Below are positions 1 through 64,000 of a stretch of DNA of 64,000 bases, in pieces. Origin of the DNA: Xylanimonas ulmi (GTDB lineage: Bacteria > Actinomycetota > Actinomycetes > Actinomycetales > Cellulomonadaceae). A program made the position numbers and the translations under genes. A model generated the notes under the pieces. The model was not told where the DNA came from. It saw nothing but the letters and a program-made list of their open reading frames with translations, and did not search any database. Within the stretch, counting starts at the first letter, position 1. Every line of letters starts with the position of its first letter. The DNA lies in the NCBI RefSeq assembly GCF_004216535.1, contig NZ_SGWX01000001.1:682001-746000 (forward strand). The letters run 5' to 3'.

Positions 1-661
1 CCCGGAAGTAGGAGCGCAGCGAGGCGTCGATCTGCTCGGGCCGGTAGACGTTGCCGTGCGCCAGCCGTCGGCGCAGTTGCTGGGGGGACAGGTCGACCAG
101 TTGGATCTGGTCGGCGTCGCGCACCACTTGGTCAGGGACGGTCTCCTGCTGTCGCACGCCGGTGATCGCCTCGACGTCGTCGACCAACGACGCCAGATGC
201 TGCACGTTGACGGTGGTGATGACGTCGACGCCCGCGTCGAGCAGGTCGTGCACGTCCTGCCAACGCTTGGCGTGGCGCGACCCGGGCGCGTTGGTGTGGG
301 CGAGCTCGTCGACGAGCGCGACCTGCGGCGCGCGCGCGAGCACCGCCGCGATATCCATCTCAGTCAAGGTGGCGCCGCGGTAGGCGACCTCGCACCGCGG
401 TACGACCTCCAGGCTCCCGACCTTGGCCGCGGTGGCCGCGCGCTGGTGGGTCTCGACGAGGCCGACGACGACGTCGGTGCCGCGGGCTCTGCGCCGCTCG
501 GCCTCGTCGAGCATCGCGTAGGTCTTTCCGACGCCGGGAGCGGCGCCGAGGTAGACCGTCAGCCGCCCGCGTCTCGCGCGCGGTGGCGTCGCCTGCCCTG
601 GTCCGTCCGCGCTCGTGCCGTGCCCCGCCGGGCTCTCGGGCGGCGCGTCGTTCGTGCCCAC
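1..661 (-). CDS. kdpD: Sensor histidine kinase KdpD, N-terminal part (cut by window edge)
   Basis: Only the first 220 residues are present; the C-terminal part lies beyond position 1. They form the cytoplasmic KdpD domain: a Walker A loop GAAPGVGKT at about residues 39-47, and the hallmark VDELAHTN at about 118-124. The stretch ends at the conserved AHGNVY...YFR segment that precedes the Usp-like domain. KdpD senses K+ limitation or osmotic stress and phosphorylates KdpE, which activates kdp. The GTG start is 14 nt beyond the kdpC stop with no clear Shine-Dalgarno, so translational coupling to kdpC is likely. kdpE is expected just outside the window. Confidence 0.93.
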   Translation of the reverse strand, partial: MGTNDAPPESPAGHGTSADGPGQATPPRARRGRLTVYLGAAPGVGKTYAMLDEAERRRARGTDVVVGLVETHQRAATAAKVGSLEVVPRCEVAYRGATLTEMDIAAVLARAPQVALVDELAHTNAPGSRHAKRWQDVHDLLDAGVDVITTVNVQHLASLVDDVEAITGVRQQETVPDQVVRDADQIQLVDLSPQQLRRRLAHGNVYRPEQIDASLRSYFR

Positions 662-675
662 GGTGTGATCGTGCC

Positions 676-1311
676 TCACCCGAGCCCGCGCAGGGCGAGG
701 TTGACGGCCAGCACGTCGACCCGCGGCTCGCCGAGGACGCCGAGCGTGCGTCCCTGGGTGTGCTGTTCGACGACCCGCCGCACGACCTGCGGGTCCAGGC
801 CGCGCGCAGCGGCGACCCGCGCCACCTGCAGTTGCGCGTACGCGGGCGAGATGTCGGGATCGAGGCCTGACGCGGAGGCCGTGACGGCGTCGGCGGGCAC
901 GTCCTGCGGCGCCACGCCGTTCTCCGCGGCGACGGCGGCTTGGCGCTGCGCGATCGCGCTGACCAGGTCGGGGTTGTTCGGTCCCAGGTTGGAGCCGCCG
1001 GAGGCGAGGGTGTCGTAGCCGTCGCCCGCGGCGGAGGGGCGGGCGTGGAGCCACTCAGGGCCGGTGAACCTCTGCCCGACAAGTGCCGAGCCGACGGCGC
1101 CGGCGGGGGTTGTGGTGCGCTGGCCCGAGGCGTCGAGCAGGGAGCCGTGGGCCTGCCACGGGAAGACGGCCTGCGCGACGCCGGTCACGGCCAGCGGATA
1201 CGCCAGGCCGAGCACGACGGTGAACGCGAGCAGCACGCGCGCTCCGGCCAGCGAGTGCCGCCACAGAGCGGCGAGGCCAGAGGCGACGGTGGGGGTGGGC
1301 GTGGTGGTCAT
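676..1311 (-). CDS. kdpC: K+-transporting ATPase subunit KdpC
   Basis: 211 residues, slightly longer than the roughly 190 usual for the family. One N-terminal membrane segment (about residues 23-46) is followed by an extracytoplasmic domain. That domain carries the family-typical GSALVGQ and the asparagine-rich GGSNLGPNNPDL stretch. KdpC is the small subunit that stabilises the KdpA/KdpB complex and assists K+ binding. It starts 3 bp after the kdpB stop and is followed by kdpD, in the standard kdpFABCD order. Confidence 0.97.
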   Translation of the reverse strand: MTTTPTPTVASGLAALWRHSLAGARVLLAFTVVLGLAYPLAVTGVAQAVFPWQAHGSLLDASGQRTTTPAGAVGSALVGQRFTGPEWLHARPSAAGDGYDTLASGGSNLGPNNPDLVSAIAQRQAAVAAENGVAPQDVPADAVTASASGLDPDISPAYAQLQVARVAAARGLDPQVVRRVVEQHTQGRTLGVLGEPRVDVLAVNLALRGLG

Positions 1312-1314
1312 GGG

Positions 1315-3480
1315 TCAGACTCCGGGGATCAGGGAGACGAGCAGATCGAGGAGCTTGATCCCGACGAACGGGGCGATCAGGCCGCCGACGCCGTAGATCA
1401 GCAGGTTGCGGCGCAACAGCACGTCAGCCGCCGCGGGTCGGTAGCGCACGCCGCGCAGGGACAGCGGGATGAGCGCGACGATGATCAGCGCGTTGAAGAT
1501 GACGGCCGAGAGGATCGCCGACTGCGGCGAGGACAGTCGCATCACGTTGAGCGCGTCGAGCTGCGGGAACAGGCCCACGAACATCGCGGGCAGGATCGCA
1601 AAGTACTTGGCGACGTCGTTGGCCACCGAGAAGGTCGTCAGGGCGCCGCGGGTGATGAGCAGCTGTTTGCCGATCTCGACGATCTCGATGAGCTTGGTCG
1701 GGTCGGAGTCGAGGTCGACCATGTTGCCGGCCTCCTTGGCTGCCGACGTGCCGGTGTTCATGGCCACGCCCACGTCCGACTGCGCGAGGGCGGGCGCGTC
1801 GTTCGTGCCGTCGCCGGCCATGGCGACCAGTCGCCCGCCGGTCTGCTCGCTCCTGATGTACGCGAGCTTGTCCTCGGGAGTCGCCTCGGAGAGGAAGTCG
1901 TCGACACCCGCCTCGGCCGCGATCGCCTGCGCCGTGAGCCGGTTGTCGCCCGTGACCATCACCGTGCGGATGCCCATCGCGCGCAGCGCGTCGAACCGCT
2001 CGCGCATGCCCTCCTTGACCACGTCCTTCAGGTGCACGACTCCCAGGACCCGGGCTGGGTGCTGGCCGCTCTGCTCGGCGACCACGAGCGGGGTGCCCCC
2101 GCTGCGCGAGACCTCCTCGACGAGCTCGTCGAGCCGCGCCCGCGTGTCCTGGGGCAGGATCGCGCCGGTCGAGCGCAGCCATCCCCGCACCGCCGAGCCG
2201 GCGCCCTTGCGCAGCCGATACGGCTCACCGTCGAGGTCGAGGTCCACGCCGGACATGCGGGTGTGGGCGCTGAACGGGACGAACACGGCGTCGGCGGGCA
2301 ACGCGGCCCCGGGGCCGACGGCGTCCTCGACCAGGTCGACGATCGATCGGCCCTCCGGGGTGGCGTCGGCGAGCGACGCGAGCCGCGCCGCGGCGGCGAG
2401 CTCAGACTGCGTCACCCCGCCGACCGGCTCGAGCCTCGCGGCACGCCGGTTGCCGTAGGTGATGGTGCCCGTCTTGTCGAGCAGCAGGATGTCCACGTCT
2501 CCGGCGGCCTCGACCGCGCGCCCCGACATCGCGAGCACGTTGCGCTGCACGAGCCGGTCCATGCCTGCGATGCCGATCGCGCTCAGCAGTGCGCCGATCG
2601 TCGTCGGGATGAGGCACACGAGGAGGGCGACGAGCACCAGCACGGGCTGTCTCTGCCCCGAGTACACGGCGAACGGCTGCAGCGTGGCCACGGCCAGCAG
2701 GAACACGATCGTCAACGTGGTCAGCAGCACATTGAGCGCGATCTCGTTGGGTGTGCGCTGCCGCTCGCTGCCCTCGACCAGCGCGATCATCTTGTCCACG
2801 AAGGTGGACCCGGCTGCCGCGGTGATGCGCACGACGATCCGGTCCGAGAGCACCACGGTGCCGCCGGTCACGGCGGACCGGTCGCCGCCGGACTCGCGGA
2901 TCACCGGCGCGGACTCCCCGGTCACGGCGGACTCGTCCACGGACGCGACACCCTCGATGACGTCGCCGTCCCCCGGGATCGTCTCGCCGGCCTCGACCAC
3001 GACGACGTCCCCTACCCGCAGCGACGCCGACGGCACGACGGCGGTCTCCAGCAGGTCCAGGCGGCTGCTCGCAGTCAGGGTGTCCTGCCCGGCCAGCACC
3101 TTGCGCGCCGTCGTCTGCCGCTGCGTGGCACGCAGGCTCGACGCCTGCGCCTTGCCGCGCGCCTCGGCGACGGACTCGGCGAGCGTGGCGAACAGGACGG
3201 TGAACCACAGCCAGACCGTGACCCACCAGGCGAAGACCGCCGGCTGGAGGACGGCCAGCACGGTTGTGAACAGCGCCCCGACCTCGACGACGAACATCAC
3301 CGGCTGATGGCGCAGCGCGCGTGGATCGAGCTTGCGCACCGCGCCTGGAAGGGCGGCGCGCACCTGCGTCCAGCTCAGGGCGCGGCCCGCGCGCGCCCGC
3401 GGTGAGCGCTGGCGGGCGCCGACGTCGGCGCGGCCGGCGAGGGCTGGTGTGGTCTGGGCGGCGATGGCGGTGCGGTTCAC
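1315..3480 (-). CDS. kdpB: K+-transporting P-type ATPase subunit KdpB
   Basis: 721 residues. This is the catalytic subunit that hydrolyses ATP to drive K+ import. P-type hallmarks are in order: TGES in the actuator domain (about residue 190), the phosphorylation motif DKTGTIT (about 335-341) after the membrane helix with [10 protein letters not shown], and [10 protein letters not shown] in the hinge. The N-terminus is about 40 residues longer than in E. coli and rich in Ala/Arg, as is common in actinobacteria. Its start overlaps the kdpA stop by 4 bp, which implies coupled translation. Confidence 0.98.
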
Positions 3481-5144
3481 GACAGCGACTCCACGACGGG
3501 ACCGAGGGACAGGACGGGGACGAAGGTCAGGCCCACCACGACGAGCGTCACGGCGCCGACCAGCCCCATGAACAGCGGCCGGTGGGTGGGCAAGGTGCCG
3601 GCGCTCGGGGGGACGGCTCGCTGGCTGGCGAGCCGTCCCGCCAGGGCGAGCACCAGCGTGATCGGCACAAACCGGCCGACGAGCATGGCCAGGCCGAGCA
3701 GCGTGTTGTAGAACGTGGAGTTCGCCGCCAGGCCGGCGAAGGCCGAGCCATTGTTGTTGCCCGCCGACGCGAAGGCGTAGACCACCTCGGACAGACCGTG
3801 CGGGCCGGGGTCCTGAACGCCGGCCAACCCCTGCGGCGCCAGCACAGCCAACGCGCTGCCGACGAGCACTACTGCTGGCGTGGCCAGCACATACAGGGCG
3901 ACGAGGGTGATCTCGCCCTGCCCGATCTTCTTGCCCAGGTACTCAGGAGTGCGGCCCACCATGAGCCCTGCGACGAACACCGCGAGGATCGCGAGCACGA
4001 GCATCCCGTAGAGCCCGGAGCCCACACCTCCGGGCGCGACCTCGCCCAGCAGCATGGTGAACAGCGCCACACCTCCGCCAGGCGCGGTCATCGAGTCGTG
4101 CATGGCGTTGACCGCGCCGGTCGAGGTGCCTGTGGTCGACGCCGCGAACAGCGCGGAGGCCGCGAGACCAAACCGGGTCTCCTTGCCCTCCATCGCGGCC
4201 CCGGCGACGGTGGGCGCCAGGCCCGGTCCGGCGAGCTCGGCCCAGGTCGCCAGGCCCACGGCCGTGGCCCAGAGCCCACCCATCACGCCGAGGATCGCCC
4301 AGCCCTGGCGCCGGTCGCCGACCAGCAGCCCGAAGGTGCGCGGCAGTGCTGACGGAATGAGCAGGATCAGGAAGATCTCCACGAGGTTGGTCAGCGGGTT
4401 GGGGTTCTCCAGCGGGTGGGCGGAGTTCGCGTTGAAGAACCCGCCGCCGTTGGTGCCCAGCTCTTTGATGGCCTCCTGTGAGGCGACGGGCCCGCCCAGC
4501 GCGTGCTGCGTCCCGCCGCTGAGGGTGGTGATCGCCGTGTGGGGGTCGAGGGACTGGATGACGCCGTTCGCCACCAGCACGAGTGCGGCCACTGCGGCGA
4601 CCGGCAGCAGAATGCGCACGACGCCGCGCGTCAGGTCGCTCCAGAAGTTGCCGATGCGCCCGTCGGCGCCCGACCGCGCGAACCCGCGCACCAGCGCGAT
4701 CGCGACCGCCATGCCGACTCCGGCCGAGACGAAGTTCTGCACGGTCAGGCCGGCCATCTGCAGCAGATGTCCCGCTGTCGACTCTCCCGAGTACCACTGC
4801 CAGTTGGTGTTGGTGGTGAAGCTCACCGCGGTGTTCCACGCGCCAGCCGGGTCCAGGCCCGTGAACCCGAGGTTCCACGGCAGGTGTGCCTGAAGGCGGC
4901 CCAAGGCGTACAGCAGGAGCACCGAGGCGAGGGAGAAGCCGAGCAGGGACAGCAGGTAGGCGCTCCAGCGCTGCTCGGCGTCGGGGTCCACCCGCAACAG
5001 TCGGTACCAGACGCGCTCCGCGCGGGTGTGGCGGGGGGAGGAATAGACGCGGGCCATGTAGGCGCCGAACGGGACGTGCGCAGCGCCCAGCGCGATCAGC
5101 AGGATGCCTACCTGTCCGACGGCGGCCCAGAGGGTCGTGGTCAT
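3477..5144 (-). CDS. kdpA: K+-transporting ATPase subunit KdpA
   Basis: 555 residues, the normal KdpA length (557 in E. coli). It is a polytopic membrane protein of the Trk/Ktr/HKT superfamily that selects and conducts K+ in the Kdp complex. Visible family motifs include [12 protein letters not shown] in the first pore loop, [15 protein letters not shown] in the second and the NNNGSAF segment in the last. It lies 6 bp after the kdpF stop and overlaps kdpB by 4 bp. Confidence 0.98.
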
Positions 5145-5150
5145 CGGCGA

Positions 5151-5243
5151 TCACCGGACCTTGTCGCTGTGCAGCAACGCCCACAGCAGGTAGCCGAGAA
5201 GGGTCAGGGTCACCACCAGGGCCGCGAGGTCGAGGCCGCTCAT
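5151..5243 (-). CDS. kdpF: K+-transporting ATPase subunit KdpF
   Basis: A 30-residue protein, a single hydrophobic helix (LAALVVTLTLLGYLLWALL) with a charged tail ending HSDKVR. This is the classic size and build of KdpF, the small stabilising peptide of the Kdp complex. Its position immediately upstream of kdpA supports the call. Its ATG overlaps the stop of the preceding micro-ORF in an ATGA arrangement. Confidence 0.9.
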   Translation of the reverse strand: MSGLDLAALVVTLTLLGYLLWALLHSDKVR

Positions 5244-5329
5244 GAACGGCTCCCCTCGTGGCGGCGGGCGATCACGGCGATCGCGGCGAAGAACGCCACG
5301 GTCAGCGCGGTGTATGCCAGGTCGGTCAT
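5240..5329 (-). CDS. 29-residue membrane micro-protein leading the kdp operon
   Basis: A 29-residue open frame starting MTDLAYTAL, with one hydrophobic segment (about residues 4-21) and a basic end IARRHEGSRS. It overlaps kdpF by 4 bp and is the first gene of the operon. Similar short membrane peptides precede kdpF in other actinobacteria, so it is probably real; a structural role in the Kdp complex is inference. A TAGACC hexamer lies 6 nt upstream of the ATG, compatible with a leaderless transcript. Confidence 0.6.
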   Translation of the reverse strand: MTDLAYTALTVAFFAAIAVIARRHEGSRS

Positions 5330-5369
5330 GCCTCTGGTCTACGCGCCCGGCCAGCCCTGTCCCGCCGCT

Positions 5370-5426
5370 CTGACGGAACCTTGACGCCGCCCGCCGCGTC
5401 GCTGACGGGACTCTGACGGCGCCCGC
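5370..5426 (-). promoter_or_regulatory. Tandem OmpR-type direct repeats, probable KdpE operator
   Basis: Two 25-bp copies (5370-5394 and 5402-5426) match at 21 of 25 positions and start 32 bp apart, about three helical turns. On the kdp-coding strand each holds two GTCA half-sites with 11-bp phasing (GTCAAGGTTCCGTCAG and GTCAGAGTCCCGTCAG). That is the layout bound by OmpR/PhoB-class regulators such as KdpE. The nearer copy sits just upstream of where the -35 region of the kdp promoter should be. Assignment to KdpE is inference from position. Confidence 0.6.
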
Positions 5427-5593
5427 GTGGTCGGGTTCGAGGCGATCCGGACCAGTGGCAGCGACGGCCTCGAACGCGTGGTGCTCAACCTCCGTCGCCG
5501 CTGGGTCGCCGTGTAGGCGGCGCGAGACGCCGTGGTCCGTAGACTTGACCGCGCCCCACGTCAGAGGGCGCCCGTCCGGGTGAAAGGCCCCGT

Positions 5594-7348
5594 GTGACCG
5601 TCGTCGCGATCCAGGACCAGGTGGAGGCGGCCGTCAGGGCCGCCCTGACTCGGGTGCTGCCGGCCGAGCTGGCCGGCGCCGACCCGGTGGTCCGACGATC
5701 CGACCGCGCCGACTTCCAGGCGAACGGTCCACTCGCCGTCGCGAAGCGGGCTGGCCGGTCTCCGCGTGACATCGCCCAGGACGTCGTCGCGGGCCTGCGC
5801 GAATACCGAGCCGAGGTCTCCGGGCCGGGGTTCGTCAACGTGACTGTGCCCGACGATGTCGTGTGGCTCGCCGTGGCCGCGCGAGCTGCGGACGATCGGT
5901 TGGGCGTCGCCACACCCCGCTCGGGTGAGCGTGTGGTGGTGGACTACTCGGCCCCGAACGTGGCCAAGGAGATGCATGTCGGCCACTTGCGCAGCTCCGT
6001 GATCGGTGACGCGTTGGCGCGCGTGTTCGCGCACCTTGGCTCGGATGTGATCCGCCAGAACCACATCGGTGACTGGGGCACGCAGTTCGGGATGCTGATC
6101 CAGTACCTCGACGAGCACCGCGAGGTGAGCTGGCGCGGCCAGGGTGCGCAGACGATGTCGGCTCTCGACGCGCTCTACAAGTCGGCCCGCGCGCAGTTCG
6201 AGGCTGACCCCGCGTTCGCGGACCGGTCGCGCGCCCGCGTCGTGGACCTGCAGGCGAGCGAGCCCCGTACCGTCGCCGCGTGGCGCGACCTGGTCGCTCA
6301 GTCGCAGAGGGCGTTCGAGGCGATCTACGCCCGCCTCGGCGTCCTGCTGGACGACGGCGACTTCGATGGCGAGTCGCGCTACAACGACGCCCTGCCCGCC
6401 GTGGTCGACGAGCTGCTCGCAGCCGGGATCGCCACCGAGTCCGACGGCGCCGTGGTCACCTTCACCGACGGCGTCGACGGACCGGACGGATCGCCGGTCC
6501 CGCTGATCGTGCGGAAGAAGGACGGCGGCTACGGCTACGCGGCAACCGACCTCGCCACGATTCGCCTGCGCGTCGAGGCCTACCAGGCGGATCGCATCCT
6601 CTACGTCGTCGACGCCCGCCAGGGCCTGCACTTCCGCATGGTGTTCGACGTCGCGCGCCGGGCCGGCTGGCTGCCCGACGCCGTGCGCGCGCAGCACGTC
6701 CAGTTCGGCACCGTGCTCGGCGCCGACGGACGCCCGTTCAAGACCCGCTCCGGCAAGACGGTGCGCCTCGCGGACCTGCTCGACGACGCCGAGGCGGCCG
6801 TGCGCGGTGTCCTCGGGGAGCGCGATCACGGCTTCACCGCGGCCGAGCTCGACTCCGTGGCGCACGCCGCGGGGATCGCGGCGGTCAAGTACGCGGACCT
6901 CAGCAACACGCGCACGAAGGACTACGTGTTCGACGTCGACCAGATGGTCGCGACGACGGGGAACACCGGCGTCTACCTGCAGTACGCGCACGCACGCGTG
7001 TGCTCGATTCTGCGGAGGGCGACGGATGGCTCCACGCCGCCGATCGCCGACGCAGCTGGCCACGTTGACGGCAGCCTCCCGCTGCACCCAGCGGAGCGGG
7101 CGCTTGCGTTGGCGCTCGACGCCTTTGAGCGGGCCCTGCGCGATGTGGCCGACACCCTCGAGCCGCACCGCTTGTGCGGCTATCTCTACGACCTGGCCAC
7201 GGCGTTCACCCGGTTCTACGACGCGTGCCCCGTGGTGAGGGCGGACGGCGCGACACGCGCCAACCGGATCGTGCTGTGTGCCCTGACGGGCCGCACTCTC
7301 GCCGCTGGACTCGGCCTCCTGGGCATCGCGGCGCCTGAGCGCATGTGA
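5594..7348 (+). CDS. argS: Arginyl-tRNA synthetase
   Basis: 584 residues, a class I aminoacyl-tRNA synthetase that charges tRNA-Arg. The N-terminal additive domain is followed by the HIGH-type motif MHVGHLRSS (about residues 127-135), NHIGDWGTQFGML, the KMSKS equivalent KTRSGKT (about 383-389) and the typical C-terminal ending APERM. The GTG start has a GAAAGG ribosome site 7 nt upstream. The text resembles the arginyl-tRNA synthetase subtype with NHIGDWGTQFGML and VDYSAPNVAKEMHVGH rather than the one I expect as the usual actinobacterial housekeeping enzyme. It may therefore be a second copy. A TAGACT hexamer at 5540-5545 could be its -10. Confidence 0.95.
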   Translation: MTVVAIQDQVEAAVRAALTRVLPAELAGADPVVRRSDRADFQANGPLAVAKRAGRSPRDIAQDVVAGLREYRAEVSGPGFVNVTVPDDVVWLAVAARAADDRLGVATPRSGERVVVDYSAPNVAKEMHVGHLRSSVIGDALARVFAHLGSDVIRQNHIGDWGTQFGMLIQYLDEHREVSWRGQGAQTMSALDALYKSARAQFEADPAFADRSRARVVDLQASEPRTVAAWRDLVAQSQRAFEAIYARLGVLLDDGDFDGESRYNDALPAVVDELLAAGIATESDGAVVTFTDGVDGPDGSPVPLIVRKKDGGYGYAATDLATIRLRVEAYQADRILYVVDARQGLHFRMVFDVARRAGWLPDAVRAQHVQFGTVLGADGRPFKTRSGKTVRLADLLDDAEAAVRGVLGERDHGFTAAELDSVAHAAGIAAVKYADLSNTRTKDYVFDVDQMVATTGNTGVYLQYAHARVCSILRRATDGSTPPIADAAGHVDGSLPLHPAERALALALDAFERALRDVADTLEPHRLCGYLYDLATAFTRFYDACPVVRADGATRANRIVLCALTGRTLAAGLGLLGIAAPERM

Positions 7349-7436
7349 GCGATCCGGTCGCCGGAGGCGACGGGCACGGGGCGCAAAGCGCCACGCGGTG
7401 GCGCGCCTCGCCCTTCCTCTTGCGCGCGCGCCCACT

Positions 7437-7470
7437 TCAGTGGTTCATTAGTCGAGTAACGAACCACTGA
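7437..7470. promoter_or_regulatory. Perfect 10-bp inverted repeat, YtrA-type operator
   Basis: Arms TCAGTGGTTC and GAACCACTGA are exact inverse complements separated by 14 bp. The inner part adds TTCATTA/TAACGAA symmetry. It lies 33 bp upstream of the GntR-family start at 7503, as expected for autoregulation by a YtrA-like dimer. Confidence 0.75.
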
Positions 7471-7502
7471 ACGACGCAGATGCGGTGGTGGGAAGGAGTC
7501 CC

Positions 7503-7892
7503 GTGTTCGACGGTCCCGAGCCGATCTACGTCCAGATCGCCCAGATGGTGCGCGCCCAGATCCTGGCCGGCGAGCTCAAGGAGGAAGACCAGGTCATGTC
7601 CACCACGCAGTTCGCCACGCAGTTCCGCATCAACCCGGCCACCGCTCAGAAGGCGTTCTCGAACCTGGTCGATGAGGGCGTCCTCTACAAGCGCCGGGGG
7701 CTGGGGATGTTCGTCGCTCCGGGGGCGCGGGAGCGCCTGCTCACGGCGCACCGCAAGGACTACTTCCAGCAGGTGCTGGCCCCTGCCCTCGCCCAGGCCG
7801 GCCTGCTCGGCATCCCGACCGACGACATCGTCGCCTACGTGCTCGGCTCCGGCAGGACCGCAGCCGCCGGCGGCGGGACGGAGACCCGATGA
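7503..7892 (+). CDS. GntR-family (YtrA subfamily) transcriptional regulator
   Basis: 129 residues from the GTG at 7503, chosen because AAGGAG (7493-7498) lies just upstream; an in-frame start at 7485 would place that site inside the gene. Residues about 5-70 form the GntR winged helix (PIYVQIAQMVRAQI, then INPATAQKAFSNLVDEGVLYKRRGLGMFV). The short C-terminal tail is typical of YtrA repressors, which control neighbouring ABC transporters. Its stop overlaps the next ATPase start by 4 bp. The inverted repeat at 7437-7470 is its likely operator. Confidence 0.9.
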   Translation: MFDGPEPIYVQIAQMVRAQILAGELKEEDQVMSTTQFATQFRINPATAQKAFSNLVDEGVLYKRRGLGMFVAPGARERLLTAHRKDYFQQVLAPALAQAGLLGIPTDDIVAYVLGSGRTAAAGGGTETR

Positions 7893-8857
7893 CCACGCTG
7901 CCGCCCTTCGCCGCCCGGCTCGACGCCGTCACCGTGCGCTACGGCCGCGCCCGCGCCGTCACGACACGCCTCGGCGTCCCGGGCCTCGACGCCCGCACGC
8001 AGGCGGTCGACGCCCTCGACGACGCCACGCTGACCATCCGGCCCGGCGCGATCACCGGCGTGCTGGGCCGCAACGGCGCCGGCAAGACGACGATGCTGCA
8101 GCTGCTCGCCGGGTACGCCCGGCCCACCTCCGGCAGCGTCGTCGTCGGCCCGGACGGTCAGGAGGAGAACCCCTGGGAGAACCCCTGGATCACCTCGGCC
8201 ACACAGCTCGTGCGCGAGTCGGGCGACCTCATGAACGACGAGCGCGTCAAGGTCAGCCTGTGCCATGTCGCGGACCTACGCCCGGACTGGGACGCCGACC
8301 TGGCGGGGCGACTGCTCGACCTGTTCGAGATCGACACCCGCCGCAAGCCGCAGGCGCTGTCCCGCGGCAAGCGTTCGGCGCTCGGCGCCACCATCGGGCT
8401 CGCCTCGCGGGCCCCGCTGACCATCTTCGACGAGGTCTACCTCGGCATGGACGCGCCCACGCGGTACGCGTTCTACGACGCGATCCTCGCCGACTACGCC
8501 GAGCACCCGCGCACGATCCTGCTGTCCAGCCACCTGGTCGAGGAGGTCGAGCGCCTCTTCGAGGACGTCGTCGTGCTGCACCGTGGCCGCGTGCTGCTCG
8601 CCGAGCCCGCCGACACGATGCGTGAGCGCGGCCACAGCCTCACAGGCCCCGCGCCCGCCGTCGAGCGGCTCGCCGCCGGACACCGGGTGCTGCACCGCCA
8701 GCAGCTCGGCGGCACCGCCCAGGTCACCCTCGAAGGACCGCCCGACGTCGCCGCGGCCCGGGCGGAGGGCGTCGACGTCGGCGCCGTCCCCCTCCAGGAC
8801 CTCTTCGTCCACCTGACCGCGAACGACCACGCCGCCCCGAAGGGAGCCGCGCGATGA
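7889..8857 (+). CDS. ABC transporter ATP-binding protein (YtrB-like)
   Basis: 322 residues. Walker A GRNGAGKT is at about residues 60-67 and Walker B LTIFDE precedes VYLGMDAP. The ABC signature is degenerate (LSRGKRSALG instead of LSGGQ), as in YtrB/YtrE-type ATPases. The switch histidine is in LLSSHLVEEVERLF. The protein should power export or sensing together with the membrane protein encoded next, with which it overlaps by 4 bp. YtrA-controlled systems in Firmicutes respond to cell-wall antibiotics; the substrate here is unknown. Confidence 0.9.
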   Translation: MTTLPPFAARLDAVTVRYGRARAVTTRLGVPGLDARTQAVDALDDATLTIRPGAITGVLGRNGAGKTTMLQLLAGYARPTSGSVVVGPDGQEENPWENPWITSATQLVRESGDLMNDERVKVSLCHVADLRPDWDADLAGRLLDLFEIDTRRKPQALSRGKRSALGATIGLASRAPLTIFDEVYLGMDAPTRYAFYDAILADYAEHPRTILLSSHLVEEVERLFEDVVVLHRGRVLLAEPADTMRERGHSLTGPAPAVERLAAGHRVLHRQQLGGTAQVTLEGPPDVAAARAEGVDVGAVPLQDLFVHLTANDHAAPKGAAR

Positions 8858-9645
8858 GCGCCACCGTCACCGCCGCGGAGCGCGCCGAGCGGACAGCCCG
8901 AGCGCGGCGCACCGCGACGCGGGCCGCGGCACGCTACGCCGGCACCGGCCACCTGATCTTCGCGGCCGCGTTCTGGGTGCTGTTCGGCCTCGTCGTGGTC
9001 CTGGTCCCGGTTCTCATCCACGCGGCAGGCGGGCAGATGCGCGGCGGCGTGACGCACGCCGTCGGGTATAGCGCCCGCTGGACCGCGTTCTCCCTCGCCA
9101 TCGGCACCACCTACAACCTCGCCGCGCCGCACCTGGCCGCGGGCGGCACCCGCCGCACCCTGTGCCGGGGCGTGGTCGCCGGCGCCGTCGTCGCAGGGCT
9201 CGCCTACGGACTCCTGGCAGGCGCCGCCCGGCTGGGCGAGCGGGCGCTCTTCCACAGCCTCGGGTGGGGCTGGCAGTCCCCGGACGGGCACTCCACCGCA
9301 GGCAGCCTCGGCGGGGACGCGCTCGCCGCCCTCAGCGAGGGGATCGCCATCACCGGCTACGCCCTCATCGGAGCGGGCGTCGTCGCGGCGTTCCTCGGCC
9401 TGCGGCGGCTGGGCCCGGCCGTCCTCGCGATCCTCGTGGCCCTGCTGACCGCGGCCGCCGTCGAGACCCTCACCCGCACCGGCACGGGCGGGCAGACCCT
9501 GGGCCGGTGGGTCGCCCAGCACGCGCTGCCCGCCGGGGCGGCCGGAGTCACGGTCAGCCTCCTCGCCGCGCTCGCCGTCGTCGCCCTCGCCGCGGGCTGG
9601 CTGTGGCTGCGACTGCGCCACGTCCAACTGCGCCCACCCGCCTGA
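8854..9645 (+). CDS. ABC transporter membrane subunit (YtrA-module)
   Basis: 263 residues with about six hydrophobic segments, including those near residues 30-55, 70-90, 105-130, 165-185, 188-210 and 228-250. A basic N-terminal tail (RAERTARARRTATRAAAR) precedes the first segment. No enzymatic motif is visible. Tight overlap with the preceding ATPase and the following ATPase 34 bp downstream make it the permease of this unit. It is poorly conserved, so the call rests mainly on topology and context. Confidence 0.75.
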   Translation: MSATVTAAERAERTARARRTATRAAARYAGTGHLIFAAAFWVLFGLVVVLVPVLIHAAGGQMRGGVTHAVGYSARWTAFSLAIGTTYNLAAPHLAAGGTRRTLCRGVVAGAVVAGLAYGLLAGAARLGERALFHSLGWGWQSPDGHSTAGSLGGDALAALSEGIAITGYALIGAGVVAAFLGLRRLGPAVLAILVALLTAAAVETLTRTGTGGQTLGRWVAQHALPAGAAGVTVSLLAALAVVALAAGWLWLRLRHVQLRPPA

Positions 9646-9679
9646 CCGGCGCCACCACCATCCACCGGAAGGAAGAGCC

Positions 9680-10701
<1,022 letters not shown>

Positions 10702-10705
<4 letters not shown>

Positions 10706-11502
10706 GCGCCTCGACCCTCGCACCGACCCGGGCCAGCGGCTGGCGCGGGTTCCCCACCCTGCTGCGCACCGAGACGAAGGTGTGGCTGCGCGACGGCGCC
10801 GGGGTGTTCTTCGGCCTGATCTTCCCCACGGTGCTGCTCGTCGGCGTCGGCCTGGTCATCCCCGGCATGCGCGACGTCATCACCGACGCCCCGCCGTCGT
10901 CGCCCTGGTTCGGGCTCACCCCCGTGGCGCTGTACGTCCCCACCGTGCTGGCGATGGCCCTGGCCACCGCGGCGCTGACGATCCTGCCCGCCACCTTCGG
11001 CGCCATGCGCGAGAAGGGCGTGCTGCGCCGCCTGGCCACCACACCGATGCGGCCGCAGGGCCTCATCGCCACGCACTACCTCATCAACCTCGGCGCGACG
11101 ATCGCGTCCTCGGTCATCGCGCTGGTCGCCGGGCAACTCGTGTTCGGCATCGTGGCTCCCCGCCAGGTCGGCGTCGTCGTGCTGGCGTTCGTGCTGGGGC
11201 TGGCGGCGATGTTCGCCGTCGGCACCGCGATCGCCGCGCGGGTGCCGCGCGCGCAGACGGCGTCGGCGATCTCGATGCCGGTCTACTTCCCGATGCTGCT
11301 GCTCGCCGGCATGTGGACGCCGGGCCCGATCATGCCCGAGGTGCTGCGCGTGGTCGGCCGGTTCACCCCCCTGGGCGCCGCCTCGCAGGCCATGACCATC
11401 GGCTGGTTCGAGCAGGGCTTCCCGCTGCTGCAGATGGTCGTCATGGCGGCCTGGACAGCCGTGCTGCTGCCCGTCGGGATCAAGCTGTTCCGCTGGGTCT
11501 GA
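10702..11502 (+). CDS. ABC-2 type permease (DrrB-like)
   Basis: 266 residues with six predicted membrane segments. The build is that of ABC-2/DrrB exporters: a cytoplasmic N-terminus, VWLRDGAGVFFGLIFPTVLLVG as the first segment, and a conserved EKGVLRRLATTPM loop. It pairs with the upstream DrrA-like ATPase. Its stop is 6 bp from the stop of the convergent gene, leaving almost no room for a terminator. Confidence 0.9.
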
Positions 11503-11508
11503 CCGGCG

Positions 11509-12072
11509 TCAGGCGGCCGCTGGCCGGTAGCGCAGGGCGAGTGCGCCCGACGGCAGCTCGCGGCGATCCACGAGTTCGAGCTGGACGCGTTCGCGCAGGC
11601 CGGCGAGCAGCGTCGGCCCGTGTCCCGCGAGGACCGGCTGCACCAGGAACTCGTACTCGTCGATCAGCCCCAGATCCGCCAGGGCACGGGGGAGCGTGAC
11701 GCCGCCGACCCAGAGGCCCTCGCCGGGCTCCCGCTTGAGTCGGCGAACCGCCTGCCCCAGGTCGCCGCGCACCAGTTCGGCGTTCCAGTCGACCGCGCGC
11801 AGGGTGCCCGACACGACGTGCTTGCGTGCCCGGTCGATGGCCTCGGCGAACGGGATCTGCCACCGGGCCATCCAGTCGGGCCATGCGCCCGTGGTCGGCC
11901 TGCGCCACACCGACTCCATCATCTCGAAGGTCACGCGGCCGAACAGCAGGGCGTCGGCCCGCGCCATCTGGTCTGTCCAGTAGCGCATGGACTCCTCGTC
12001 GGGAGCGAGTCCCGCCTCGTGATGGACGCAGCCGTCGAGCGTGACGTTGATCGAGTACCGAAGCGGTCTCAT
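11509..12072 (-). CDS. Dihydrofolate reductase-family (RibD C-terminal domain) protein
   Basis: 187 residues with the RibD_C/DHFR-like fold. It begins RPLRYSINVTLDGCV, keeps LLFGRVTFEMMESVW and a nucleotide-binding stretch LWVGGVTLPRALADLGLIDEYEFLVQPVLAGHG. Proteins of this family are NADPH-dependent reductases of mostly unknown substrate and are distinct from true folate DHFR. It starts at an ATG 28 bp before the next minus-strand gene ends. Another family member is encoded at 36181-36774. Confidence 0.85.
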   Translation of the reverse strand: MRPLRYSINVTLDGCVHHEAGLAPDEESMRYWTDQMARADALLFGRVTFEMMESVWRRPTTGAWPDWMARWQIPFAEAIDRARKHVVSGTLRAVDWNAELVRGDLGQAVRRLKREPGEGLWVGGVTLPRALADLGLIDEYEFLVQPVLAGHGPTLLAGLRERVQLELVDRRELPSGALALRYRPAAA

Positions 12073-12100
12073 CGTGTCGCCTGCGGCGGGAGTGTTCGGC

Positions 12101-12511
12101 TCATGGGCCGACCGTGATCGGCGCCGAGCGGCCCCCGGCGACCTCGATCACGACGCTCGTTCCGGCGGCGACGTCGTCCGGCAGCGCGAGCCCGAGTGAC
12201 AGGGTGCCGTCGTCGTCCGCGTCGAGCGGCTCGACGTGGTCGAAGGTGTGCTCCACGCCGTCCACGATGACCTTCGGGATCACGCCGGTCAGTGGTCGTG
12301 CGACGAAGTCGGTCTGTCCGGTGTCGTTGCAGTCGGCGAAGAGGTGGCGGACGCTCACCTCGACGACGCCACCCGCCGGGGCCGCGGTCGGCGCGGTGAC
12401 CTCGGGCGCGGCGCATGACGCCGCGCCCGTCGAGTGACCGGAACAGCCGACCACGACTGCGACCACGAGTGCGACCGCGCCGACGCAGACCGCGCCCTTC
12501 GCGAGTCTCAT
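12101..12511 (-). CDS. Small secreted lipoprotein, unknown function
   Basis: 136 residues from the ATG giving MRLAKGAVCV. An upstream in-frame ATG at 12547 would bury the signal peptide. A hydrophobic signal segment ends in a lipobox VVGC, so the protein should be lipidated and exported. The mature part holds several short beta-like stretches (VEVSVRHLFADCNDTG, VVIEVAGG) and two further cysteines that could form a disulfide. I do not recognise a family; the fold may be immunoglobulin-like. Confidence 0.7.
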   Translation of the reverse strand: MRLAKGAVCVGAVALVVAVVVGCSGHSTGAASCAAPEVTAPTAAPAGGVVEVSVRHLFADCNDTGQTDFVARPLTGVIPKVIVDGVEHTFDHVEPLDADDDGTLSLGLALPDDVAAGTSVVIEVAGGRSAPITVGP

Positions 12512-12577
12512 ACGGCCAGGTATACCGCGAGCGCGGGGGACGGGCACGTGGCGCCCCGTCGCCCCGCTGCGCGACGG

Positions 12578-13396
12578 CTACGACTGCGCCGCCTTGATGA
12601 TGAGGTTCGCGACAGGTGCGGGGTGGCTCATCATCACGACGTGGGAGCTGTTCACCTCGATGGTTTGGGCGCCGGCCCGCGCGGCCATGGCGCGCTCCGC
12701 CTCGGGCGGAATGATCCGGTCCTTCTTGGCGACGACGTACCAGCTCGGGATGTCGGCCCACGCGGGCGCCGCGGAGGGTGTGAACAGCGCCGCGAGCGCG
12801 CCAGGGCGTTGGGACGCCGCCATGAACCTCGCCGTGTCGGAGGGCAGGTCCTGGGCGAAGAGTCGGTGGAACCACGCCGGGTCGATAAAGGCGTCCGCAT
12901 CGCCCTCGGCGGCGCCGGGGAAGGGCCGCAGCACGAGGTGGTCGGTCACGTCGGTGTGTCCGCCGCCGAGGGCGTTCATCGCGACGACGTTCTCGCCCTC
13001 GGCCGGCGCGTAGGCGGCGACGTACACGAGCGCCTTGACGTCCGGGTCGCCGGTGGCGGCGTTGGTGATGACGGCGCCGCCGTAGGAGTGCCCGACGAGC
13101 ACGACGGGCCCGGTGATCGTGTCGAGGAACTGCCGCAGGGAGGCGGCGTCGTGGTCGGGGCCGCGCAGCGGGTTGGAGAACGCCAGGACGGGGTATCCAC
13201 GGTCGGCGAGCCGGTCGGCGACGTCGGCCCAGCCGCTGGAGTCGGCGAACGCGCCGTGGACCAGGACGATCGTCGGCTGTGGGTCCGGGGCGGGCCGGGG
13301 GCGCCCATGGGCGGTGGCGGGGCCGGTCGCCGGCGTGAGCGCGATCAGGGCTGCCACGGCGGCTGTCACCACGGCGGACGGACGGAACCTGTTCAC
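12578..13396 (-). CDS. Secreted alpha/beta hydrolase
   Basis: 272 residues from a GTG preceded by AAGGAAGG, which decides the start. A signal peptide (about residues 1-30, ending TATAHG) is followed by an alpha/beta hydrolase fold: HG in LVHGAFADSSGW, nucleophile elbow GHSYGG, acid near KKDRIIPPEAE and histidine in VNSSHVVMMSHP. The sequence resembles the salicylate-esterase/hydroxynitrile-lyase-like group of hydrolases often annotated simply as alpha/beta fold. It is divergent from the LuxR regulator at 13529, with a shared 132-bp promoter region. Confidence 0.9.
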   Translation of the reverse strand: MNRFRPSAVVTAAVAALIALTPATGPATAHGRPRPAPDPQPTIVLVHGAFADSSGWADVADRLADRGYPVLAFSNPLRGPDHDAASLRQFLDTITGPVVLVGHSYGGAVITNAATGDPDVKALVYVAAYAPAEGENVVAMNALGGGHTDVTDHLVLRPFPGAAEGDADAFIDPAWFHRLFAQDLPSDTARFMAASQRPGALAALFTPSAAPAWADIPSWYVVAKKDRIIPPEAERAMAARAGAQTIEVNSSHVVMMSHPAPVANLIIKAAQS

Positions 13397-13528
13397 TGGA
13401 GTGCCTTCCTTCGGGGAGCATGACGCTCGATCGTCGGACGGGTGGCGGCGTCGGCGAACCACGTGCGGTGCGTAGTTCCCCACGTTGACCGCGGGCCCCG
13501 CCCGAGCGAGGTCGGTACTGTCGGCGCC

Positions 13529-16246
13529 ATGGGCGGGTTCCTCGGTCGCCACGCCGAGCAGGAGCGGGTGCGGGCCCTGGCCGGGCGCGCGCGGAACGGG
13601 CGAGGAGGCGCGCTGCTGATCGTCGGGGAGCCGGGGATCGGCAAGACGGCGTTGCTGGACGTGACGACGACAGGCCTGGCCGGGCTTCGAGTGCTGCGCG
13701 TGGACGGCTATGAGGCGGAGTCCACGATCCCCTTCGCCGGCGTCCAGCGGCTCGGTCTGCCGCTCGTCGAGTACCTCGACGACCTGCCCCGGCGGCACCG
13801 GCGGGCGCTCGCGGTCGCCGCCGGTGTTGCGGAGGGCACACCATCGGACAGATTCCTGGTCGGCCTCGGGGTGCTGGGGCTGTTGGCCAGGGCCGGCGAG
13901 TCGACGCCCCTTCTGTGCGTGGTCGATGACGCGCACCTCCTGGACCCCGAGTCGCTCGACGTCCTCGCCTTCGTCGGCCGGCGGCTCCAGGCGGAGTCGG
14001 TCTCCCTGGTCCTCGCTGGCCGGAGCGCGCAGGGGATCGAGGCGCGGGCGGCGGGCATCGAGACGCTCCGCCTGGGCGGACTGGATCAAGAGTGGGCGGT
14101 GCGGCTGCTCAAGGGATCCGTCCCGGACATCGACCCGTCTGCCGCGGTGCGGATCGTCGCCGCGGCAGGCGGGAACCCGCTCGCCCTGATCGATCTCGCC
14201 ACGGAGCTCACCGGCCGGCAGCTCGCCGAGTCGACCTTCAGCGACGAACCGCTGCCCGTCGGCCACCACCTCGAGGCCCACTACGTGCGCCAGGTGCGCC
14301 AGCTTCCGCCGGACGCGCAACTCTGGCTGCTGGTCGCTGCGGCGGACTCCACGGGGAACCTCGCGCTCGTCCTGGCGGCGGGTCAGGCGCTGGGGCTCAG
14401 CGCGGAGCGTCCAGTCGACGCTGCCGAGGCCGCCGGGCTCGTGCAGGCCGGCCCGCAGATTCGGTTTCGCCATCCGCTGGTGAAGTCGGCGGTGTACGGG
14501 GCCGCGCACGGCGCGGCACGACGCCAGGTGCACCGCGCCCTGTCCGCAGCGGCGGACCGGCTCGGGCTTGTCGAGTTGGAGGCGTGGCACGCCGCGAAGG
14601 CGACCCTCGGCGTCGACGCCGCCGTCGCCGACCGGCTGGAACGGGTCGCCGACATCGCCGGGCGTCGGGGTGGGTTCTCCTCCCGGGCGGGTGTGCTCGC
14701 CCAGTCCTCGGCCCTGACCCCACCTGGTCCGTTGCGGTTCGCGCGGCTCGTGTCCGCGGCGGAGGCGGCCCTCGCCGCGGGAGTCGCACAACTCGCCACC
14801 ACGTATCTCGACGACGTCGATGAGGGGGCGCTCGACCCGGTCGCGCGCGGGCGGCTGATCTCGACTCGGGCCAGCATCGCGATGTTCATCGGCGACCCGG
14901 CTCTGGTGGGCGCCGGCGCCGACATGCTGGCCGCGGCCGAGGCGTTCCACGGGCACGACGCCGCTCTGGAGCAGCACGCGTTGATCAGGGCCTTCGAATG
15001 CACTCTGTCGTCGGAGCGGCTGGCGCGCGGAGTGACCTTGGCCGAGATCGGCGCGCGGCTGCGCCAGGGGTCGCAGGTCGGGCAGGGGCTGGCGTCGACC
15101 ATCTTGCGCGGGCTGAGCGCCCACATCCTGCTCCCGTACGCGAAAGCCGTCCCCGAGATGCGCGCGGCGCTGGAGGCCATCCGTGGGCTCGGCACGGAGG
15201 ACCTGCTGCGCTACGGGGCGACGAGCGTCGCCCTGAGCACCGCGCTGTGGGATGCGCAGGCGCGCAAGGAGTGCTTGGAGCGCACCGTCGAGGCGGCCCG
15301 GGACACCGGTTCCCTCCAGGTCCTCGACACGTCGTTGTGGATCCTGTCTCTGGCCGAGCTCTCCGGCGGCACGCCCCGGCGCTCGGCGCAGTACGTCGAG
15401 CAGGTGCGCGAACTGCGGCGCGCCATCGGGTACGACGCCGAGAACGTGATCAACGTCGCCCTGCTGGCGTGGATCGGCGCGCCTCGCGCCCAGGTCGAGA
15501 TGATCGCGGACGGCGCCGCGGCGATGGGATTCGGCGGGGTGCACGCCTCGGGCGTCGCCGCGCTCGGCATCCGCGACCTTGCCGAGGGGCTGTACGCCGA
15601 CGCCTACCGGCGCCTCAAGACCCTGGTCGACGACCCGTTCCTCCAGGTGACTCCCTTGGAGCTGCCCAGCTTTGTGGAGGCGGCCACGCGCAGCGGCCAC
15701 GCCGAGGAGGCGGTCGCCCACGTCGAGCGGCTTGAGGAGCTCGCCGACGCGAACGGCTCGGCGTGGGCTCGCGGCGTCGCCCAACGCTCTCGGGCGCTGA
15801 TCGCGGACGAGCCGCAGGAGCACTTCGTGGCCGCGGTCCGAACGCTCGCCCAGGGCGTCGGGTACCCCATCGAGCTCGCCCGTGCCCACCTCCTCTACGG
15901 GGAGTGGCTGCGCCGCGTTCGACGACGTCGGGAGGCGCGCGAGCACCTGTACGCCGCCTTGGAGATCTTCGAGCGTGAGCTCGCGCCGGTGTTCGCCCAG
16001 CGTGCCCGGAACGAGTTGGCCGCCCTCGGCGAGCAGTCGCCGCAGGTCGGCGGGCGCGGTGACCTGGGTCTGACCCCGCAGCAGATGACGGTGGCGGAGA
16101 TGGCGGCCGCGGGCCAGACCAACGCGGAGATCGCGGCCGCCCTGTTCCTCAGCGCGAACACCGTGGACTACCACCTGCGCAAGGTGTTCCAGCGGCTCGG
16201 GATCTCCTCTCGCCGGCAACTCGCGGAGCGGCTCGTCGCCGGCTGA
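13529..16246 (+). CDS. LuxR-family (LAL-type) ATPase transcriptional regulator
   Basis: 905 residues. An N-terminal AAA/NB-ARC-like ATPase has Walker A GEPGIGKT (residues 33-40) and a Walker B-like LLCVVDDAHLLD. A long helical, TPR-like middle follows. The last 60 or so residues form a LuxR helix-turn-helix (LTPQQMTVAEMAAAG...SANTVDYHLRKVFQRLGI). LAL regulators are large activators of carbohydrate or secondary-metabolism genes. The ATG at 13529 has TACTGT (13516-13521) seven bases upstream and no Shine-Dalgarno, suggesting a leaderless mRNA. The flanking alpha/beta hydrolase genes are plausible targets. Confidence 0.93.
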   Translation: MGGFLGRHAEQERVRALAGRARNGRGGALLIVGEPGIGKTALLDVTTTGLAGLRVLRVDGYEAESTIPFAGVQRLGLPLVEYLDDLPRRHRRALAVAAGVAEGTPSDRFLVGLGVLGLLARAGESTPLLCVVDDAHLLDPESLDVLAFVGRRLQAESVSLVLAGRSAQGIEARAAGIETLRLGGLDQEWAVRLLKGSVPDIDPSAAVRIVAAAGGNPLALIDLATELTGRQLAESTFSDEPLPVGHHLEAHYVRQVRQLPPDAQLWLLVAAADSTGNLALVLAAGQALGLSAERPVDAAEAAGLVQAGPQIRFRHPLVKSAVYGAAHGAARRQVHRALSAAADRLGLVELEAWHAAKATLGVDAAVADRLERVADIAGRRGGFSSRAGVLAQSSALTPPGPLRFARLVSAAEAALAAGVAQLATTYLDDVDEGALDPVARGRLISTRASIAMFIGDPALVGAGADMLAAAEAFHGHDAALEQHALIRAFECTLSSERLARGVTLAEIGARLRQGSQVGQGLASTILRGLSAHILLPYAKAVPEMRAALEAIRGLGTEDLLRYGATSVALSTALWDAQARKECLERTVEAARDTGSLQVLDTSLWILSLAELSGGTPRRSAQYVEQVRELRRAIGYDAENVINVALLAWIGAPRAQVEMIADGAAAMGFGGVHASGVAALGIRDLAEGLYADAYRRLKTLVDDPFLQVTPLELPSFVEAATRSGHAEEAVAHVERLEELADANGSAWARGVAQRSRALIADEPQEHFVAAVRTLAQGVGYPIELARAHLLYGEWLRRVRRRREAREHLYAALEIFERELAPVFAQRARNELAALGEQSPQVGGRGDLGLTPQQMTVAEMAAAGQTNAEIAAALFLSANTVDYHLRKVFQRLGISSRRQLAERLVAG

Positions 16247-16275
16247 CCGCGGCGGGCCCCGTCGGGCGTCATGAC

Positions 16276-16298
16276 GGACCACGTGGACCACGTGGTCC
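16276..16298. promoter_or_regulatory. Overlapping ACCACGTGG(T) palindromes before hydrolase operon
   Basis: Two CACGTG cores eleven bases apart lie in GGACCACGTGG followed by ACCACGTGGTCC. The same ACCACGTG octamer occurs at 13458-13465 between the divergent hydrolase and LuxR genes. Sharing between the two promoter regions suggests a common regulator, perhaps the LuxR protein; this is inference. Confidence 0.45.
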
Positions 16299-16361
16299 GG
16301 CCGCGAGGCGCCCACAGGCAGGCTCGGGACTGCCAGGTCCCACCCGACCACGGAGGTCACG

Positions 16362-17186
16362 ATGCCCTTCATCACCACCGACGACGGCGCCCAGATCTTC
16401 TACAAGGACTGGGGAGGCGGCGGCGCCCCCGTCGTCCTGAGCCATGGCTGGCCGCTGAACTCCGACGCGTGGGAGGCGGCGGCGCTGTTCCTCGCCGAGC
16501 ACGGCCACCGCGCGATCGCCCACGACCGTCGCGGGCACGGCCGGTCCACCCAGACGTGGGACGGCAACGAGATGGACACCTACGCCGACGACCTCGCGTG
16601 CCTGATCGAGACGCTCGACCTGCACGACGCCACGCTCGTGGGGCACTCGACCGGTGGAGGCGAAGTCGTCCGCTACGTCGGCCGGCACGGGACGGCGCGG
16701 GTGGCCAAGCTCGCGCTCGTCTCGGCCGTGCCGCCGCTCATGCTGCGCATCGACGACAACCCGGACGGCCTCCCGATCGAGGTGTTCGACCAGATCCGCG
16801 CGGGGGAGCTCGCCAACCGCTCCCAGCTGTACCGCGACCTCGCCGACGGACCGTTCTTCGGGCACAACCGCAACCAGGACGTGCCACAGGGCTTCCGCGA
16901 CGCATTCTGGCTGCAGAGCATGGCGTGCGGCCACCGCGCCGCATTCGAGTGCATCGCCGCGTTCTCGGCGACCGACTTTCGCGCCGACCTCGCCAAGGTC
17001 GACGTCCCCACGATCGTCATCCACGGGGACGACGACCAGATCGTCCCGTTCCCGGTCGGTGGCGAGCGCTCCGTGAGCCTCATCGACGGCGCCGTGCTCA
17101 AGGTCTACGAGGGCAGCGGCCACGCGCTGCCCGACACGGACCGCGCGCGGCTCCACGCCGACCTGCTCGCATTCATCGACGGATGA
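16362..17186 (+). CDS. Alpha/beta hydrolase, non-heme chloroperoxidase/arylesterase-like
   Basis: 274 residues. It begins [18 protein letters not shown], the family-typical start of cofactor-free haloperoxidases and aryl esterases. Visible elements are [11 protein letters not shown] (oxyanion region), GHSTGG with nucleophile Ser96, acid in GDDDQIVPF and histidine in GSGHALP. The length is normal (about 275). ACGGAGG precedes the ATG. It leads a three-gene run with the next hydrolase and an MBL-fold protein. Members hydrolyse small esters or lactones; the natural substrate is unknown. Confidence 0.92.
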
Positions 17187-17220
17187 CCGCCCGAACCGCA
17201 CCCTTGAGAGGAATCGCACG

Positions 17221-18039
17221 ATGAGCACTCCGGACACCATCGTCCTGATCCACGGCTTCTGGGTCACGCCGCGCTCGTGGGAGGGCTGGAGGGCCCGCTT
17301 CGAGTCGCAGGGCTACACCGTCCACACGCCGGGCTACCCGGGTTTCGAGGGCGAGGTCGAGGCCCTGCGCGCCGACCCGACCCCGATCGCCGATCTGACC
17401 GTCGAGTCGATCGTCAGCACCCTGGAGGCATTCTTGGACACGCTCGACACCGTGCCCATCCTCATGGGTCACTCCGCTGGCGGCGCCTTCATGCAGGTCG
17501 CACTGGACCACGGATACGGGTGCGCGGGGGTCGCGCTCAACTCGGCCCCGACCGAGGGCGTCCGGGTCACGCCCTGGAGCCAGCTCCGGTCCGTGTTCCC
17601 GGCGCTGAAGAACCCTCTCAACCACCATCGCGCGGTGGGGCTCGACGAGCAGCAGTGGAAGTACGCGTTCACCAACACCTACACCGACGAGCAGTCTCGC
17701 GACTTCTACGAGCGGTACCACGTCCCGGCGTCGGGCCGCGTGCTGTTCGACTCGGTCTTGGCGAACTACCAGCCCGGCCACCAGGATGCGTGGGTCGACT
17801 TCAACAATGCGAGGCGGGCGCCCCTGCTGTTCCTGTCCGGCTCGGAGGACCACATCATGCCCCCGTCCGTCCAGGCGTCGAACGCCAAGCACTACAAGGC
17901 GGTGGGCACCGTGACCGAGCACGAGACGTACGACAGGCGCCCCCACCTCATGGTCGCGGGCCCTGGCTGGGAGGAGATCGCCGACCACGCCCTGGCGTGG
18001 GCGCTGGCCCACGCCGCTGTTCGAGACACGATCGGATGA
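17221..18039 (+). CDS. Alpha/beta hydrolase
   Basis: 272 residues with IVLIHGFWVTPRSWEGW, the nucleophile elbow GHSAGG (Ser85), an acid in SGSEDHIMPP and a histidine in DRRPHLMV, so the catalytic triad is complete. It is a small cytoplasmic hydrolase related to the gene upstream but clearly divergent. GAGAGGA lies 8 nt before the ATG. Its stop overlaps the start of the MBL-fold gene by 4 bp, so the two are probably translated together. Confidence 0.9.
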   Translation: MSTPDTIVLIHGFWVTPRSWEGWRARFESQGYTVHTPGYPGFEGEVEALRADPTPIADLTVESIVSTLEAFLDTLDTVPILMGHSAGGAFMQVALDHGYGCAGVALNSAPTEGVRVTPWSQLRSVFPALKNPLNHHRAVGLDEQQWKYAFTNTYTDEQSRDFYERYHVPASGRVLFDSVLANYQPGHQDAWVDFNNARRAPLLFLSGSEDHIMPPSVQASNAKHYKAVGTVTEHETYDRRPHLMVAGPGWEEIADHALAWALAHAAVRDTIG

Positions 18040-18854
18040 CCACGCCCGGCATCGGGGACGGCTCGCCCACGCTGCGCGTCACACACGTGGGCGGGCCCAC
18101 CGTCCTGATCGAGGCGGCGGGCTGGCGCATCCTCACCGACCCCACCTTTGACCCGCCGGGTCGCGCTTACGGGTTCGGGCTGGGCGCCAGCTCAACCAAG
18201 ACCGCCGGCCCGGCGCTCACGCCTGAGCAGATCGGTCCGATCGACGTGGTGCTCCTCAGCCACGACCAACACGCCGACAACCTCGACGACCGAGGCCGGG
18301 CGCTTCTGCCCTCTGCGGGCACAGTCGTCACCACGGTTCCGGGAGCCCGCCGGCTGCGCGCGGCCAACGTCCGGGGACTTCGCCCCGGGCAGAGCACCGT
18401 GGTGTCTGATCAAGGCCGCTCGGCGCTCACCATCCGTGCGACGCCGGCGAGGCACGGGCCCTGGGGCTCGCGCCCACTCGTCGGCGCCACGATCGGCTTT
18501 GCGCTCTCCGCGACTCCCGGCGCACGTGCCGCCGTCTGGATCACCGGCGACACGGTCCTGCACCGGCCACTGCTGCGGACCGCGCGCGCCCTCGACGTCG
18601 ACGTGCTCATCCTCCATCTCGGCGCCGTCCGGCTCGCGCCCACCAGGCGGGTGCGCTACACGATGGACGCGGCCGAGGGCGCCGTCTTGGCCGAGGTGGC
18701 CGGTGCGCGGGTCGTCGTCCCCGTCCACTACGAGGGCTGGTCGCACTTCTCCGAACCCGAACAGAAGGCTCGCGACGTCCTGGGGACCACCCGCGTGGCG
18801 CCCTCGGCCACCATCACGTGGCTGCAGCGCGGCTGGCGGACACCGATCGGCTGA
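18036..18854 (+). CDS. Metallo-beta-lactamase-fold hydrolase (UlaG-like)
   Basis: 272 residues with an MBL fold. The metal site reads SHDQHADNLDD, in which the usual last histidine of HxHxDH is asparagine. Later ligands are in ARHGPWG, ITGDTV and VPVHYEGWSHF. The arrangement matches UlaG-like MBL hydrolases, a group with mixed lactonase and phosphodiesterase activities; the asparagine may be a subfamily trait. The ATG at 18036 overlaps the upstream hydrolase stop. Confidence 0.88.
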   Translation: MTTPGIGDGSPTLRVTHVGGPTVLIEAAGWRILTDPTFDPPGRAYGFGLGASSTKTAGPALTPEQIGPIDVVLLSHDQHADNLDDRGRALLPSAGTVVTTVPGARRLRAANVRGLRPGQSTVVSDQGRSALTIRATPARHGPWGSRPLVGATIGFALSATPGARAAVWITGDTVLHRPLLRTARALDVDVLILHLGAVRLAPTRRVRYTMDAAEGAVLAEVAGARVVVPVHYEGWSHFSEPEQKARDVLGTTRVAPSATITWLQRGWRTPIG

Positions 18855-18878
18855 TCCCACCCTGAGATGATGTGCGCC

Positions 18879-19181
18879 GTGACTGTGCGACTGAATGGAC
18901 TGCTCGTCTGCGCCGACGATGTCCAGGCCCACGTGGTCCGAGCCCACCTGGCGCAGCATGTCGAGCTGACCCGAGCGGAGTCGGGCTGTGTGTCGTTCGC
19001 CGTCGAGCCGACCGCCGACCCGCTCATCTGGACGGTCGACGAGGAGTTCGCGGACGCCGACGCCTTCGCCGCGCACCAGGCCCGCGTCGCCGCGAGTGCG
19101 TGGGGCATCGCCACAACAGGTATCGAGCGCCGCTACGTGACCGAAGGACTCGACGAGCGACCGGCCCCGTTCGCCGTCTAG
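18879..19181 (+). CDS. Antibiotic biosynthesis monooxygenase (ABM)-domain protein
   Basis: 100 residues from the GTG at 18879; an in-frame ATG at 18867 is the alternative. The sequence (VRLNGLLVCADDVQAHVVRAHLAQHVELTRAESGCVSFAVEPT...FADADAFAAHQARV) follows the ABM/YgiN pattern of a dimeric alpha/beta barrel. Such proteins act as quinol monooxygenases or heme-degrading enzymes, mostly uncharacterised. GATGAT sits seven bases before the GTG, compatible with a leaderless start. It overlaps the convergent permease gene by 4 bp. Confidence 0.8.
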   Translation: MTVRLNGLLVCADDVQAHVVRAHLAQHVELTRAESGCVSFAVEPTADPLIWTVDEEFADADAFAAHQARVAASAWGIATTGIERRYVTEGLDERPAPFAV

Positions 19182-19828
19182 AGGTCTCGCGCGGCGTACA
19201 GCCGGATCGACAGGGCCGCGGACGCTCCCAGGAGAAGGACGGCGCCGATCGCGGCGCTGGCCAGGACGGGCCAGGTGGCGAGGCGGTCGAGCGCCGTCAG
19301 GGTGAGTTCGCTCCTGCCGCCGAAGGCGAAGAAGAGCGCCGCGAGGCCGACGAGCGGGGCGATGAACGCGAAGGGGCGTGCGCGGGAGAAGCCCAGCGAG
19401 AAGAAGAACGGGAGTTGCACGGCCGTGAAGAGGCAGAAGGCTGCGAACCCGCCGAGGGTGAGCATGCCGAGCGTGCCGGCGTCGGGGCTCTCACCCAGGA
19501 AGGGCGCGGCGGCGAGCGTGACGAGCACTGAGGCCGCCGCGAGGATGAGGGCGACGGCGACCATGGTGGCGTAGCGGCCCAGGACGACGGACCGCCTGCT
19601 CAGCGGCAGCGTGGCGTACAAGGTGTCGAGGTGGGAGCGCTCGTCGAGGTTGAACGGGTACTGCGGCCCGATCGTCGCGGCGAAGAAGAACGTCGCGGTC
19701 AGCACGCCGTAGACACTGCGCGAGGGCAGGACGATGGCGACGGCGGCGATGGCCAACGACAGGAGCGCCGGTCGGGCGTAGGGGCGCAGGGCGCGAAGGT
19801 CCAGGGCGGTGAAGGCAAGAGGGTTCAT
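19178..19828 (-). CDS. ABC-2 transporter permease
   Basis: 216 residues with six hydrophobic segments. The build matches the ABC2_membrane_5/YhcI type: YGVLTATFFFAATIGPQYPFNLDERSHL, then LDTLYATLPLSRRSVVLGRY, a motif seen in exporters encoded next to YtrA-type GntR regulators. It starts inside the stop region of the upstream ATPase (4-bp overlap) and is the last gene of the GntR-ATPase-permease operon. Confidence 0.88.
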   Translation of the reverse strand: MNPLAFTALDLRALRPYARPALLSLAIAAVAIVLPSRSVYGVLTATFFFAATIGPQYPFNLDERSHLDTLYATLPLSRRSVVLGRYATMVAVALILAAASVLVTLAAAPFLGESPDAGTLGMLTLGGFAAFCLFTAVQLPFFFSLGFSRARPFAFIAPLVGLAALFFAFGGRSELTLTALDRLATWPVLASAAIGAVLLLGASAALSIRLYAARDL

Positions 19829-20736
19829 GCGGCGGCGCTCCTGTGCTGCGGGTCTGCGAGGGCCGTGGAGTGGCGTGTCGGTCCGCGCCCGAGTCGCGCG
19901 ACGACGTCGTCGATGGTGGGTGTCTCCATGACGACGCCGGGGCCGAACGCGGCCGTGTCGGTGGTCGCAATGAGCGCCTCGAAGCCGGTCGGCGTGCGGC
20001 GCAGGCCGTGGGTCAGGCGCTCGCTGGCTGGTGTGAGGTCGTCGGGGCCGCCGCGTGCCATGGCGTAGGACTCCACCAGGTCGTCGCGAGCGCCGGTGAA
20101 GTGAATGACGCCGTCGTGGATCACCACAACCTGGTCGGCGAAGGTCTCCAGGTCGGTGGTGATGTGGGTCGAGAACACGACGCTGTGGCGTTCGTCGAGC
20201 ATGAACTCGCGCAGCAGGTCGATCAGGTCCAGGCGCGCTGCGGGGTCGAGCCCGGCGGTGGGCTCGTCGAGGATGAGCAGGTCGGGGTCGTGGGCGAGGG
20301 CCAGGGCGACCATGAGCTTGGTGCTCTCGCCGCGCGAGAGGTCCTTGACCTTCTGGTGGGGGCGCAGCCCGAACCGGTCGGTGAGCGCGGCGAACTGGCG
20401 CTCGTCCCATCGTGAGTACAGCGGCCGCAGCGCGCGTGCGGCCTCGGTGACCCGCCAGTCGGGCACGAGGAAAGGCGCGTCGAGGACGACGCCGATCCGG
20501 TCGCGGTCCGGGACGCGGACGGTCCCAGCGTCGGGCCGGACCATGCCGAGCATCGCCTTGATCGTCGTCGTCTTGCCGGCGCCGTTCGCGCCGACGAACC
20601 CGGTGACGAAGCCGACCGGGACCCGCAGGTCGAGCGGGCCGAGGTGAAAGGCTCCGCGGCGCTTGACCAGGCCGCGGACCTCTACCGCGGATGGGGTGTG
20701 CGCCGCTGGGGCGGTTGGCTCTGGGCGGTCACTCAT
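19825..20736 (-). CDS. ABC transporter ATP-binding protein
   Basis: 303 residues. Walker A GANGAGKT is at about residues 53-60. The signature is degenerate (LSRGESTKLMVALAL), Walker B is LLILDEPTAGLD and the switch histidine is in VFSTHITTDLETF. This pattern is typical of ATPases paired with YtrA-type regulators. It overlaps the GntR stop by 8 bp and the permease start by 4 bp, so all three genes are one transcription unit. The exported substrate is unknown; peptides or cell-wall antibiotics are plausible. Confidence 0.92.
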   Translation of the reverse strand: MSDRPEPTAPAAHTPSAVEVRGLVKRRGAFHLGPLDLRVPVGFVTGFVGANGAGKTTTIKAMLGMVRPDAGTVRVPDRDRIGVVLDAPFLVPDWRVTEAARALRPLYSRWDERQFAALTDRFGLRPHQKVKDLSRGESTKLMVALALAHDPDLLILDEPTAGLDPAARLDLIDLLREFMLDERHSVVFSTHITTDLETFADQVVVIHDGVIHFTGARDDLVESYAMARGGPDDLTPASERLTHGLRRTPTGFEALIATTDTAAFGPGVVMETPTIDDVVARLGRGPTRHSTALADPQHRSAAA

Positions 20737-21109
20737 GCTCGTGCCACTTCCTCGTGAGGAGTTCGTGGAGCGCCTCGAGCGAGACGACTCCGGTCTCGCG
20801 GGCCGAGGCTGTCGCGCGTTCGAGGTCGGACTCGATCGCGCTGAGCACCCGTTCCCGCACGAGCGCAGGGTCGACGTCGGCGACGAAGCTCCCCTTGCCC
20901 TGGACGTTGACGATCAGGCCTGCGGCGGCCAGATCGTTGTACGCCCGCGTGGTGGTGATGAGGCTGACCCGCAGGTCATGCGCCAGCCGCCGCAGCGACG
21001 GCAGCGCCTCGCCCGGCGCGAGCCGCCTCGACAGGATCGCGGCGCGCACCTGCTCGACGATCTGCTCGTAGAGCGGGACACCGGAGCCCTCTGACACAAC
21101 GATCCGCAC
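20729..21109 (-). CDS. GntR-family (YtrA subfamily) transcriptional regulator
   Basis: 126 residues from the GTG at 21109, preceded by a strong AGGAGGT. Longer in-frame starts would run through the operator and the ribosome site. The winged helix covers residues about 10-75 (VPLYEQIVEQVRAAIL...RVSLITTTRAYNDLAAAGLIVNVQGKGSFV), followed by a short helical dimerisation tail. It heads the ATPase-permease operon, so repression of its own transporter is the expected role. Confidence 0.92.
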   Translation of the reverse strand: MRIVVSEGSGVPLYEQIVEQVRAAILSRRLAPGEALPSLRRLAHDLRVSLITTTRAYNDLAAAGLIVNVQGKGSFVADVDPALVRERVLSAIESDLERATASARETGVVSLEALHELLTRKWHEHE

Positions 21110-21129
21110 GGCACACCTCCTGCGCATAC

Positions 21130-21150
21130 TGTACATGCGCAGCATGTACA
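21130..21150. promoter_or_regulatory. Perfect 9-3-9 palindrome, GntR operator
   Basis: TGTACATGC and GCATGTACA flank a 3-bp spacer and are exact inverse complements. The site ends 21 bp before the GTG of the GntR gene and overlaps its core promoter (TACAGTATGC region), a classic repressor position. Confidence 0.75.
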
Positions 21151-21245
21151 CCGCTCGGGTGGCGTCGAACGCACGGCGGGGAACGTTGTCGTCGGCCCCG
21201 GCGCCCGTCCCCGCCTCGCCTGGCCGCGCCGGGCGAGAGCTCGCG

Positions 21246-21737
21246 TCAGCGCTCTACCGGCAGCCATAGTTCGCAGGTTGCGGTGGTGAAGTCGGGTGTG
21301 TGGTCGAGGATGGCGACGATGGAGGGTCCGGGGCGCAGCCTCCAGGGGTTGGACGGGAGCCACTCGGTGGCGGTGGCGGCCCAGGCGGCCTGGAGTGTGG
21401 CGGGGTGGGGGCCGCAGGTGCGGAAGATGGCCCATTGCCCGGCGGGCACGTCGATCACGTCCAGGTCCTCGGGCGCGGGGGTGTGGGCGTTGACGGCGAC
21501 CGCGTGCAGGTAGGTCACCTCGGAGCCCTGCGTGTAGTCGGGGTCGACGTCGGCGCTGACCTGCAGCAGTCCGGCGGGCTCGGTGTCGCTGAGGGCTTTG
21601 AGGCGTTGGTGCTCGCTGGCGGGCAGGGACGCGATGTGCGCCTGGATGTGGGGGTTGACGCCCTGGTGGATCAGCGGGACGCGGGCGGCGTGGCCGATGA
21701 GGCGGAAGGCGGGGCGGTCGATGACGCGGGTGTCCAT
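21246..21737 (-). CDS. GyrI-like/AraC effector-binding domain protein
   Basis: 163 residues from the ATG at 21737, made of one GyrI-like (Rob/BmrR C-terminal type) domain: VIDRPAFRLIGHAARVPLIHQG at the N-terminus, TYLHAVAVN in the middle, then VPAGQWAIFRTCGPHPATLQAAWAAT and EWLPSNPWRLRPGP. Such stand-alone domains bind small amphipathic ligands or act with MerR and AraC regulators. GGAAG lies upstream. The gene is divergent from a truncated MerR-family remnant, which suggests an old effector/regulator pair. Confidence 0.85.
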   Translation of the reverse strand: MDTRVIDRPAFRLIGHAARVPLIHQGVNPHIQAHIASLPASEHQRLKALSDTEPAGLLQVSADVDPDYTQGSEVTYLHAVAVNAHTPAPEDLDVIDVPAGQWAIFRTCGPHPATLQAAWAATATEWLPSNPWRLRPGPSIVAILDHTPDFTTATCELWLPVER

Positions 21738-21786
21738 GGGGGTGCTTCCTTCGACGGTCAGGCGGAACCTGAGCGGGGCTTGAGGG

Positions 21787-22197
21787 GTGAAGGGGGCCGC
21801 CGTCGCGTCGCACGTCGCTGAGGGCGGCGCCTTGCGCACCGTCCTGAAACTCCGACGCGTGGGACTCTCACTACCCGAGGTGATCGCCGCGATGGCGCCG
21901 AAGAAGTCACCGGCCCATGCGATCGTGACGGCCAAGATCGCGGCCCTCGAGGTTGAGATCCTCCGCCGGCAAGAGGCGATCACCTTCCTGCAGCACACTG
22001 CGGACTGCCGCCACCGGTATCTTGACGACTGTCCAGATTGCGCGAGCTTCGTACGCGAAACCCCAAGAGATCCAGAGGACGCCGCCAGCGTCAAAGGTCA
22101 CCTCCCCGGGGCCGCGGAGGTCTTGAAGCATCCGAACCCGATTCTGGCGCGCCTCAGAATCGGTCAGTTCTGGAGCGTCAGACCCCGTTGTCGATGA
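21787..22197 (+). pseudogene. Headless MerR-family regulator remnant
   Basis: The first 80 or so residues match the dimerisation helix and C-terminal segment of MerR regulators: LRTVLKLRRVGLSLPEVIAAM, a coiled-coil helix KIAALEVEILRRQEAITFL, and HTADCRHRYLDDCPDCASF. The DNA-binding winged helix that should precede it is missing. Only about 50 bp separate this frame from the divergent GyrI-like gene, so the HTH part was deleted. The last 50 codons look non-coding in style. No ribosome site is evident. Confidence 0.6.
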
Positions 22198-22279
22198 CCG
22201 ACAGGTGTGCGCCCTCCGACAAAAGTACGGCTCGAAAACCTGTAGTCACCAGGCGCGTGCTGGATGCCAGAATGTCTGC

Positions 22280-22828
22280 GTGAGCAACTACATGATCCGC
22301 CCGGTCCGGGCGCACGAATGGCGTGAGATCCGCGCGCTCCGCCTGGAAGGCGTACAGGGTGACGTCGACAGGCTCGCCTTCGCCGAGACGTTCGAGCAGG
22401 AGGCTGCGAAGCCGGACGAGTTCTGGCAGGAGCGAGCTGCCGGATCGTCGCTCGACGCCGGGGCCGACGCCGGCGCACGTCAGTTCGTCGCGATCGCCGA
22501 TGACGGCACCTGGGTCGGATCGTCCGTCGTGCTCATCGAGTCGGCCGGCGGCGAGGACTACGAGGACCGAACCATCGAGCAATCCGGCGGCCACATCGTA
22601 GGCGTGTACGTGAACTCGGAGCATCGCGGGACCGGCCTGGTCGAGGAGCTGTTCAACGCGTGCCTGGAGTGGGCACGTGAGCGGGGCCTCGGCCGCGTTC
22701 GGCTCTACGTCCACCAGGACAACGCTCGCGCTCAAGGCGCCTACAGGAAATGCGGCTTCGAGCCGACGGGCGTCCTCATCGAAGGGGATTCGCTGGGCTG
22801 TGAGGTAGAGATGGCGCGAGCGGTTTAG
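22280..22828 (+). CDS. GNAT-family N-acetyltransferase
   Basis: 182 residues from a GTG at 22280. The alternative ATG at 22292 would give MIRPVRAHEW. The GNAT acetyl-CoA site is seen in IVGVYVNSEHRGTGLVEELFNACLEWA, with motif B RVRLYVHQDNARAQGAYRKCGFEPTG. The substrate is unknown; it resembles small-molecule or ribosomal-protein acetylases. CAGAAT sits 6 bases before the GTG, consistent with a leaderless start. A strong hairpin follows 23 bp after the stop. Confidence 0.88.
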   Translation: MSNYMIRPVRAHEWREIRALRLEGVQGDVDRLAFAETFEQEAAKPDEFWQERAAGSSLDAGADAGARQFVAIADDGTWVGSSVVLIESAGGEDYEDRTIEQSGGHIVGVYVNSEHRGTGLVEELFNACLEWARERGLGRVRLYVHQDNARAQGAYRKCGFEPTGVLIEGDSLGCEVEMARAV

Positions 22829-22851
22829 CTCCCGGTCACCCCGAACAACCG

Positions 22852-22878
22852 CGGCCCGGGGCGCCTAGCCCCGGGCCG
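22852..22878 (+). terminator. GC-rich hairpin after the acetyltransferase
   Basis: A perfect 10-bp stem CGGCCCGGGG/CCCCGGGCCG with a 7-nt loop lies 23 bp after the stop at 22828. There is no T-run, which is normal for high-GC actinobacterial terminators. Confidence 0.7.
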
Positions 22879-22914
22879 TGCCCTCGTTCGTCCTGAGGCG
22901 CCTGGCATCCGGTA

Positions 22915-23140
22915 CTCGTACGGGGACACTGTCGAGGTCAGCGTCCCGACCAGACCGTCTGGCGAGGCGAGGTCGACGCGCATCAGCGGGTGGTTGTGGG
23001 GCGAGTCAAGCGGCTGGGGCACCGAGCACCGACCAGGGTGAGTTGTTCGATGTCGACCGCCACCACGCCTTCATCACCAACACCACTCTGGACAAGGTGG
23101 GGGCCAACGCCTGGCATCGCCGCCAACGACCGCCAACGAT
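22915..23140 (+). mobile_element. IS1380-type transposase remnant
   Basis: This is the only content of the 347-bp gap at 22829-23175 besides the hairpin. One frame reads VWRGEVDAHQRVVVGRVKRLG. A shifted frame continues GELFDVDRHHAFITNTTLDKVGANAWHRR. This matches the C-terminal part of IS1380-family DDE transposases, where a VVRRVK stretch is followed by LFxxxRYHAFITN. Stops and frameshifts make it non-functional. No terminal inverted repeats or target duplications were recognised. Confidence 0.55.
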
Positions 23141-23175
23141 CGTCGACCGCGGATGAGGGATGAGCCAGTGCAGCC

Positions 23176-23643
23176 TCACGCCCTCGCGTGTCCATCTGCG
23201 ACGAGAGTGTTCTGGCGACGCAGGATCCACCAGCGGCCCTCACGACGTACGAAGGTGTAGTGGGCGTTCATCTCGGGCGACGCACCTCGGCGCGCGTCCT
23301 CGGCGCTCGACCACGCGCTCTTGTGCGCGACGATCACATCGGGGGCGACGAGCGCGATGTCGCTCAGGCGGTAGTGGGCCGTCGCGGTCTGGAGCGGCCC
23401 TCGGGCAAGCCCTTCTCTCGTGGCGGACTCGACGGCGTCGCGCCCGCGAAGGACGATGCCGACGGCGTTCACGATCACCGCATCCGGTGCGACATGACGC
23501 AGAAGCAGATCCGCGTCGTTCTCGTTGAACCCGCGTTCGGCATCCGCTATCACGCGGTGAACCGCCTCCGCGTCCTCCCGAGCCAACTCTGGTTGGCCAA
23601 GGTCGCCTGCGGGTTCTGGGGAGGGCATGGACTTGTTGGTCAT
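23176..23643 (-). CDS. SnoaL-like/DUF4440 (SgcJ/EcaC-type) protein
   Basis: 155 residues with an NTF2-like cone fold: a helical DAEAVHRVIADAERGFNENDADLLLRHVAPDAVIVNAVGIVLRGRDAV followed by beta strands ending EGRWWILRRQNTLV. This pattern is typical of SgcJ/EcaC proteins, of unknown catalytic role, often annotated as oxidoreductases. The ATG lies next to the tandem palindromes at 23648-23675, so it is probably repressed by the divergent regulator or a MarR/HxlR-type protein. Confidence 0.85.
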   Translation of the reverse strand: MTNKSMPSPEPAGDLGQPELAREDAEAVHRVIADAERGFNENDADLLLRHVAPDAVIVNAVGIVLRGRDAVESATREGLARGPLQTATAHYRLSDIALVAPDVIVAHKSAWSSAEDARRGASPEMNAHYTFVRREGRWWILRRQNTLVADGHARA

Positions 23644-23647
23644 GCGA

Positions 23648-23675
23648 TGAAGTCCACTTCATCAAGTGCACTTGA
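23648..23675. promoter_or_regulatory. Two tandem 14-bp palindromes (TnAAGTnnACTTnA)
   Basis: TGAAGTCCACTTCA (23648-23661) and TCAAGTGCACTTGA (23662-23675) abut exactly. The second is a perfect palindrome, extending to 16 bp at 23661-23676. They lie directly upstream of the SnoaL-like ATG at 23643 and 93 bp from the divergent regulator. The architecture resembles HxlR/MarR-type operators bound by two dimers. Confidence 0.65.
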
Positions 23676-23767
23676 TGTCAAGATGCGCGGTGACACGCGT
23701 TCGGCCGTGCCGAGAGGCGTCGTCCTCGCTCGCCTCCACCGCCGTGCTCCCGTCTACCATCGGCTCC

Positions 23768-24754
23768 GTGGTGATGATCGAGCTCGACGCGGCGCAGTTG
23801 TCCCGGGTGAGGTTCGCGGTGTCGCCGCTGTGGGAGGTCGGACTCGCCGCGCTGGTGCTGCGCCGTGCCGATCCGGGGGCGCTCTTCCGGCGCTGGGCCG
23901 AGCAGGCGCGCCAACGGGTCGACGCGACGGCGCTGGACGGAATGCTGACGTTGACCGCTGGTCGCGACTTCGTGCCCGACATCTTCAGCGCCCTGCCGGG
24001 TAACGACCAGCCCGACGTCTCCGACGTGCAGGCTCACCTGCGCGGGCTGCCGGATGAGCTGCTGGCGCGTGATCTCGCCCGGCTCGACCGCGCGCATCGC
24101 GGCGGCCACGGCTGGATCCGGGCGTTGATGGACGACCACGCCCGCGCGCGTGAGGAGATCGCGGACGTCGTCGCTGAGTTCTGGCGTGGGGCGATCGCAC
24201 CGCACTGGCGGGCGTTTCGGAGGCTGGCGCGCGCCGACATCGCGCGCCATGCGATGAGCGCCGCAGACGAGGGACAGGGGGCGATGCTCGACGAGTTGCA
24301 CCCTGGCGTGGCCTGGAGTGGCGCGGCGCTGAGCATCGTCGGGGCATGCGAGACGAGCTTCGGTCCCACGCCGGCACAGGACGGCGTCCTGCTGACGCCA
24401 TCGGCGTTCGCATGGCCGCGCGCGCACGTCATGTCAAACGCGCCGTTTCAGCCCGCCATCGCCTACGGGGTGCGGGGATTCGCCACGTTGTGGGAGAGCC
24501 CGAACGAGGACGCGCCATCGCCCGCAATAGAGAGGCTCGTCGGAGCAGGCCGGGCCCGGGTGGCTGCCGCGATTGCGACACCGGCCACGACGACGGAGCT
24601 CGCGCACGCGCTCGGCGTCGCCCCGGCCACGGTGAACGAGCATCTGCGCACGCTGACGGACGCGCGGCTCGCGAGCGCAGTGCGGGACGGGCGCGTCGTC
24701 GTGTACACGTTGACGGACCTCGGACGCGGGTTGCTGTTCGCGCAGGCGCGCTAG
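23768..24754 (+). CDS. Winged-helix (ArsR-like) transcriptional regulator
   Basis: 328 residues from the GTG at 23768; in-frame GTG 23771 and ATG 23774 are alternatives. About 240 N-terminal residues without a recognised motif (the DUF5937-like build of ArsR-family proteins) precede a C-terminal winged helix: ATPATTTELAHALGVAPATVNEHLRTLTDARLASAVRDGRVVVYTLTDLG. TACCAT at 23755-23760 lies seven bases before the GTG, suggesting a leaderless transcript. It is divergent from the SnoaL-like gene and is a candidate ligand of the palindromes between them. Confidence 0.83.
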   Translation: MVMIELDAAQLSRVRFAVSPLWEVGLAALVLRRADPGALFRRWAEQARQRVDATALDGMLTLTAGRDFVPDIFSALPGNDQPDVSDVQAHLRGLPDELLARDLARLDRAHRGGHGWIRALMDDHARAREEIADVVAEFWRGAIAPHWRAFRRLARADIARHAMSAADEGQGAMLDELHPGVAWSGAALSIVGACETSFGPTPAQDGVLLTPSAFAWPRAHVMSNAPFQPAIAYGVRGFATLWESPNEDAPSPAIERLVGAGRARVAAAIATPATTTELAHALGVAPATVNEHLRTLTDARLASAVRDGRVVVYTLTDLGRGLLFAQAR

Positions 24755-24834
24755 GCGATGGATTCGGCGGTGGCCGAATCCGCGCACGACTCGTCCCGTG
24801 GCGCCGAGACTACGGCTGTCCTTGAGGAGGCCCC

Positions 24835-25809
24835 ATGTCCGCACGCTCACGTCAGCTTCATCTCGTCCGGAGGCCTCACGGCCTGCCCGTGCTACGGGAC
24901 TTCGACATCGTCGAGGTCCCGCTCGCTGCCCCGGATGCGGGGGAGGTCCTGGTGGAGAACCTCTGGGTCTCCGTCGATCCGTACCACCGTGAGGTCTTCG
25001 ACAGCGTCACGCTCGGCACGGCGCTCGAGGGCCGCGCATTGGGCCGCGTGCTCTCCTCGCGGAATCCCGAGATCGCGGTGGACGACCTGGTCATCCACCG
25101 CGACGGGCTGCGCACACATACGGTCACCGCGCAGGCACGGGTCATCCGCCCGCCGGCAGGTGTGCCACCCGAGGCCTACCTCGGAATCCTGGGTGGCACG
25201 GGGCTGAGCGCCTGGGTCGGACTGACGACGATCGGTCGGCTCGAAGCAGGTGAGTCCGTGCTGATCACGGCCGCAGCCGGGGGCGTGGGCACCGCAGCAG
25301 GTCACATCGCCAAGGCGCTCGGCGCCGCTCCGATCATCGGCGTGACCAGCACTCAGGCCAAGGCGGACCGTCTCCTCGCGGGCCCGTTCGACGAGGTGAT
25401 CGCGTACCGCGACACCACGCTGCTCGGCCAGCTTGCTGGCCGCGACATCCCGCTCGCTCTTGAAGGCGTCGGGGGCTCCCACCTGGAGGCCGTGATCGGA
25501 GGGATGGCCGAAGGTGGGCGAATCGCTTGGGTCGGCGGCATCTCCGGCTACAACGCGCACACGCCCCCGGGTGCGCCGGGGAACCTCTTCGATCTGGTGC
25601 ACCGCGAGATCAGGCTGCACGGGTTCCTCGTGCGCAATCACATGGATGAGCGCGACGGCTACGAGGCATTCATGACTCCCCGCGTCGCCGACGGGATCGT
25701 GCCCGTGGAGCAGACCGTCGTCGACGGCCTCGACGCGGCCCCCTCTGCGCTGATCGGAGTGCTCACCGGCGCCAACTTCGGCAAGCACCTGGTGCGCGTC
25801 GCCGAGTGA
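24835..25809 (+). CDS. NADP-dependent oxidoreductase (MDR superfamily, prostaglandin reductase-like)
   Basis: 324 residues. Medium-chain dehydrogenase/reductase without structural zinc: an N-terminal GroES-like part (VLVENLWVSVDPYHRE), the conserved GGTGLSAWVGL, and a Rossmann motif ITAAAGGVGTAAGHIAKALGA. The end, GKHLVRVAE, matches YncB/CurA- or prostaglandin-reductase-type enoyl reductases that reduce alpha,beta-unsaturated carbonyls. GAGGAGG lies just upstream of the ATG. It follows the winged-helix regulator in the same direction. Confidence 0.92.
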   Translation: MSARSRQLHLVRRPHGLPVLRDFDIVEVPLAAPDAGEVLVENLWVSVDPYHREVFDSVTLGTALEGRALGRVLSSRNPEIAVDDLVIHRDGLRTHTVTAQARVIRPPAGVPPEAYLGILGGTGLSAWVGLTTIGRLEAGESVLITAAAGGVGTAAGHIAKALGAAPIIGVTSTQAKADRLLAGPFDEVIAYRDTTLLGQLAGRDIPLALEGVGGSHLEAVIGGMAEGGRIAWVGGISGYNAHTPPGAPGNLFDLVHREIRLHGFLVRNHMDERDGYEAFMTPRVADGIVPVEQTVVDGLDAAPSALIGVLTGANFGKHLVRVAE

Positions 25810-26015
25810 TCGGTGGGCAGCCAGCAGCGCGGCGCGCCGTGCCGGATGCCCAAGAGCCGTCCGGGGAACCCCGCCATCCGGGTCCCCTCTTGTCCGAGCC
25901 TGCGTCAAAGCCCACTCGATCCGCGCGAAGGCGCCTGCGCGATCAGCGCTGCGATGTGCGCCCCCCACGCCGTCGCCTGCAACGCCTCACCCGGCGGACA
26001 CCGCGACCGCGCGCC

Positions 26016-26043
26016 TTGACCCGCCCGACCAGGTCGGTACGGT
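26016..26043 (+). promoter_or_regulatory. Sigma-70-like promoter for the OmpA-domain lipoprotein
   Basis: TTGACC (26016-26021) and TACGGT (26038-26043) are separated by 16 bp and precede the ATG at 26078 by 34 bp. The remaining bases of the gap from 25810 show nothing further recognisable. Confidence 0.5.
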
Positions 26044-26077
26044 CGAGGCAATCGCGATCGGCTGAGGGGACGACGAG

Positions 26078-27676
26078 ATGACGGGACGACGCAGCCTGCG
26101 CTCCGTGGCGTTGCTGGCCGGGCTGACGCTGGCCCTGGGGGCGTGTACCTCTGGCGACGGGTCGACGGGCGCCGACGACACCCCCTCGGCCTCGTCGGAG
26201 GCCGTGCCCACGGCGGACCCGGAGGCCGTCGTCGAGTCGTTCGGCGTCGTCGTCGGCGGCGGCGAGGCCACCGTCGACGTCCACCCACTGGTGCGCTCCG
26301 GAGAGCATCTCGTCCTGACGTTCGACCTGCGCCCCGTGACGCTCCCGGACGGCGACGACGACCTGGCGATCCTCGGCCTCCTCGTCGCCGACGTCACGTC
26401 GCGTCCCGCGGCCGGGGGCGCGGTGCGACTGGTCGATCTCGGCGACCGATCGGTGTTCCTCCCGGGTGTCGACAGCGAGGGGTGGGCGGTTGGCGAGCCG
26501 AGCGACCTCTGGACCGTTCCTGCCGAAGGCCTGCGCGTGCAGCGCGCGTACGCCGCGCCGCCTGACGACGTCGAGGCGCTCGGCCTGCTCTTCCCCGGCC
26601 ACTACGTGCCCATCATGCCGATCATCGACGCCGAGGCGCCGGCGCCGGCGCTCACCGACGACGGCGCGTCGCCCCTCGACCTCGCGTCCGTCGCCGACGC
26701 ACCCCAGCTCGCCCTCCACCGGTACACCACCGAGCTCGACGACGCGGTCCGGGTGCTCGAGTCGACCGAGAGCGTCGAGGTGAGCCTCGGCGGTGACGTC
26801 CTGTTCGCCTCGGACTCCGCGGACCTGGGCCCGCAGGGCCAGGCGGCGCTCACCGCCGCCGTCGCGCACCTCGACGGGCGCGCGGGCGGGGTGATCGACG
26901 TCGTGGGGCACACCGACGACGTCGGCGACGACGCGTCCAACCAGGACCTGTCCGAGCGGCGCGCGGCCGCCGCCGTCGAGGCGCTGGCGGGCCTGGTCGA
27001 CACGGACAGGTTCGAGCTGAGGCCAGCGGGCCGCGGTGAGTCCCAGCCGCTCGTGGCCAACGACAGCGCCGAGAGCCGGCAGCTCAACCGCCGGGTGGTG
27101 CTCACCCTGACGTCCCAGGTCACGACCAGGACACAGGTCCCCTCCGACGGCGAGCTGCCGCCGTTCGAGGGCGGCCCGACCGCCACGGGCGCCGAGGGTG
27201 TCGAGGTGGACGGGCCCCGTCCGTTCCGCATCACCGCCCCCGAGGCGGTCCGCGTGGGCGACTGCCTGCTGGTCACCGTCGAGGCCGAGGCGCTGGACAC
27301 CGAGGTCGACTCCAGCTTCGGCGTCGGCGGCCTGTCCGCGGTCGGCTCGTATCGGGGCGACAGAACCGTCCTGCCCCAGCATGCGCTGAGCGTCGCGGTC
27401 GTCAGCGGGACGACGGCGGTCTACCCCTACGACTACCCGCTCGGGGACGGCTCGTCGGGCCTGCAGGCGTGGCGTCCGCTCGCGGACCTCGACACGCTGC
27501 GCCGGATCGACGGCGGCCAGACGCTCACCTTCGTCGGCCTCTACCCGGCGATCGCCGACACGGACACCATCGCCGTCCAGGTGCGTCAGGCACTGGGCGC
27601 CTTCGCGTTCCGGCTCACCGACATCCCCGTCGCCGCGGAGTTGGAGACCCGTGAGCGCTCCGGAGCTGCGTCGTGA
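26078..27676 (+). CDS. OmpA-domain lipoprotein
   Basis: 532 residues. A signal peptide ends in the lipobox LGAC (Cys about 24). The first 200 residues are a beta-rich domain of unknown family. Residues about 235-345 form an OmpA/MotB peptidoglycan-binding domain, with VLFASDSADL, the hallmark GHTDDVGDDASNQDLSERRA and a final NRRVVLTL. A further 180 residues, unknown, follow. In a Gram-positive cell it should be membrane-anchored and bind peptidoglycan. Its stop overlaps the next gene by 4 bp. Confidence 0.88.
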   Translation: MTGRRSLRSVALLAGLTLALGACTSGDGSTGADDTPSASSEAVPTADPEAVVESFGVVVGGGEATVDVHPLVRSGEHLVLTFDLRPVTLPDGDDDLAILGLLVADVTSRPAAGGAVRLVDLGDRSVFLPGVDSEGWAVGEPSDLWTVPAEGLRVQRAYAAPPDDVEALGLLFPGHYVPIMPIIDAEAPAPALTDDGASPLDLASVADAPQLALHRYTTELDDAVRVLESTESVEVSLGGDVLFASDSADLGPQGQAALTAAVAHLDGRAGGVIDVVGHTDDVGDDASNQDLSERRAAAAVEALAGLVDTDRFELRPAGRGESQPLVANDSAESRQLNRRVVLTLTSQVTTRTQVPSDGELPPFEGGPTATGAEGVEVDGPRPFRITAPEAVRVGDCLLVTVEAEALDTEVDSSFGVGGLSAVGSYRGDRTVLPQHALSVAVVSGTTAVYPYDYPLGDGSSGLQAWRPLADLDTLRRIDGGQTLTFVGLYPAIADTDTIAVQVRQALGAFAFRLTDIPVAAELETRERSGAAS

Positions 27677-28185
27677 CGACGCACAGGGTTCCGCTGCGGG
27701 CGTCGGGCTGGCTCGCACTGGTCGGGGTGGTCCTGTTCGCGACCGTCGGCACGGTGATGATCACGGTCGGCGACACGCCCCAGGGCCCCGTCCCGGCCGC
27801 CCTCGTCGCGGCGGGGGCCGGCGACTCGGTCCCCGCCGGCGTTCAGAGGGTCGTGTGGGGGACGGGGGCCGCGCTGGTCCCGGCCGAGGTGTCCTGCGCC
27901 GTCGTTCTGGAGTCTGGCGACAGGCGCGAGGTCGACACGGCGTCGGGCGTCGAGGGCTCCACCGCGCAGGTCGCGGGCGTGGGCCGCGCCGTCGTGCTGG
28001 GCGTGACGCCGCGGACGCAGGCCGGTGAGGTCGTCTGCTCGGGCGGCGGGCTCGAGCGGTTCGCCACGACCGGTCAGCGCGGCGGTCCGCCCGGCGCCGT
28101 CGTGGGGGTCTTCTTCTATGTCGGCGCGGCGGTGGCGGCGGTCTGGGCGCTGGCCACCCTCACCCGGCGCCGGCCCGCGGCATGA
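27673..28185 (+). CDS. Two-helix membrane protein with extracytoplasmic domain
   Basis: 170 residues from a GTG overlapping the stop of the OmpA-domain lipoprotein. Two membrane segments (about residues 13-32 and 143-163) bracket an outside domain with a pair of cysteines (SCAVVLES and VVCSGGG), and the tail TRRRPAA is basic. No family is recognised; the build resembles small actinobacterial membrane proteins annotated as hypothetical. Translational coupling suggests that it works with the lipoprotein. Confidence 0.75.
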   Translation: MTTHRVPLRASGWLALVGVVLFATVGTVMITVGDTPQGPVPAALVAAGAGDSVPAGVQRVVWGTGAALVPAEVSCAVVLESGDRREVDTASGVEGSTAQVAGVGRAVVLGVTPRTQAGEVVCSGGGLERFATTGQRGGPPGAVVGVFFYVGAAVAAVWALATLTRRRPAA

Positions 28186-28378
28186 GGCCTGACGCCCCGC
28201 TGGGTCGCCAGGTTGCGGCCACCGTCGGCATCGCGGCCGCCTGTGCCGCGATCCCTTCGCGATCCTCATCGGGGTGGAGGTCTCGGCCCGCCCGAGGACG
28301 GCCAGCCTCGGCGGCCGCCGGAATGCTGACCGGCCTCGCGTGGTCAGGGGCGCGCCGCGGCTCTGGCAGGATCGGGCC

Positions 28379-29389
28379 ATGCTTCGATTCCCGGCGCCGC
28401 TGCGACCAGGCGACACCATCGCGGTGACCTCACCATCGGCGGGCGTCAGCGGCCTGGGCGCCGAGCGAGTCGCCTTCTGCGTGGACTGGCTCCGCCAGGC
28501 GGGATACGAGGTGGTCGTCGGCGAGTGCATGGACGGGTCCGGCATCACGGCCGGGCCGGCCGAGCGGCGTGCCGCCGAGCTCACGGCGATGCTGTGCGAC
28601 CCCAAGATCCGATGCGTCCTGCCGCCGTGGGGCGGGGAGACGGCCATCGACCTGGTCGACCTGCTCGACTGGGACGCGCTGGCCCAGGCTGAGCCCACCT
28701 GGCTGGTCGGCTACTCCGACATGTCGACCGTCCTGCTGCCCCTCACGACGAGGCTCGGCTGGGCGACGATGCACGGCGACAACCTGGCCGACACCCCCTA
28801 CGCGCAGCCCGCCGGCCTGCTGCCGTGGACCGAGCTCGCCTCCGGCCCGGGACCGCACGTGCAGCGCGACTCCGGCCGTATCGCCACCTGGGCGCGCTTG
28901 GACGAGGACACGCGCGCGGTGCGGTGGCGGGACGTCGGCGAGGGGACGTGGCGGCTGCACGGCGCCGACTCGCTCCACGCGCGCGGCCGCCTGATCGGCG
29001 GCTGCGTCGAGACGGTGACCAACCTGGCCGGGACGCCGTATGGAGACGTGGCCGCGTTCGGGCGCCGACACGCCGACGACGGCCTGATCGTCTACCTCGA
29101 AGCGGCGGAGGATGAGGCGGCGACCATCTGCCGCAACCTCCACGCGCTGCGGTTGGCCGGGTGGTTCGAGCACGCGACGGCGATCCTCATCGGACGGACC
29201 AACGCGGCGGACAACGCGAAGATGACCCAGGAGCAGGCGGTGCTCGACGCGCTGGGCCGCCTCGGGCTGCCCCTCGTGTTCGACGTCGAGATCGGACACG
29301 TGCCGCCGCATCTGCCACTCGTCAACGGCGCCATGGCGACCGTGACGGTCACCGCGGACGTCCGGCAGATCACCCAGGAGTTGCGGTGA
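28379..29389 (+). CDS. S66-family LD-carboxypeptidase/microcin C7-type peptidase
   Basis: 336 residues. Peptidase S66 features: the N-terminal PLRPGDTIAVTSPSAGVSG, the nucleophile-containing GYSDMST (usual GYSD), and the later Glu/His region (LIGGCVETVTNLAGTPY, IVYLEAAEDE, VEIGHVPPHLPLVNGAMATV). Family members cleave LD bonds in murein tetrapeptides or give resistance to microcin C7-type peptides. CAGGAT lies 6 bases before the ATG, suggesting leaderless translation. Its end overlaps the convergent histidine kinase gene by 20 bp. Confidence 0.92.
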   Translation: MLRFPAPLRPGDTIAVTSPSAGVSGLGAERVAFCVDWLRQAGYEVVVGECMDGSGITAGPAERRAAELTAMLCDPKIRCVLPPWGGETAIDLVDLLDWDALAQAEPTWLVGYSDMSTVLLPLTTRLGWATMHGDNLADTPYAQPAGLLPWTELASGPGPHVQRDSGRIATWARLDEDTRAVRWRDVGEGTWRLHGADSLHARGRLIGGCVETVTNLAGTPYGDVAAFGRRHADDGLIVYLEAAEDEAATICRNLHALRLAGWFEHATAILIGRTNAADNAKMTQEQAVLDALGRLGLPLVFDVEIGHVPPHLPLVNGAMATVTVTADVRQITQELR

Positions 29390-30716
29390 GCTGATCGCGG
29401 CGCGCGGGAAGGGTGAGGCGAGCGCGCAGACCGCCGCCAGGTCGTGCGGCCAGGCTCAGGGCGCCGCCCGACGCGGTCGCCACGGTGTCGACCAGAGCGA
29501 GCCCAAGGCCGAGCCCCTCGCCCGCCAGTCGCGAGGCCGTGCCGCGGTGGAACGGCTCGGTCAGCGCCTCGACGTCGGCGCCGGTGAGGTCGGCGCCGTC
29601 GTTGACGACCTCGACCCAGACGCGCCCGGCGGGCTCGTCGCGGCCGGTGCGCACCGCGAGGGCTCCGCCGTCGGCGTTGTGCCGGATGGCGTTGTCGAAC
29701 AGGTTGCCGAGGGCGAGCAGCGTGAGGTCGGGGGCGACGGCGGCGATCGCGTCGTCGCCCGCGGGCGGGCTCACGCGCAGCCCACGCGCCTCGGCGGCGT
29801 CGGACCTCTCGGCGAGGATGCGTGCGGCGAGCGCGCCGAGGTCCGTCTCCCCGGCGGCGAGGGACGCCGGGGTGCGCGATCGCGCGAGCGTGAGCAGGGC
29901 GCCGACGAGGCGCTCGGAGCGTTCGTTGGCGTCCAGAGCGCCGCGCACGGACGGCACGAGGTCCGCTGGGACGCGGCCCTGCGTCAGGGGGATCTCCAGC
30001 AGCGTGCGGGTCGTGGTCAGCGGGGTGCGCAGCTCGTGCGAGGCCCCGGCGATGAAGCGGTCCTGACGTTCGAAGGCGTCCTCCAGGCGGTCGAGCATCG
30101 AGTCGATCGTGTCGCCGAGCTCGCGGATCTCGTCGCGCGGCCCGGCGAGGGCGAGGCGCCGGTCGAGGCCCTCGACGCCGATCGCGCGCGTGGTCGCGGT
30201 GATGCGGGCGACGCGTCCGAGCGAGCGGCGCGAGAGCCAGCGGGCGGCGAGCACGGCCAGTCCGGTGAACGCCGCGAGGATGACGACGGACCACACGACG
30301 AGGCCGCGCAGCACCTCGCGCGAGACCCGGGTGGTGGTGAGCGTCGTCGACTCGTGGATGAGCTGCTGGACGGTGGCGGCCCGCTCCTGAGGGCTCGCGT
30401 CGGGGTCGACCGCGCCGCGCAGCACCGTCGCGCCGTCAGCGGAGACGCACTCGATCCACCACCACCCGTCGTGCGTGTCGATCAGGTGACCAGTGGTCGC
30501 CGGGGGGCAGTGCCACGCCGTGATCGCCTCGGACGACGACGACGGCGCGGTCGGCGCCGGCGCCGTCGTGATCTCCACGGGCGTGGTCACCACCCTCTCA
30601 TCGACCTGCTGCTCCAGCAGGTGCTGGACGAGCAGGAACTGCACGCCGAGCAGTGCGGCGCCGCCCAGCACGAACACGCTGGCGATGAGCGCGGTCAGGC
30701 GCGCGCGGAAGCTCAT
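29370..30716 (-). CDS. Two-component sensor histidine kinase
   Basis: 448 residues. An N-terminal membrane helix (about 9-30), an extracytoplasmic sensor region with two cysteines (AWHCPPAT and WWIECVSAD), a second helix (about 140-162), then HAMP, HisKA with the phosphoacceptor in GASHELRTPLT, and HATPase_c (LFDNAIRHNADGG, GEGLGLGLALV). Its start overlaps the response regulator stop by 4 bp. The paired system probably controls the divergent lipoprotein/ABC operon at 31492-36170. Confidence 0.94.
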   Translation of the reverse strand: MSFRARLTALIASVFVLGGAALLGVQFLLVQHLLEQQVDERVVTTPVEITTAPAPTAPSSSSEAITAWHCPPATTGHLIDTHDGWWWIECVSADGATVLRGAVDPDASPQERAATVQQLIHESTTLTTTRVSREVLRGLVVWSVVILAAFTGLAVLAARWLSRRSLGRVARITATTRAIGVEGLDRRLALAGPRDEIRELGDTIDSMLDRLEDAFERQDRFIAGASHELRTPLTTTRTLLEIPLTQGRVPADLVPSVRGALDANERSERLVGALLTLARSRTPASLAAGETDLGALAARILAERSDAAEARGLRVSPPAGDDAIAAVAPDLTLLALGNLFDNAIRHNADGGALAVRTGRDEPAGRVWVEVVNDGADLTGADVEALTEPFHRGTASRLAGEGLGLGLALVDTVATASGGALSLAARPGGGLRARLTLPARRDQLTATPG

Positions 30717-31381
30717 GCCCGAGGCCCGATCCGGTAGCCGAACCCGGGCGCCGACTCGATGGGGTCGGGCACGCCGAGCTTGCGCCGCAGCGTGTGCACC
30801 GTGGCCTTGACGACGGTGCGGCGGCGCTCGTCGGGCTGCTCCCAGACGTCCTCGACGATCTCGTCCACGCTCACCCAGGCGCCGTCGGCCGCGAGCAGCA
30901 CCTCCAGGACGCCGTGCTCCTTGGGGGTCAGTGCGAGCGGCGTGCCGTCGCGCTCGGCTGTGCGCCGCACGGTGTCGAGGCGTATGCCGCCGGCCTCGAA
31001 CACCGCCATTGGGCCCGACGGCGTCAGGCGGCGCCCGAGTGCGCGCAGCCGGGCGAGCAGCTCGACGTAGGCGAAGGGCTTGGTCAGGTAGTCGTCGGCG
31101 CCGAGGTCGAGGCCCGCCACGCGGTCGTCGAGGGCGCCGGCCGCGGTGAGCATGAGGATGCGCACCGGGTGACCCTGCGCGCGCAGCGTGCGGCACACGG
31201 CGTCCCCGCTGAGCACGGGCAGGTCGCGGTCCAGGACGAGCACGTCGGTGTCGGCGGCGCCGAGCGCGACGAGGGCGGCCGCGCCGTCGTAGGCGACGTC
31301 CACGAGGTAGCCCTCGCGGCGCAGGCCGTCGGCCAGCCCGTCCGCGAGCGCCCGCTCGTCCTCGGCCAACAGGATGCGCAT
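30713..31381 (-). CDS. OmpR-family response regulator
   Basis: 222 residues from the ATG giving MRILLAEDE. The receiver domain has the acidic pair ED, phospho-acceptor Asp in LVLDRDLP, and Lys in YLTKPFAYVEL. The C-terminal winged helix (PLALTPKEHGVLEVLL...VVKATVHTLRRKLG) ends FGYRIGPRA. The partner kinase follows with a 4-bp overlap. A GGTTCG direct repeat with 11-bp phasing at 31428-31444, upstream of its start, is a likely binding site. Confidence 0.95.
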   Translation of the reverse strand: MRILLAEDERALADGLADGLRREGYLVDVAYDGAAALVALGAADTDVLVLDRDLPVLSGDAVCRTLRAQGHPVRILMLTAAGALDDRVAGLDLGADDYLTKPFAYVELLARLRALGRRLTPSGPMAVFEAGGIRLDTVRRTAERDGTPLALTPKEHGVLEVLLAADGAWVSVDEIVEDVWEQPDERRRTVVKATVHTLRRKLGVPDPIESAPGFGYRIGPRA

Positions 31382-31427
31382 GCGTGGGACCTCTCTCGTG
31401 TCGGTGTCCTCCAGCATGGCGGTCCTC

Positions 31428-31444
31428 GGTTCGATTCCGGTTCG
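31428..31444. promoter_or_regulatory. GGTTCG direct repeat, candidate response-regulator site
   Basis: GGTTCG occurs at 31428-31433 and 31439-31444, starts 11 bp apart, in the 110-bp region between the divergent response regulator and the first lipoprotein gene. Direct repeats with 11-bp phasing are typical of OmpR/PhoB-class sites. Confidence 0.55.
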
Positions 31445-31491
31445 GTCGGCGTGAACCCGCCCCGGACCAGGCGCCCACGAGGGTGGTCGCC

Positions 31492-32364
31492 ATGAGAGCC
31501 TCGCACCCCTCACCCGCCTCCGCTCCACCCGCCGGGCGCGCACGCCACGGCGCCGTGGCCGCCTTCATCGCCGTCGCGGGCGCCGCCGCGCTGACCGGCT
31601 GCGGCGCCGACGCCGCCCTCGGCGGCGCCACCACTAGCGCCGGCGTCTCCGGTGCGACCGGGCCCGCGGCGCCCGCGGACGGGCAGGCCACCGCGTCCGA
31701 CGCCGCCACCTCACGCTTCCTCGCGTGCCTGGCCGCAGGAGGGGTGACCGCGCGCAACGGCATCCCCGGGGATCCGACGTCGGACGGGCTGGTGTTCGTC
31801 CAGGTCGATCCCGTCCCGCTCGTCGAGGGCATGGAGGGCGGCGTCATCACGTCGAGCGCCGCCGCAGGCGTCGACCCCGCCGAGCTGCCCGAGGAGCTGC
31901 GCCACCTCGTCCTGACGACGTCCGACGAGTCCGGGACCTGGCACGCCGCCGTCGGCGCCGAGCACTTTGAGGCCACCGGGCGCCTGAGCATCGCCGACGT
32001 CTACGCGGCGTGCCTGGCCGACCACCCGGACTTCGCGCAGGCCGAGTGGGAGACCATGGACGAGGCCCAGTGGCAGGCGTTCATCGCCCGCACGATGGCG
32101 GCCGGCCTCGACCTCGCTCGCGCGGCCCGCGCCGAGGGCCTCGCGTGGGTGGCCGACCCCACCCCGGACGACGCCGGAGCCATCACCCTGCCCCAGCACG
32201 TCACGGAGGCCGACCTGCGCGCCCTGCTCACCCTGGCCGTCGAGGGCGGCCACGACGGCGTCTGGCTGCGGATGGCCCATGACCGTGACACCGGGTTCGA
32301 CGTGGCCGCGGTGTTCGGCCAGGTCGTCGGCGACGACCCGGGCATCACGCTCAGCTTCGGCTGA
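31492..32364 (+). CDS. Lipoprotein A of the two-component/ABC module
   Basis: 290 residues. A signal segment with lipobox LTGC predicts a membrane-anchored lipoprotein. Then a low-complexity Ala/Gly/Thr linker leads to a domain that begins SRFLACLAAGGV and includes WHAAVGAEHF, YAACLADHPDF and LARAARAEGLAWVADP. The same order of motifs occurs in the next gene, so the two are divergent paralogues. No known family is recognised. Role unknown; sensing or cargo delivery for the adjacent transporter is plausible. Confidence 0.8.
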   Translation: MRASHPSPASAPPAGRARHGAVAAFIAVAGAAALTGCGADAALGGATTSAGVSGATGPAAPADGQATASDAATSRFLACLAAGGVTARNGIPGDPTSDGLVFVQVDPVPLVEGMEGGVITSSAAAGVDPAELPEELRHLVLTTSDESGTWHAAVGAEHFEATGRLSIADVYAACLADHPDFAQAEWETMDEAQWQAFIARTMAAGLDLARAARAEGLAWVADPTPDDAGAITLPQHVTEADLRALLTLAVEGGHDGVWLRMAHDRDTGFDVAAVFGQVVGDDPGITLSFG

Positions 32365-32384
32365 CCGCTCCAAGGAGTCCTTCG

Positions 32385-33140
32385 ATGAGTCACGCCCGTC
32401 CGCCTCGCGCGCCTGCCGCCGTCGCCGTCACACTCGCCCTCGCGGCGACACTCGCCGCGTGCTCCCCGGAGGGCACGCGCGCGGGGGAGGAGTCGCCCCT
32501 CAGCCTTCCACCGTCACCGTCACCGCCCGCCGTGGACGTCGACGTACCAGCGGGTGCCGACGACGACACGGCGCGCTTCGTCGCCTGCCTGGTCGCGCGC
32601 GACGTCGCGGCGAACGTCGACGAGCGCGGCTTCGTCGTCGTGCGCGACGTGTCGCTCGACGGCGGCGCGCGGCCCGCCGACGCGGTCGCCCACGCGCGTT
32701 TCGCCGACGATCTGGTCCACGCCTCGGTGGACGCGCCGGGGCGCGGCTGGGTCGCGCCGCTGCGCGCCGCCTTCTTCACCGACCCCCACACAGCCCAGGC
32801 CTGGGAGTCCTGCCACGCCGAGCACCCGGGCTTCAGCCCGCTCACCTGGGACGACGTCGCCGCCCGCGACCCGATCCTGAGCGGCGACGCCGCGGTGGCC
32901 CAGCAGGCGGCGGTCGACTTCGCCCGGCGCGCCCGGAACGACGGGTTCGGCTGGGTCGTCGACCCGGGCGCCGACGGGGTCGTCGAGCTGCCCGCGTGGC
33001 TCCGTGAGGCCGAGCTGCGCGACCTGCTCGCCGCGGCGCTCGACCCGGGTGGCCCCGTGGTCACCTTCGACGCCGCCTCCGAGCCCGCCTTCGACTGGAG
33101 GGCCGTGGTCGGCGAGTTCGCCGGCGGCGGCCTCGGCTGA
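32385..33140 (+). CDS. Lipoprotein B of the two-component/ABC module
   Basis: 251 residues. Signal peptide with lipobox LAAC, a Ser/Pro linker, then a domain paralogous to the upstream protein: ARFVACLVARDV corresponds to SRFLACLAAGGV, and SCHAEHPGF to ACLADHPDF. FARRARNDGFGWVVDP corresponds to LARAARAEGLAWVADP. It starts 20 bp after lipoprotein A with AAGGAG upstream. No database family comes to mind. Expected location is the outer face of the membrane. Confidence 0.8.
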   Translation: MSHARPPRAPAAVAVTLALAATLAACSPEGTRAGEESPLSLPPSPSPPAVDVDVPAGADDDTARFVACLVARDVAANVDERGFVVVRDVSLDGGARPADAVAHARFADDLVHASVDAPGRGWVAPLRAAFFTDPHTAQAWESCHAEHPGFSPLTWDDVAARDPILSGDAAVAQQAAVDFARRARNDGFGWVVDPGADGVVELPAWLREAELRDLLAAALDPGGPVVTFDAASEPAFDWRAVVGEFAGGGLG

Positions 33141-33163
33141 CCCTCACCCCTGACTGGAGTCCC

Positions 33164-34251
33164 ATGCACCCCCACACCCACCCGCGCCGCCCCGACCGCA
33201 GCCACCGGCGCCGCCGTCGCGTGCGGGCCGGCCTCACCCTGACCCTCGCCGTCGGCCTGCTCGCCGGGTGCGCCGGCGCGCCCGGCGGGACGCCTGTTGA
33301 CCCGGGCCCGAGCGCGCAGCCCGTCACCGCGCCGGCCGTCCACACGACGCTTGTCGACGAGCTGCGCCTGGCGGGCCAGCTCACCTTCGGCGAGGCCACG
33401 CCGCTGCCCCCCGTCGAGGGCATGCTCACCGCGCTGCCGGTCGCGGGCGCGGTCGTCTCCGTCGGCGAGCAGGTCTTCGAGGCGGACGGCGAGCCCGTGG
33501 TGCTGCTGGCCGGCGAGCGTCCGTTCTGGCGCGACCTGTCCGTCGACTCGATCCCGGGCGCCGACGTGCGCCAGCTCGAGGAGAACCTGGCGGCGCTCGG
33601 GTTCCTGCCGCGCCCGCCCGGCGAGCGCTTCGACTGGCGCACCCGGCAGGCCGTGCGCGACTGGCAGCGCGCCCTCGGGCTCGCGCGCACAGGTGAGTTC
33701 GCCGCGGCCTCCGCCGTCGTCGCCGCCACGGCGAGCGTCCGTGTCGACCAGGTGACCGCGCGCCTCGGCGACACCGGGGTCTCTCCCGCGACCGTGGGCG
33801 CCACGACCCTGCACGCCACCGCGAACCTCACTCAGGCGCAGGCCCGCGAGCTCGCCCCCGGCGCGCCCGTGACGGTGACCCTGCGCGACGGCGCCCACGT
33901 CGAGGCGACCCTCACCACGGTGGACCCGGGCGGCCTGCCCACCGACGACGGCGGCCTCACCCCACCGCAGGTGACCATCGGGTTCGACGACCCGGAGGCG
34001 GCGGCGCTGCTCGCCGCCGTCGGTCCGTCGCCGGTGCGCATCACCACGCGCGACGCCGGTGCGGGCGAGGCCGCGACCCTCGTCGTCCCCGCAACGGCGC
34101 TGCTCGCCACGCCGGGCGGCGGCTACGCCGTCGAGGTGTGGGACGGCGCGGCCATCACCACGGTGCCGGTCGAGATCGGCCTGGCGGCCGACGCGCGCGT
34201 GCAGATCCTCGGCGGCGACCTCGCCGAGGGCGACCTGGTGGTGCTCGCCCG

Positions 34252-34255
<4 letters not shown>
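33164..34255 (+). CDS. HlyD-like efflux adaptor with peptidoglycan-binding domain
   Basis: 363 residues. A signal segment with LLAGCAGAP lipobox is followed by an adaptor-type start ([23 protein letters not shown]). A PG_binding_1 domain lies at about residues 138-180 ([17 protein letters not shown]...[16 protein letters not shown]). The C-terminal beta-barrel and HlyD-like part reads [20 protein letters not shown]. Such proteins act as the extracytoplasmic partner of MacB-type ABC exporters in actinobacteria. Its stop overlaps the ATPase start by 4 bp. Confidence 0.88.
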
Positions 34256-34973
<718 letters not shown>

Positions 34974-34989
<16 letters not shown>

Positions 34990-36170
34990 CCCCCGCCGAC
35001 CTGCTGCGCACCGCCGGACTCGGCGTGACCGGGCGCCCGCAACGCACGGGGCTCGCCGCGCTCGGCGTCGCGCTCGGCATCGCCTCGCTCGTCGCGCTCA
35101 CCGGCGCCGCCGCGTCGAACCACGCCGAGCTCCTGCGCGCATTCGACGCCCTGGGCGCCGACCTGGCCGTGGTGCGCCCGGGCGTGGGCCCCGACCGCGA
35201 GCCGGTGCCGCTGCCCGACGCCGCCCCCGAGGCCATCGCGCGGCACGACGGTGTCGACCTCGTCGGCGTGTTCGAGACCGCCCCGCCCGGCGCCGACGTG
35301 CGTCGCACCGACCTCGTGCCCGCCACCGAGACCGGCGGGCTCACCGTGGCGGTCGCCCGCCCGGACGTCCTGGCCGCCGTCGGCGCCGAACTCGACTCGG
35401 GCCGCTGGTTCGACGACGCCACCAGGGCGATGCCCGTCACCGTGCTCGGCTCGACCGCGGCGTCACGCCTCGGCGTTGAGCAGGCCGGCGGGCGTGTGTG
35501 GATCGCCGGGCAGTGGCACGGCGTCCTCGGCGTGCTCGCGGACTCCGGCCTCGCCGGGGGCGTCATCGACACCGCCGCGATCCTCGGAGACCGGTGGGTG
35601 CGCGACGCGTTCGGTGACGAGGACGGCGTCGGGCAGATCGCCGAGGTCTATGTGCGCGCCGAGCCGGGGCGCGTCGAGGAGGTGCGCGAGGTCCTCGCGT
35701 CCGCCGCGCGGCCGGGCGCCCCGCACCTGGTCAGCGTCACCGGGCTGTCCGACCTGGTCACCGCGCGCGAGACCACCGACGACGCGCTCGCCGCGCTCGG
35801 CCTCGCGCTGGGCGGGATCGCGCTCCTCGTCGGCGGGGTGGGGATCGCCAACACCATGGTCGTCGCGGTCCTCGAACGCCGCGGCGAGATCGGCCTGCGC
35901 CGCGCGCTCGGCGCCCGGCCCGGGCAGATCGCGGCCCAGTTCGTCACCGAGGCCGTCGCCCTGTCCGCGCTGGGCGGCGCGGCCGGCCTCGCGCTCGGGG
36001 TCGCCGCCGCCGCGGTCATCGCCTGGTCGTCCGGGCAGTCGGTCGTCATCCCACAGGCGGCCCTGCTCGCCGGCCCGGCGGCCTCGATCGCGGTGGGGGC
36101 GCTGGCGGGACTGCACCCCGCCGTCCGCGCCGCCCGCGTCCCGCCGACAACGGCGCTGCGGGCGACCTGA
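34974..36170 (+). CDS. MacB-like ABC permease (FtsX domain)
   Basis: 398 residues from a GTG with CAGGAGG upstream. An N-terminal helix (about 27-45) is followed by a large MacB-type extracytoplasmic domain (residues 50-270) and three C-terminal helices of an FtsX domain, with the typical [28 protein letters not shown]. Together with the upstream ATPase, adaptor and lipoproteins it completes an export or envelope-modifying complex controlled by the divergent two-component system. Confidence 0.94.
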
Positions 36171-36180
36171 GCCTGCGGCC

Positions 36181-36774
36181 CTACGACGCGGGCCGCCGCC
36201 GGACCTGATAGCGCAGGTGCAGGACCCGGTCGCCGCGGATCACCGCGTCGGGGTCCTCCAGCAGGTGTTGCCCGTCGAGGCTCCCGAAGTAGCGCTTGCC
36301 GGTCCCCAGCACGACGGGCACCACGTCCATGCGCACCTCGTCGACGAGCCCCGCCGCCAGCGCCTGGCCGCCGACGTCGCCCGCGGCGACCTCCACGATC
36401 CGGTCGCCCGCCAGGTCCCGCGCCAGCGCCACGGCCGCCGCGACGTCGTCGACGAAGTGGAACGGCGTGGTGCGGTCCCAGCCCTCGGGAGGCTGCCGGT
36501 GCGTCACGACGATGACGTGGTCGACGCCGCTGGGAGGCTGCCCCTCCCAGCCGTCGGTCAGGTCGAAGACGTGGCGTCCGACGACGGTGGCCCCGATCCG
36601 ATCCCAGTACGGCCGGGTGTACTCGTAGGACGGCTGTGACACTCGGAGCGCGCCGCTGGCGTCCAGCGGGACGTCGCCGTTGGTCAGCCAGTCGAACAGC
36701 GGTCCGGGCTGGTCGGCGGCGTCTGCGATGAAGCCGTCCACCGACACTGAGGCGTACATGACGACGGCGCCCAC
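36181..36774 (-). CDS. Dihydrofolate reductase-family (RibD C-terminal domain) protein
   Basis: 197 residues from a GTG preceded by AAGGAGG. RibD_C/DHFR-like: it begins MYASVSVDGFIADAADQPGPLFDWL, keeps ATVVGRHVFDLTDGW, and has the dinucleotide-binding GGQALAAGLVDEVRMDVVPVVLGTGKRYFG. Its substrate is unknown; this subgroup is widespread in actinobacteria. It follows the TetR regulator in the same direction with a 54-bp gap. It is only distantly related to the gene at 11509. Confidence 0.88.
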   Translation of the reverse strand: MGAVVMYASVSVDGFIADAADQPGPLFDWLTNGDVPLDASGALRVSQPSYEYTRPYWDRIGATVVGRHVFDLTDGWEGQPPSGVDHVIVVTHRQPPEGWDRTTPFHFVDDVAAAVALARDLAGDRIVEVAAGDVGGQALAAGLVDEVRMDVVPVVLGTGKRYFGSLDGQHLLEDPDAVIRGDRVLHLRYQVRRRPAS

Positions 36775-36828
36775 GAGGTCCTCCTTACCTCTTGGGCCCT
36801 GACCGTTGCGCTCGGCGCGCGCGGTCGG

Positions 36829-37383
36829 TCAGGGCGCGATGATGCGCGTGACGGACCGGCGTACGTCGGCGGCGGTCTGCTCGACGTCGGTCCCGCTGGC
36901 GAGCAGACCGAAGGCGGCCCCGTGGACGACGGCGAGGACCTGGCCGAGCAGCCGCCCGGCGGGCTGCGTCCGGTCGAGGTCGTCTCGGCGCGCTTGAGCG
37001 GCGGTGAGCGCCGTGACCTTGGCGGCGGTCGAGGTCGCGCCGGGTTCGCGCGTGCCGAGCAGGGTGGGCCGTTCGAGCACGTGCCACAGCAGCAGACGGG
37101 TCAGGTCGGCGCGCTCGACGGTGAAGCGGAACAGGCGCTCGGCGTAGCCGGGCAGGTCGTCGGCGTCGAACGGGACGGTGTCGAGCAGTTCGGCGATGCG
37201 GGCGGCGAGCACCGTGTCGAACAGCGCGTCCTTGGCGCCGTAGTAGGCGTAGATGCGCTCCTTGTTGGCGCCGGCGCGAGCGGCGATGCGGTCGACGCGC
37301 GCCCCGGCGAGGCCGTGCTCGGCGAATTCGTCGCTGGCCGCGCTCAGGATGCGTTCGGCGGTCGGGCGTGCGTCGGCGAGCAT
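36829..37383 (-). CDS. TetR-family transcriptional regulator
   Basis: 184 residues. The HTH (residues about 8-55) reads AERILSAASDEFAEHGLAGARVDRIAARAGANKERIYAYYGAKDALFDTVL, typical of TetR/AcrR. The C-terminal ligand domain ends RRSVTRIIAP. It starts 9 bp after the SDR gene stop, so the two are probably cotranscribed. The palindrome at 38349-38368, ahead of the SDR gene, is a candidate operator. Confidence 0.92.
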   Translation of the reverse strand: MLADARPTAERILSAASDEFAEHGLAGARVDRIAARAGANKERIYAYYGAKDALFDTVLAARIAELLDTVPFDADDLPGYAERLFRFTVERADLTRLLLWHVLERPTLLGTREPGATSTAAKVTALTAAQARRDDLDRTQPAGRLLGQVLAVVHGAAFGLLASGTDVEQTAADVRRSVTRIIAP

Positions 37384-37392
37384 GCTCTCACC

Positions 37393-38313
37393 TTAGGACG
37401 CTGGGAGCGCCGTCCCGGTGATCTCCTCGGCCGCGGCCCACAGGCGGGCGGCGGCGCTCTCGTCACGCATGCGGCGGCTCAGGCGCGCGGGCGCGGGGTC
37501 GCCGACCAGGCCGAAGCGTCCGCCAGGTCCGTAGTAGGCGCCGGTGACGGCGTCGGGGTCGGCCGCGGCGAGCAGGATCGACCCGGCGCCTTCGGGCGGC
37601 TGCATCGAGGGCATGACGCGCATGCCCTGCAGGGGGCTCCAGCGCGGCTTGTCGCGCCCGAGGTTCGGGCCGACGCTCTGCAGGTTGGTGCGCGTGAAGC
37701 CGGGGTGGGCGGCGGTCGAGACGAGCGCCCACCGGCGCTGTCCGGCCACGTGGGCGAGGTGGCGGGCGAGGTGCAGGTCGGCGAGCTTGGAGGCGGCGTA
37801 GGCGCCCGACGGCGAGTAGCGCCGCCTGGTCCAGTCGAGGTCGGAGAGGTCGATCCGGCCCCAGCTGGCCGTACCGGAGCTCATCGTCGCCACGCGCGGG
37901 GCGGGGGAGGTGAGCAGCAGCGGCAGCAACCGGGTGGTCAGCGCGAACGGGCCGAGGAAGTTGGTGCCCCACTGCAGTTCGTGCCCGTCGATGGTCTCGT
38001 GCCGGTGCGGCACCGCCATGACGCCCGCGTTGTTGACGAGCGTGTCGAGGCGGTCGAGGTCGCGTGCGAGGTCATCGGCGAAGGCGGTCACTGACCCGAG
38101 GTCGGCGAGGTCGAGGATCCGCACTTCGGCGGCGGCGCCCGGGTGGGCCTCTCGCAGGCGCGTGAGAGCGGCGTCGCCGCGGCTTTGGTCGCGCACCGCG
38201 AGGACGACGTGGGCGCCGGCGCCCGCGAGGCGGATCGCGGCCTCACGTCCGGTGCCGGAGCTGGCTCCGGTGACGACGACGGTGCGCCCGGTCTGGTCGG
38301 GGACGGTGTACAT
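37393..38313 (-). CDS. Short-chain dehydrogenase/reductase
   Basis: 306 residues from the ATG at 38313, preceded by an AGGAG site. Classical SDR: cofactor motif TGASSGTGREAA (about 15-26), the NNAGVMA motif, a catalytic Ser in MSSGTASWG and YAASK with Tyr/Lys. The longer C-terminal part resembles retinol dehydrogenase/protochlorophyllide reductase-type SDRs. The substrate is unknown. It is followed by TetR, which likely represses it through the palindrome just upstream. Confidence 0.92.
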   Translation of the reverse strand: MYTVPDQTGRTVVVTGASSGTGREAAIRLAGAGAHVVLAVRDQSRGDAALTRLREAHPGAAAEVRILDLADLGSVTAFADDLARDLDRLDTLVNNAGVMAVPHRHETIDGHELQWGTNFLGPFALTTRLLPLLLTSPAPRVATMSSGTASWGRIDLSDLDWTRRRYSPSGAYAASKLADLHLARHLAHVAGQRRWALVSTAAHPGFTRTNLQSVGPNLGRDKPRWSPLQGMRVMPSMQPPEGAGSILLAAADPDAVTGAYYGPGGRFGLVGDPAPARLSRRMRDESAAARLWAAAEEITGTALPAS

Positions 38314-38348
38314 GGCTCCTCCTGGGCTCGTGGGACGACCACATCGAG

Positions 38349-38368
38349 CAAACCAACTAGTTGGTTTG
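38349..38368. promoter_or_regulatory. Perfect 20-bp palindrome, TetR-type operator
   Basis: CAAACCAACTAGTTGGTTTG is fully self-complementary. It lies 36 bp upstream of the SDR start, in the 130-bp gap between the SDR gene and the end of the aminotransferase gene. An AACCAAC-x-GTTGGTT core is common for TetR proteins that control adjacent SDR genes. Confidence 0.75.
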
Positions 38369-38443
38369 TTGCCCCATCGTGCGTCCTCGACCCGCGGAGC
38401 GCAAGGGCGCGTCGTCTCGACACCGGGCGCCCGGGCGTGACCC

Positions 38444-39823
38444 TCACATGGCGGGCGCCTGCGCGGCGACGTCGTCGAGCACCGAACGCAGGATGGCCAG
38501 GCCCTCGTGGGCCTCCTGCGCGGTGATGACGCACGGGGGGACGACGTGCACACGGTTGTCGGCCGTGAACGGCAGCAGGCCGCGCTCCAGACACAGAGCG
38601 CGTACCCGTGCCATGACCGCTGGCGGGACCGGCTCACGCGTGCCGCGGTCTGCCACCAACTCGATCGCCCAGAACACCCCCGTGCCGCGCACTTCGCCGA
38701 CGAGCGGATTGGCCGCCGCCAACTCGCGCAAGGCCGGCCCGATGACCTCGGCTCCGATGCGAGCGGCGTTCTCGACGACGCGCTCATCCTCCATGGCGGT
38801 GATCGTGGCGACGATCGCGGCCATGGCCAGGGGGTGCCCGGAGTAGGTGAGCCCGCCGGGGAAGACCTGGTCATCGAACGTCCGGGCGATCGCGTCGCAG
38901 ATGAGGACGCCGCCTGCGGGAACGTAGCCGGAGTTAACGCCCTTGGCGAACGTCACCAGGTCGGGCACGACGTCATGGTCCTCGAACGCGAACCAGGAGC
39001 CGGTCCTGCCGAACCCTGCCATGACCTCGTCGAGGATCAGCACGATCCCGTACCTGTCGGCGATCTGCCGCACCCCGCGCAGGTATCCCGGAGGCGGTAC
39101 GAGGACGCCGGCCGTGCCTGGCACGGTCTCCAGCAGGATGGCCGCGATCGACGCCGCGCCCTCCGACTGGACCACCCGCTCCAGATGCTCGAGCGCGCGC
39201 GCAGACTCCTCGCCCTGGGTCGTGGCCCAGAACTCGGAGCGGTACAGGTAGGGACCGAACGCATGCACGTGCCCGCGCGCGTACTCGTTGGGCACCCGAC
39301 GCCAGTCGCCCGTGGCCACGACCGCGGCCGCGGTGTTGCCGTGGTACGACCGGTAGGCGCTGACCACCTTGTCCCGGCCCGTGTGGACGCGGGCCATGCG
39401 GATGGCGTTCTCATTGGCGTCCGCTCCACCATTGGTGAAGAACACCTTGGTGAAGCCCGCGGGTGCGTGCGCCAGGATCTTGCTGGCCGCCGCGGCGCGT
39501 GTCGCGTTCGCCGTCGCGGGGGCGATCGTGGCCAGCAGCCCGGCCTGCTCCTGGATCGCCGCGACCACCGCTGGGTGCTGGTGGCCGAGGTTGGTGTTGA
39601 CCAGCTGCGACGAGAAGTCGAGCCAGGTCCGCCCGGCGTGGTTCCAGACCCGGCAGCCGCTGGCGCCGGCCACGACGAAGTCCGGCAGACGTCCTTGGGC
39701 GGACCATGAGTGAAAAACGAGGCCGTGGTCGGCCGCGAGGACCGTCGCGTCCGTCCAGGAGCCGTCGGCGGGAGCGCCGCCCGGCGCCGGCGAGACGTGT
39801 TCGACGCTGGTGGGGGAGGTCAT
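38444..39823 (-). CDS. Class III aminotransferase (beta-alanine/omega-amino acid type)
   Basis: 459 residues from the ATG at 39823, preceded by GGAGAG; a GTG further upstream at 39841 is less likely. Fold-type I PLP enzyme with the class III layout: FTNGGADANENAIRMAR, the Asp-containing LILDEVMAGFGRTGSWFA, and the PLP lysine in FAKGVNSGYVPAGG. It is the last gene of the eight-gene amide operon, so transamination of beta-alanine (or a beta-amino acid) released by the nitrilase is the likely job. Confidence 0.9.
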   Translation of the reverse strand: MTSPTSVEHVSPAPGGAPADGSWTDATVLAADHGLVFHSWSAQGRLPDFVVAGASGCRVWNHAGRTWLDFSSQLVNTNLGHQHPAVVAAIQEQAGLLATIAPATANATRAAAASKILAHAPAGFTKVFFTNGGADANENAIRMARVHTGRDKVVSAYRSYHGNTAAAVVATGDWRRVPNEYARGHVHAFGPYLYRSEFWATTQGEESARALEHLERVVQSEGAASIAAILLETVPGTAGVLVPPPGYLRGVRQIADRYGIVLILDEVMAGFGRTGSWFAFEDHDVVPDLVTFAKGVNSGYVPAGGVLICDAIARTFDDQVFPGGLTYSGHPLAMAAIVATITAMEDERVVENAARIGAEVIGPALRELAAANPLVGEVRGTGVFWAIELVADRGTREPVPPAVMARVRALCLERGLLPFTADNRVHVVPPCVITAQEAHEGLAILRSVLDDVAAQAPAM

Positions 39824-39863
39824 GGGTGTCTCTCCGATCACGGGTCGGCAGGGTGAGCGGCGA

Positions 39864-41006
39864 TCAGTTGCCGCCCTCGCGGAGCGTGACGGTGAGTGGC
39901 TCGAAGCCCGCGCCCATCACGTCGACGCCCTCCGCCTTGAGCTCGGCGAGCGCCTTGTCGACGTACTCGTTGGAGTAGGCCGTGGCCGGTGGCGCCGCGG
40001 TGATGATCGTGGCGCCGGTCTCGTTCTTGGTGCCCATCGCGATGTCGACCGTCTGGTTCCACTGGTCGGCGTTGATCGTGCCGATCCCGCTCGTGGACGG
40101 CCAGATGAGTTTGTTGACCTCGTTCGTCTGCCACAACTGGTGGCTGGAGCCGAGCGTGGAGCCAGCCGCGGTCACGATGTCCGCGGCGTCCTGGGCGTGG
40201 TCGCGCGCGAACACCCAGCCCTTGATGGACGCCTTGATGAAGCGCACCGTCGTGTCGGCGTACTCCTCGTCGTCCGCGAGCCGAGCGGCGTCCGCCCAGA
40301 TGGCGTCTTGAAGCATCGCGGCGCCCGCGTCGTTCCAGTCGATGACGGAGAGGTCCTCCGGCTGGTACAGCTCGCCGGTCTGCGGGTTCACGGTCTCGAG
40401 CACCTGGGCGTACTCGTTGTACGTCATCGCCTGGGCGGCGTCGATGTCTCCGGAGAGGAAGCCGTTCATGTCGAACGCCTGCTGGACGAGGTCGATGTCG
40501 TTGCTGGTGTCGACTCCGGCCGCCTGCATGCCCGCGAAGAGCTCCCACTCGTTGCCGTATCCCCAACTGCCGACCTTCTTTCCGGCGAGGTCCGCGGGTG
40601 TGGTGATGCCGGCGCCGGCGAACGAGATCTGCAGCGTGCCCGACCGCTCGAAGATCTGGGCGACATCGGTCACGTCGGTTCCCTGCTCGATCGAGCCGAG
40701 GACCTTCGGCACCCAGGAGATGGCGTAGTCGGCGTCGCCGGCGGCCAGCACGTCGATCGGCACCGTGTCGGTGCCGGCCTCCTGGATCGTGACGTCGAGG
40801 CCCTCGTCGGCGTAGTAGCCCTGGTCGAGGGCGGCGTAGTACCCGGCGAACTGCGCCTGGGCCACCCACTGGAGTTGCAGTGTGACGGGGGTGAGGTCGG
40901 CGTCGTCGGTGTTGCTCGCGCTCGAGGTGCTGGCGCAACCGGTCAGGGTGACGGCGACGACGGCGCCGGCGGCCGCCATCCGGCGGTGGGCTCGGGTGAT
41001 GGGCAT
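39864..41006 (-). CDS. ABC transporter substrate-binding lipoprotein (NMT1/THI5-like)
   Basis: 380 residues. Signal peptide with lipobox LTGC. The mature part starts VTLQLQWVAQAQFAGYYAALDQGYYADEGLDVTI, the hallmark of NMT1/THI5/SsuA-like binding proteins for pyrimidines, nitriles, taurine and alike. A mid-domain GYGNEWELFAGMQAAG and a C-terminal GAGFEPLTVTLREGGN complete it. It lies between the aminotransferase and permease genes of the operon. A pyrimidine-related or amide ligand is inferred from context. Confidence 0.92.
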   Translation of the reverse strand: MPITRAHRRMAAAGAVVAVTLTGCASTSSASNTDDADLTPVTLQLQWVAQAQFAGYYAALDQGYYADEGLDVTIQEAGTDTVPIDVLAAGDADYAISWVPKVLGSIEQGTDVTDVAQIFERSGTLQISFAGAGITTPADLAGKKVGSWGYGNEWELFAGMQAAGVDTSNDIDLVQQAFDMNGFLSGDIDAAQAMTYNEYAQVLETVNPQTGELYQPEDLSVIDWNDAGAAMLQDAIWADAARLADDEEYADTTVRFIKASIKGWVFARDHAQDAADIVTAAGSTLGSSHQLWQTNEVNKLIWPSTSGIGTINADQWNQTVDIAMGTKNETGATIITAAPPATAYSNEYVDKALAELKAEGVDVMGAGFEPLTVTLREGGN

Positions 41007-41053
41007 GGGAGTCCTCTCGAAGCAGGGGGATGGCAGGAGGCGGGAGTGGGGGC

Positions 41054-41836
41054 TCACGCCGGGCGACCGCGCAAGACGGCGCGCTCGACGAGGTAGGTGG
41101 CGCAGTAGAAGACCAGGCCGATCACGACGGCGCCGACCACGTAGGCCCAGGCGAGCGCGTACCGGCTGGACGAGACGGCTGACGTGATGGCTTTGCCGAG
41201 CCCGTCGACCGGTCCTCCGAAGTACTCGGCGACGAGCGCCGAGATCACGGCGACCGACGACGCGATGCGCAGGCCCGTGCAGAAGTAGGGGAGCGCGCCG
41301 GGAAGGGTGACGGTGCGCGTCGCCTGCCACGGCGTGGCCGCGTACGCCCGCAGCAGGTCTCGGTGGATGGGCGCCACCGTGTTCAGACCCCGCAAGGAGT
41401 TGACGTAGACGGGGATGAACGCGGTGATCGCCGCGACGACCACCCGCGCGCTGCGGTTGTCCGTGCCGAACGCGGTGTACAGCACGGGCGCGAGCGCCAC
41501 GATCGGCACCACAGAGGCCGCCGTGACCAGTGGCGCGGTCGCCCGGTCGACAACCCGCACCGCCGCGGCGAGCGCCGCGCCGCCCACCGCGGCCAGCACG
41601 CCGACGACGAAGCCGATCAGGGCGTTGCGGGCCGTGCCGAGCGCCGCATCGCCGATCACCTGGACGTTGCCGCTCAGTTCCGCGGCGATGGCCGAGGGAC
41701 TGGGGACGACGAACGGGCGCACGTGGAACGCGACGACGACGCCCTGCCACGCTGCGATCGCGAGCGCGCCCAGCAGAACTGGGGCGACGACGGCTCTGAG
41801 CGTCGCTGTCGACGGAATTGATGCGGTCGCCCTCAT
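41054..41836 (-). CDS. ABC permease (SsuC/ThiX-like), first
   Basis: 260 residues with about six membrane segments. The BPD inner-membrane component signature appears as GALPYFCTGLRIASSVAVISALVAEYFGGPVDGLG, with the conserved EAA-type loop. It overlaps the ATPase stop by 4 bp and precedes the binding-protein gene. Together with the permease at 42690 it forms a heterodimeric channel. Confidence 0.92.
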   Translation of the reverse strand: MRATASIPSTATLRAVVAPVLLGALAIAAWQGVVVAFHVRPFVVPSPSAIAAELSGNVQVIGDAALGTARNALIGFVVGVLAAVGGAALAAAVRVVDRATAPLVTAASVVPIVALAPVLYTAFGTDNRSARVVVAAITAFIPVYVNSLRGLNTVAPIHRDLLRAYAATPWQATRTVTLPGALPYFCTGLRIASSVAVISALVAEYFGGPVDGLGKAITSAVSSSRYALAWAYVVGAVVIGLVFYCATYLVERAVLRGRPA

Positions 41837-42693
41837 CGCACGTCCATCCCACGGGCTGCGACCGCGGCTCCGTGCAGCGCCTCGCGCACGGCCGAGACCC
41901 GGTCGTAGAACGCGGCATCCTCACGCAGACCCTCTGACCGCTCCCCAGCGGCCCCGAGCGTCACCGGCACGATCTGTCGCACACGCCCAGGGCGGGGCGA
42001 CATGATCACGACGCGGTCGGACAGATAGACCGCCTCAGGGATCGAGTGGGTCACGAAGATCACCGCCGCCTGGGTGCGCTCGCGGATGCGCAGGAGTTCG
42101 GACTGCATCCGCTCGCGGGTCATCTCGTCGAGGGCGCCGAACGGCTCGTCCATCAACAGCAGGCTGGGGCTGCGGGCCAACGACCGGGCGATCGCGACGC
42201 GCTGCTGCATGCCGCCAGAGAGCTGATGCGGGTGGTGACCGGCGAACTCGCGCAGCCCGACGAGGTCGAGCAGCTCGTCGGCGCGCGCGGCCCGGGCCCG
42301 GCGCGGCTCGCGGGTCAGCTCCAGGGGCAGCTCGACGTTGCCGCGCACCGTGCGCCAGGGCAGGAGTCCGGCTTGCTGGAACGCGATGCCGTAGTCCTGG
42401 GCCCGGCGGGCCTGCTCGGCGTCACGACCGAAGACGCGCAGGGCGCCGGCGCTGGGCTGCTCCAGGTCGGCGACCAGGCGCATGAGCGTCGACTTTCCGC
42501 ACCCCGACGGCCCGATGAGGGAGACGAACTCGCCCGCGTGGACGGTGAGGTCGACATCGTGCAGGGCGACGACCTCGCCCGCGCCCGTGCGGTAGACCTT
42601 CCCGAGCCGTTCGGCGACGACGGCGGGCGCGGGGCCGAGGGTGGGTGCGGCCGCCGAGCCGGTGGCCGCGGTGAGGGCAGAGGGCGTGCTCAT
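41833..42693 (-). CDS. ABC transporter ATP-binding protein (SsuB/ThiZ-like)
   Basis: 286 residues. Walker A GPSGCGKS (about 62-69), GIAFQQAGLLPWRTVRGNVELPL, signature [19 protein letters not shown], Walker B LLLMDEPFGALDEMTRERMQ, and switch histidine in VIFVTHSIPEAVYLSDRV: the nitrate/sulfonate/taurine type ATPase. It overlaps both neighbouring permeases by 4 bp, which shows that all three transporter genes are translated together. Confidence 0.95.
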   Translation of the reverse strand: MSTPSALTAATGSAAAPTLGPAPAVVAERLGKVYRTGAGEVVALHDVDLTVHAGEFVSLIGPSGCGKSTLMRLVADLEQPSAGALRVFGRDAEQARRAQDYGIAFQQAGLLPWRTVRGNVELPLELTREPRRARAARADELLDLVGLREFAGHHPHQLSGGMQQRVAIARSLARSPSLLLMDEPFGALDEMTRERMQSELLRIRERTQAAVIFVTHSIPEAVYLSDRVVIMSPRPGRVRQIVPVTLGAAGERSEGLREDAAFYDRVSAVREALHGAAVAARGMDVR

Positions 42694-43598
42694 GAGACCT
42701 CCGTGGAGTGGTACCTGCGCAGGGCCAGGGCGATGAGCCGGACGACGCCGGTGGCGAGCAGTCCCAGCAGGACGGCGCCGGCGATGGGCGACCACTGCTT
42801 GGCGGGGTCGCTGGAGCCGCTGGCGCCGAACTCGACGATCATGCGTCCGACGCCGCCGCGCAGGCCGGTGGAGACCTCCGCGACGATGGTCCCGACGACG
42901 GCGTTGGCCGCAGCCAGGTAAAGGGCCGGCAGGAGGTGCGGGACGCTGGCCGGCAGCCGCACGGTGAGCAGAGTGCGCCACCAGCCGACCCCATAGGAGC
43001 GCATGAGGTCGATGTGTACGGCCTGCGCTGAGGCGAGTCCGCGCAACGCTCCGACCGACACCGGGAAGAACGCGAGGTAGGAGGCGATGACGGCCACGGA
43101 CATCCAGTCCTGCCAGTCGACGGGTCCGAGTTGGAGTTGGGCGCCCCAGCGCTTGACGAGGGGCGCGAGCGCGATGAGCGGGACGGTCTGGCTGAGCACC
43201 ACCCACGGCGCCAGCGCGGACTCGGCGGTGCGGAAGCGCTGCATGAGCGCCGCGACGCCGAGCCCGACGACGACGCCGACGAGCCAGCCGACGGCGGCGA
43301 CGCCCAGTGAGAACAGGCAGGCGCCGAGGACGGCGAGCCACAGGGGCTGCGCCGTCGGCGAGGAGTTCACCGGCTCCAGGGCGCGCGTGACCATGTCCCA
43401 CAGGTGCGGCATCGCCACGTCGCTTGAGCGGGGCAGCACCCGCGCTCCGCCGACGACCACGCCGTCGGCGGGCGCGACGGCCTTGTACGCCTCCCAGGCC
43501 AGGGCGAGCGCGAGCACACCGGTGGCGCCCAGGGCCGCCGAGCGCATGCGGCGCTGCGGGAGGCGCCGCCGCGGGCGGTCGGGCGCCAACACGCTCAT
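42690..43598 (-). CDS. ABC permease (SsuC/ThiX-like), second
   Basis: 302 residues. A basic cytoplasmic N-terminus (PDRPRRRLPQRRMRSAAL) precedes about six membrane segments, with the permease signature VRLPASVPHLLPALYLAAANAVVGTIVAEVSTGL. Its partner is the smaller permease at 41054. It overlaps the LLM oxidoreductase gene upstream by 4 bp. Confidence 0.92.
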   Translation of the reverse strand: MSVLAPDRPRRRLPQRRMRSAALGATGVLALALAWEAYKAVAPADGVVVGGARVLPRSSDVAMPHLWDMVTRALEPVNSSPTAQPLWLAVLGACLFSLGVAAVGWLVGVVVGLGVAALMQRFRTAESALAPWVVLSQTVPLIALAPLVKRWGAQLQLGPVDWQDWMSVAVIASYLAFFPVSVGALRGLASAQAVHIDLMRSYGVGWWRTLLTVRLPASVPHLLPALYLAAANAVVGTIVAEVSTGLRGGVGRMIVEFGASGSSDPAKQWSPIAGAVLLGLLATGVVRLIALALRRYHSTEVS

Positions 43599-44626
43599 GC
43601 GGTTGCCACCAGCGACTCGGCCATGGCGGGGATCACGTGCTCGCCGTACCGGCGCAGGGTCTCCTCCTTGTTGTCGTGCTGCACATAGGCGGCGAACTGG
43701 TCCACGCCGAGCTCGCGCAGCGCGCTGAGCCGCTCGACGTGCTCGTGCGGCGAGCCCAGGAGGCAGAACCGCTCGACGATCTCGTCCGGCACGAACGCGG
43801 CGTGTGTGTTGCCCGCGCGGCCGTGCTGGTTGTAGTCGTAGCCCTCGCGCTCCTTGATGTAGTTCGTCAAGGCCGCAGGCACGGCGGAGTCGGTGCCGTA
43901 CCGCGCGACGATGTCCGCGACGTGGTTGCCGACCATGCCGCCGAACCATCGGCACTGCTCGCGCATGTGGGCTCGCGCCGAGGGCGAGGACCCATCGCCG
44001 ACATACGCGGGCGCCGCCACGCAGAACGTGATGGCGTCCGGGTCGCGTCCGGCCGCCTCCGCCGAGTCGCGCACGGCGCGGATCATCCACGCGGCGATGT
44101 CGGGGTCCGCGAGCTGCAGGATGTAGCCATCGCCGACCTCGCCGGCCAGCTGCAGCGCCCTAGGCCCGTACGCGGCCACCCACATCTCGAGGCTCGAGCC
44201 CTTGGACCAGGGGAACCGCACGGTGCGCCCGTTGACCTCGGCCGCACGCGAGCTGGCGAGCTCACGGATCACCTGAACGGCGTCGCGCAGGGTGGCGAGG
44301 TTTGACGGGCGGCCGTTGATGGTGCGGACCGCCGAGTCCCCGCGACCGATGCCGCACACCGTGCGGTTGCCGTACATCTCGTTGAGCGTGGCGAACATCG
44401 ACGCGAGCACGGTCCAGTCCCGGGTGGCCGGGTTGGTGACCATCGGCCCGACGATCACCTTGCGCGTGGCCGCCAGGATCGCCGAGTACACGACGAACGG
44501 CTCCTGCCACAGCAGGGGCGAGTCAAACGTCCACACGTAGTCGAAGCCGTGGTTCTCGGCCTGGACGGCCAGGTCGACGACGCGTGAGGCGGGCGGGTCG
44601 TTCTGGAAGACCACACCGAAGTCCAT
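43595..44626 (-). CDS. LLM-class F420-dependent oxidoreductase (TIGR03842-like)
   Basis: 343 residues of the bacterial luciferase-like TIM barrel. It starts MDFGVVFQNDPPASRVVDLAVQAENHGFDYVWTFD and keeps VGPMVTNPATRDW and GIGRGDSAVRTI. Both features and neighbours fit the TIGR03842 type, which travels with dihydropyrimidinase-like genes. F420- or FMN-dependent oxidation or reduction of a ring substrate is plausible; no dihydropyrimidine dehydrogenase gene is present, so it might take that role. This is inference. Confidence 0.9.
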   Translation of the reverse strand: MDFGVVFQNDPPASRVVDLAVQAENHGFDYVWTFDSPLLWQEPFVVYSAILAATRKVIVGPMVTNPATRDWTVLASMFATLNEMYGNRTVCGIGRGDSAVRTINGRPSNLATLRDAVQVIRELASSRAAEVNGRTVRFPWSKGSSLEMWVAAYGPRALQLAGEVGDGYILQLADPDIAAWMIRAVRDSAEAAGRDPDAITFCVAAPAYVGDGSSPSARAHMREQCRWFGGMVGNHVADIVARYGTDSAVPAALTNYIKEREGYDYNQHGRAGNTHAAFVPDEIVERFCLLGSPHEHVERLSALRELGVDQFAAYVQHDNKEETLRRYGEHVIPAMAESLVATA

Positions 44627-44650
44627 GGGGTTCTCGCTCTCGGTCGGGGC

Positions 44651-46084
44651 TCACAGGAGGTACTGGGACAGACCGCGGCGGACGTACTGGCCGTGACCGG
44701 GCCTGCCGTGGAACGCCCCGTCGGAGACGAGGACCGTCCCGCGGGACATGACGAGGTCGACGTGGCCGTCGACCTCGAAGCCCTCCCAGGCGGAGTAGTC
44801 CATGTTCATGTGGTGGGTCTTGCCCACCCCGATGCTCGTGTGCCCCGCCGGGTCGTAGACCACGACGTCGGCGTCGGCCCCCGGTGCGATGACGCCCTTG
44901 CGCCCCCACATCCCGAACATGCGGGCCGGGGTGGTCGAGGTGATCTCCACCCATCGCTCGAGCGAGATCTGCCCAGAGACGACGCCCTGGTACATCAGGT
45001 CCATCCGGTGCTCGACCGACCCGATGCCGTTGGGGATCTTGGCGAAGTTGTCGAGTCCGAGCTCCTTTTGGTCCTTCATGCAGAACGGGCAGTGGTCGGT
45101 GGAGACGAGTTGTACGTCATTGGTCCGCAGCGCCTGCCACATGTGGTCCTGGTGCCCTTCCGCTCGGGAGCGCAACGGCGTCGAGCACACCCATTTGGCG
45201 CCTTCGAACGCGCCCCACCGCTCGCTGTGCGCCGCGAGCTGCTCCTCAAGCGAGAGATAGAGGTACTGCGGGCAGGTCTCGCCGAAGACGTTCTGGCCTT
45301 TGTCGCGTGCGATCGCGATCTGCTCGACCGCCTGCTTGGCGGACACGTGCACCACGTACAACGGGGCGCCGGTGAGGTCGGCGAGCATGATGGCCCTGCT
45401 GGTCGCCTCCGCCTCGGCCTGCCACGGGCGGGTGAGCCCGTGATGGTAGGGCGAGGTGTTGCCGGCTTCGAGCGCCTGGCGGACCAGGACGTCGATGACC
45501 GAGCCGTTCTCGGCGTGCATCATGATCATCGCGCCGTTGTCCGACGCCTTCTGCATCGCCCGCAGAATCTGTCCGTCGTCGGACAGGAAGACGCCTTGGT
45601 ATGCCATGAAGAGCTTGAAGCTGGTGACGCCCTCTGCGACGAGCTCGTCCATCGCCTTGAGCGAGGAGTCCTGCACATCCGACAGGATCTGGTGGAACCC
45701 GTAGTCGATCGCACACTGCCCAGCGGCCTTGTCATGCCACAGCGCGTACTGCTCCAGCGGGTTCTGGTCGGGGTACTGGACGACGAAGTCGACGATCGTC
45801 GTCGTGCCTCCCCACGCCGCGGCGGTCGTACCGGTCTCGAAGGTGTCGGAGGCGAACGTGCCGCCGAAAGGCATCTCCATATGCGTGTGGGCGTCGATGC
45901 CACCGGGGACCACGTACTTGCCGCTCGCGTCGATCACGCGGTCGACCGACGTCGCGAGGTCGACGCCGAGGGCGGTCGATCCGGGGGCGAGCACCGCTGC
46001 GATCGTCTCTCCGTCCACGAGGACGTCAGCCACGGTTCGTCCGGTGGAGCTGACGACCGTGCCGCCGCTGATGAGGGTCTTCAC
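44651..46084 (-). CDS. hydA: Dihydropyrimidinase/hydantoinase
   Basis: 477 residues, the normal length. Cyclic amidohydrolase with the metal-binding GGIDAHTHMEMP (about 59-70), the carboxylated lysine in TSFKLFMAYQG, further ligands in MMHAEN and VHVSAK, and the end PGHGQYVRR. It opens dihydropyrimidine or 5-monosubstituted hydantoin rings to N-carbamoyl acids. A ring-opening hydrolase next to a carbamoyl-beta-alanine amidase-like gene and an aminotransferase gives a reductive pyrimidine-type pathway. Confidence 0.94.
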   Translation of the reverse strand: MKTLISGGTVVSSTGRTVADVLVDGETIAAVLAPGSTALGVDLATSVDRVIDASGKYVVPGGIDAHTHMEMPFGGTFASDTFETGTTAAAWGGTTTIVDFVVQYPDQNPLEQYALWHDKAAGQCAIDYGFHQILSDVQDSSLKAMDELVAEGVTSFKLFMAYQGVFLSDDGQILRAMQKASDNGAMIMMHAENGSVIDVLVRQALEAGNTSPYHHGLTRPWQAEAEATSRAIMLADLTGAPLYVVHVSAKQAVEQIAIARDKGQNVFGETCPQYLYLSLEEQLAAHSERWGAFEGAKWVCSTPLRSRAEGHQDHMWQALRTNDVQLVSTDHCPFCMKDQKELGLDNFAKIPNGIGSVEHRMDLMYQGVVSGQISLERWVEITSTTPARMFGMWGRKGVIAPGADADVVVYDPAGHTSIGVGKTHHMNMDYSAWEGFEVDGHVDLVMSRGTVLVSDGAFHGRPGHGQYVRRGLSQYLL

Positions 46085-46129
46085 TGTTGGTCCTTTCGCT
46101 GGTGCGGGTCCACCGGGGCTGCGTGAGGC

Positions 46130-46978
46130 TCAGGGCGCGACGATCGGCCCGTACGCCTCCGGGCGGCGGTCGCGGAAGAACTGCCAGCGCTCACGCACGA
46201 CGCGCATCTGGTCCAGGTCCAGATCGCGGATGAGCAACTGGTCCTCGGTGGACGATCCGACCTCGCCGACATAGTTGCCGTCGGGGCCGACGGCGTAGGA
46301 GGAGCCGTAGAACGGCACGGCCTGCGCGCCGTACTCGTTGTCCTCAAGGCCGACGCGGTTGTTCGCGACGATGAACACGCCGTTGGCGACGGCGGCGGCG
46401 GGCTGCTCGATCTCCCAGAGCTTGTTCGAGATGCCCGGCGCCGTGGCGTTGGGGTTGAAGATGATCTGCGCGCCGTGGAGCGCGAGGATGCGCCACCCCT
46501 CGGGGAAATGGCGGTCGTAGCAGATGTTGACGCCGATCCGGCCGTACGCGGTCTCGAAGACGGGATAGCCCAGGTTGCCCGGCCGGAAGTAGAACTTCTC
46601 CCAGAACTTGGGCAGGTTGGGGATGTGGTGCTTGCGGTACTTGCCGAGGAAGGCGCCGTCGGCGTCGATCACGGCGGCGGTGTTGTAGAGGACGCCGGGC
46701 TGCTCCTCTTCGTACACCGGCAGCACCATGACGATGCCGAGCTCTTTGGCGAGGGCGGCGAATCGCTCCGTCGTCGGTCCCGGCACCGACTCCGCGTAGT
46801 CGTAGTACGCGGTGTCCTGGGTGATTCCGAAGTACGGGCCGTAGAACAGCTCCTGGAAGGCGATGATCTGGGCGCCGGCCGAGGCCGCCTGGCGGGTCCA
46901 CTCCTCGTGGAGGCGGATCATCGACTCCTTGTCACCGGTCCATCGTGCCTGGGTGAACGCGACGCGCACGACGCTCAT
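46130..46978 (-). CDS. Nitrilase-superfamily amidohydrolase (beta-ureidopropionase-like)
   Basis: 282 residues, a carbon-nitrogen hydrolase with the Glu-Lys-Cys triad visible: Glu in AFQELFYGPYF, Lys in KYRKHHIPN and Cys in GVNICYDRHFPEGWR. The text resembles beta-ureidopropionase/N-carbamoylputrescine amidase. It is the first gene of the minus-strand operon and has a GGAGGAG site before its ATG. The product of the hydantoinase would be its substrate, giving beta-alanine or a related amino acid, CO2 and ammonia. Confidence 0.93.
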   Translation of the reverse strand: MSVVRVAFTQARWTGDKESMIRLHEEWTRQAASAGAQIIAFQELFYGPYFGITQDTAYYDYAESVPGPTTERFAALAKELGIVMVLPVYEEEQPGVLYNTAAVIDADGAFLGKYRKHHIPNLPKFWEKFYFRPGNLGYPVFETAYGRIGVNICYDRHFPEGWRILALHGAQIIFNPNATAPGISNKLWEIEQPAAAVANGVFIVANNRVGLEDNEYGAQAVPFYGSSYAVGPDGNYVGEVGSSTEDQLLIRDLDLDQMRVVRERWQFFRDRRPEAYGPIVAP

Positions 46979-47085
46979 GTTCTGCTCCTCCGTACCTGCC
47001 GGGTGATCGAATGAATGTGACTATCGAGGTTGAACATTTCTGCGGCGTAACCCCGCCGAGGCCGCCAGTGACCAGGAGGTAAAAC

Positions 47086-48477
47086 GTGGAGGTGCAGCCC
47101 GGGCGCCCGGCACGGATGGACGCGGGGACGGTCGCGGAGCACGCGCGCGGGACCGACCCCAGCGCGATCGCCGCCACGGTGTCGTGGCTGGTGCGCTCGG
47201 GGCGGCTCCAACCCGGCGACCGCCTCCCGACGGTGCGCGCGCTCGCGAGCGCGCTCGGGGTCAGCCCCGGGACCGTCAGCGCTGCGTTCCAAGCGCTGTC
47301 CGCGGTCGGGTTGATCGCCTCGCGCGGGCGTGCCGGCACGCATGTGCTGCCCCCGGCCGCGACGTGGCTGCCGCCGCGCTACCAGCGCCTGTCGGGCAGC
47401 GCCGACGAACCCGGTCGGCAGACGCCTGAGCCTTGGCTCGACCTGTCCTCCGGCACGCCTGACCCGCTGCTCCTGCCGTCGATGCGGAAAGCTCTCGTCC
47501 GGGCGGCTGGACTCGCGCCGGTCGCCGACACCCACCGCTACGTCGACGTGCCGCTCCTGCCCGAGCTCGAAGGCCTGCTGCGCCAGTCGTGGCCGTTCCA
47601 GGCCCAACGTCTGACGGTGGTCAACGGAGGGATGGACGCGATCGCGCGGACGCTGGAGCAGGTGGTGAGGTTTGGCGACCCGGTCGCAGTCGAGGATCCG
47701 GGTTTCCCGCCCTTCTTCGACCTGCTCGACCAGCTCGGAGCCGTGCGGGCGCCTGTCGCCCTCGACCGCGCGGGGGTGCGGCCGGGCTCCCTCGCGAAGG
47801 CGCTCGATGCGGGGGCCCGCGTGCTCGTGCTGCAGCCGCGGGCGCAGAACCCGACAGGAGTCGATATGTCACCCACGCGCGCGCGTGAGCTGACCCGGGT
47901 GTTGCGTGCGCACCCGCACGTGCTCGTGATCGAGGACGACCACTCAGGCCAGATCGCCTCGGCGCGTGACGTGACGCTCGGCGGCTTCCTCCCGGACCGG
48001 GTCGTCCACGTGCGGTCCTTCTCCAAGTCGCACGGTCCGGACCTGCGCATCGCCGCGGTCGGCGGGCCGGCCAGGGTGCTCGACGCCGTCGTGCGACGCC
48101 GCATGCTCGGGCCGGGGTGGACGAGCCGGCTCGTGCAGCGGATGCTCGCCGACATGCTCGACGACGGTGAGGTGATCGACGTCGTCTCGCACGCACGACG
48201 CGTCTACCACGCCCGTCGCCGTGCGCTGCTGGGGGCGCTGGCCGAGCATCACGTGGACCTGCCGCTCGGCGACGGCATCAACCTGTGGCTGCCGGTGCGT
48301 GACGAGCAGCGCGCGGTGGCGCAATTGGCGGCCGCCGGCATCCGCGTCTCACCCGGCGCACCGTTCCACGCGACGGCGCAGCCACGCGGGGGCGACCACG
48401 TGCGCGTGTCGCTCGGACTGCTCCGTGACGAGGTGCCCGCGGTCGCCGCTGCGCTGGCACGCGCCGCGGCCGCATGA
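47086..48477 (+). CDS. MocR-type PLP-dependent GntR regulator
   Basis: 463 residues from a GTG preceded by AGGAGGT. The N-terminal GntR winged helix (about 20-85: VSWLVRSGRLQPGDRLPTVRALASALGVSPGTVSAAFQALSAVGLIASRGRAGTHV) is fused to a fold-type I aminotransferase domain with the PLP lysine in VRSFSKSHGPDLR. MocR regulators such as GabR and PdxR sense amino compounds through PLP. It is divergent from the amide operon, 107 bp apart, so it is the likely regulator, perhaps sensing the resulting amino acid. Confidence 0.93.
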   Translation: MEVQPGRPARMDAGTVAEHARGTDPSAIAATVSWLVRSGRLQPGDRLPTVRALASALGVSPGTVSAAFQALSAVGLIASRGRAGTHVLPPAATWLPPRYQRLSGSADEPGRQTPEPWLDLSSGTPDPLLLPSMRKALVRAAGLAPVADTHRYVDVPLLPELEGLLRQSWPFQAQRLTVVNGGMDAIARTLEQVVRFGDPVAVEDPGFPPFFDLLDQLGAVRAPVALDRAGVRPGSLAKALDAGARVLVLQPRAQNPTGVDMSPTRARELTRVLRAHPHVLVIEDDHSGQIASARDVTLGGFLPDRVVHVRSFSKSHGPDLRIAAVGGPARVLDAVVRRRMLGPGWTSRLVQRMLADMLDDGEVIDVVSHARRVYHARRRALLGALAEHHVDLPLGDGINLWLPVRDEQRAVAQLAAAGIRVSPGAPFHATAQPRGGDHVRVSLGLLRDEVPAVAAALARAAAA

Positions 48478-48546
48478 CGCGGTGGACGCGTGTGCCCTCG
48501 AGGACGGCGAGCCGATCCGTGACTGACGTTGGGTAGCCTCGGCCCC

Positions 48547-49350
48547 GTGACGACGTGGCCAGCGCAGCGAGTGCTCCAGGCCGCCGCGGACTGGTCGTGG
48601 ATCCCCGACGACGCTCAGAGCGTTGAGTCGGACTTCCGGATCATCCGCTACCCGCAGTGGTCGGGCATCGGTGTCATCGCCAGCCGCGCCGACTCGACGC
48701 GCGACGCAGCGGCGCTCCTCGACGCGTCCCTCGACCAGACGCGCCTCTGGGGCCGCCCGAGCGTCGGATGGTGGGCCACCGATGACGACCGGCCCGCCGA
48801 CCTGGAGCAGACGCTGATCCGCCGCCGGGCCACGCTCGAGGACACCGTGGACGTGCTCGCGCTCCGCCTCGACACACTTCCCGACCTCGCCGTCCCGACG
48901 TCGGTGACCGCCGAGGTCGTCACCACGCGCGAGCAACGCCTGGCGGTGGACGCCGTGGACGTCGCCGTCTGGCGGCAACAGCCGTTGACGCAGGAGCGGC
49001 TCGAGGCCGACCTGGGTGAGGGCGAACGCGACCTCGCCGCCCGGGCGGGCTTCCGCGTCCTCGGCCGGGTCGGCGACGGGCTCGCCGCAGCGGCGGGCGG
49101 ATGCACGCTTGCGGCGGGGCCGGAGGCAGCGGCGGGCAAGGTCGCGCGCCTGTGGGGCGCTGGCACCCTGCCCGACCAGCGCGGCAAGGGCGCGTACCGG
49201 GCGGTGCTGGCCGAGCGGCTGCGCATCGCGCGGGAGTGGGGCGCGACTCTCGCGCTGGTGAAGGGCCGCATCGAGACGTCGGGCCCGATCCTTGCCCGCT
49301 GCGGGTTCACCCGTTACGGCGGCGAACGCCTGTATCGGCTCCACGTCTAA
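48547..49350 (+). CDS. GNAT-family acetyltransferase
   Basis: 267 residues from a GTG at 48547. An unusual N-terminal 110 residues (WIPDDAQSVESDFRIIRYPQWSGIGVIASRADS) precede a GNAT-like C-terminal domain: AARLWGAGTLPDQRGKGAYRAVLAERLRIAREWGATLALV, then GPILARCGFTRYGGERLYRL. The build matches GNAT proteins with a degenerate first half. TAGCCT (48534-48539) is seven bases upstream and there is no Shine-Dalgarno. The substrate is unknown. Confidence 0.82.
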   Translation: MTTWPAQRVLQAAADWSWIPDDAQSVESDFRIIRYPQWSGIGVIASRADSTRDAAALLDASLDQTRLWGRPSVGWWATDDDRPADLEQTLIRRRATLEDTVDVLALRLDTLPDLAVPTSVTAEVVTTREQRLAVDAVDVAVWRQQPLTQERLEADLGEGERDLAARAGFRVLGRVGDGLAAAAGGCTLAAGPEAAAGKVARLWGAGTLPDQRGKGAYRAVLAERLRIAREWGATLALVKGRIETSGPILARCGFTRYGGERLYRLHV

Positions 49351-49386
49351 CCGGGCGTCCTCCGGCGCGACGAGTCCCGGTTGGGA

Positions 49387-50013
49387 CTATCGCCGCGGCA
49401 ACCGGAGCGTGAGGAGCCGGGTGCGCGGGGCGAGGCGGCGGGCGAGGTCGAACACGCCCTCGGTGCGGGCGCCGGTCGGGTCGATGACGGAGAACAGGTT
49501 GGCGCCGAGGTAGTAGGTGATCGCGGCGTTGGCGACGTCGCGCGCCGGGAGCAGCCGCGCGAGGGGTGTGCCGACGACGACGCGCTGCCAGTGCTCCTCG
49601 ACGAACGCGACCCAGGGCTCAGCGCGGGCGTTGATCTCCGTGCGCAGCGCGGGTTTGGTGACCGCGGCGGCCACCAACTCGCTGAACTGCGCGAGGTAGC
49701 CGTCCTCAAGATCCGCGCGGTAGATCGTGACGGCTGCCTCGACGAGCTCCTCGACCGTCCGGGCGCGGGCCGCCGTGGCGCGGTGCGCCTGCATGCGCCG
49801 GGCGGACGACCGGTCCAGGGTGGCGAGCAGGAGCTGGTCGACGCCGCCGAAGTGGTAGAAGACGAGCGCCGCGTTCACCCCGGCGGCCGCGCCGATCGTG
49901 CGGGCGGACGCTCCCGCGTACCCGCTCCTGCGCAGGACGGCCTCCGCCCCGTCGAGGAGCCGCCGCCGTGTCTGCGCTCCGCGCGCGCTGGCCTGCTCGT
50001 TCCCCTCCGTCAT
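49387..50013 (-). CDS. TetR-family transcriptional regulator
   Basis: 208 residues. The N-terminal HTH reads TRRRLLDGAEAVLRRSGYAGASARTIGAAAGVNAALVFYHFGGVDQLLLATL. The C-terminal ligand domain is unassigned. It is convergent with the GNAT gene and divergent from a small membrane-protein gene at 50103. The inverted repeat at 50043-50058 in the shared promoter region is a probable operator controlling both. Confidence 0.92.
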   Translation of the reverse strand: MTEGNEQASARGAQTRRRLLDGAEAVLRRSGYAGASARTIGAAAGVNAALVFYHFGGVDQLLLATLDRSSARRMQAHRATAARARTVEELVEAAVTIYRADLEDGYLAQFSELVAAAVTKPALRTEINARAEPWVAFVEEHWQRVVVGTPLARLLPARDVANAAITYYLGANLFSVIDPTGARTEGVFDLARRLAPRTRLLTLRLPRR

Positions 50014-50042
50014 GAGGGCATCGTATGGTTCACTCAGGTGAT

Positions 50043-50058
50043 TTGATCAGTCGATCAA
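50043..50058. promoter_or_regulatory. TTGATC-n4-GATCAA inverted repeat, TetR operator candidate
   Basis: Two exact 6-bp arms separated by AGTC sit 29 bp upstream of the TetR start (50013) and 44 bp upstream of the divergent membrane-protein start (50103), a position fit to regulate both. Confidence 0.6.
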
Positions 50059-50102
50059 CTTCGTGGGGCCGACGGCGAGCGGCCCGAGGCGGGAGGCGGC
50101 CG

Positions 50103-50558
50103 ATGTCCACCGTGCGGGTCGATGAGACCTTCGTCAGCAGGACGGCGACGCTGCGCGTCCTCGCGCGTCTGCTCGGCGTGAGCGCGGCCGCGGGCACGCT
50201 GCTCGGGCCGAGCGCTCTGCTCGCTGCGGCGTGGCTCGCCGGAGGCGGCTCCCTCGCGACCTTGGGCGCCTCAGACGCCTTGGGCTGGGCGCCGCCTGCC
50301 GCGACCATCGGACTCTTCGCTGGGGTGGTCGCCGGACTCCTTAACGCATGCCTCGTGTTCGCCGCCCCTCGCCGGTGGCCCGTCGCCGTCGTGCGCTGGA
50401 TGCTCGTCCCGATCCCCGTGGTCGCGGCCGGGGCGGCGGCCCTCCTGACCAGGTCGGCGCCCGCCGCCCTGGTGAGTGGGTGCGGCGCGCTCGTCGTCGC
50501 CCTCGCGCTCGGCCCCTGGTGCCTCGCCCCCGCCTGGCGGACGCGGACCCGCGCATGA
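50103..50558 (+). CDS. Small polytopic membrane protein, unknown
   Basis: 151 residues from the ATG at 50103. Four hydrophobic segments (about residues 20-45, 55-80, 95-112 and 120-142) and a basic end WRTRTRA. No family recognised. It is divergent from TetR across an inverted repeat, so it may be the regulated gene of that pair. Its stop overlaps the next gene by 4 bp. Confidence 0.7.
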   Translation: MSTVRVDETFVSRTATLRVLARLLGVSAAAGTLLGPSALLAAAWLAGGGSLATLGASDALGWAPPAATIGLFAGVVAGLLNACLVFAAPRRWPVAVVRWMLVPIPVVAAGAAALLTRSAPAALVSGCGALVVALALGPWCLAPAWRTRTRA

Positions 50559-50866
50559 CCCTCGGCAGGCTGGTCACACGATGGGCCGTGCGTGTCGTCC
50601 TGGGCTACACGATCGGGAGCGTGCTGCTCGTCGCCGCGTTCGCGCCGTTCGCGCCCGGCGGCTGGAGCCAGGTGGGCGACCCCGTCATGGCGTTGGCGAT
50701 GACGTGCGTCATGGTCTCCGCCACCCCGCGCGGGCTCGACCTGCTCGGATACGCCGGTCTCAGCGCGGCGATCGGCGCCCTCGTCGGTTGCGTGACACTC
50801 CGGGATCGCCGGGCGTGGCCCCAGGCACCGAGCGCTTCCACAGCGCCCGGGCGCCCGCTACCGTGA
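50555..50866 (+). CDS. Small membrane protein, unknown
   Basis: 103 residues with an ATG overlapping the previous stop. Three hydrophobic segments (about 12-32, 41-58, 64-82) and a hydrophilic Pro/Ala tail. No motif or family recognised. Translational coupling to the upstream membrane protein suggests a joint function. Confidence 0.65.
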   Translation: MTLGRLVTRWAVRVVLGYTIGSVLLVAAFAPFAPGGWSQVGDPVMALAMTCVMVSATPRGLDLLGYAGLSAAIGALVGCVTLRDRRAWPQAPSASTAPGRPLP

Positions 50867-50870
50867 CGGC

Positions 50871-51188
50871 ATGAGCACGAACGCTCCGGCGCGTCGGCGC
50901 GTTGCGAGGATGATCGCCGTCGCCATGATCGTCGTCGGCGTCATTCTGACCGCGTTGGGCGTGTGGCTGGGTTGGCGGTGGCACCACAGCGCGGCATTCG
51001 GCTGGTTCGCGTACGCGCCGCTGAGCGACCAGGCCTTCACGATCAGTTGGCCCGCACCCTGGCTGACGCTGAGCGTCACGGCGCTCGGCGCCCTGCTCGT
51101 CGGTTCCGGGGCGGGCTACCTGCTCGGCGCGCGCCCCCGCAGGCCGGATCGGAGCGGGGAGGCGCCGGCGGATCCGGACGCCGGATGA
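50871..51188 (+). CDS. Two-helix membrane protein, unknown
   Basis: 105 residues. Two membrane segments (about 13-35 and 64-84) with an aromatic-rich outside loop (GWRWHHSAAFGWFAYAPLSD) and a charged C-terminus. TACCGT at 50859-50864 lies 6 bases before the ATG, compatible with a leaderless transcript. No known family. A 24-codon frame overlaps its stop. Confidence 0.7.
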   Translation: MSTNAPARRRVARMIAVAMIVVGVILTALGVWLGWRWHHSAAFGWFAYAPLSDQAFTISWPAPWLTLSVTALGALLVGSGAGYLLGARPRRPDRSGEAPADPDAG

Positions 51189-51259
51189 CGACGTCGTCCC
51201 AGATCGCCGTGGTGGGCCTGTACGTTGCGGTCGGCTCGTGCGCTGCGGCGGGCCTGTGA
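51185..51259 (+). CDS. Possible 24-residue hydrophobic peptide
   Basis: A 25-codon frame (MTTSSQIAVVGLYVAVGSC and so on) overlaps the previous stop by 4 bp and consists of one hydrophobic stretch. It has the build of a membrane micro-peptide but could be chance. No ribosome site beyond coupling. Confidence 0.3.
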   Translation: MTTSSQIAVVGLYVAVGSCAAAGL

Positions 51260-51332
51260 AGGTTCGGGGCACGTCTGGACGCACGACGCCGCCGCACCCG
51301 TGAGGCGCTCATCAGCCCGCCACCATGACGGC

Positions 51333-52778
51333 GTGCCCCTGCCCGAAGAGCCGCCCGCGCCGCGGCCCGGCCCCACTGCGCTGCGTGTCGCCGCGCACGC
51401 GCTCTGGATCGGCCCGGTGACCACGGCCGTGGCCCTGACGATCGGGTCGACGCTCGTAGTCGCGACCGACCACGACCCTGACTTCCCCGGGGTGATGGGC
51501 GCGCTCTGGCTCACCGCGATCGCCCTCGTCGTCGGCCTGCCGATCTCGCTGCTTTGCAGCGGAGCCGCCGGTCTTGCCGCCGGTGGCGTCGCCCGGGCCC
51601 TGTGCGGCGCCCGGGCCCCACTCGCCGTCAGCGCCCTCGTCGGCGGACTCGCCGCGACGGCGGCGGTCGGCCTGCCCCTGGTGGTGTTGACCACGTGGCC
51701 GCTCGGTGTTCCGGTGTTGGCGATCTGCGCCGTGACGGGAGCGCTCTCGGTGCTGGTCGCGGGGCGCCGGCAGGCCACCCGTCCTCATGCGCCCGACGAC
51801 GTCGCCACGCCGCGCCGCGGTGGCGTGTGGCTCGCCGCGGCGACCACCGCGGGTCTGGCGACCTGGACCGCACTGCTCTGGAGTTGGGTCGAGAACGGCT
51901 TCGCTCTGGAGCCGACCGAGTTGTGCGCGTCGCGTCTGGGCGTCACCGAGTCGCGCACCGTGTACGTCGGCGGTCAGGGCTTCCCACCACGGTCCTGGTG
52001 TCTGGCCGGCGACCGCGTCGAGCGGCTGGGGACCCCGTGGCTTGCCGTCGTGACTGTCGGCCTCCTCGTGGCGGGCGTGGGGTGCGCCCTCATCTGGCTG
52101 GTGCGGCGGTTCGGCCTGGCGCGGGGGGCGAGCGGCCGCTGGGCGTTCGGGCTCGTGCTGGCCGCGGTGGGTGTTCTCGGCGGCTGGTGGGCACTGGCGA
52201 CGGACGCCGCCGAGCCGCCTGCGCAGGCGCGGGCGCAGGCCGCTGAGCGAGACGCACAGGCTGACACGGCCGAGGCTGAGGCCGCCGCAGCGGCGCGGAT
52301 ACCCGCACCCGGAGCGACGTCGTCGCCCAGCCCCACACCGGCGCCAGCCCCTGTCTCGCTCGACCTGGCCCGCGCCGAGTTGGCCGTGCTTCAAGCGCAG
52401 GCCCAGGACGTCGGCGGTCCGAGTCTGCTGTGGCAGCAGCCGATGGCCATCACCGAGGCGCCCTGCGCCGACGTCGTCGGAGGGCCGGGCACAGCGCTCG
52501 AGCTCTACGGCCGCTTCACGACGCGGGACCTGGCCACCGCGTCAGACAACGTCGACTTCCTGCTTATCACCCAGGCCAACGAGGACGTCGCCGAGGCGAT
52601 CGTCAGGGCCTGGAACGGTGGCGGCGTCGACGGCGTCGACGTCATGCGGGGCGAGTACTGGCTCACCCCCGAGGCGACGTCCACGGTCGCCTCGGCCCAC
52701 GTCGGCTTCGACCAGGGCGTCGGTGAGGTGCGCGTGACGACCGCGTGCGCGGTGTCCGAGTCCGGCCGCCCGAGGTAG
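51333..52778 (+). CDS. Multi-helix membrane protein with extracytoplasmic C-terminal domain
   Basis: 481 residues from the GTG giving VPLPEEPPAPRPGP. Seven or so hydrophobic segments occupy residues about 20-300, interrupted by an outside loop with cysteines (TELCASRLGVTE, RSWCLAGDR). An Ala/Gln/Glu-rich probable coiled coil (QARAQAAERDAQADTAEAEAA) and a Pro linker lead to a soluble domain of about 130 residues. No family recognised. CACCAT at 51321-51326 sits 6 bases before the GTG. Confidence 0.72.
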   Translation: MPLPEEPPAPRPGPTALRVAAHALWIGPVTTAVALTIGSTLVVATDHDPDFPGVMGALWLTAIALVVGLPISLLCSGAAGLAAGGVARALCGARAPLAVSALVGGLAATAAVGLPLVVLTTWPLGVPVLAICAVTGALSVLVAGRRQATRPHAPDDVATPRRGGVWLAAATTAGLATWTALLWSWVENGFALEPTELCASRLGVTESRTVYVGGQGFPPRSWCLAGDRVERLGTPWLAVVTVGLLVAGVGCALIWLVRRFGLARGASGRWAFGLVLAAVGVLGGWWALATDAAEPPAQARAQAAERDAQADTAEAEAAAAARIPAPGATSSPSPTPAPAPVSLDLARAELAVLQAQAQDVGGPSLLWQQPMAITEAPCADVVGGPGTALELYGRFTTRDLATASDNVDFLLITQANEDVAEAIVRAWNGGGVDGVDVMRGEYWLTPEATSTVASAHVGFDQGVGEVRVTTACAVSESGRPR

Positions 52779-52794
52779 GCGAGAGAGCGACGAC

Positions 52795-52814
52795 GCGCGG
52801 GGTCAACGCCGCGC
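52795..52814. terminator. Hairpin between convergent genes
   Basis: GCGCGG (52795-52800) and CCGCGC (52809-52814) form a 6-bp stem with an 8-nt loop in the 112-bp gap between the convergent membrane-protein and SH3 genes. No T-run. Confidence 0.4.
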
Positions 52815-52890
52815 CGTCGTGGCGCCGCAGGTGACCCGGTGTGCGAGCCGGTATGCGAGGCCGTGTGGAGAGGGCGGGCGTTCGCGGGGC

Positions 52891-53295
52891 CTAGCCCGAG
52901 ATCCGCACGGGGTTGATGCGTCCGCCGCCCACGGAGAGCGGGCGCAGCGCGCGGGTCATGACCCAGCCCTCGCGTCCCACCTGGTCGCGGCACCAGGTCC
53001 ACCCGGAGTCGGTGTCCTCTTCGACCGCGGCGACGCGGTCACCCACCTGGGGCATCAGGACGGTCGTGTCGTAGGCGCGCAGGACGGCGGCGGCCGGGCG
53101 CGCTCCGTCGAGGTGTCGGCGCGGCACCCAGCCCTCGCCCCTGGGCGTGGTGACGTGCACGAACGCCGGGAACTCCGTCGCCGTCTCCTGGGTCACCGTC
53201 ACAACCTGCCCGGGGAGGATCCGGATCGGCGCGGGGTCGTCGTACTGCGGGTCGGACTCGATGACGACGTGTGTCAGCGGCGCGGGCTCGGTCAT
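52891..53295 (-). CDS. Tandem SH3-like domain protein
   Basis: 134 residues from the ATG giving MTEPAPLTHVV. Two SH3-like stretches: ILPGQVVTVTQE...GEGWVPRRHLDG and the second, VLMPQVGDRVAAVEEDT...GREGWVMTRALRPL. No signal peptide is visible, so it is probably cytoplasmic, with a protein- or peptide-binding role. Similar variant SH3 proteins are common in actinobacteria, of unknown function. A longer start at 53376 lacks coding character. Confidence 0.8.
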   Translation of the reverse strand: MTEPAPLTHVVIESDPQYDDPAPIRILPGQVVTVTQETATEFPAFVHVTTPRGEGWVPRRHLDGARPAAAVLRAYDTTVLMPQVGDRVAAVEEDTDSGWTWCRDQVGREGWVMTRALRPLSVGGGRINPVRISG

Positions 53296-53438
53296 GCGCC
53301 CAGCCTCCCGCACCCCCGGCGGAGCCTGCGGCGGGGAGCCTTGCGACGCCGCACACCCTGGCGTCGCGCGCGACATCAGGGTGCCAGCCTGGTCGGAAGG
53401 GTGGGTCGTTGTCGGGGCTCAGTCTCGTGAGGCAGTCG

Positions 53439-53690
53439 ATGGTCGTCGTCGCGCATCCCCGGCCCACGAGCTTCGCGCACGCGCTCGCCCATTCGTGGCC
53501 CACCCGAACTGGTGGGGAGAGCCGCTGCGGTCAGCCTGCTGCGGCGCCGTCGCCTCGCGATGCTCAACACGAGTGACACTGAGCCGCGGCGCGAGGTCGA
53601 GGCCTTCGGCGACCCGCTCGCTGCGACTTGGGAGCGGTGCGTCGGGTCGCATCTCGGGGTGCCGCCGTCGTCCGACTCCTGGCCAGTCCC
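53439..53690 (+). pseudogene. Decayed NAD(P)H-quinone oxidoreductase (flavodoxin fold)
   Basis: This is the only recognisable content of the 408-bp gap at 53296-53703. Three pieces in different frames follow the order of the family: SMVVVAHPRPTSFAHALAH (flavin-binding start), VAHPNWWGEPLR (the family hallmark HPNWWGxP), and LAMLNTSDTEPRREVEAFGDPL followed by WERCVGSHLG (the C-terminal LNTS...FGDPL element). Large internal deletions and frameshifts leave about 40 percent of the normal length, so it is non-functional. Confidence 0.7.
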
Positions 53691-53703
53691 ACGGTCGCTG
53701 GGC

Positions 53704-54810
53704 CTACGGGGCGTCCTCCTCCGGCGACGGCGCCGGGGCGGCTGGCGTGGGGCGAGGCGCCTCGCCGTCGTCCGGGCGCTCGCGCAGGTGTCCGACGACG
53801 TCGCGCAGCATGACCACCAGGGGAGCGGACAGCGTCGCGCCGAGCAGGCCGGCGAACACGGTGCCCGCGACGGTCGAGCCGAGGTTGACGATGGGGTGCA
53901 GGCGCAGCCGATCGGAGGAGAGCTTGGTGAGGATGAGGGTCTGCAGCAGGTTCTGCATCACCAGGATCACGCCGAGCAGGACGAGCGCGTGGACCGGGCC
54001 GCGCGACCCGAGCGCGATGAGCACCGCGAACGCTCCGGAGAAGATCGCTCCGAGGAACGGGACATAGGAGGTCACGAAGGTCACGAGCCCGATCGAGAAC
54101 GCCAGCGGCACGTCCATCAACGCGGCGGCGAGCGCGATGAGGACCGCCGCGATCAGGTTCGAGAGGGTCATCGCGCCGAAGTAGCGGCGCAGCGTGATCG
54201 TGGCCTCCTCGACGACGTCGTGGCCTGACGTCGCGCCGATCGCGGTGTACCGCATGACGAAGCCCTTGACGCGGGCCCAGTCCGCCAGGATGTAGAACAG
54301 GAAGAACACGGCGATGAACGTCCCCATCGCGAACGCCGCCGCGCCTGAGAACACGCTGCCGAACAGCGACGCGATCCCGCCGCTGATCGCCTGGGTCGCC
54401 TCGCCCAGGTCGACCACCGACAGGTCCACCGCCGCGCCCGCGAACTGCACCTCAAGCGAGGCGAGCTCCGTCAGGCCGACGGTCAGGCGGTCGACGATCT
54501 CCGTGGACTGCTCGATGACGCCGACGACGGTGACCCACACCGCGACGCCCACCACGACGGCCAGCGCGACCAGCACCAGTGACGCGCCGATCCCGCGCGG
54601 CAGGCCGCGCCGTTCGAGCCAGTCGACCACCGGGTGCAGCAGGACACCCAGCACGACCGCGACCACCAGGGGGACCGCGAGGCCGCTGAGCATCGACACG
54701 GCCGAGTAGACGACGACCACCGCGGCCGCGATGCCCACCACGGCCCACCCGACGCGGCCAAGGCGCAGCACGCGCTCACGCAGCGGCGCTCGGTGGCTGT
54801 TCTTCGGCAA
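53704..54810 (-). CDS. AI-2E family transporter
   Basis: 368 residues from the TTG at 54810, which has AAGGAG seven bases upstream; the ATG codons at 54843 and 54840 have no ribosome site. Eight or so membrane segments: a pair at the N-terminus (VGIAAAVVVVYSAVSMLSG, LVVAVVLGVLL), the conserved RGLPRGIGASLVLVAL, LFYILAD, and the C-terminal FVTSYVPFLGAIFSGAF and LHPIVNLGSTVAG. Family members export AI-2 (TqsA) or act as Na+/H+ antiporters. It follows the riboswitch-led orphan gene by 140 bp with no strong terminator between them. Confidence 0.9.
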   Translation of the reverse strand: MPKNSHRAPLRERVLRLGRVGWAVVGIAAAVVVVYSAVSMLSGLAVPLVVAVVLGVLLHPVVDWLERRGLPRGIGASLVLVALAVVVGVAVWVTVVGVIEQSTEIVDRLTVGLTELASLEVQFAGAAVDLSVVDLGEATQAISGGIASLFGSVFSGAAAFAMGTFIAVFFLFYILADWARVKGFVMRYTAIGATSGHDVVEEATITLRRYFGAMTLSNLIAAVLIALAAALMDVPLAFSIGLVTFVTSYVPFLGAIFSGAFAVLIALGSRGPVHALVLLGVILVMQNLLQTLILTKLSSDRLRLHPIVNLGSTVAGTVFAGLLGATLSAPLVVMLRDVVGHLRERPDDGEAPRPTPAAPAPSPEEDAP

Positions 54811-54950
54811 GGACGCTCCTTCGATCGTGCGTCCGAGCATCATCGCCCGAGCACACCGATCTCGCCCCGCCCGCCGACGCGACCCGTCGCGCGACGAGGC
54901 TCATAGGGCTCGGCGGAGGCGTGGCGGGCCGCGCCCGGGGGAGCGTTCCG

Positions 54951-55268
54951 CTACCGCGACCCGGCCGGCCGCCGGATCACATCGTCGTCACGGCCTGCGC
55001 GGGGGACCAGGTAGAAGCCGTCGGGGGTGTCGGGGTCGTAGAGGACGACGACGCCGCGCTCGGCGAGGTCGCCCAGCCAGGAGTCGAGCCGGCGGACCTC
55101 CAGCGCCGAGAGCGGGAGGCTCGCGCGCCGTCTGCTCTCCAGGCGCAGCATCGCGAGCGGGTATTGCCCACGGTGCTCCTCCTTGACCTGCCACGGGATG
55201 AGGTCTGCGTCGCGGCGGCTCGCCGGAACGTCGTGGGGCTCGTTGCGTCGAGGGGTGCTGTGCGTCAT
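54951..55268 (-). CDS. 105-residue orphan protein behind a SAM-type riboswitch
   Basis: 105 residues from the ATG at 55268, with GGAGG before it. It begins MTHSTPRRNEPHDVP and is hydrophilic and Arg-rich. The compact core (LIPWQVKEEHRGQYPLAML, then LPLSALEVRRLDSWLGDLAERG, then VVVLYDPDTPDGFYLVPR) ends in DDDVIRRPAGSR. No signal peptide, membrane segment or known motif is seen. I do not recognise the family. The leader at 55346-55433 reads as a SAM-binding riboswitch, so expression should follow S-adenosylmethionine. A link to methionine or SAM recycling is inference. Confidence 0.7.
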   Translation of the reverse strand: MTHSTPRRNEPHDVPASRRDADLIPWQVKEEHRGQYPLAMLRLESRRRASLPLSALEVRRLDSWLGDLAERGVVVLYDPDTPDGFYLVPRAGRDDDVIRRPAGSR

Positions 55269-55273
55269 CTGCG

Positions 55274-55308
55274 CCTCCGTGGAGGGCTCGCCCCGCCCGA
55301 CGGCGGGG
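55274..55308 (-). promoter_or_regulatory. Expression-platform hairpins of the riboswitch
   Basis: On the minus strand a 7-bp stem CCCCGCC/GGCGGGG (55291-55308) is followed by a small CCTC-CACG-GAGG stem (55274-55285) that covers the Shine-Dalgarno of the 105-residue gene. Upstream, GTCAGCC/GGCTGAC (55309-55328) forms another stem. This suggests translational control by occlusion of the ribosome site; the actual switching was not modelled. Confidence 0.5.
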
Positions 55309-55345
55309 GTCAGCCCGGCTTGGCTGACGCTGTGGGGGCGTCGAC

Positions 55346-55433
55346 CCGGGTCTTCTCCGGAGGGCACCGTGTCGGGCGACGCGGTTGCCGTCAGCCCACG
55401 TCCGGAGGCGTGCGGGCTGAGCTCGTGACCTGG
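55346..55433 (-). promoter_or_regulatory. SAM-I/IV-clan riboswitch aptamer
   Basis: On the minus strand the RNA starts GGTCACGAG and ends GAAGACC, closing P1 (GGTC/GACC, extended by CC/GG across one mismatch). P2 is TCAGCCC/GGGCTGA with an inner ACG/CGT helix and loop CCTCCGGA. Then comes the conserved GGCAACC, P3 (ACCG-GTC/GAC-CGGT) and GGTGCC. The P2 loop TCCGGA can pair with TCCGGA at 55356-55361, the pseudoknot of this clan. These features match SAM-I/SAM-IV and its actinobacterial variant. Confidence 0.78.
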
Positions 55434-55438
55434 CCGGG

Positions 55439-55467
55439 ACGGTAGAGGACGCGTCGGCGCAGGTCAA
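55439..55467 (-). promoter_or_regulatory. Sigma-70-like promoter of the riboswitch transcript
   Basis: TTGACC (55467-55462) and TACCGT (55444-55439), 17 bp apart on the minus strand. A start about seven bases further falls at the first bases of the riboswitch P1 stem, which supports both calls. From 55468 to 55733 I see only a short CGGGGG/CCCCCG hairpin (55541-55558) and no gene. Confidence 0.65.
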
Positions 55468-55733
55468 GACCGCGCGGTGATGGCAGACGCCGGGAGCAGG
55501 GCCGCTGACCTGGGGCCGGCCCGGTCGCAGCGGGTGATCTCGGGGGGTGAAACCCCCGCTGAGTGCCGGGAACACGCCCTCGGCGCTCCGGCGACCCGGG
55601 ATCCTTCCGACGACGCAATGTGTGCGATCCCGACGAAGCGCGCCGACGAGGCGGCCGAACGCAGCGGGATCGGCACAGCCACCCAGCGCCGTCGGCCGCT
55701 CGCGCGCAGCGGCCCAGACCCGAGGAGACGCGT

Positions 55734-56582
55734 ATGTCGCCCGCCTTCGACAACGACACCATCGCCCAGGTGGCGAGCGACCTGCGCGACCTGCGCATGG
55801 GCGCGGGCAACCCGACGCTCGAGGCTCTCGCCCACCGCACGGGCGTGTCGAAGACCGTCCTGTCGGACGCGTTCGCCGGCAAGCGCCTGCCCAGCGAGCG
55901 CACGGTCACGGCCGTCGTCGGGCTGTTCGGCGGCGACGTCGCCTCGTTCGCCGCTCGGCGGGCCGCGCTCGAGGCGAACGTCCGACTCCCGGAGGCGCTC
56001 GCGGCGATGGCCGCAGGCGCGCCGTCCGGGGACGCCGCAGCGCCCGAGCGCGCGCGCCGGACCGTGAGCGCGGTCGCCGCGACCTGGCTCGCCGTGGCGG
56101 CGGCCGTGGTCGGCGCCGCCGTCGGCGGGTGGGGTGTCCACCTCGCCGCCGGCCCGGCCGGCGCCGCGGCGGCCGCTGCCGACCAATCGCAGGCCCCGGC
56201 GGTCTCCGCCGAGGCGCGCATCGCGGTGACCACGGGGCAGGACCCCGCCCTGACCGACTGCGTGAGCGACGCCGCGGTCGCCGCCGCCGAGACGCGCGCG
56301 AACGACACCCTGCTGGAGATCGTCTGGTCGGACGCGTGCCAGGCGGGGTGGGCGCGCATCACGCGCTACGACGGCAAGGCCGCGGGGAACCTCGTCTCGG
56401 CGAGCATCTTCCGCCAGACCGGGCCAGAGGCGGACGACCGGCAGGACACGACCGAGCCGGACGCCCAGAGCGCCTACACCACGCTGCTGGTGCGGCCCAC
56501 GCCGGACACCCGGGTGTGCGCCGTCGGCGAGATCACCGTGGACGGCGAGCACATCAGCCTGGGAGATCCGATGTGCCTGTGA
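55734..56582 (+). CDS. HTH-domain membrane protein (DUF2690-like)
   Basis: 282 residues from the ATG at 55734. The N-terminal XRE-type helix-turn-helix (about 15-60: LEALAHRTGVSKTVLSDAFAGKRLPSERTV) is followed by one membrane segment (about 120-142) and an extracytoplasmic C-terminal domain. That domain has three or four cysteines (LTDCVSDAAV, SDACQAGWARI, RVCAVGEI, MCL), matching DUF2690. Such one-protein HTH-TM-outside proteins occur widely in streptomycetes and relatives; their function is unknown and may be signalling. Confidence 0.85.
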   Translation: MSPAFDNDTIAQVASDLRDLRMGAGNPTLEALAHRTGVSKTVLSDAFAGKRLPSERTVTAVVGLFGGDVASFAARRAALEANVRLPEALAAMAAGAPSGDAAAPERARRTVSAVAATWLAVAAAVVGAAVGGWGVHLAAGPAGAAAAAADQSQAPAVSAEARIAVTTGQDPALTDCVSDAAVAAAETRANDTLLEIVWSDACQAGWARITRYDGKAAGNLVSASIFRQTGPEADDRQDTTEPDAQSAYTTLLVRPTPDTRVCAVGEITVDGEHISLGDPMCL

Positions 56583-56782
56583 GCGTCGGCGGGCCGCAGG
56601 CCGCGGGTCCGCGCGGTTCGCCGCTCCGTCCGGATCCGGACGGAATCCGCGACCGCGCCCAGGCGGGGTTCGGCCGGGCGCGCTTGGCCAGGATGTGCGG
56701 TGTGGGCTCGATCCGGCAGCCCGCCCGCGCGGCGGCCCAGAACGAGGCCCGCGCGCACCGTCTGAGCTCAAGGAGCGCGACC

Positions 56783-56986
56783 ATGTCCTGCGCGCAGTGC
56801 CACCGTCCGTTGCACGACTGCCCCTCCTGCAACGGGGGGCGTGCGAGCGGCCTGCTCGGCAAAGTCACCTGCGCGCGGTGCCGCAACGTCGGGCTGGTGT
56901 GCGACGAGCACGGCGGCCACTGGCGGGTCGTGGGCCACGCCGCGGACACGCTGCGGGCGCCAGGACTCACCCCGAGGCGACCCTGA
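56783..56986 (+). CDS. Small zinc-ribbon protein
   Basis: 67 residues from an ATG with AAGGAG upstream. Eight cysteines or histidines lie in CxxC and CxxH patterns: MSCAQCHRPLHDCPSCNGG, TCARCRNVGLVCDEHGGHW. It resembles DnaJ-like zinc fingers or small zinc-ribbon chaperone-like proteins. It was found outside the longer frames because its upstream part is non-coding. Nothing ties it to a pathway; it sits between the HTH membrane protein and the ABC cluster. Confidence 0.7.
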   Translation: MSCAQCHRPLHDCPSCNGGRASGLLGKVTCARCRNVGLVCDEHGGHWRVVGHAADTLRAPGLTPRRP

Positions 56987-57049
56987 ACTTCCCCTGAACT
57001 CTCGCCGTCACGCCTTCCGCGGCGCGCCGCGCGGCACTACGGTCGGCCC

Positions 57050-57964
57050 GTGCCCGTCATCACAACCCACCAGCTCACCAAGCGCTATCCGCGCGTGACC
57101 GCCCTCGACCGGCTCACGGTCGAGATCGGCGCGGGCGTGACCGGGCTGGTCGGCGCCAACGGCGCGGGCAAGTCCACACTCATCAAGATCCTCCTCGGCG
57201 TCGAGGACCCCACCGGCGGGGGCGCGAGCGTGCTCGGCCACGACATCGCCTCCGACGGCGCCGCGCTGCGCCGGCGGGTCGGCTACATGCCCGAGCACGA
57301 CTGCCTGCCCGGCGACGTCTCGGCGACCGAGCTGGTGGTGCACCTGGCGCGCATGGCGGGCCTCCCGCTCGACGCCGCACGCGAGCGCACCGCCGACACG
57401 CTGCGCCATGTGGGGCTCTACGAGGAGCGGTACCGGCCGATCGGCGGCTACTCGACCGGCATGCGCCAGCGCGTCAAGCTCGCCCAGGCGCTCGTGCACG
57501 ACCCCCAGGTCGTCTTCCTCGACGAGCCCACCAACGGCCTCGACCCCGTCGGGCGCGACGAGATGCTCGCCCTCGTGCGCCGCGTCTACGACGACTTCGG
57601 GATCTCCGTCCTGGTGACCTCGCACCTGCTCGGCGAGCTTGAGCGCGTCTGCGACGACGTCGTCGTCCTCGACGCGGGGGTGCTGCTGCGCTCTTCGTCG
57701 GTCGCCGAGTTCACGCAGGCCAGCGCCCAGCTCGCGGTCGAGGTCACCGCCGACGCGGGCATCGCCGTCGCGGCGCTCGCCGCGCGCGGCCTGCGGGCGG
57801 TGCGCGAGGGGAGCCTCGTCCTGGTGGACCTGGCCGGTGAGGAGACGTACGACACGGTGCGCGACGTCGTCGCCGAGCAGGGTTATGGCCTGGTCCGCCT
57901 GGAACGCCGCCGCCACCACATCAGCGAGGTCTTCGACGAAAGGACGGCCGATGTCGTCGTCTGA
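57050..57964 (+). CDS. ABC transporter ATP-binding protein
   Basis: 304 residues from a GTG. Walker A GANGAGKS (about 37-44), the signature YSTGMRQRVKLAQAL, Walker B VVFLDEPTNGLDPVGR and switch histidine in LVTSHLLGELE. The C-terminal 80 residues form a typical exporter-type extension. TACGGT (57038-57043) is 6 bases before the GTG with no Shine-Dalgarno, suggesting a leaderless operon. It overlaps the permease by 14 bp. Confidence 0.93.
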   Translation: MPVITTHQLTKRYPRVTALDRLTVEIGAGVTGLVGANGAGKSTLIKILLGVEDPTGGGASVLGHDIASDGAALRRRVGYMPEHDCLPGDVSATELVVHLARMAGLPLDAARERTADTLRHVGLYEERYRPIGGYSTGMRQRVKLAQALVHDPQVVFLDEPTNGLDPVGRDEMLALVRRVYDDFGISVLVTSHLLGELERVCDDVVVLDAGVLLRSSSVAEFTQASAQLAVEVTADAGIAVAALAARGLRAVREGSLVLVDLAGEETYDTVRDVVAEQGYGLVRLERRRHHISEVFDERTADVVV

Positions 57965-58852
57965 GGCGCCCGGACCCGGTGTCATCCATGACATCGGCTA
58001 CCGCGGCTACACCGGTCCACGGCTCGATCGCCGCGCCATCACCTTCGCGCTGTTCACGCACACGTTGCGCGGCGTGTTCGGTCTGGGGCGCGCCGCCCGA
58101 TCCAAGGTGGTGCCGTTCGGGATGGCCACCGTGATGCTGCTGCCCGCGGTGGTGCTCGCGGCGGTCTCGGTGGTCGGGGCACGGCAGGGGCTGACCGAGC
58201 CCGTGCTGCCCTACACCCGGTTCGCCATGGTCACCCAGGGCGCGCTGGCGATCTTCCTCGCCGTGGCGGCTCCGCAGGCCGTCTCGCTCGACCTGCGCTA
58301 TCACACGCTGCCGCTGTACCTCTCGCGGCCGCTGGCGCGCGCCGACTACGCGCTGGCCAAGCTCGCCGCCGTCGCGGCGGCGGTCTTCATCCTGCTCGCC
58401 GCGCCCCTGCTGCTGATGTACCTGGGCGCGCTCGCCGCCCAGTTCGACGCCGGGGAGCAGACCGCGCAGGTCCTCCAGGCGCTGGCCGGAGCCGCGCTCT
58501 TCGCGCTGGTCCTGGCGTCGATCGCGACGGTGATCGCCTCGCTCACGGGGCGTCGCGGGTTTGGGATCGCCAGCGTCATCACGGTGCTGACGCTCAGCTT
58601 CGCCGTCGTCTCCGGGCTGCAGGACGTCGCCGCCGTGCAGGCCGGCGACCCGACCCTGGCCGGATGGCTGGGGATGCTGTCACCCATGACCCTGGTCGAC
58701 GGAGTGCAGGTGTGGGCGTTCGGCGCCGACGCCTCGACGGCGGCGGGTCCGCCCGACGGCGTGGCCGGCGCCGTCTTCCTCCTTGCGGCGCTCCTGGTCG
58801 TGGCCGCGAGCTACGCCGCGCTGCTGCGCCGCTACCGGAAGGTCAAGGCCTG

Positions 58853-58853
<1 letters not shown>
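57951..58853 (+). CDS. ABC-2 permease
   Basis: 300 residues with about six membrane segments. Starts MSSSEAPGPGVIHDIGYRGYTGPRLDRR, a motif seen in actinobacterial ABC permeases, and includes the LDLRYHTLPLYLSRPLARADY loop typical of ABC-2 exporters. Its stop and the next ATPase start overlap (TGATG). It pairs with the ATPase upstream. Confidence 0.9.
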
Positions 58854-59764
<911 letters not shown>

Positions 59765-59773
59765 GAGAGCCCT

Positions 59774-60487
59774 GTGAACCGCACGATCCTTCGACTCACC
59801 GCCCGCGCCGTGCTGGGCGGCAAGCGCGTCTGGCTGCTCGTCGCGCTCGCGGCGGTGCTGGTCGCCATCGCCGTCCTGACCCGCCTGCTCGCCCCGGCCG
59901 ACGAGACGAGCGCCGTCTCCCTGCTGCGGGGCGTGGCCTTCGCGACCTTCCTCCCGCTGCTCGGCCTCATCGTCGGCACCGGAGTGATCGGACCCGAGAT
60001 CGACGACGGGTCGATCGTCCACCTGCTCGCCAAACCCCTGTCGCGGCACACCATCGTGCGCAGCAAGCTGGCCGTGGCGCTGCTCGCGATCCTCGCCTTC
60101 GCCGTCGTGCCGACGGTGGCGGCCGCGCTGATCCTCGGCGCGAGCGCGCGCACCGTGGCCGCCTTCGGGGTGGGCGCGCTGTGTGCGGGCGCGGTGTACG
60201 GGGCGCTGTTCCTGCTGCTGTCGATCCTGACCCGGCACGCGGTCGTCGTCGGACTGGTCTACGCGCTGGTGTGGGAGAGCCTCGTCGGCAACCTCGTGCC
60301 CGGCGCCCGCAACCTGAGCGTGCAGCAGTGGGCGCAGTCGGTGACCGGATCGATCGCGCCGCAGGGCCTGGTGCCGGCCTCCGTCGGCGTCGGCCTCGCC
60401 TGGACCCTCATCGCGGGGGTGTTCGTCGCGGCCACCTGGTACGCGGGCAGCCGCCTGCGCGTGCTCGTGCTGGCCTCGGGGGACTGA
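59774..60487 (+). CDS. ABC-2 permease
   Basis: 237 residues from a GTG. Six membrane segments; motifs GTGVIGPEIDDGSIVHLLAKPLSRHTIVRSKL and AVYGALFLLLSILTRHAVVVGLVYALVWE are typical of ABC-2 exporters of the NatB/NosY type. It lies 9 bp after the second ATPase with AGGAGAG upstream. Together the four genes at 57050-60487 form an exporter pair; the substrate is unknown. Confidence 0.9.
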   Translation: MNRTILRLTARAVLGGKRVWLLVALAAVLVAIAVLTRLLAPADETSAVSLLRGVAFATFLPLLGLIVGTGVIGPEIDDGSIVHLLAKPLSRHTIVRSKLAVALLAILAFAVVPTVAAALILGASARTVAAFGVGALCAGAVYGALFLLLSILTRHAVVVGLVYALVWESLVGNLVPGARNLSVQQWAQSVTGSIAPQGLVPASVGVGLAWTLIAGVFVAATWYAGSRLRVLVLASGD

Positions 60488-60589
60488 GCCGCCGAGGGGC
60501 TCTGGTGCTCGCCTGGGGCGGTCGGTAGTCTCGCTCACCATCCGGGCCGAGCGCGCGCCCGACCCGCAGCGCGAAGGGCGACGACGTCG

Positions 60590-61420
60590 ATGACCAGCAC
60601 GAACCCGACCAACGCGCAGCGGCGCGACGCCGCCCGCGCGCAGGCGCAGGCCTTGCGCGCGCGGCAGGAGGCGAGCGAGCGCCGCATCCGAGTGGTGACG
60701 TTCGGCGTGTTGGCGCTCGCGGTGATCGCGCTCGTGGTGATCGCCGTGCTGCTGTTCGTGCGCGCCCACCGCGACGACGCCGCGAACGCGGTCGAGGACC
60801 TGCCGCTGAGTCAGGTCGCCGACGTGCCGTCGACGGCGCGCGCCGACGGCGCCATCCCGGTCGGCGCTGATCGATCGGCGGGCGGAGAGGCCGCCGAGGG
60901 TGTGCCCGAGGTGGCCATCGTCGTGGACTACATGTGCCCGTACTGCGCCGACTTCGAGCGGGTCAACAAAGACGCGATCGAGGGCTTCCTCGCCGACGGC
61001 ACGGCCGACGTCGTCGTGCGCCCGATCTCGATGCTCGACGGCGCCTCGCAGGGCGCCGCCTACTCCACGCGTGCGGCGTCGGCCTCGGCGTGGGTCGCGG
61101 ACCGAGACCCGGCGCACTGGCTCGACTTCCACGAGGCGCTGTTCGTCGACCAGCCCGCCGAGGGCTCGCCGGGGCTCACCGACGACGAGCTCGCGCGGCG
61201 CGCGACGGCGGTCGGCGTGCCCGCCGACGTCGCTGACGCGATCGCCTCGGGCCAGGCGCGCCGGACGTTTGGGCAGTGGGTGGCCTCGGCCTCGGCCGCG
61301 GCGAGCGCCGACCCCGCGTTCCGGGGCACGCCGACCATCACGATCGACGGCCAGCGGTGGGAGGGGGCCTGGACGGACCCGACGGCGCTGCCGCAGGCGG
61401 TCGCCGACGCGTCACGGTAG
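60590..61420 (+). CDS. Membrane-anchored DsbA-like thioredoxin
   Basis: 276 residues. A basic, Ala/Arg-rich cytoplasmic N-terminus (about 30 residues) precedes one membrane helix (about 34-57). The DsbA-type domain has the redox motif CPYC in [11 protein letters not shown], the helical insertion and a cis-proline [12 protein letters not shown]. It should act outside the membrane in disulfide formation. TAGTCT at 60526-60531 may be its -10. A stable hairpin follows directly. Confidence 0.92.
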
Positions 61421-61443
61421 CCCGTGGGGCGCGGCGCCACGGG
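61421..61443 (+). terminator. Hairpin after the DsbA-like gene
   Basis: CCCGTGG (61421-61427) and CCACGGG (61437-61443) form a 7-bp stem around a GC-rich loop, beginning just after the stop codon. A run of GTGGGG repeats follows before recQ, with no T-tract. Confidence 0.55.
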
Positions 61444-61529
61444 GGACGCGGGGCCGTGGGGCTGCGGTGACGTGGGGCCGTGGGGACGGGCGCGGCCCGG
61501 CGTCGGACGCGGTCGGTAGGCTCGCGGGC

Positions 61530-63377
61530 GTGAGCATCGAGACGGCGCCCGGCGCCCGGCCCGCCAGTGCGGGCGACGTGCTGCGGCGGGTCTTCGGCTA
61601 CGACTCCTTCCGCGGCGAGCAGGCCGCGATCATCGACACCGTGATCGCGGGCGGCGACGCGCTCGTGCTCATGCCCACGGGCGGCGGCAAGTCGCTGTGC
61701 TACCAGATCCCCGCGCTGGTGCGCCCCGGCACGGGAGTCGTGGTCTCACCGCTCATCGCGCTCATGCAGGACCAGGTCGACGCGCTCGCGGCGCTGGGCG
61801 TGCGCGCGGCGTTCCTCAACTCGACGCTCGACGGCGAACGGCGCCGCGCGGTCGAGCGGGCGTTCGAGGCGGGCGAGCTCGACCTGCTCTACCTCGCGCC
61901 CGAGGGCCTGCGCACGAGGGCCGCCGTCGACCTGCTCGACCGCGGGACGATCTCGCTGTTCGCGATCGACGAGGCGCACTGCGTCTCGCAATGGGGCCAC
62001 GACTTCCGGCCCGACTACCTCGAGCTGTCGATGCTGCACGAGCGTTGGCCGCACGTGCCGCGCATCGCGCTGACCGCGACCGCGACCGCGGCCACGCGCC
62101 GCGAGATCGCCACGCGGCTGGATCTGGAGGGCGCGCGGCACTTCGTGTCGAGCTTCGACCGCCCCAACATCCAGTATCGGATCGTGCCCAAGGACCGCCC
62201 CGAGCGGCAGTTGCTGGAGTTGCTGCGCACCGAGCACGCGGGCGACGCGGGCATCGTGTACTGCCTGTCCCGCGCGTCGGTCGAGCGGACGGCGGCGACG
62301 CTGGTCGACAACGGGATCGACGCGCTGGCGTACCACGCGGGCCTGCCCGCGGCGGTGAGGTCGGCCAACCAGGCGCGGTTCTTGCGCGAGGACGGCCTGG
62401 TCATGGTCGCGACCATCGCGTTCGGCATGGGCATCGACAAGCCCGACGTGCGGTTCGTCGCGCACCTCGACCTGCCCAAGTCGGTCGAGGGCTACTACCA
62501 GGAGACGGGCCGCGCGGGGCGCGACGGGCTGCCCGCGACGGCGTGGCTGGCCTATGGGCTCGCCGACGTCGTCCAGCAGCGGCGGCTCATCGAGACCTCC
62601 GAGGGCGACGCCGCGCACAAGCGCAACCTCAACCAGCACCTCGGGGCGATGCTCGCGCTGTGCGAGACGGTCGAGTGCCGCCGCGCGCAACTGCTCGCCT
62701 ACTTCGGCGAGCAGCATCCGGGCGGCTGCGCCGCGTGCGACACCTGCCTCGACCCGCCTGAGGCGTGGGACGGCACGATCGCCGCGCAGAAGGTCCTGTC
62801 GACCGTGCTGCGTCTGGCGCGCGAGCGCGGCCAGAGCTTCGGCGCCGGGCAGGTGGTCGACATCCTGCTGGGCCGCGACACCGAGAAGGTCCGACGGTCT
62901 CGCCACCAGGAGCTGTCGGTGTTCGGCGTGGGCGCCGACCTCGCCGAGTCCGAGTGGCGGGCCGTGGTCCGCCAACTGCTGGCCCAGGGGCTGCTCACCG
63001 TCGAGGGCGAGCACGGCACGCTCGTGCTGACCGAGGCGAGCGGCGACGTGCTGGCGAGACGTCGGCAGGTGCGGATGCGGCACGAGCCGGCGCGCCCGGC
63101 CCGTGCCGCGCGCTCGCGCAAGGCGAGCCCGGCGGCCGACCTCGCCGAGGCCGACGTGCCGCTGTTCGAGGCGCTGCGGGCCTGGCGCGCGGGCGAGGCC
63201 AAGGAGCAGGGCAAGCCCGCCTACATCGTGTTCGCCGACGCCACGCTGCGCTCGATCGCCGCGGCCCGCCCGACGACGTCGGGCGAGCTCGCGGCGATCA
63301 GCGGGGTCGGGGAGGCCAAGCTGGACCGCTACGGCGAGGCGGTGCTGGCGGTGGTCGCGGGGCCGGCCGCCGCATAG
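61530..63377 (+). CDS. recQ: ATP-dependent DNA helicase RecQ
   Basis: 615 residues from the GTG at 61530, close to E. coli RecQ (609). Superfamily 2 motifs in order: GYDSFRGEQ (motif 0), [13 protein letters not shown] (Walker A), [17 protein letters not shown] (DEAH), [16 protein letters not shown] and QETGRAGRD. The zinc-binding [10 protein letters not shown]...CAACDTC, winged helix and C-terminal HRDC ([32 protein letters not shown]) are present. TAGGCT at 61517-61522 lies seven bases before the GTG, suggesting a leaderless gene. Role: unwinding in recombination and fork repair. Confidence 0.97.
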
Positions 63378-63391
63378 CCGCACTCGTCGAG

Positions 63392-63425
63392 CCGGCGCCT
63401 CAGGACCGGCGCCTCAGGACCGGCG
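63392..63425. repeat. Tandem 14-bp repeat spanning a stop codon
   Basis: CCGGCGCCTCAGGA occurs twice in tandem (63392-63405, 63406-63419), plus 6 bases of a third copy. The stop codon of the convergent permease is in the second copy; an identical frame continuation is in the first. Confidence 0.75.
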
Positions 63426-64000
63426 TCGCAGCGCCCGGCACGCGCCCGCGACCGCGGCGGCGCACCACACCGCGAGCACCACGACGGTGCGCGGCGAGAC
63501 GCCGAACTCGTCGCTGACGAGGCTGGCCCGCATGACCTCGGCCATGGGCTGCACAGGCAGCCACTCGTGGACGCCGGCGAGCCAGCCGGGCATGCGCGCG
63601 GCGGGGTAGCTCACGGGCGAGAACAGCAGCACCACGAACACGATGACCTGACTGAGCAGTTGGGCGACCTGCGGGGGCAGCAGCGTCGCCATGGAGTAGC
63701 CGACCGTCGCCGCGGTGAGCGAGACGACGGGCGCTGCCAGCAGGATCCACGGGCTGACGGACAGCGCGATGTCGAACCGCCACGCCCCGACGACGACGCC
63801 GAGCACCGTGCCGGGCAGCGCGACCAGCGACCAGACCGCCAGGTCCGCCGTGAGGAACGTCCAGCGGGGGACCGGCAGGGTTCGCATCCAGTCGAGGCTG
63901 CCCTCGGTGCGCGCCTGGGCGACCTGCTGGGGCGCCATCACCAGGCCGACCATGATGAGCGTGATGGTGGGCGCGCCCGTGGCGAGGTAGAGCGCCGCCT
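63414..64000 (-). CDS. ABC-2 type permease, C-terminal part (cut by window edge)
   Basis: 195 codons are visible; the start is beyond 64000 because the frame stays open (AALYLATGAPTITLIMVGLVM and on). Membrane segments include SLVALPGTVLGVVVGAW, ILLAAPVVSLTAATVGYSMATLL and LSQVIVFVVLLFSPVSYPAARMPGWLAGVHEWLPVQPMAEVMRASL, a classic ABC-2 end region. An ATPase gene is expected just outside the window. It converges on recQ. Confidence 0.88.
   Translation of the reverse strand, partial: AALYLATGAPTITLIMVGLVMAPQQVAQARTEGSLDWMRTLPVPRWTFLTADLAVWSLVALPGTVLGVVVGAWRFDIALSVSPWILLAAPVVSLTAATVGYSMATLLPPQVAQLLSQVIVFVVLLFSPVSYPAARMPGWLAGVHEWLPVQPMAEVMRASLVSDEFGVSPRTVVVLAVWCAAAVAGACRALRRRS

Follow-up and report, generated by a model that had tools for sequence, protein, structure and literature searches.

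A putative SAM-IV-type riboswitch of a distinct subtype in front of a free-standing Stoperator-domain gene and other uncharacterised genes

SAM riboswitches control methionine and sulfur genes, and those of the SAM-IV class usually, though not necessarily, stand before such genes. The Stoperator domain is known from immunity repressors of phages. In the accessible part of PMC9283540 it comprises residues 75–181 of a mycobacteriophage repressor, and neither this domain nor the helix-turn-helix (HTH) domain alone showed specific DNA binding. The SAM-IV riboswitch of M. avium is placed before an O-acetylhomoserine sulfhydrylase gene in the portion of PMC3774663 that was available. In the literature searched, where subscription papers were mostly outside coverage, we found neither a description of the riboswitch subtype presented below nor a paper joining SAM-IV and Cellulomonas; the available text of PMC10986025 mentions a riboswitch and an immunity repressor, unrelated to each other.

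In this work we analyzed a 64-kb stretch of DNA (the window). The Rfam SAM-IV model (RF00634) matched its minus strand at 55430–55311 end to end (model positions 1–116) with 48.7 bits and an E-value of 1.5e-5, computed over 64 kb and 4227 families; the gathering cut-off is 38 bits, and no other RNA family was found in the window by the Rfam scan. A first-pass annotation made from the sequence had described here an element of the SAM-I/IV clan with a P2, GGCAACC, a P3, GGTGCC and a possible TCCGGA/TCCGGA pseudoknot, and had proposed scoring it with covariance models. All these parts were found, and the score exceeds the threshold. P1, P2 and GGCAACC/GGTGCC can be read in the sequence, and the conserved core with the ligand pocket (GGTC..GAG, GGCAACC, GGTGCC, GAnGACC) is kept. 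Both pseudoknots of SAM-IV, one formed by the P2 loop and one by the P3 loop with the 3' tail, are possible with five to six pairs each. Pseudoknot 1 (55356–55406, minus strand) would join TCCGGA at 55406–55401 to TCCGGA at 55361–55356. Pseudoknot 2 (55313–55377, minus strand), an addition to the first description, would join GCCCG of the P3 loop (55377–55373) to CGGGC of the 3' tail (55317–55313), a position that agrees with the published SAM-IV structure as far as the accessible part of PMC6890682 goes.

For a SAM-IV the window copy is divergent, as its 48.7 bits indicate, and its leader is not predicted to fold unusually stably (folding z-score only -0.89). Two further SAM-IVs of the same genome reach 94 and 80 bits with Rfam, and the genes next after them encode aminotransferase class V (PF00266) and luciferase-like monooxygenase (PF00296) domains. 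Behind the window aptamer there is no sulfur or methionine gene; a Stoperator-domain gene is found instead. As judged by sequence and structure, the window element is a SAM-IV-type riboswitch of a distinct subtype, with SAM as its putative ligand.

The putatively controlled gene (54951–55268, minus strand; ATG at 55268, stop at 54951) encodes 105 amino acids and had been called an orphan. This description no longer holds. Although the Pfam and NCBIfam searches gave no match, the protein matched PHROG 3929 ("transcriptional repressor") with an E-value of 1.2e-29, and tblastn matched 172 Streptomyces phage records, of which the 40 listed carry repressor annotations (immunity, transcriptional or putative). 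In the PDB, a profile made from 18 homologues found the mycobacteriophage immunity repressor 7r6r/7tz1 (E 1.1e-6, chain residues 88–173). An AlphaFold2 model built with 25 sequences (pLDDT 79, pTM 0.67) gave 7r6r_A as the sole meaningful Foldseek match (probability 1.00, TM 0.61 by query, rmsd 2.7, E 1.3e-3, 28% identity; next probability 0.06). The N-terminal HTH that precedes the Stoperator domain in phage-type homologues (L034, L067) is absent from the 105-aa frame and the C-terminal domain is present; we therefore class the product as a free-standing domain and not as a repressor. From sequence profiles and the predicted fold, the gene is that of a free-standing Stoperator domain of an actinophage-type immunity repressor. 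The first-pass remark that the gene has no methionine link was borne out, a Stoperator domain following the SAM-IV aptamer. As a separate observation, several genomes of the family, including that of the window (G000:C1:3205836), hold frames of 606–665 aa in which an HTH and a Stoperator-like domain are joined to downstream aminotransferase-like sequence (L022, L023, L025, L031 and L032, from 1501 onward); on ORF reading these may be fusions or overlaps.

A model of the subtype (R2) was built from 15 leaders; the window sequence is one of them and scores 72.7 bits with the model. In a structure drawn from these same 15 sequences, 90.8% of cells were paired, compared with a shuffled mean of 82.9% and with 38–43% in slid controls, and 12 of the 31 pairs had changed on both sides (7.2 in shuffles). 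Pseudoknot 1 was paired in 100% of cells in the aligned leaders, and three of its five pairs had changed on both sides. One of five covariation measures, the number of further pair types, was not above the shuffles (18 vs 16.5; 139/500). Complementarity of loop and tail for pseudoknot 2 was tested in 56 aptamers, equivalent to 40 distinct loop/tail sets: the mean longest helix was 4.78 against 3.95 in shuffles, and none of 2000 shuffles reached the observed value. Only three contiguous pairs were present in 12 of the 56 copies, several of them from the PWGWR group introduced below.

Searching 221 genomes of the family with R2 gave 59 matches of at least 70 bits in 49 genomes; this cut was picked after a gap had been seen (the next match has 66.3 bits), with strict filters and few candidates per genome. 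When the subtype was aligned with other SAM-IVs, the columns kept in at least 95% of the 93 rows were common to both groups and comprised GGTC..GAG, CGGCAACC, GGTGC and GA.GACC. One P3 pair is swapped, being G-C in all 55 subtype rows vs C-G in all 38 other SAM-IVs (the latter being high-scoring Rfam matches), and positions in P2 and P3 are fixed differently in the two groups.

Genes behind the aptamers were classified for 56 of the 59 R2 matches (those in G212, G130 and G154 were left out). Fourteen encode a Stoperator domain, 26 a CxxC...CxxC protein (23 by pattern; L123, L134 and L136 by eye), eight a PWGWR protein and eight belong to none of these groups. The last set includes one methionine-related gene (L143), four unclassified ones (L114, L117, L194, L196) and three loci where no convincing adjacent gene was found (L146, L179, L181). 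Pfam, PHROGs and NCBIfam yielded nothing convincing for the CxxC, PWGWR and remaining target proteins. Aptamers preceding Stoperator and CxxC genes are up to 98.8% identical; alignment of these predicted elements shows near-identical aptamers of the subtype paired with unrelated genes. By these sequence comparisons, the aptamer is a distinct SAM-IV subtype that precedes at least three unrelated uncharacterised families, namely CxxC...CxxC, Stoperator and PWGWR. The earlier statement that a SAM-regulated gene without assigned function would be new is supported and extends beyond this one gene, control by SAM being putative.

Some arrangements deserve separate description. At L097 (9345–9635, plus strand) the subtype precedes a Stoperator gene and at L282 (4685–5296, plus strand) a CxxC gene, in what on gene order appears to be a matching site with a methionine-synthase-type gene on one side and a NERD-UvrD helicase on the other. 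Two subtype riboswitches (L117 and L119; G009:C1:283060 plus and 288727 minus) lie on opposite strands 5.6 kb apart, one before a 151-aa unclassified gene and the other before a longer Stoperator gene, with a type I restriction-like gene (HSDR_N) between them. Two SAM-IVs (L110 and L116; G034:C1:849258 minus and 849559 plus) face away from each other across about 190 bp, one on each strand, before genes that read as monooxygenase-like and flavin-reductase-like. The gene of L143 (G137, 182–1390, minus strand) encodes a cobalamin-independent methionine synthase catalytic domain (PF01717) and is the only methionine link observed for the subtype.

The peculiarities of the subtype could also mean that it recognises SAH or a different adenosyl compound in place of SAM; the scarcity of methionine-related genes behind it would then be accounted for. 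The pair swapped in every row lies near the pocket, P2 and P3 positions are fixed differently, and the targets are unlike those of the high-scoring SAM-IVs of the genus, as judged from the genes downstream of the 22 SAM-IVs of that genus. We consider such a ligand unlikely: the conserved core is the same as in other SAM-IVs (pocket residues according to the accessible part of PMC6890682), the change in P3, from C-G to G-C, is compensatory, and the subtype copy of L143 stands before a methionine-synthase-like gene, which fits SAM as the ligand.

Homologues of the 105-aa protein were found in 23 of 150 genomes of the window's family. A SAM-IV above the cut-off lies beside 12 of 30 homologue places, the window included; this count covers places with a locus, six further places being left out of the scan. 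The first-pass annotation had asked whether leaders of homologues keep the paired bases, and in other genera they do, by Rfam matches and by the alignment of 15 leaders. Inspected by eye, the SAM-IV-linked genes mostly have no HTH (window, L008, L010, L013, L014, L016, L017, L020), and one is visible in L006, L015 and L019/L030. Stoperator genes stand singly, neighbours across 11 SAM-IV/Stoperator loci are common mainly to near relatives, and ORF reading around these 11 loci revealed no prophage block. An ALIL pseudoknot (RF01497, 81.5 bits) at L012:896–1012 (minus strand) lies close to a phage-type repressor homologue that has no riboswitch.

Beyond the family, R2 gave no match of at least 100 bits in 394 genomes of the class (best 82.9). 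The exact core pattern of the subtype occurs in 15 of these 394, the window's own genome included, and the reversed-pattern control gave 0 among the rows listed; one match (G553/L311) was rejected as not being an aptamer. Confinement of the subtype to the window's family was also rejected, since sporadic members occur elsewhere in the class. By eye, their downstream genes are PWAWR (L304), CxxC (L306–L309) or similar to L114, whose product has 102 aa (L310, L312, L313); those of L305 and L314–L317 could not be assigned. P1 of class members shows compensated changes (GGTC/GACC, GCTC/GAGC, GATC/GATC). Two genomes of another family (G498 and G324) share the window's 39-base P3/junction core without a difference and have an L114-like gene downstream of it.

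Phages were considered as carriers of the riboswitch, and this idea was rejected. The pattern GGCAACC..GGTGCC..GAAGACC occurs in 23 IMG/VR contigs, which we judge to be chance matches, none having GGTCAnGAG in the 50 bases before the match; the exact subtype core was found in 0 IMG/VR contigs, blastn of the aptamer against phages gave no match, and R2 gave 0 matches at 58 IMG/VR phage-repressor loci (52 distinct contigs, six duplicated). The window protein, used as a single query, had no relative in IMG/VR and no match in plasmids, and two CxxC proteins had no match in phages.

To describe the neighbourhoods, PADLOC was run on 139 proteins from the surroundings of 20 subtype loci and, as a control, on 137 of the 138 proteins from 20 shifted places, one protein of 1448 aa being left out for its length. 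The controlled gene itself was dropped at 18 of the 20 loci; the CxxC gene of L265 was kept under the distance rule and the gene of L273 was not called. NERD+UvrD proteins made up five of the 139 (four of the five loci are named: L266, L268, L274, L282) and were absent from the 25 of 39 control families listed, i.e., at most one in the control. The same 25 of 39 families contained no counterpart of the cytosine methylase found at L271 or of the BrxA/BrxB pair that stands next to a CxxC gene at L275. The control matches listed were mostly to the kinase-type PD-T4-6 and to the mad3, mad8 and AriA models, mad3 and AriA being equal in both sets. Among the Stoperator genes, those of L097 and L099 have NERD helicases nearby, that of L016 adjoins a type I restriction-like protein and that of L010 lies 3.6 kb from a cytosine methylase (the last two being loci L092 and L095); a transposase-type rve domain is near L265. 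Since related genera share sites, the NERD loci are not independent and the defence context is treated as weak; defence or mobile neighbours at some loci give a weak hint. Separately, at L276 (G140) the surroundings of the riboswitch and its CxxC gene include a phage-type integrase, an excisionase-like HTH_17 gene and an ArdC-type gene.

Mobile contexts of this kind (the integrase and ArdC-type gene of L276, the rve domain of L265) would suit a relic, that is, a decaying leader and a truncated repressor gene from a mobile element with no present function. The gene is longer in two relatives within the window's genus (L006, L016), whose N-terminal parts the window gene lacks, so that the latter could be a shortened remnant; the relative L035 has an in-frame stop. 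This reading appears improbable, given that Stoperator genes lacking the HTH follow this aptamer repeatedly, across several genera (L008, L010, L013, L014, L017, L020), that two genomes of another family share the identical 39-base core, and that the promoter-like box, Shine-Dalgarno sequence and open reading frame of the window are all intact.

That promoter is putative. It lies at 55439–55467 (minus strand) and consists of TTGACC (55467–55462), a 17-nt spacer and TACCGT (55444–55439), the boxes being located as first annotated, with TACCGT ending 8 nt upstream of the first aptamer G (55430); a strict sigma-70 scan does not report it. A TANNNT box 7–9 nt upstream of the aptamer is present in 24 of 55 distinct subtype leaders and at other distances within 0–19 nt in three of 55, which suggests that the transcript would begin at about the first base of the aptamer. 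A divergent gene at 55734–56582 (plus strand) encodes an HTH and DUF2690 and starts about 270 bp from the riboswitch promoter.

A possible expression platform at 55291–55328 (minus strand), as read from the sequence, would consist of two hairpins: GTCAGCC/GGCTGAC (55328–55309), which would compete with P5 and pseudoknot 2, and CCCCGCC/GGCGGGG (55308–55291), which has no T run. A terminator scan of the window leader found no T-tract terminator. The Shine-Dalgarno sequence GGAGG (55274–55278, minus strand) is complementary to two stretches of the aptamer, CCTCC of the P2 loop and CTCC of the 3' strand of pseudoknot 1, and in the predicted leader fold its region pairs with the pseudoknot-1 strand, a pairing that could equally mean an ON switch. 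In 16 of 56 subtype relatives the start codon lies 7–14 nt 3' of the aptamer end, where pseudoknot 2, once stabilised by the ligand, would impinge on or mask the Shine-Dalgarno sequence and turn translation off; in the window it lies 42 nt 3' of the aptamer, behind the two hairpins.

Taken together, we regard it as probable that a SAM-IV-class riboswitch of a distinct subtype controls the single Stoperator-domain gene, most likely by blocking ribosome access at high SAM. The ligand would be SAM, as the retained core suggests. With abundant SAM, access of ribosomes would be blocked, control at the level of translation and in the OFF direction being inferred; when SAM falls, the 105-aa protein would be made. 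Having no HTH, it is probably unable to bind DNA alone, and its target might be a partner molecule, for example RNA polymerase or a repressor, which is a guess.

The next gene in line (53704–54843, minus strand; PF01594, E 7.6e-38) encodes an AI-2E family transporter. It is on the same strand, 107 nt downstream of the 105-aa gene, and the first-pass annotation proposed a SAM-recycling or export link, in which an ordinary SAM-IV would serve the transporter as part of an operon. Orthologues in four congeneric genomes are 72–81% identical, and within 12 kb around them no SAM-IV core or Stoperator gene was found (0/4), so that we judge the transporter gene to be outside the unit. At 10 of the 11 other SAM-IV/Stoperator loci no AI-2E homologue is present within the surrounding 18–19 kb; the exception, L095, has an AI-2E gene (PF01594) beyond an opposite-strand gene, 29% identical to that of the window. 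The AI-2 link was rejected on these grounds, and an operon of this kind is extremely improbable.

Phages destroy SAM to defeat methylation-based defence. A wider reading, tentative and rather doubtful at present, is that the subtype, scattered over Actinomycetes, forms a SAM-starvation regulon for conflict with phages or mobile DNA, switching on small exchangeable proteins when SAM falls. Aptamers and genes would be reassorted, as in the near-identical aptamers with unrelated proteins and in the exchange of a Stoperator gene for a CxxC gene at the apparently matching site of L097 and L282. The repertoire would comprise free-standing phage-repressor domains, CxxC...CxxC and PWGWR proteins, and the signal would be the drop in SAM caused by a phage that destroys it to disarm methylation-based defence. 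Since the subtype mostly precedes phage-repressor-like or other unexplained small proteins, it would tie the SAM level to genes outside the methionine and sulfur pathway and would supply the first regulatory input for dozens of uncharacterised genes. It also offers a handle on whether cells sense the loss of SAM as a signal.

Comparison with known systems places the subtype as follows. With RF00634 it shares P1, P2a/P2b with an internal loop, P3 with GGCAACC/GGTGCC, P5, the GA-GACC junction, a score above gathering and two pseudoknots at the same positions. It differs in its lower score, in the swapped P3 pair adjoining CC/GG, in pseudoknot 1, which is CCUCC/GGAGG or UCCGGA/UCCGGA, and in standing mostly before uncharacterised genes. 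The metagenomic SAM-I/SAM-IV variants belong to the same superfamily but, according to the accessible part of PMC2864571, reportedly have no P2 internal loop, whereas the leaders described here have one. The window protein resembles the Cluster A mycobacteriophage immunity repressor (7r6r/7tz1) in fold and sequence profile; the latter, however, is a phage protein with an HTH, whereas the former is a Stoperator domain alone, behind a putative riboswitch. It also matches repressors of the Streptomyces Likavirus type (PHROG 3929), with 57–63% identity over 83–84 residues among the 40 records listed of 172, but those carry an HTH (L067), and R2 matched at 0 of the 58 IMG/VR repressor loci (52 distinct contigs).
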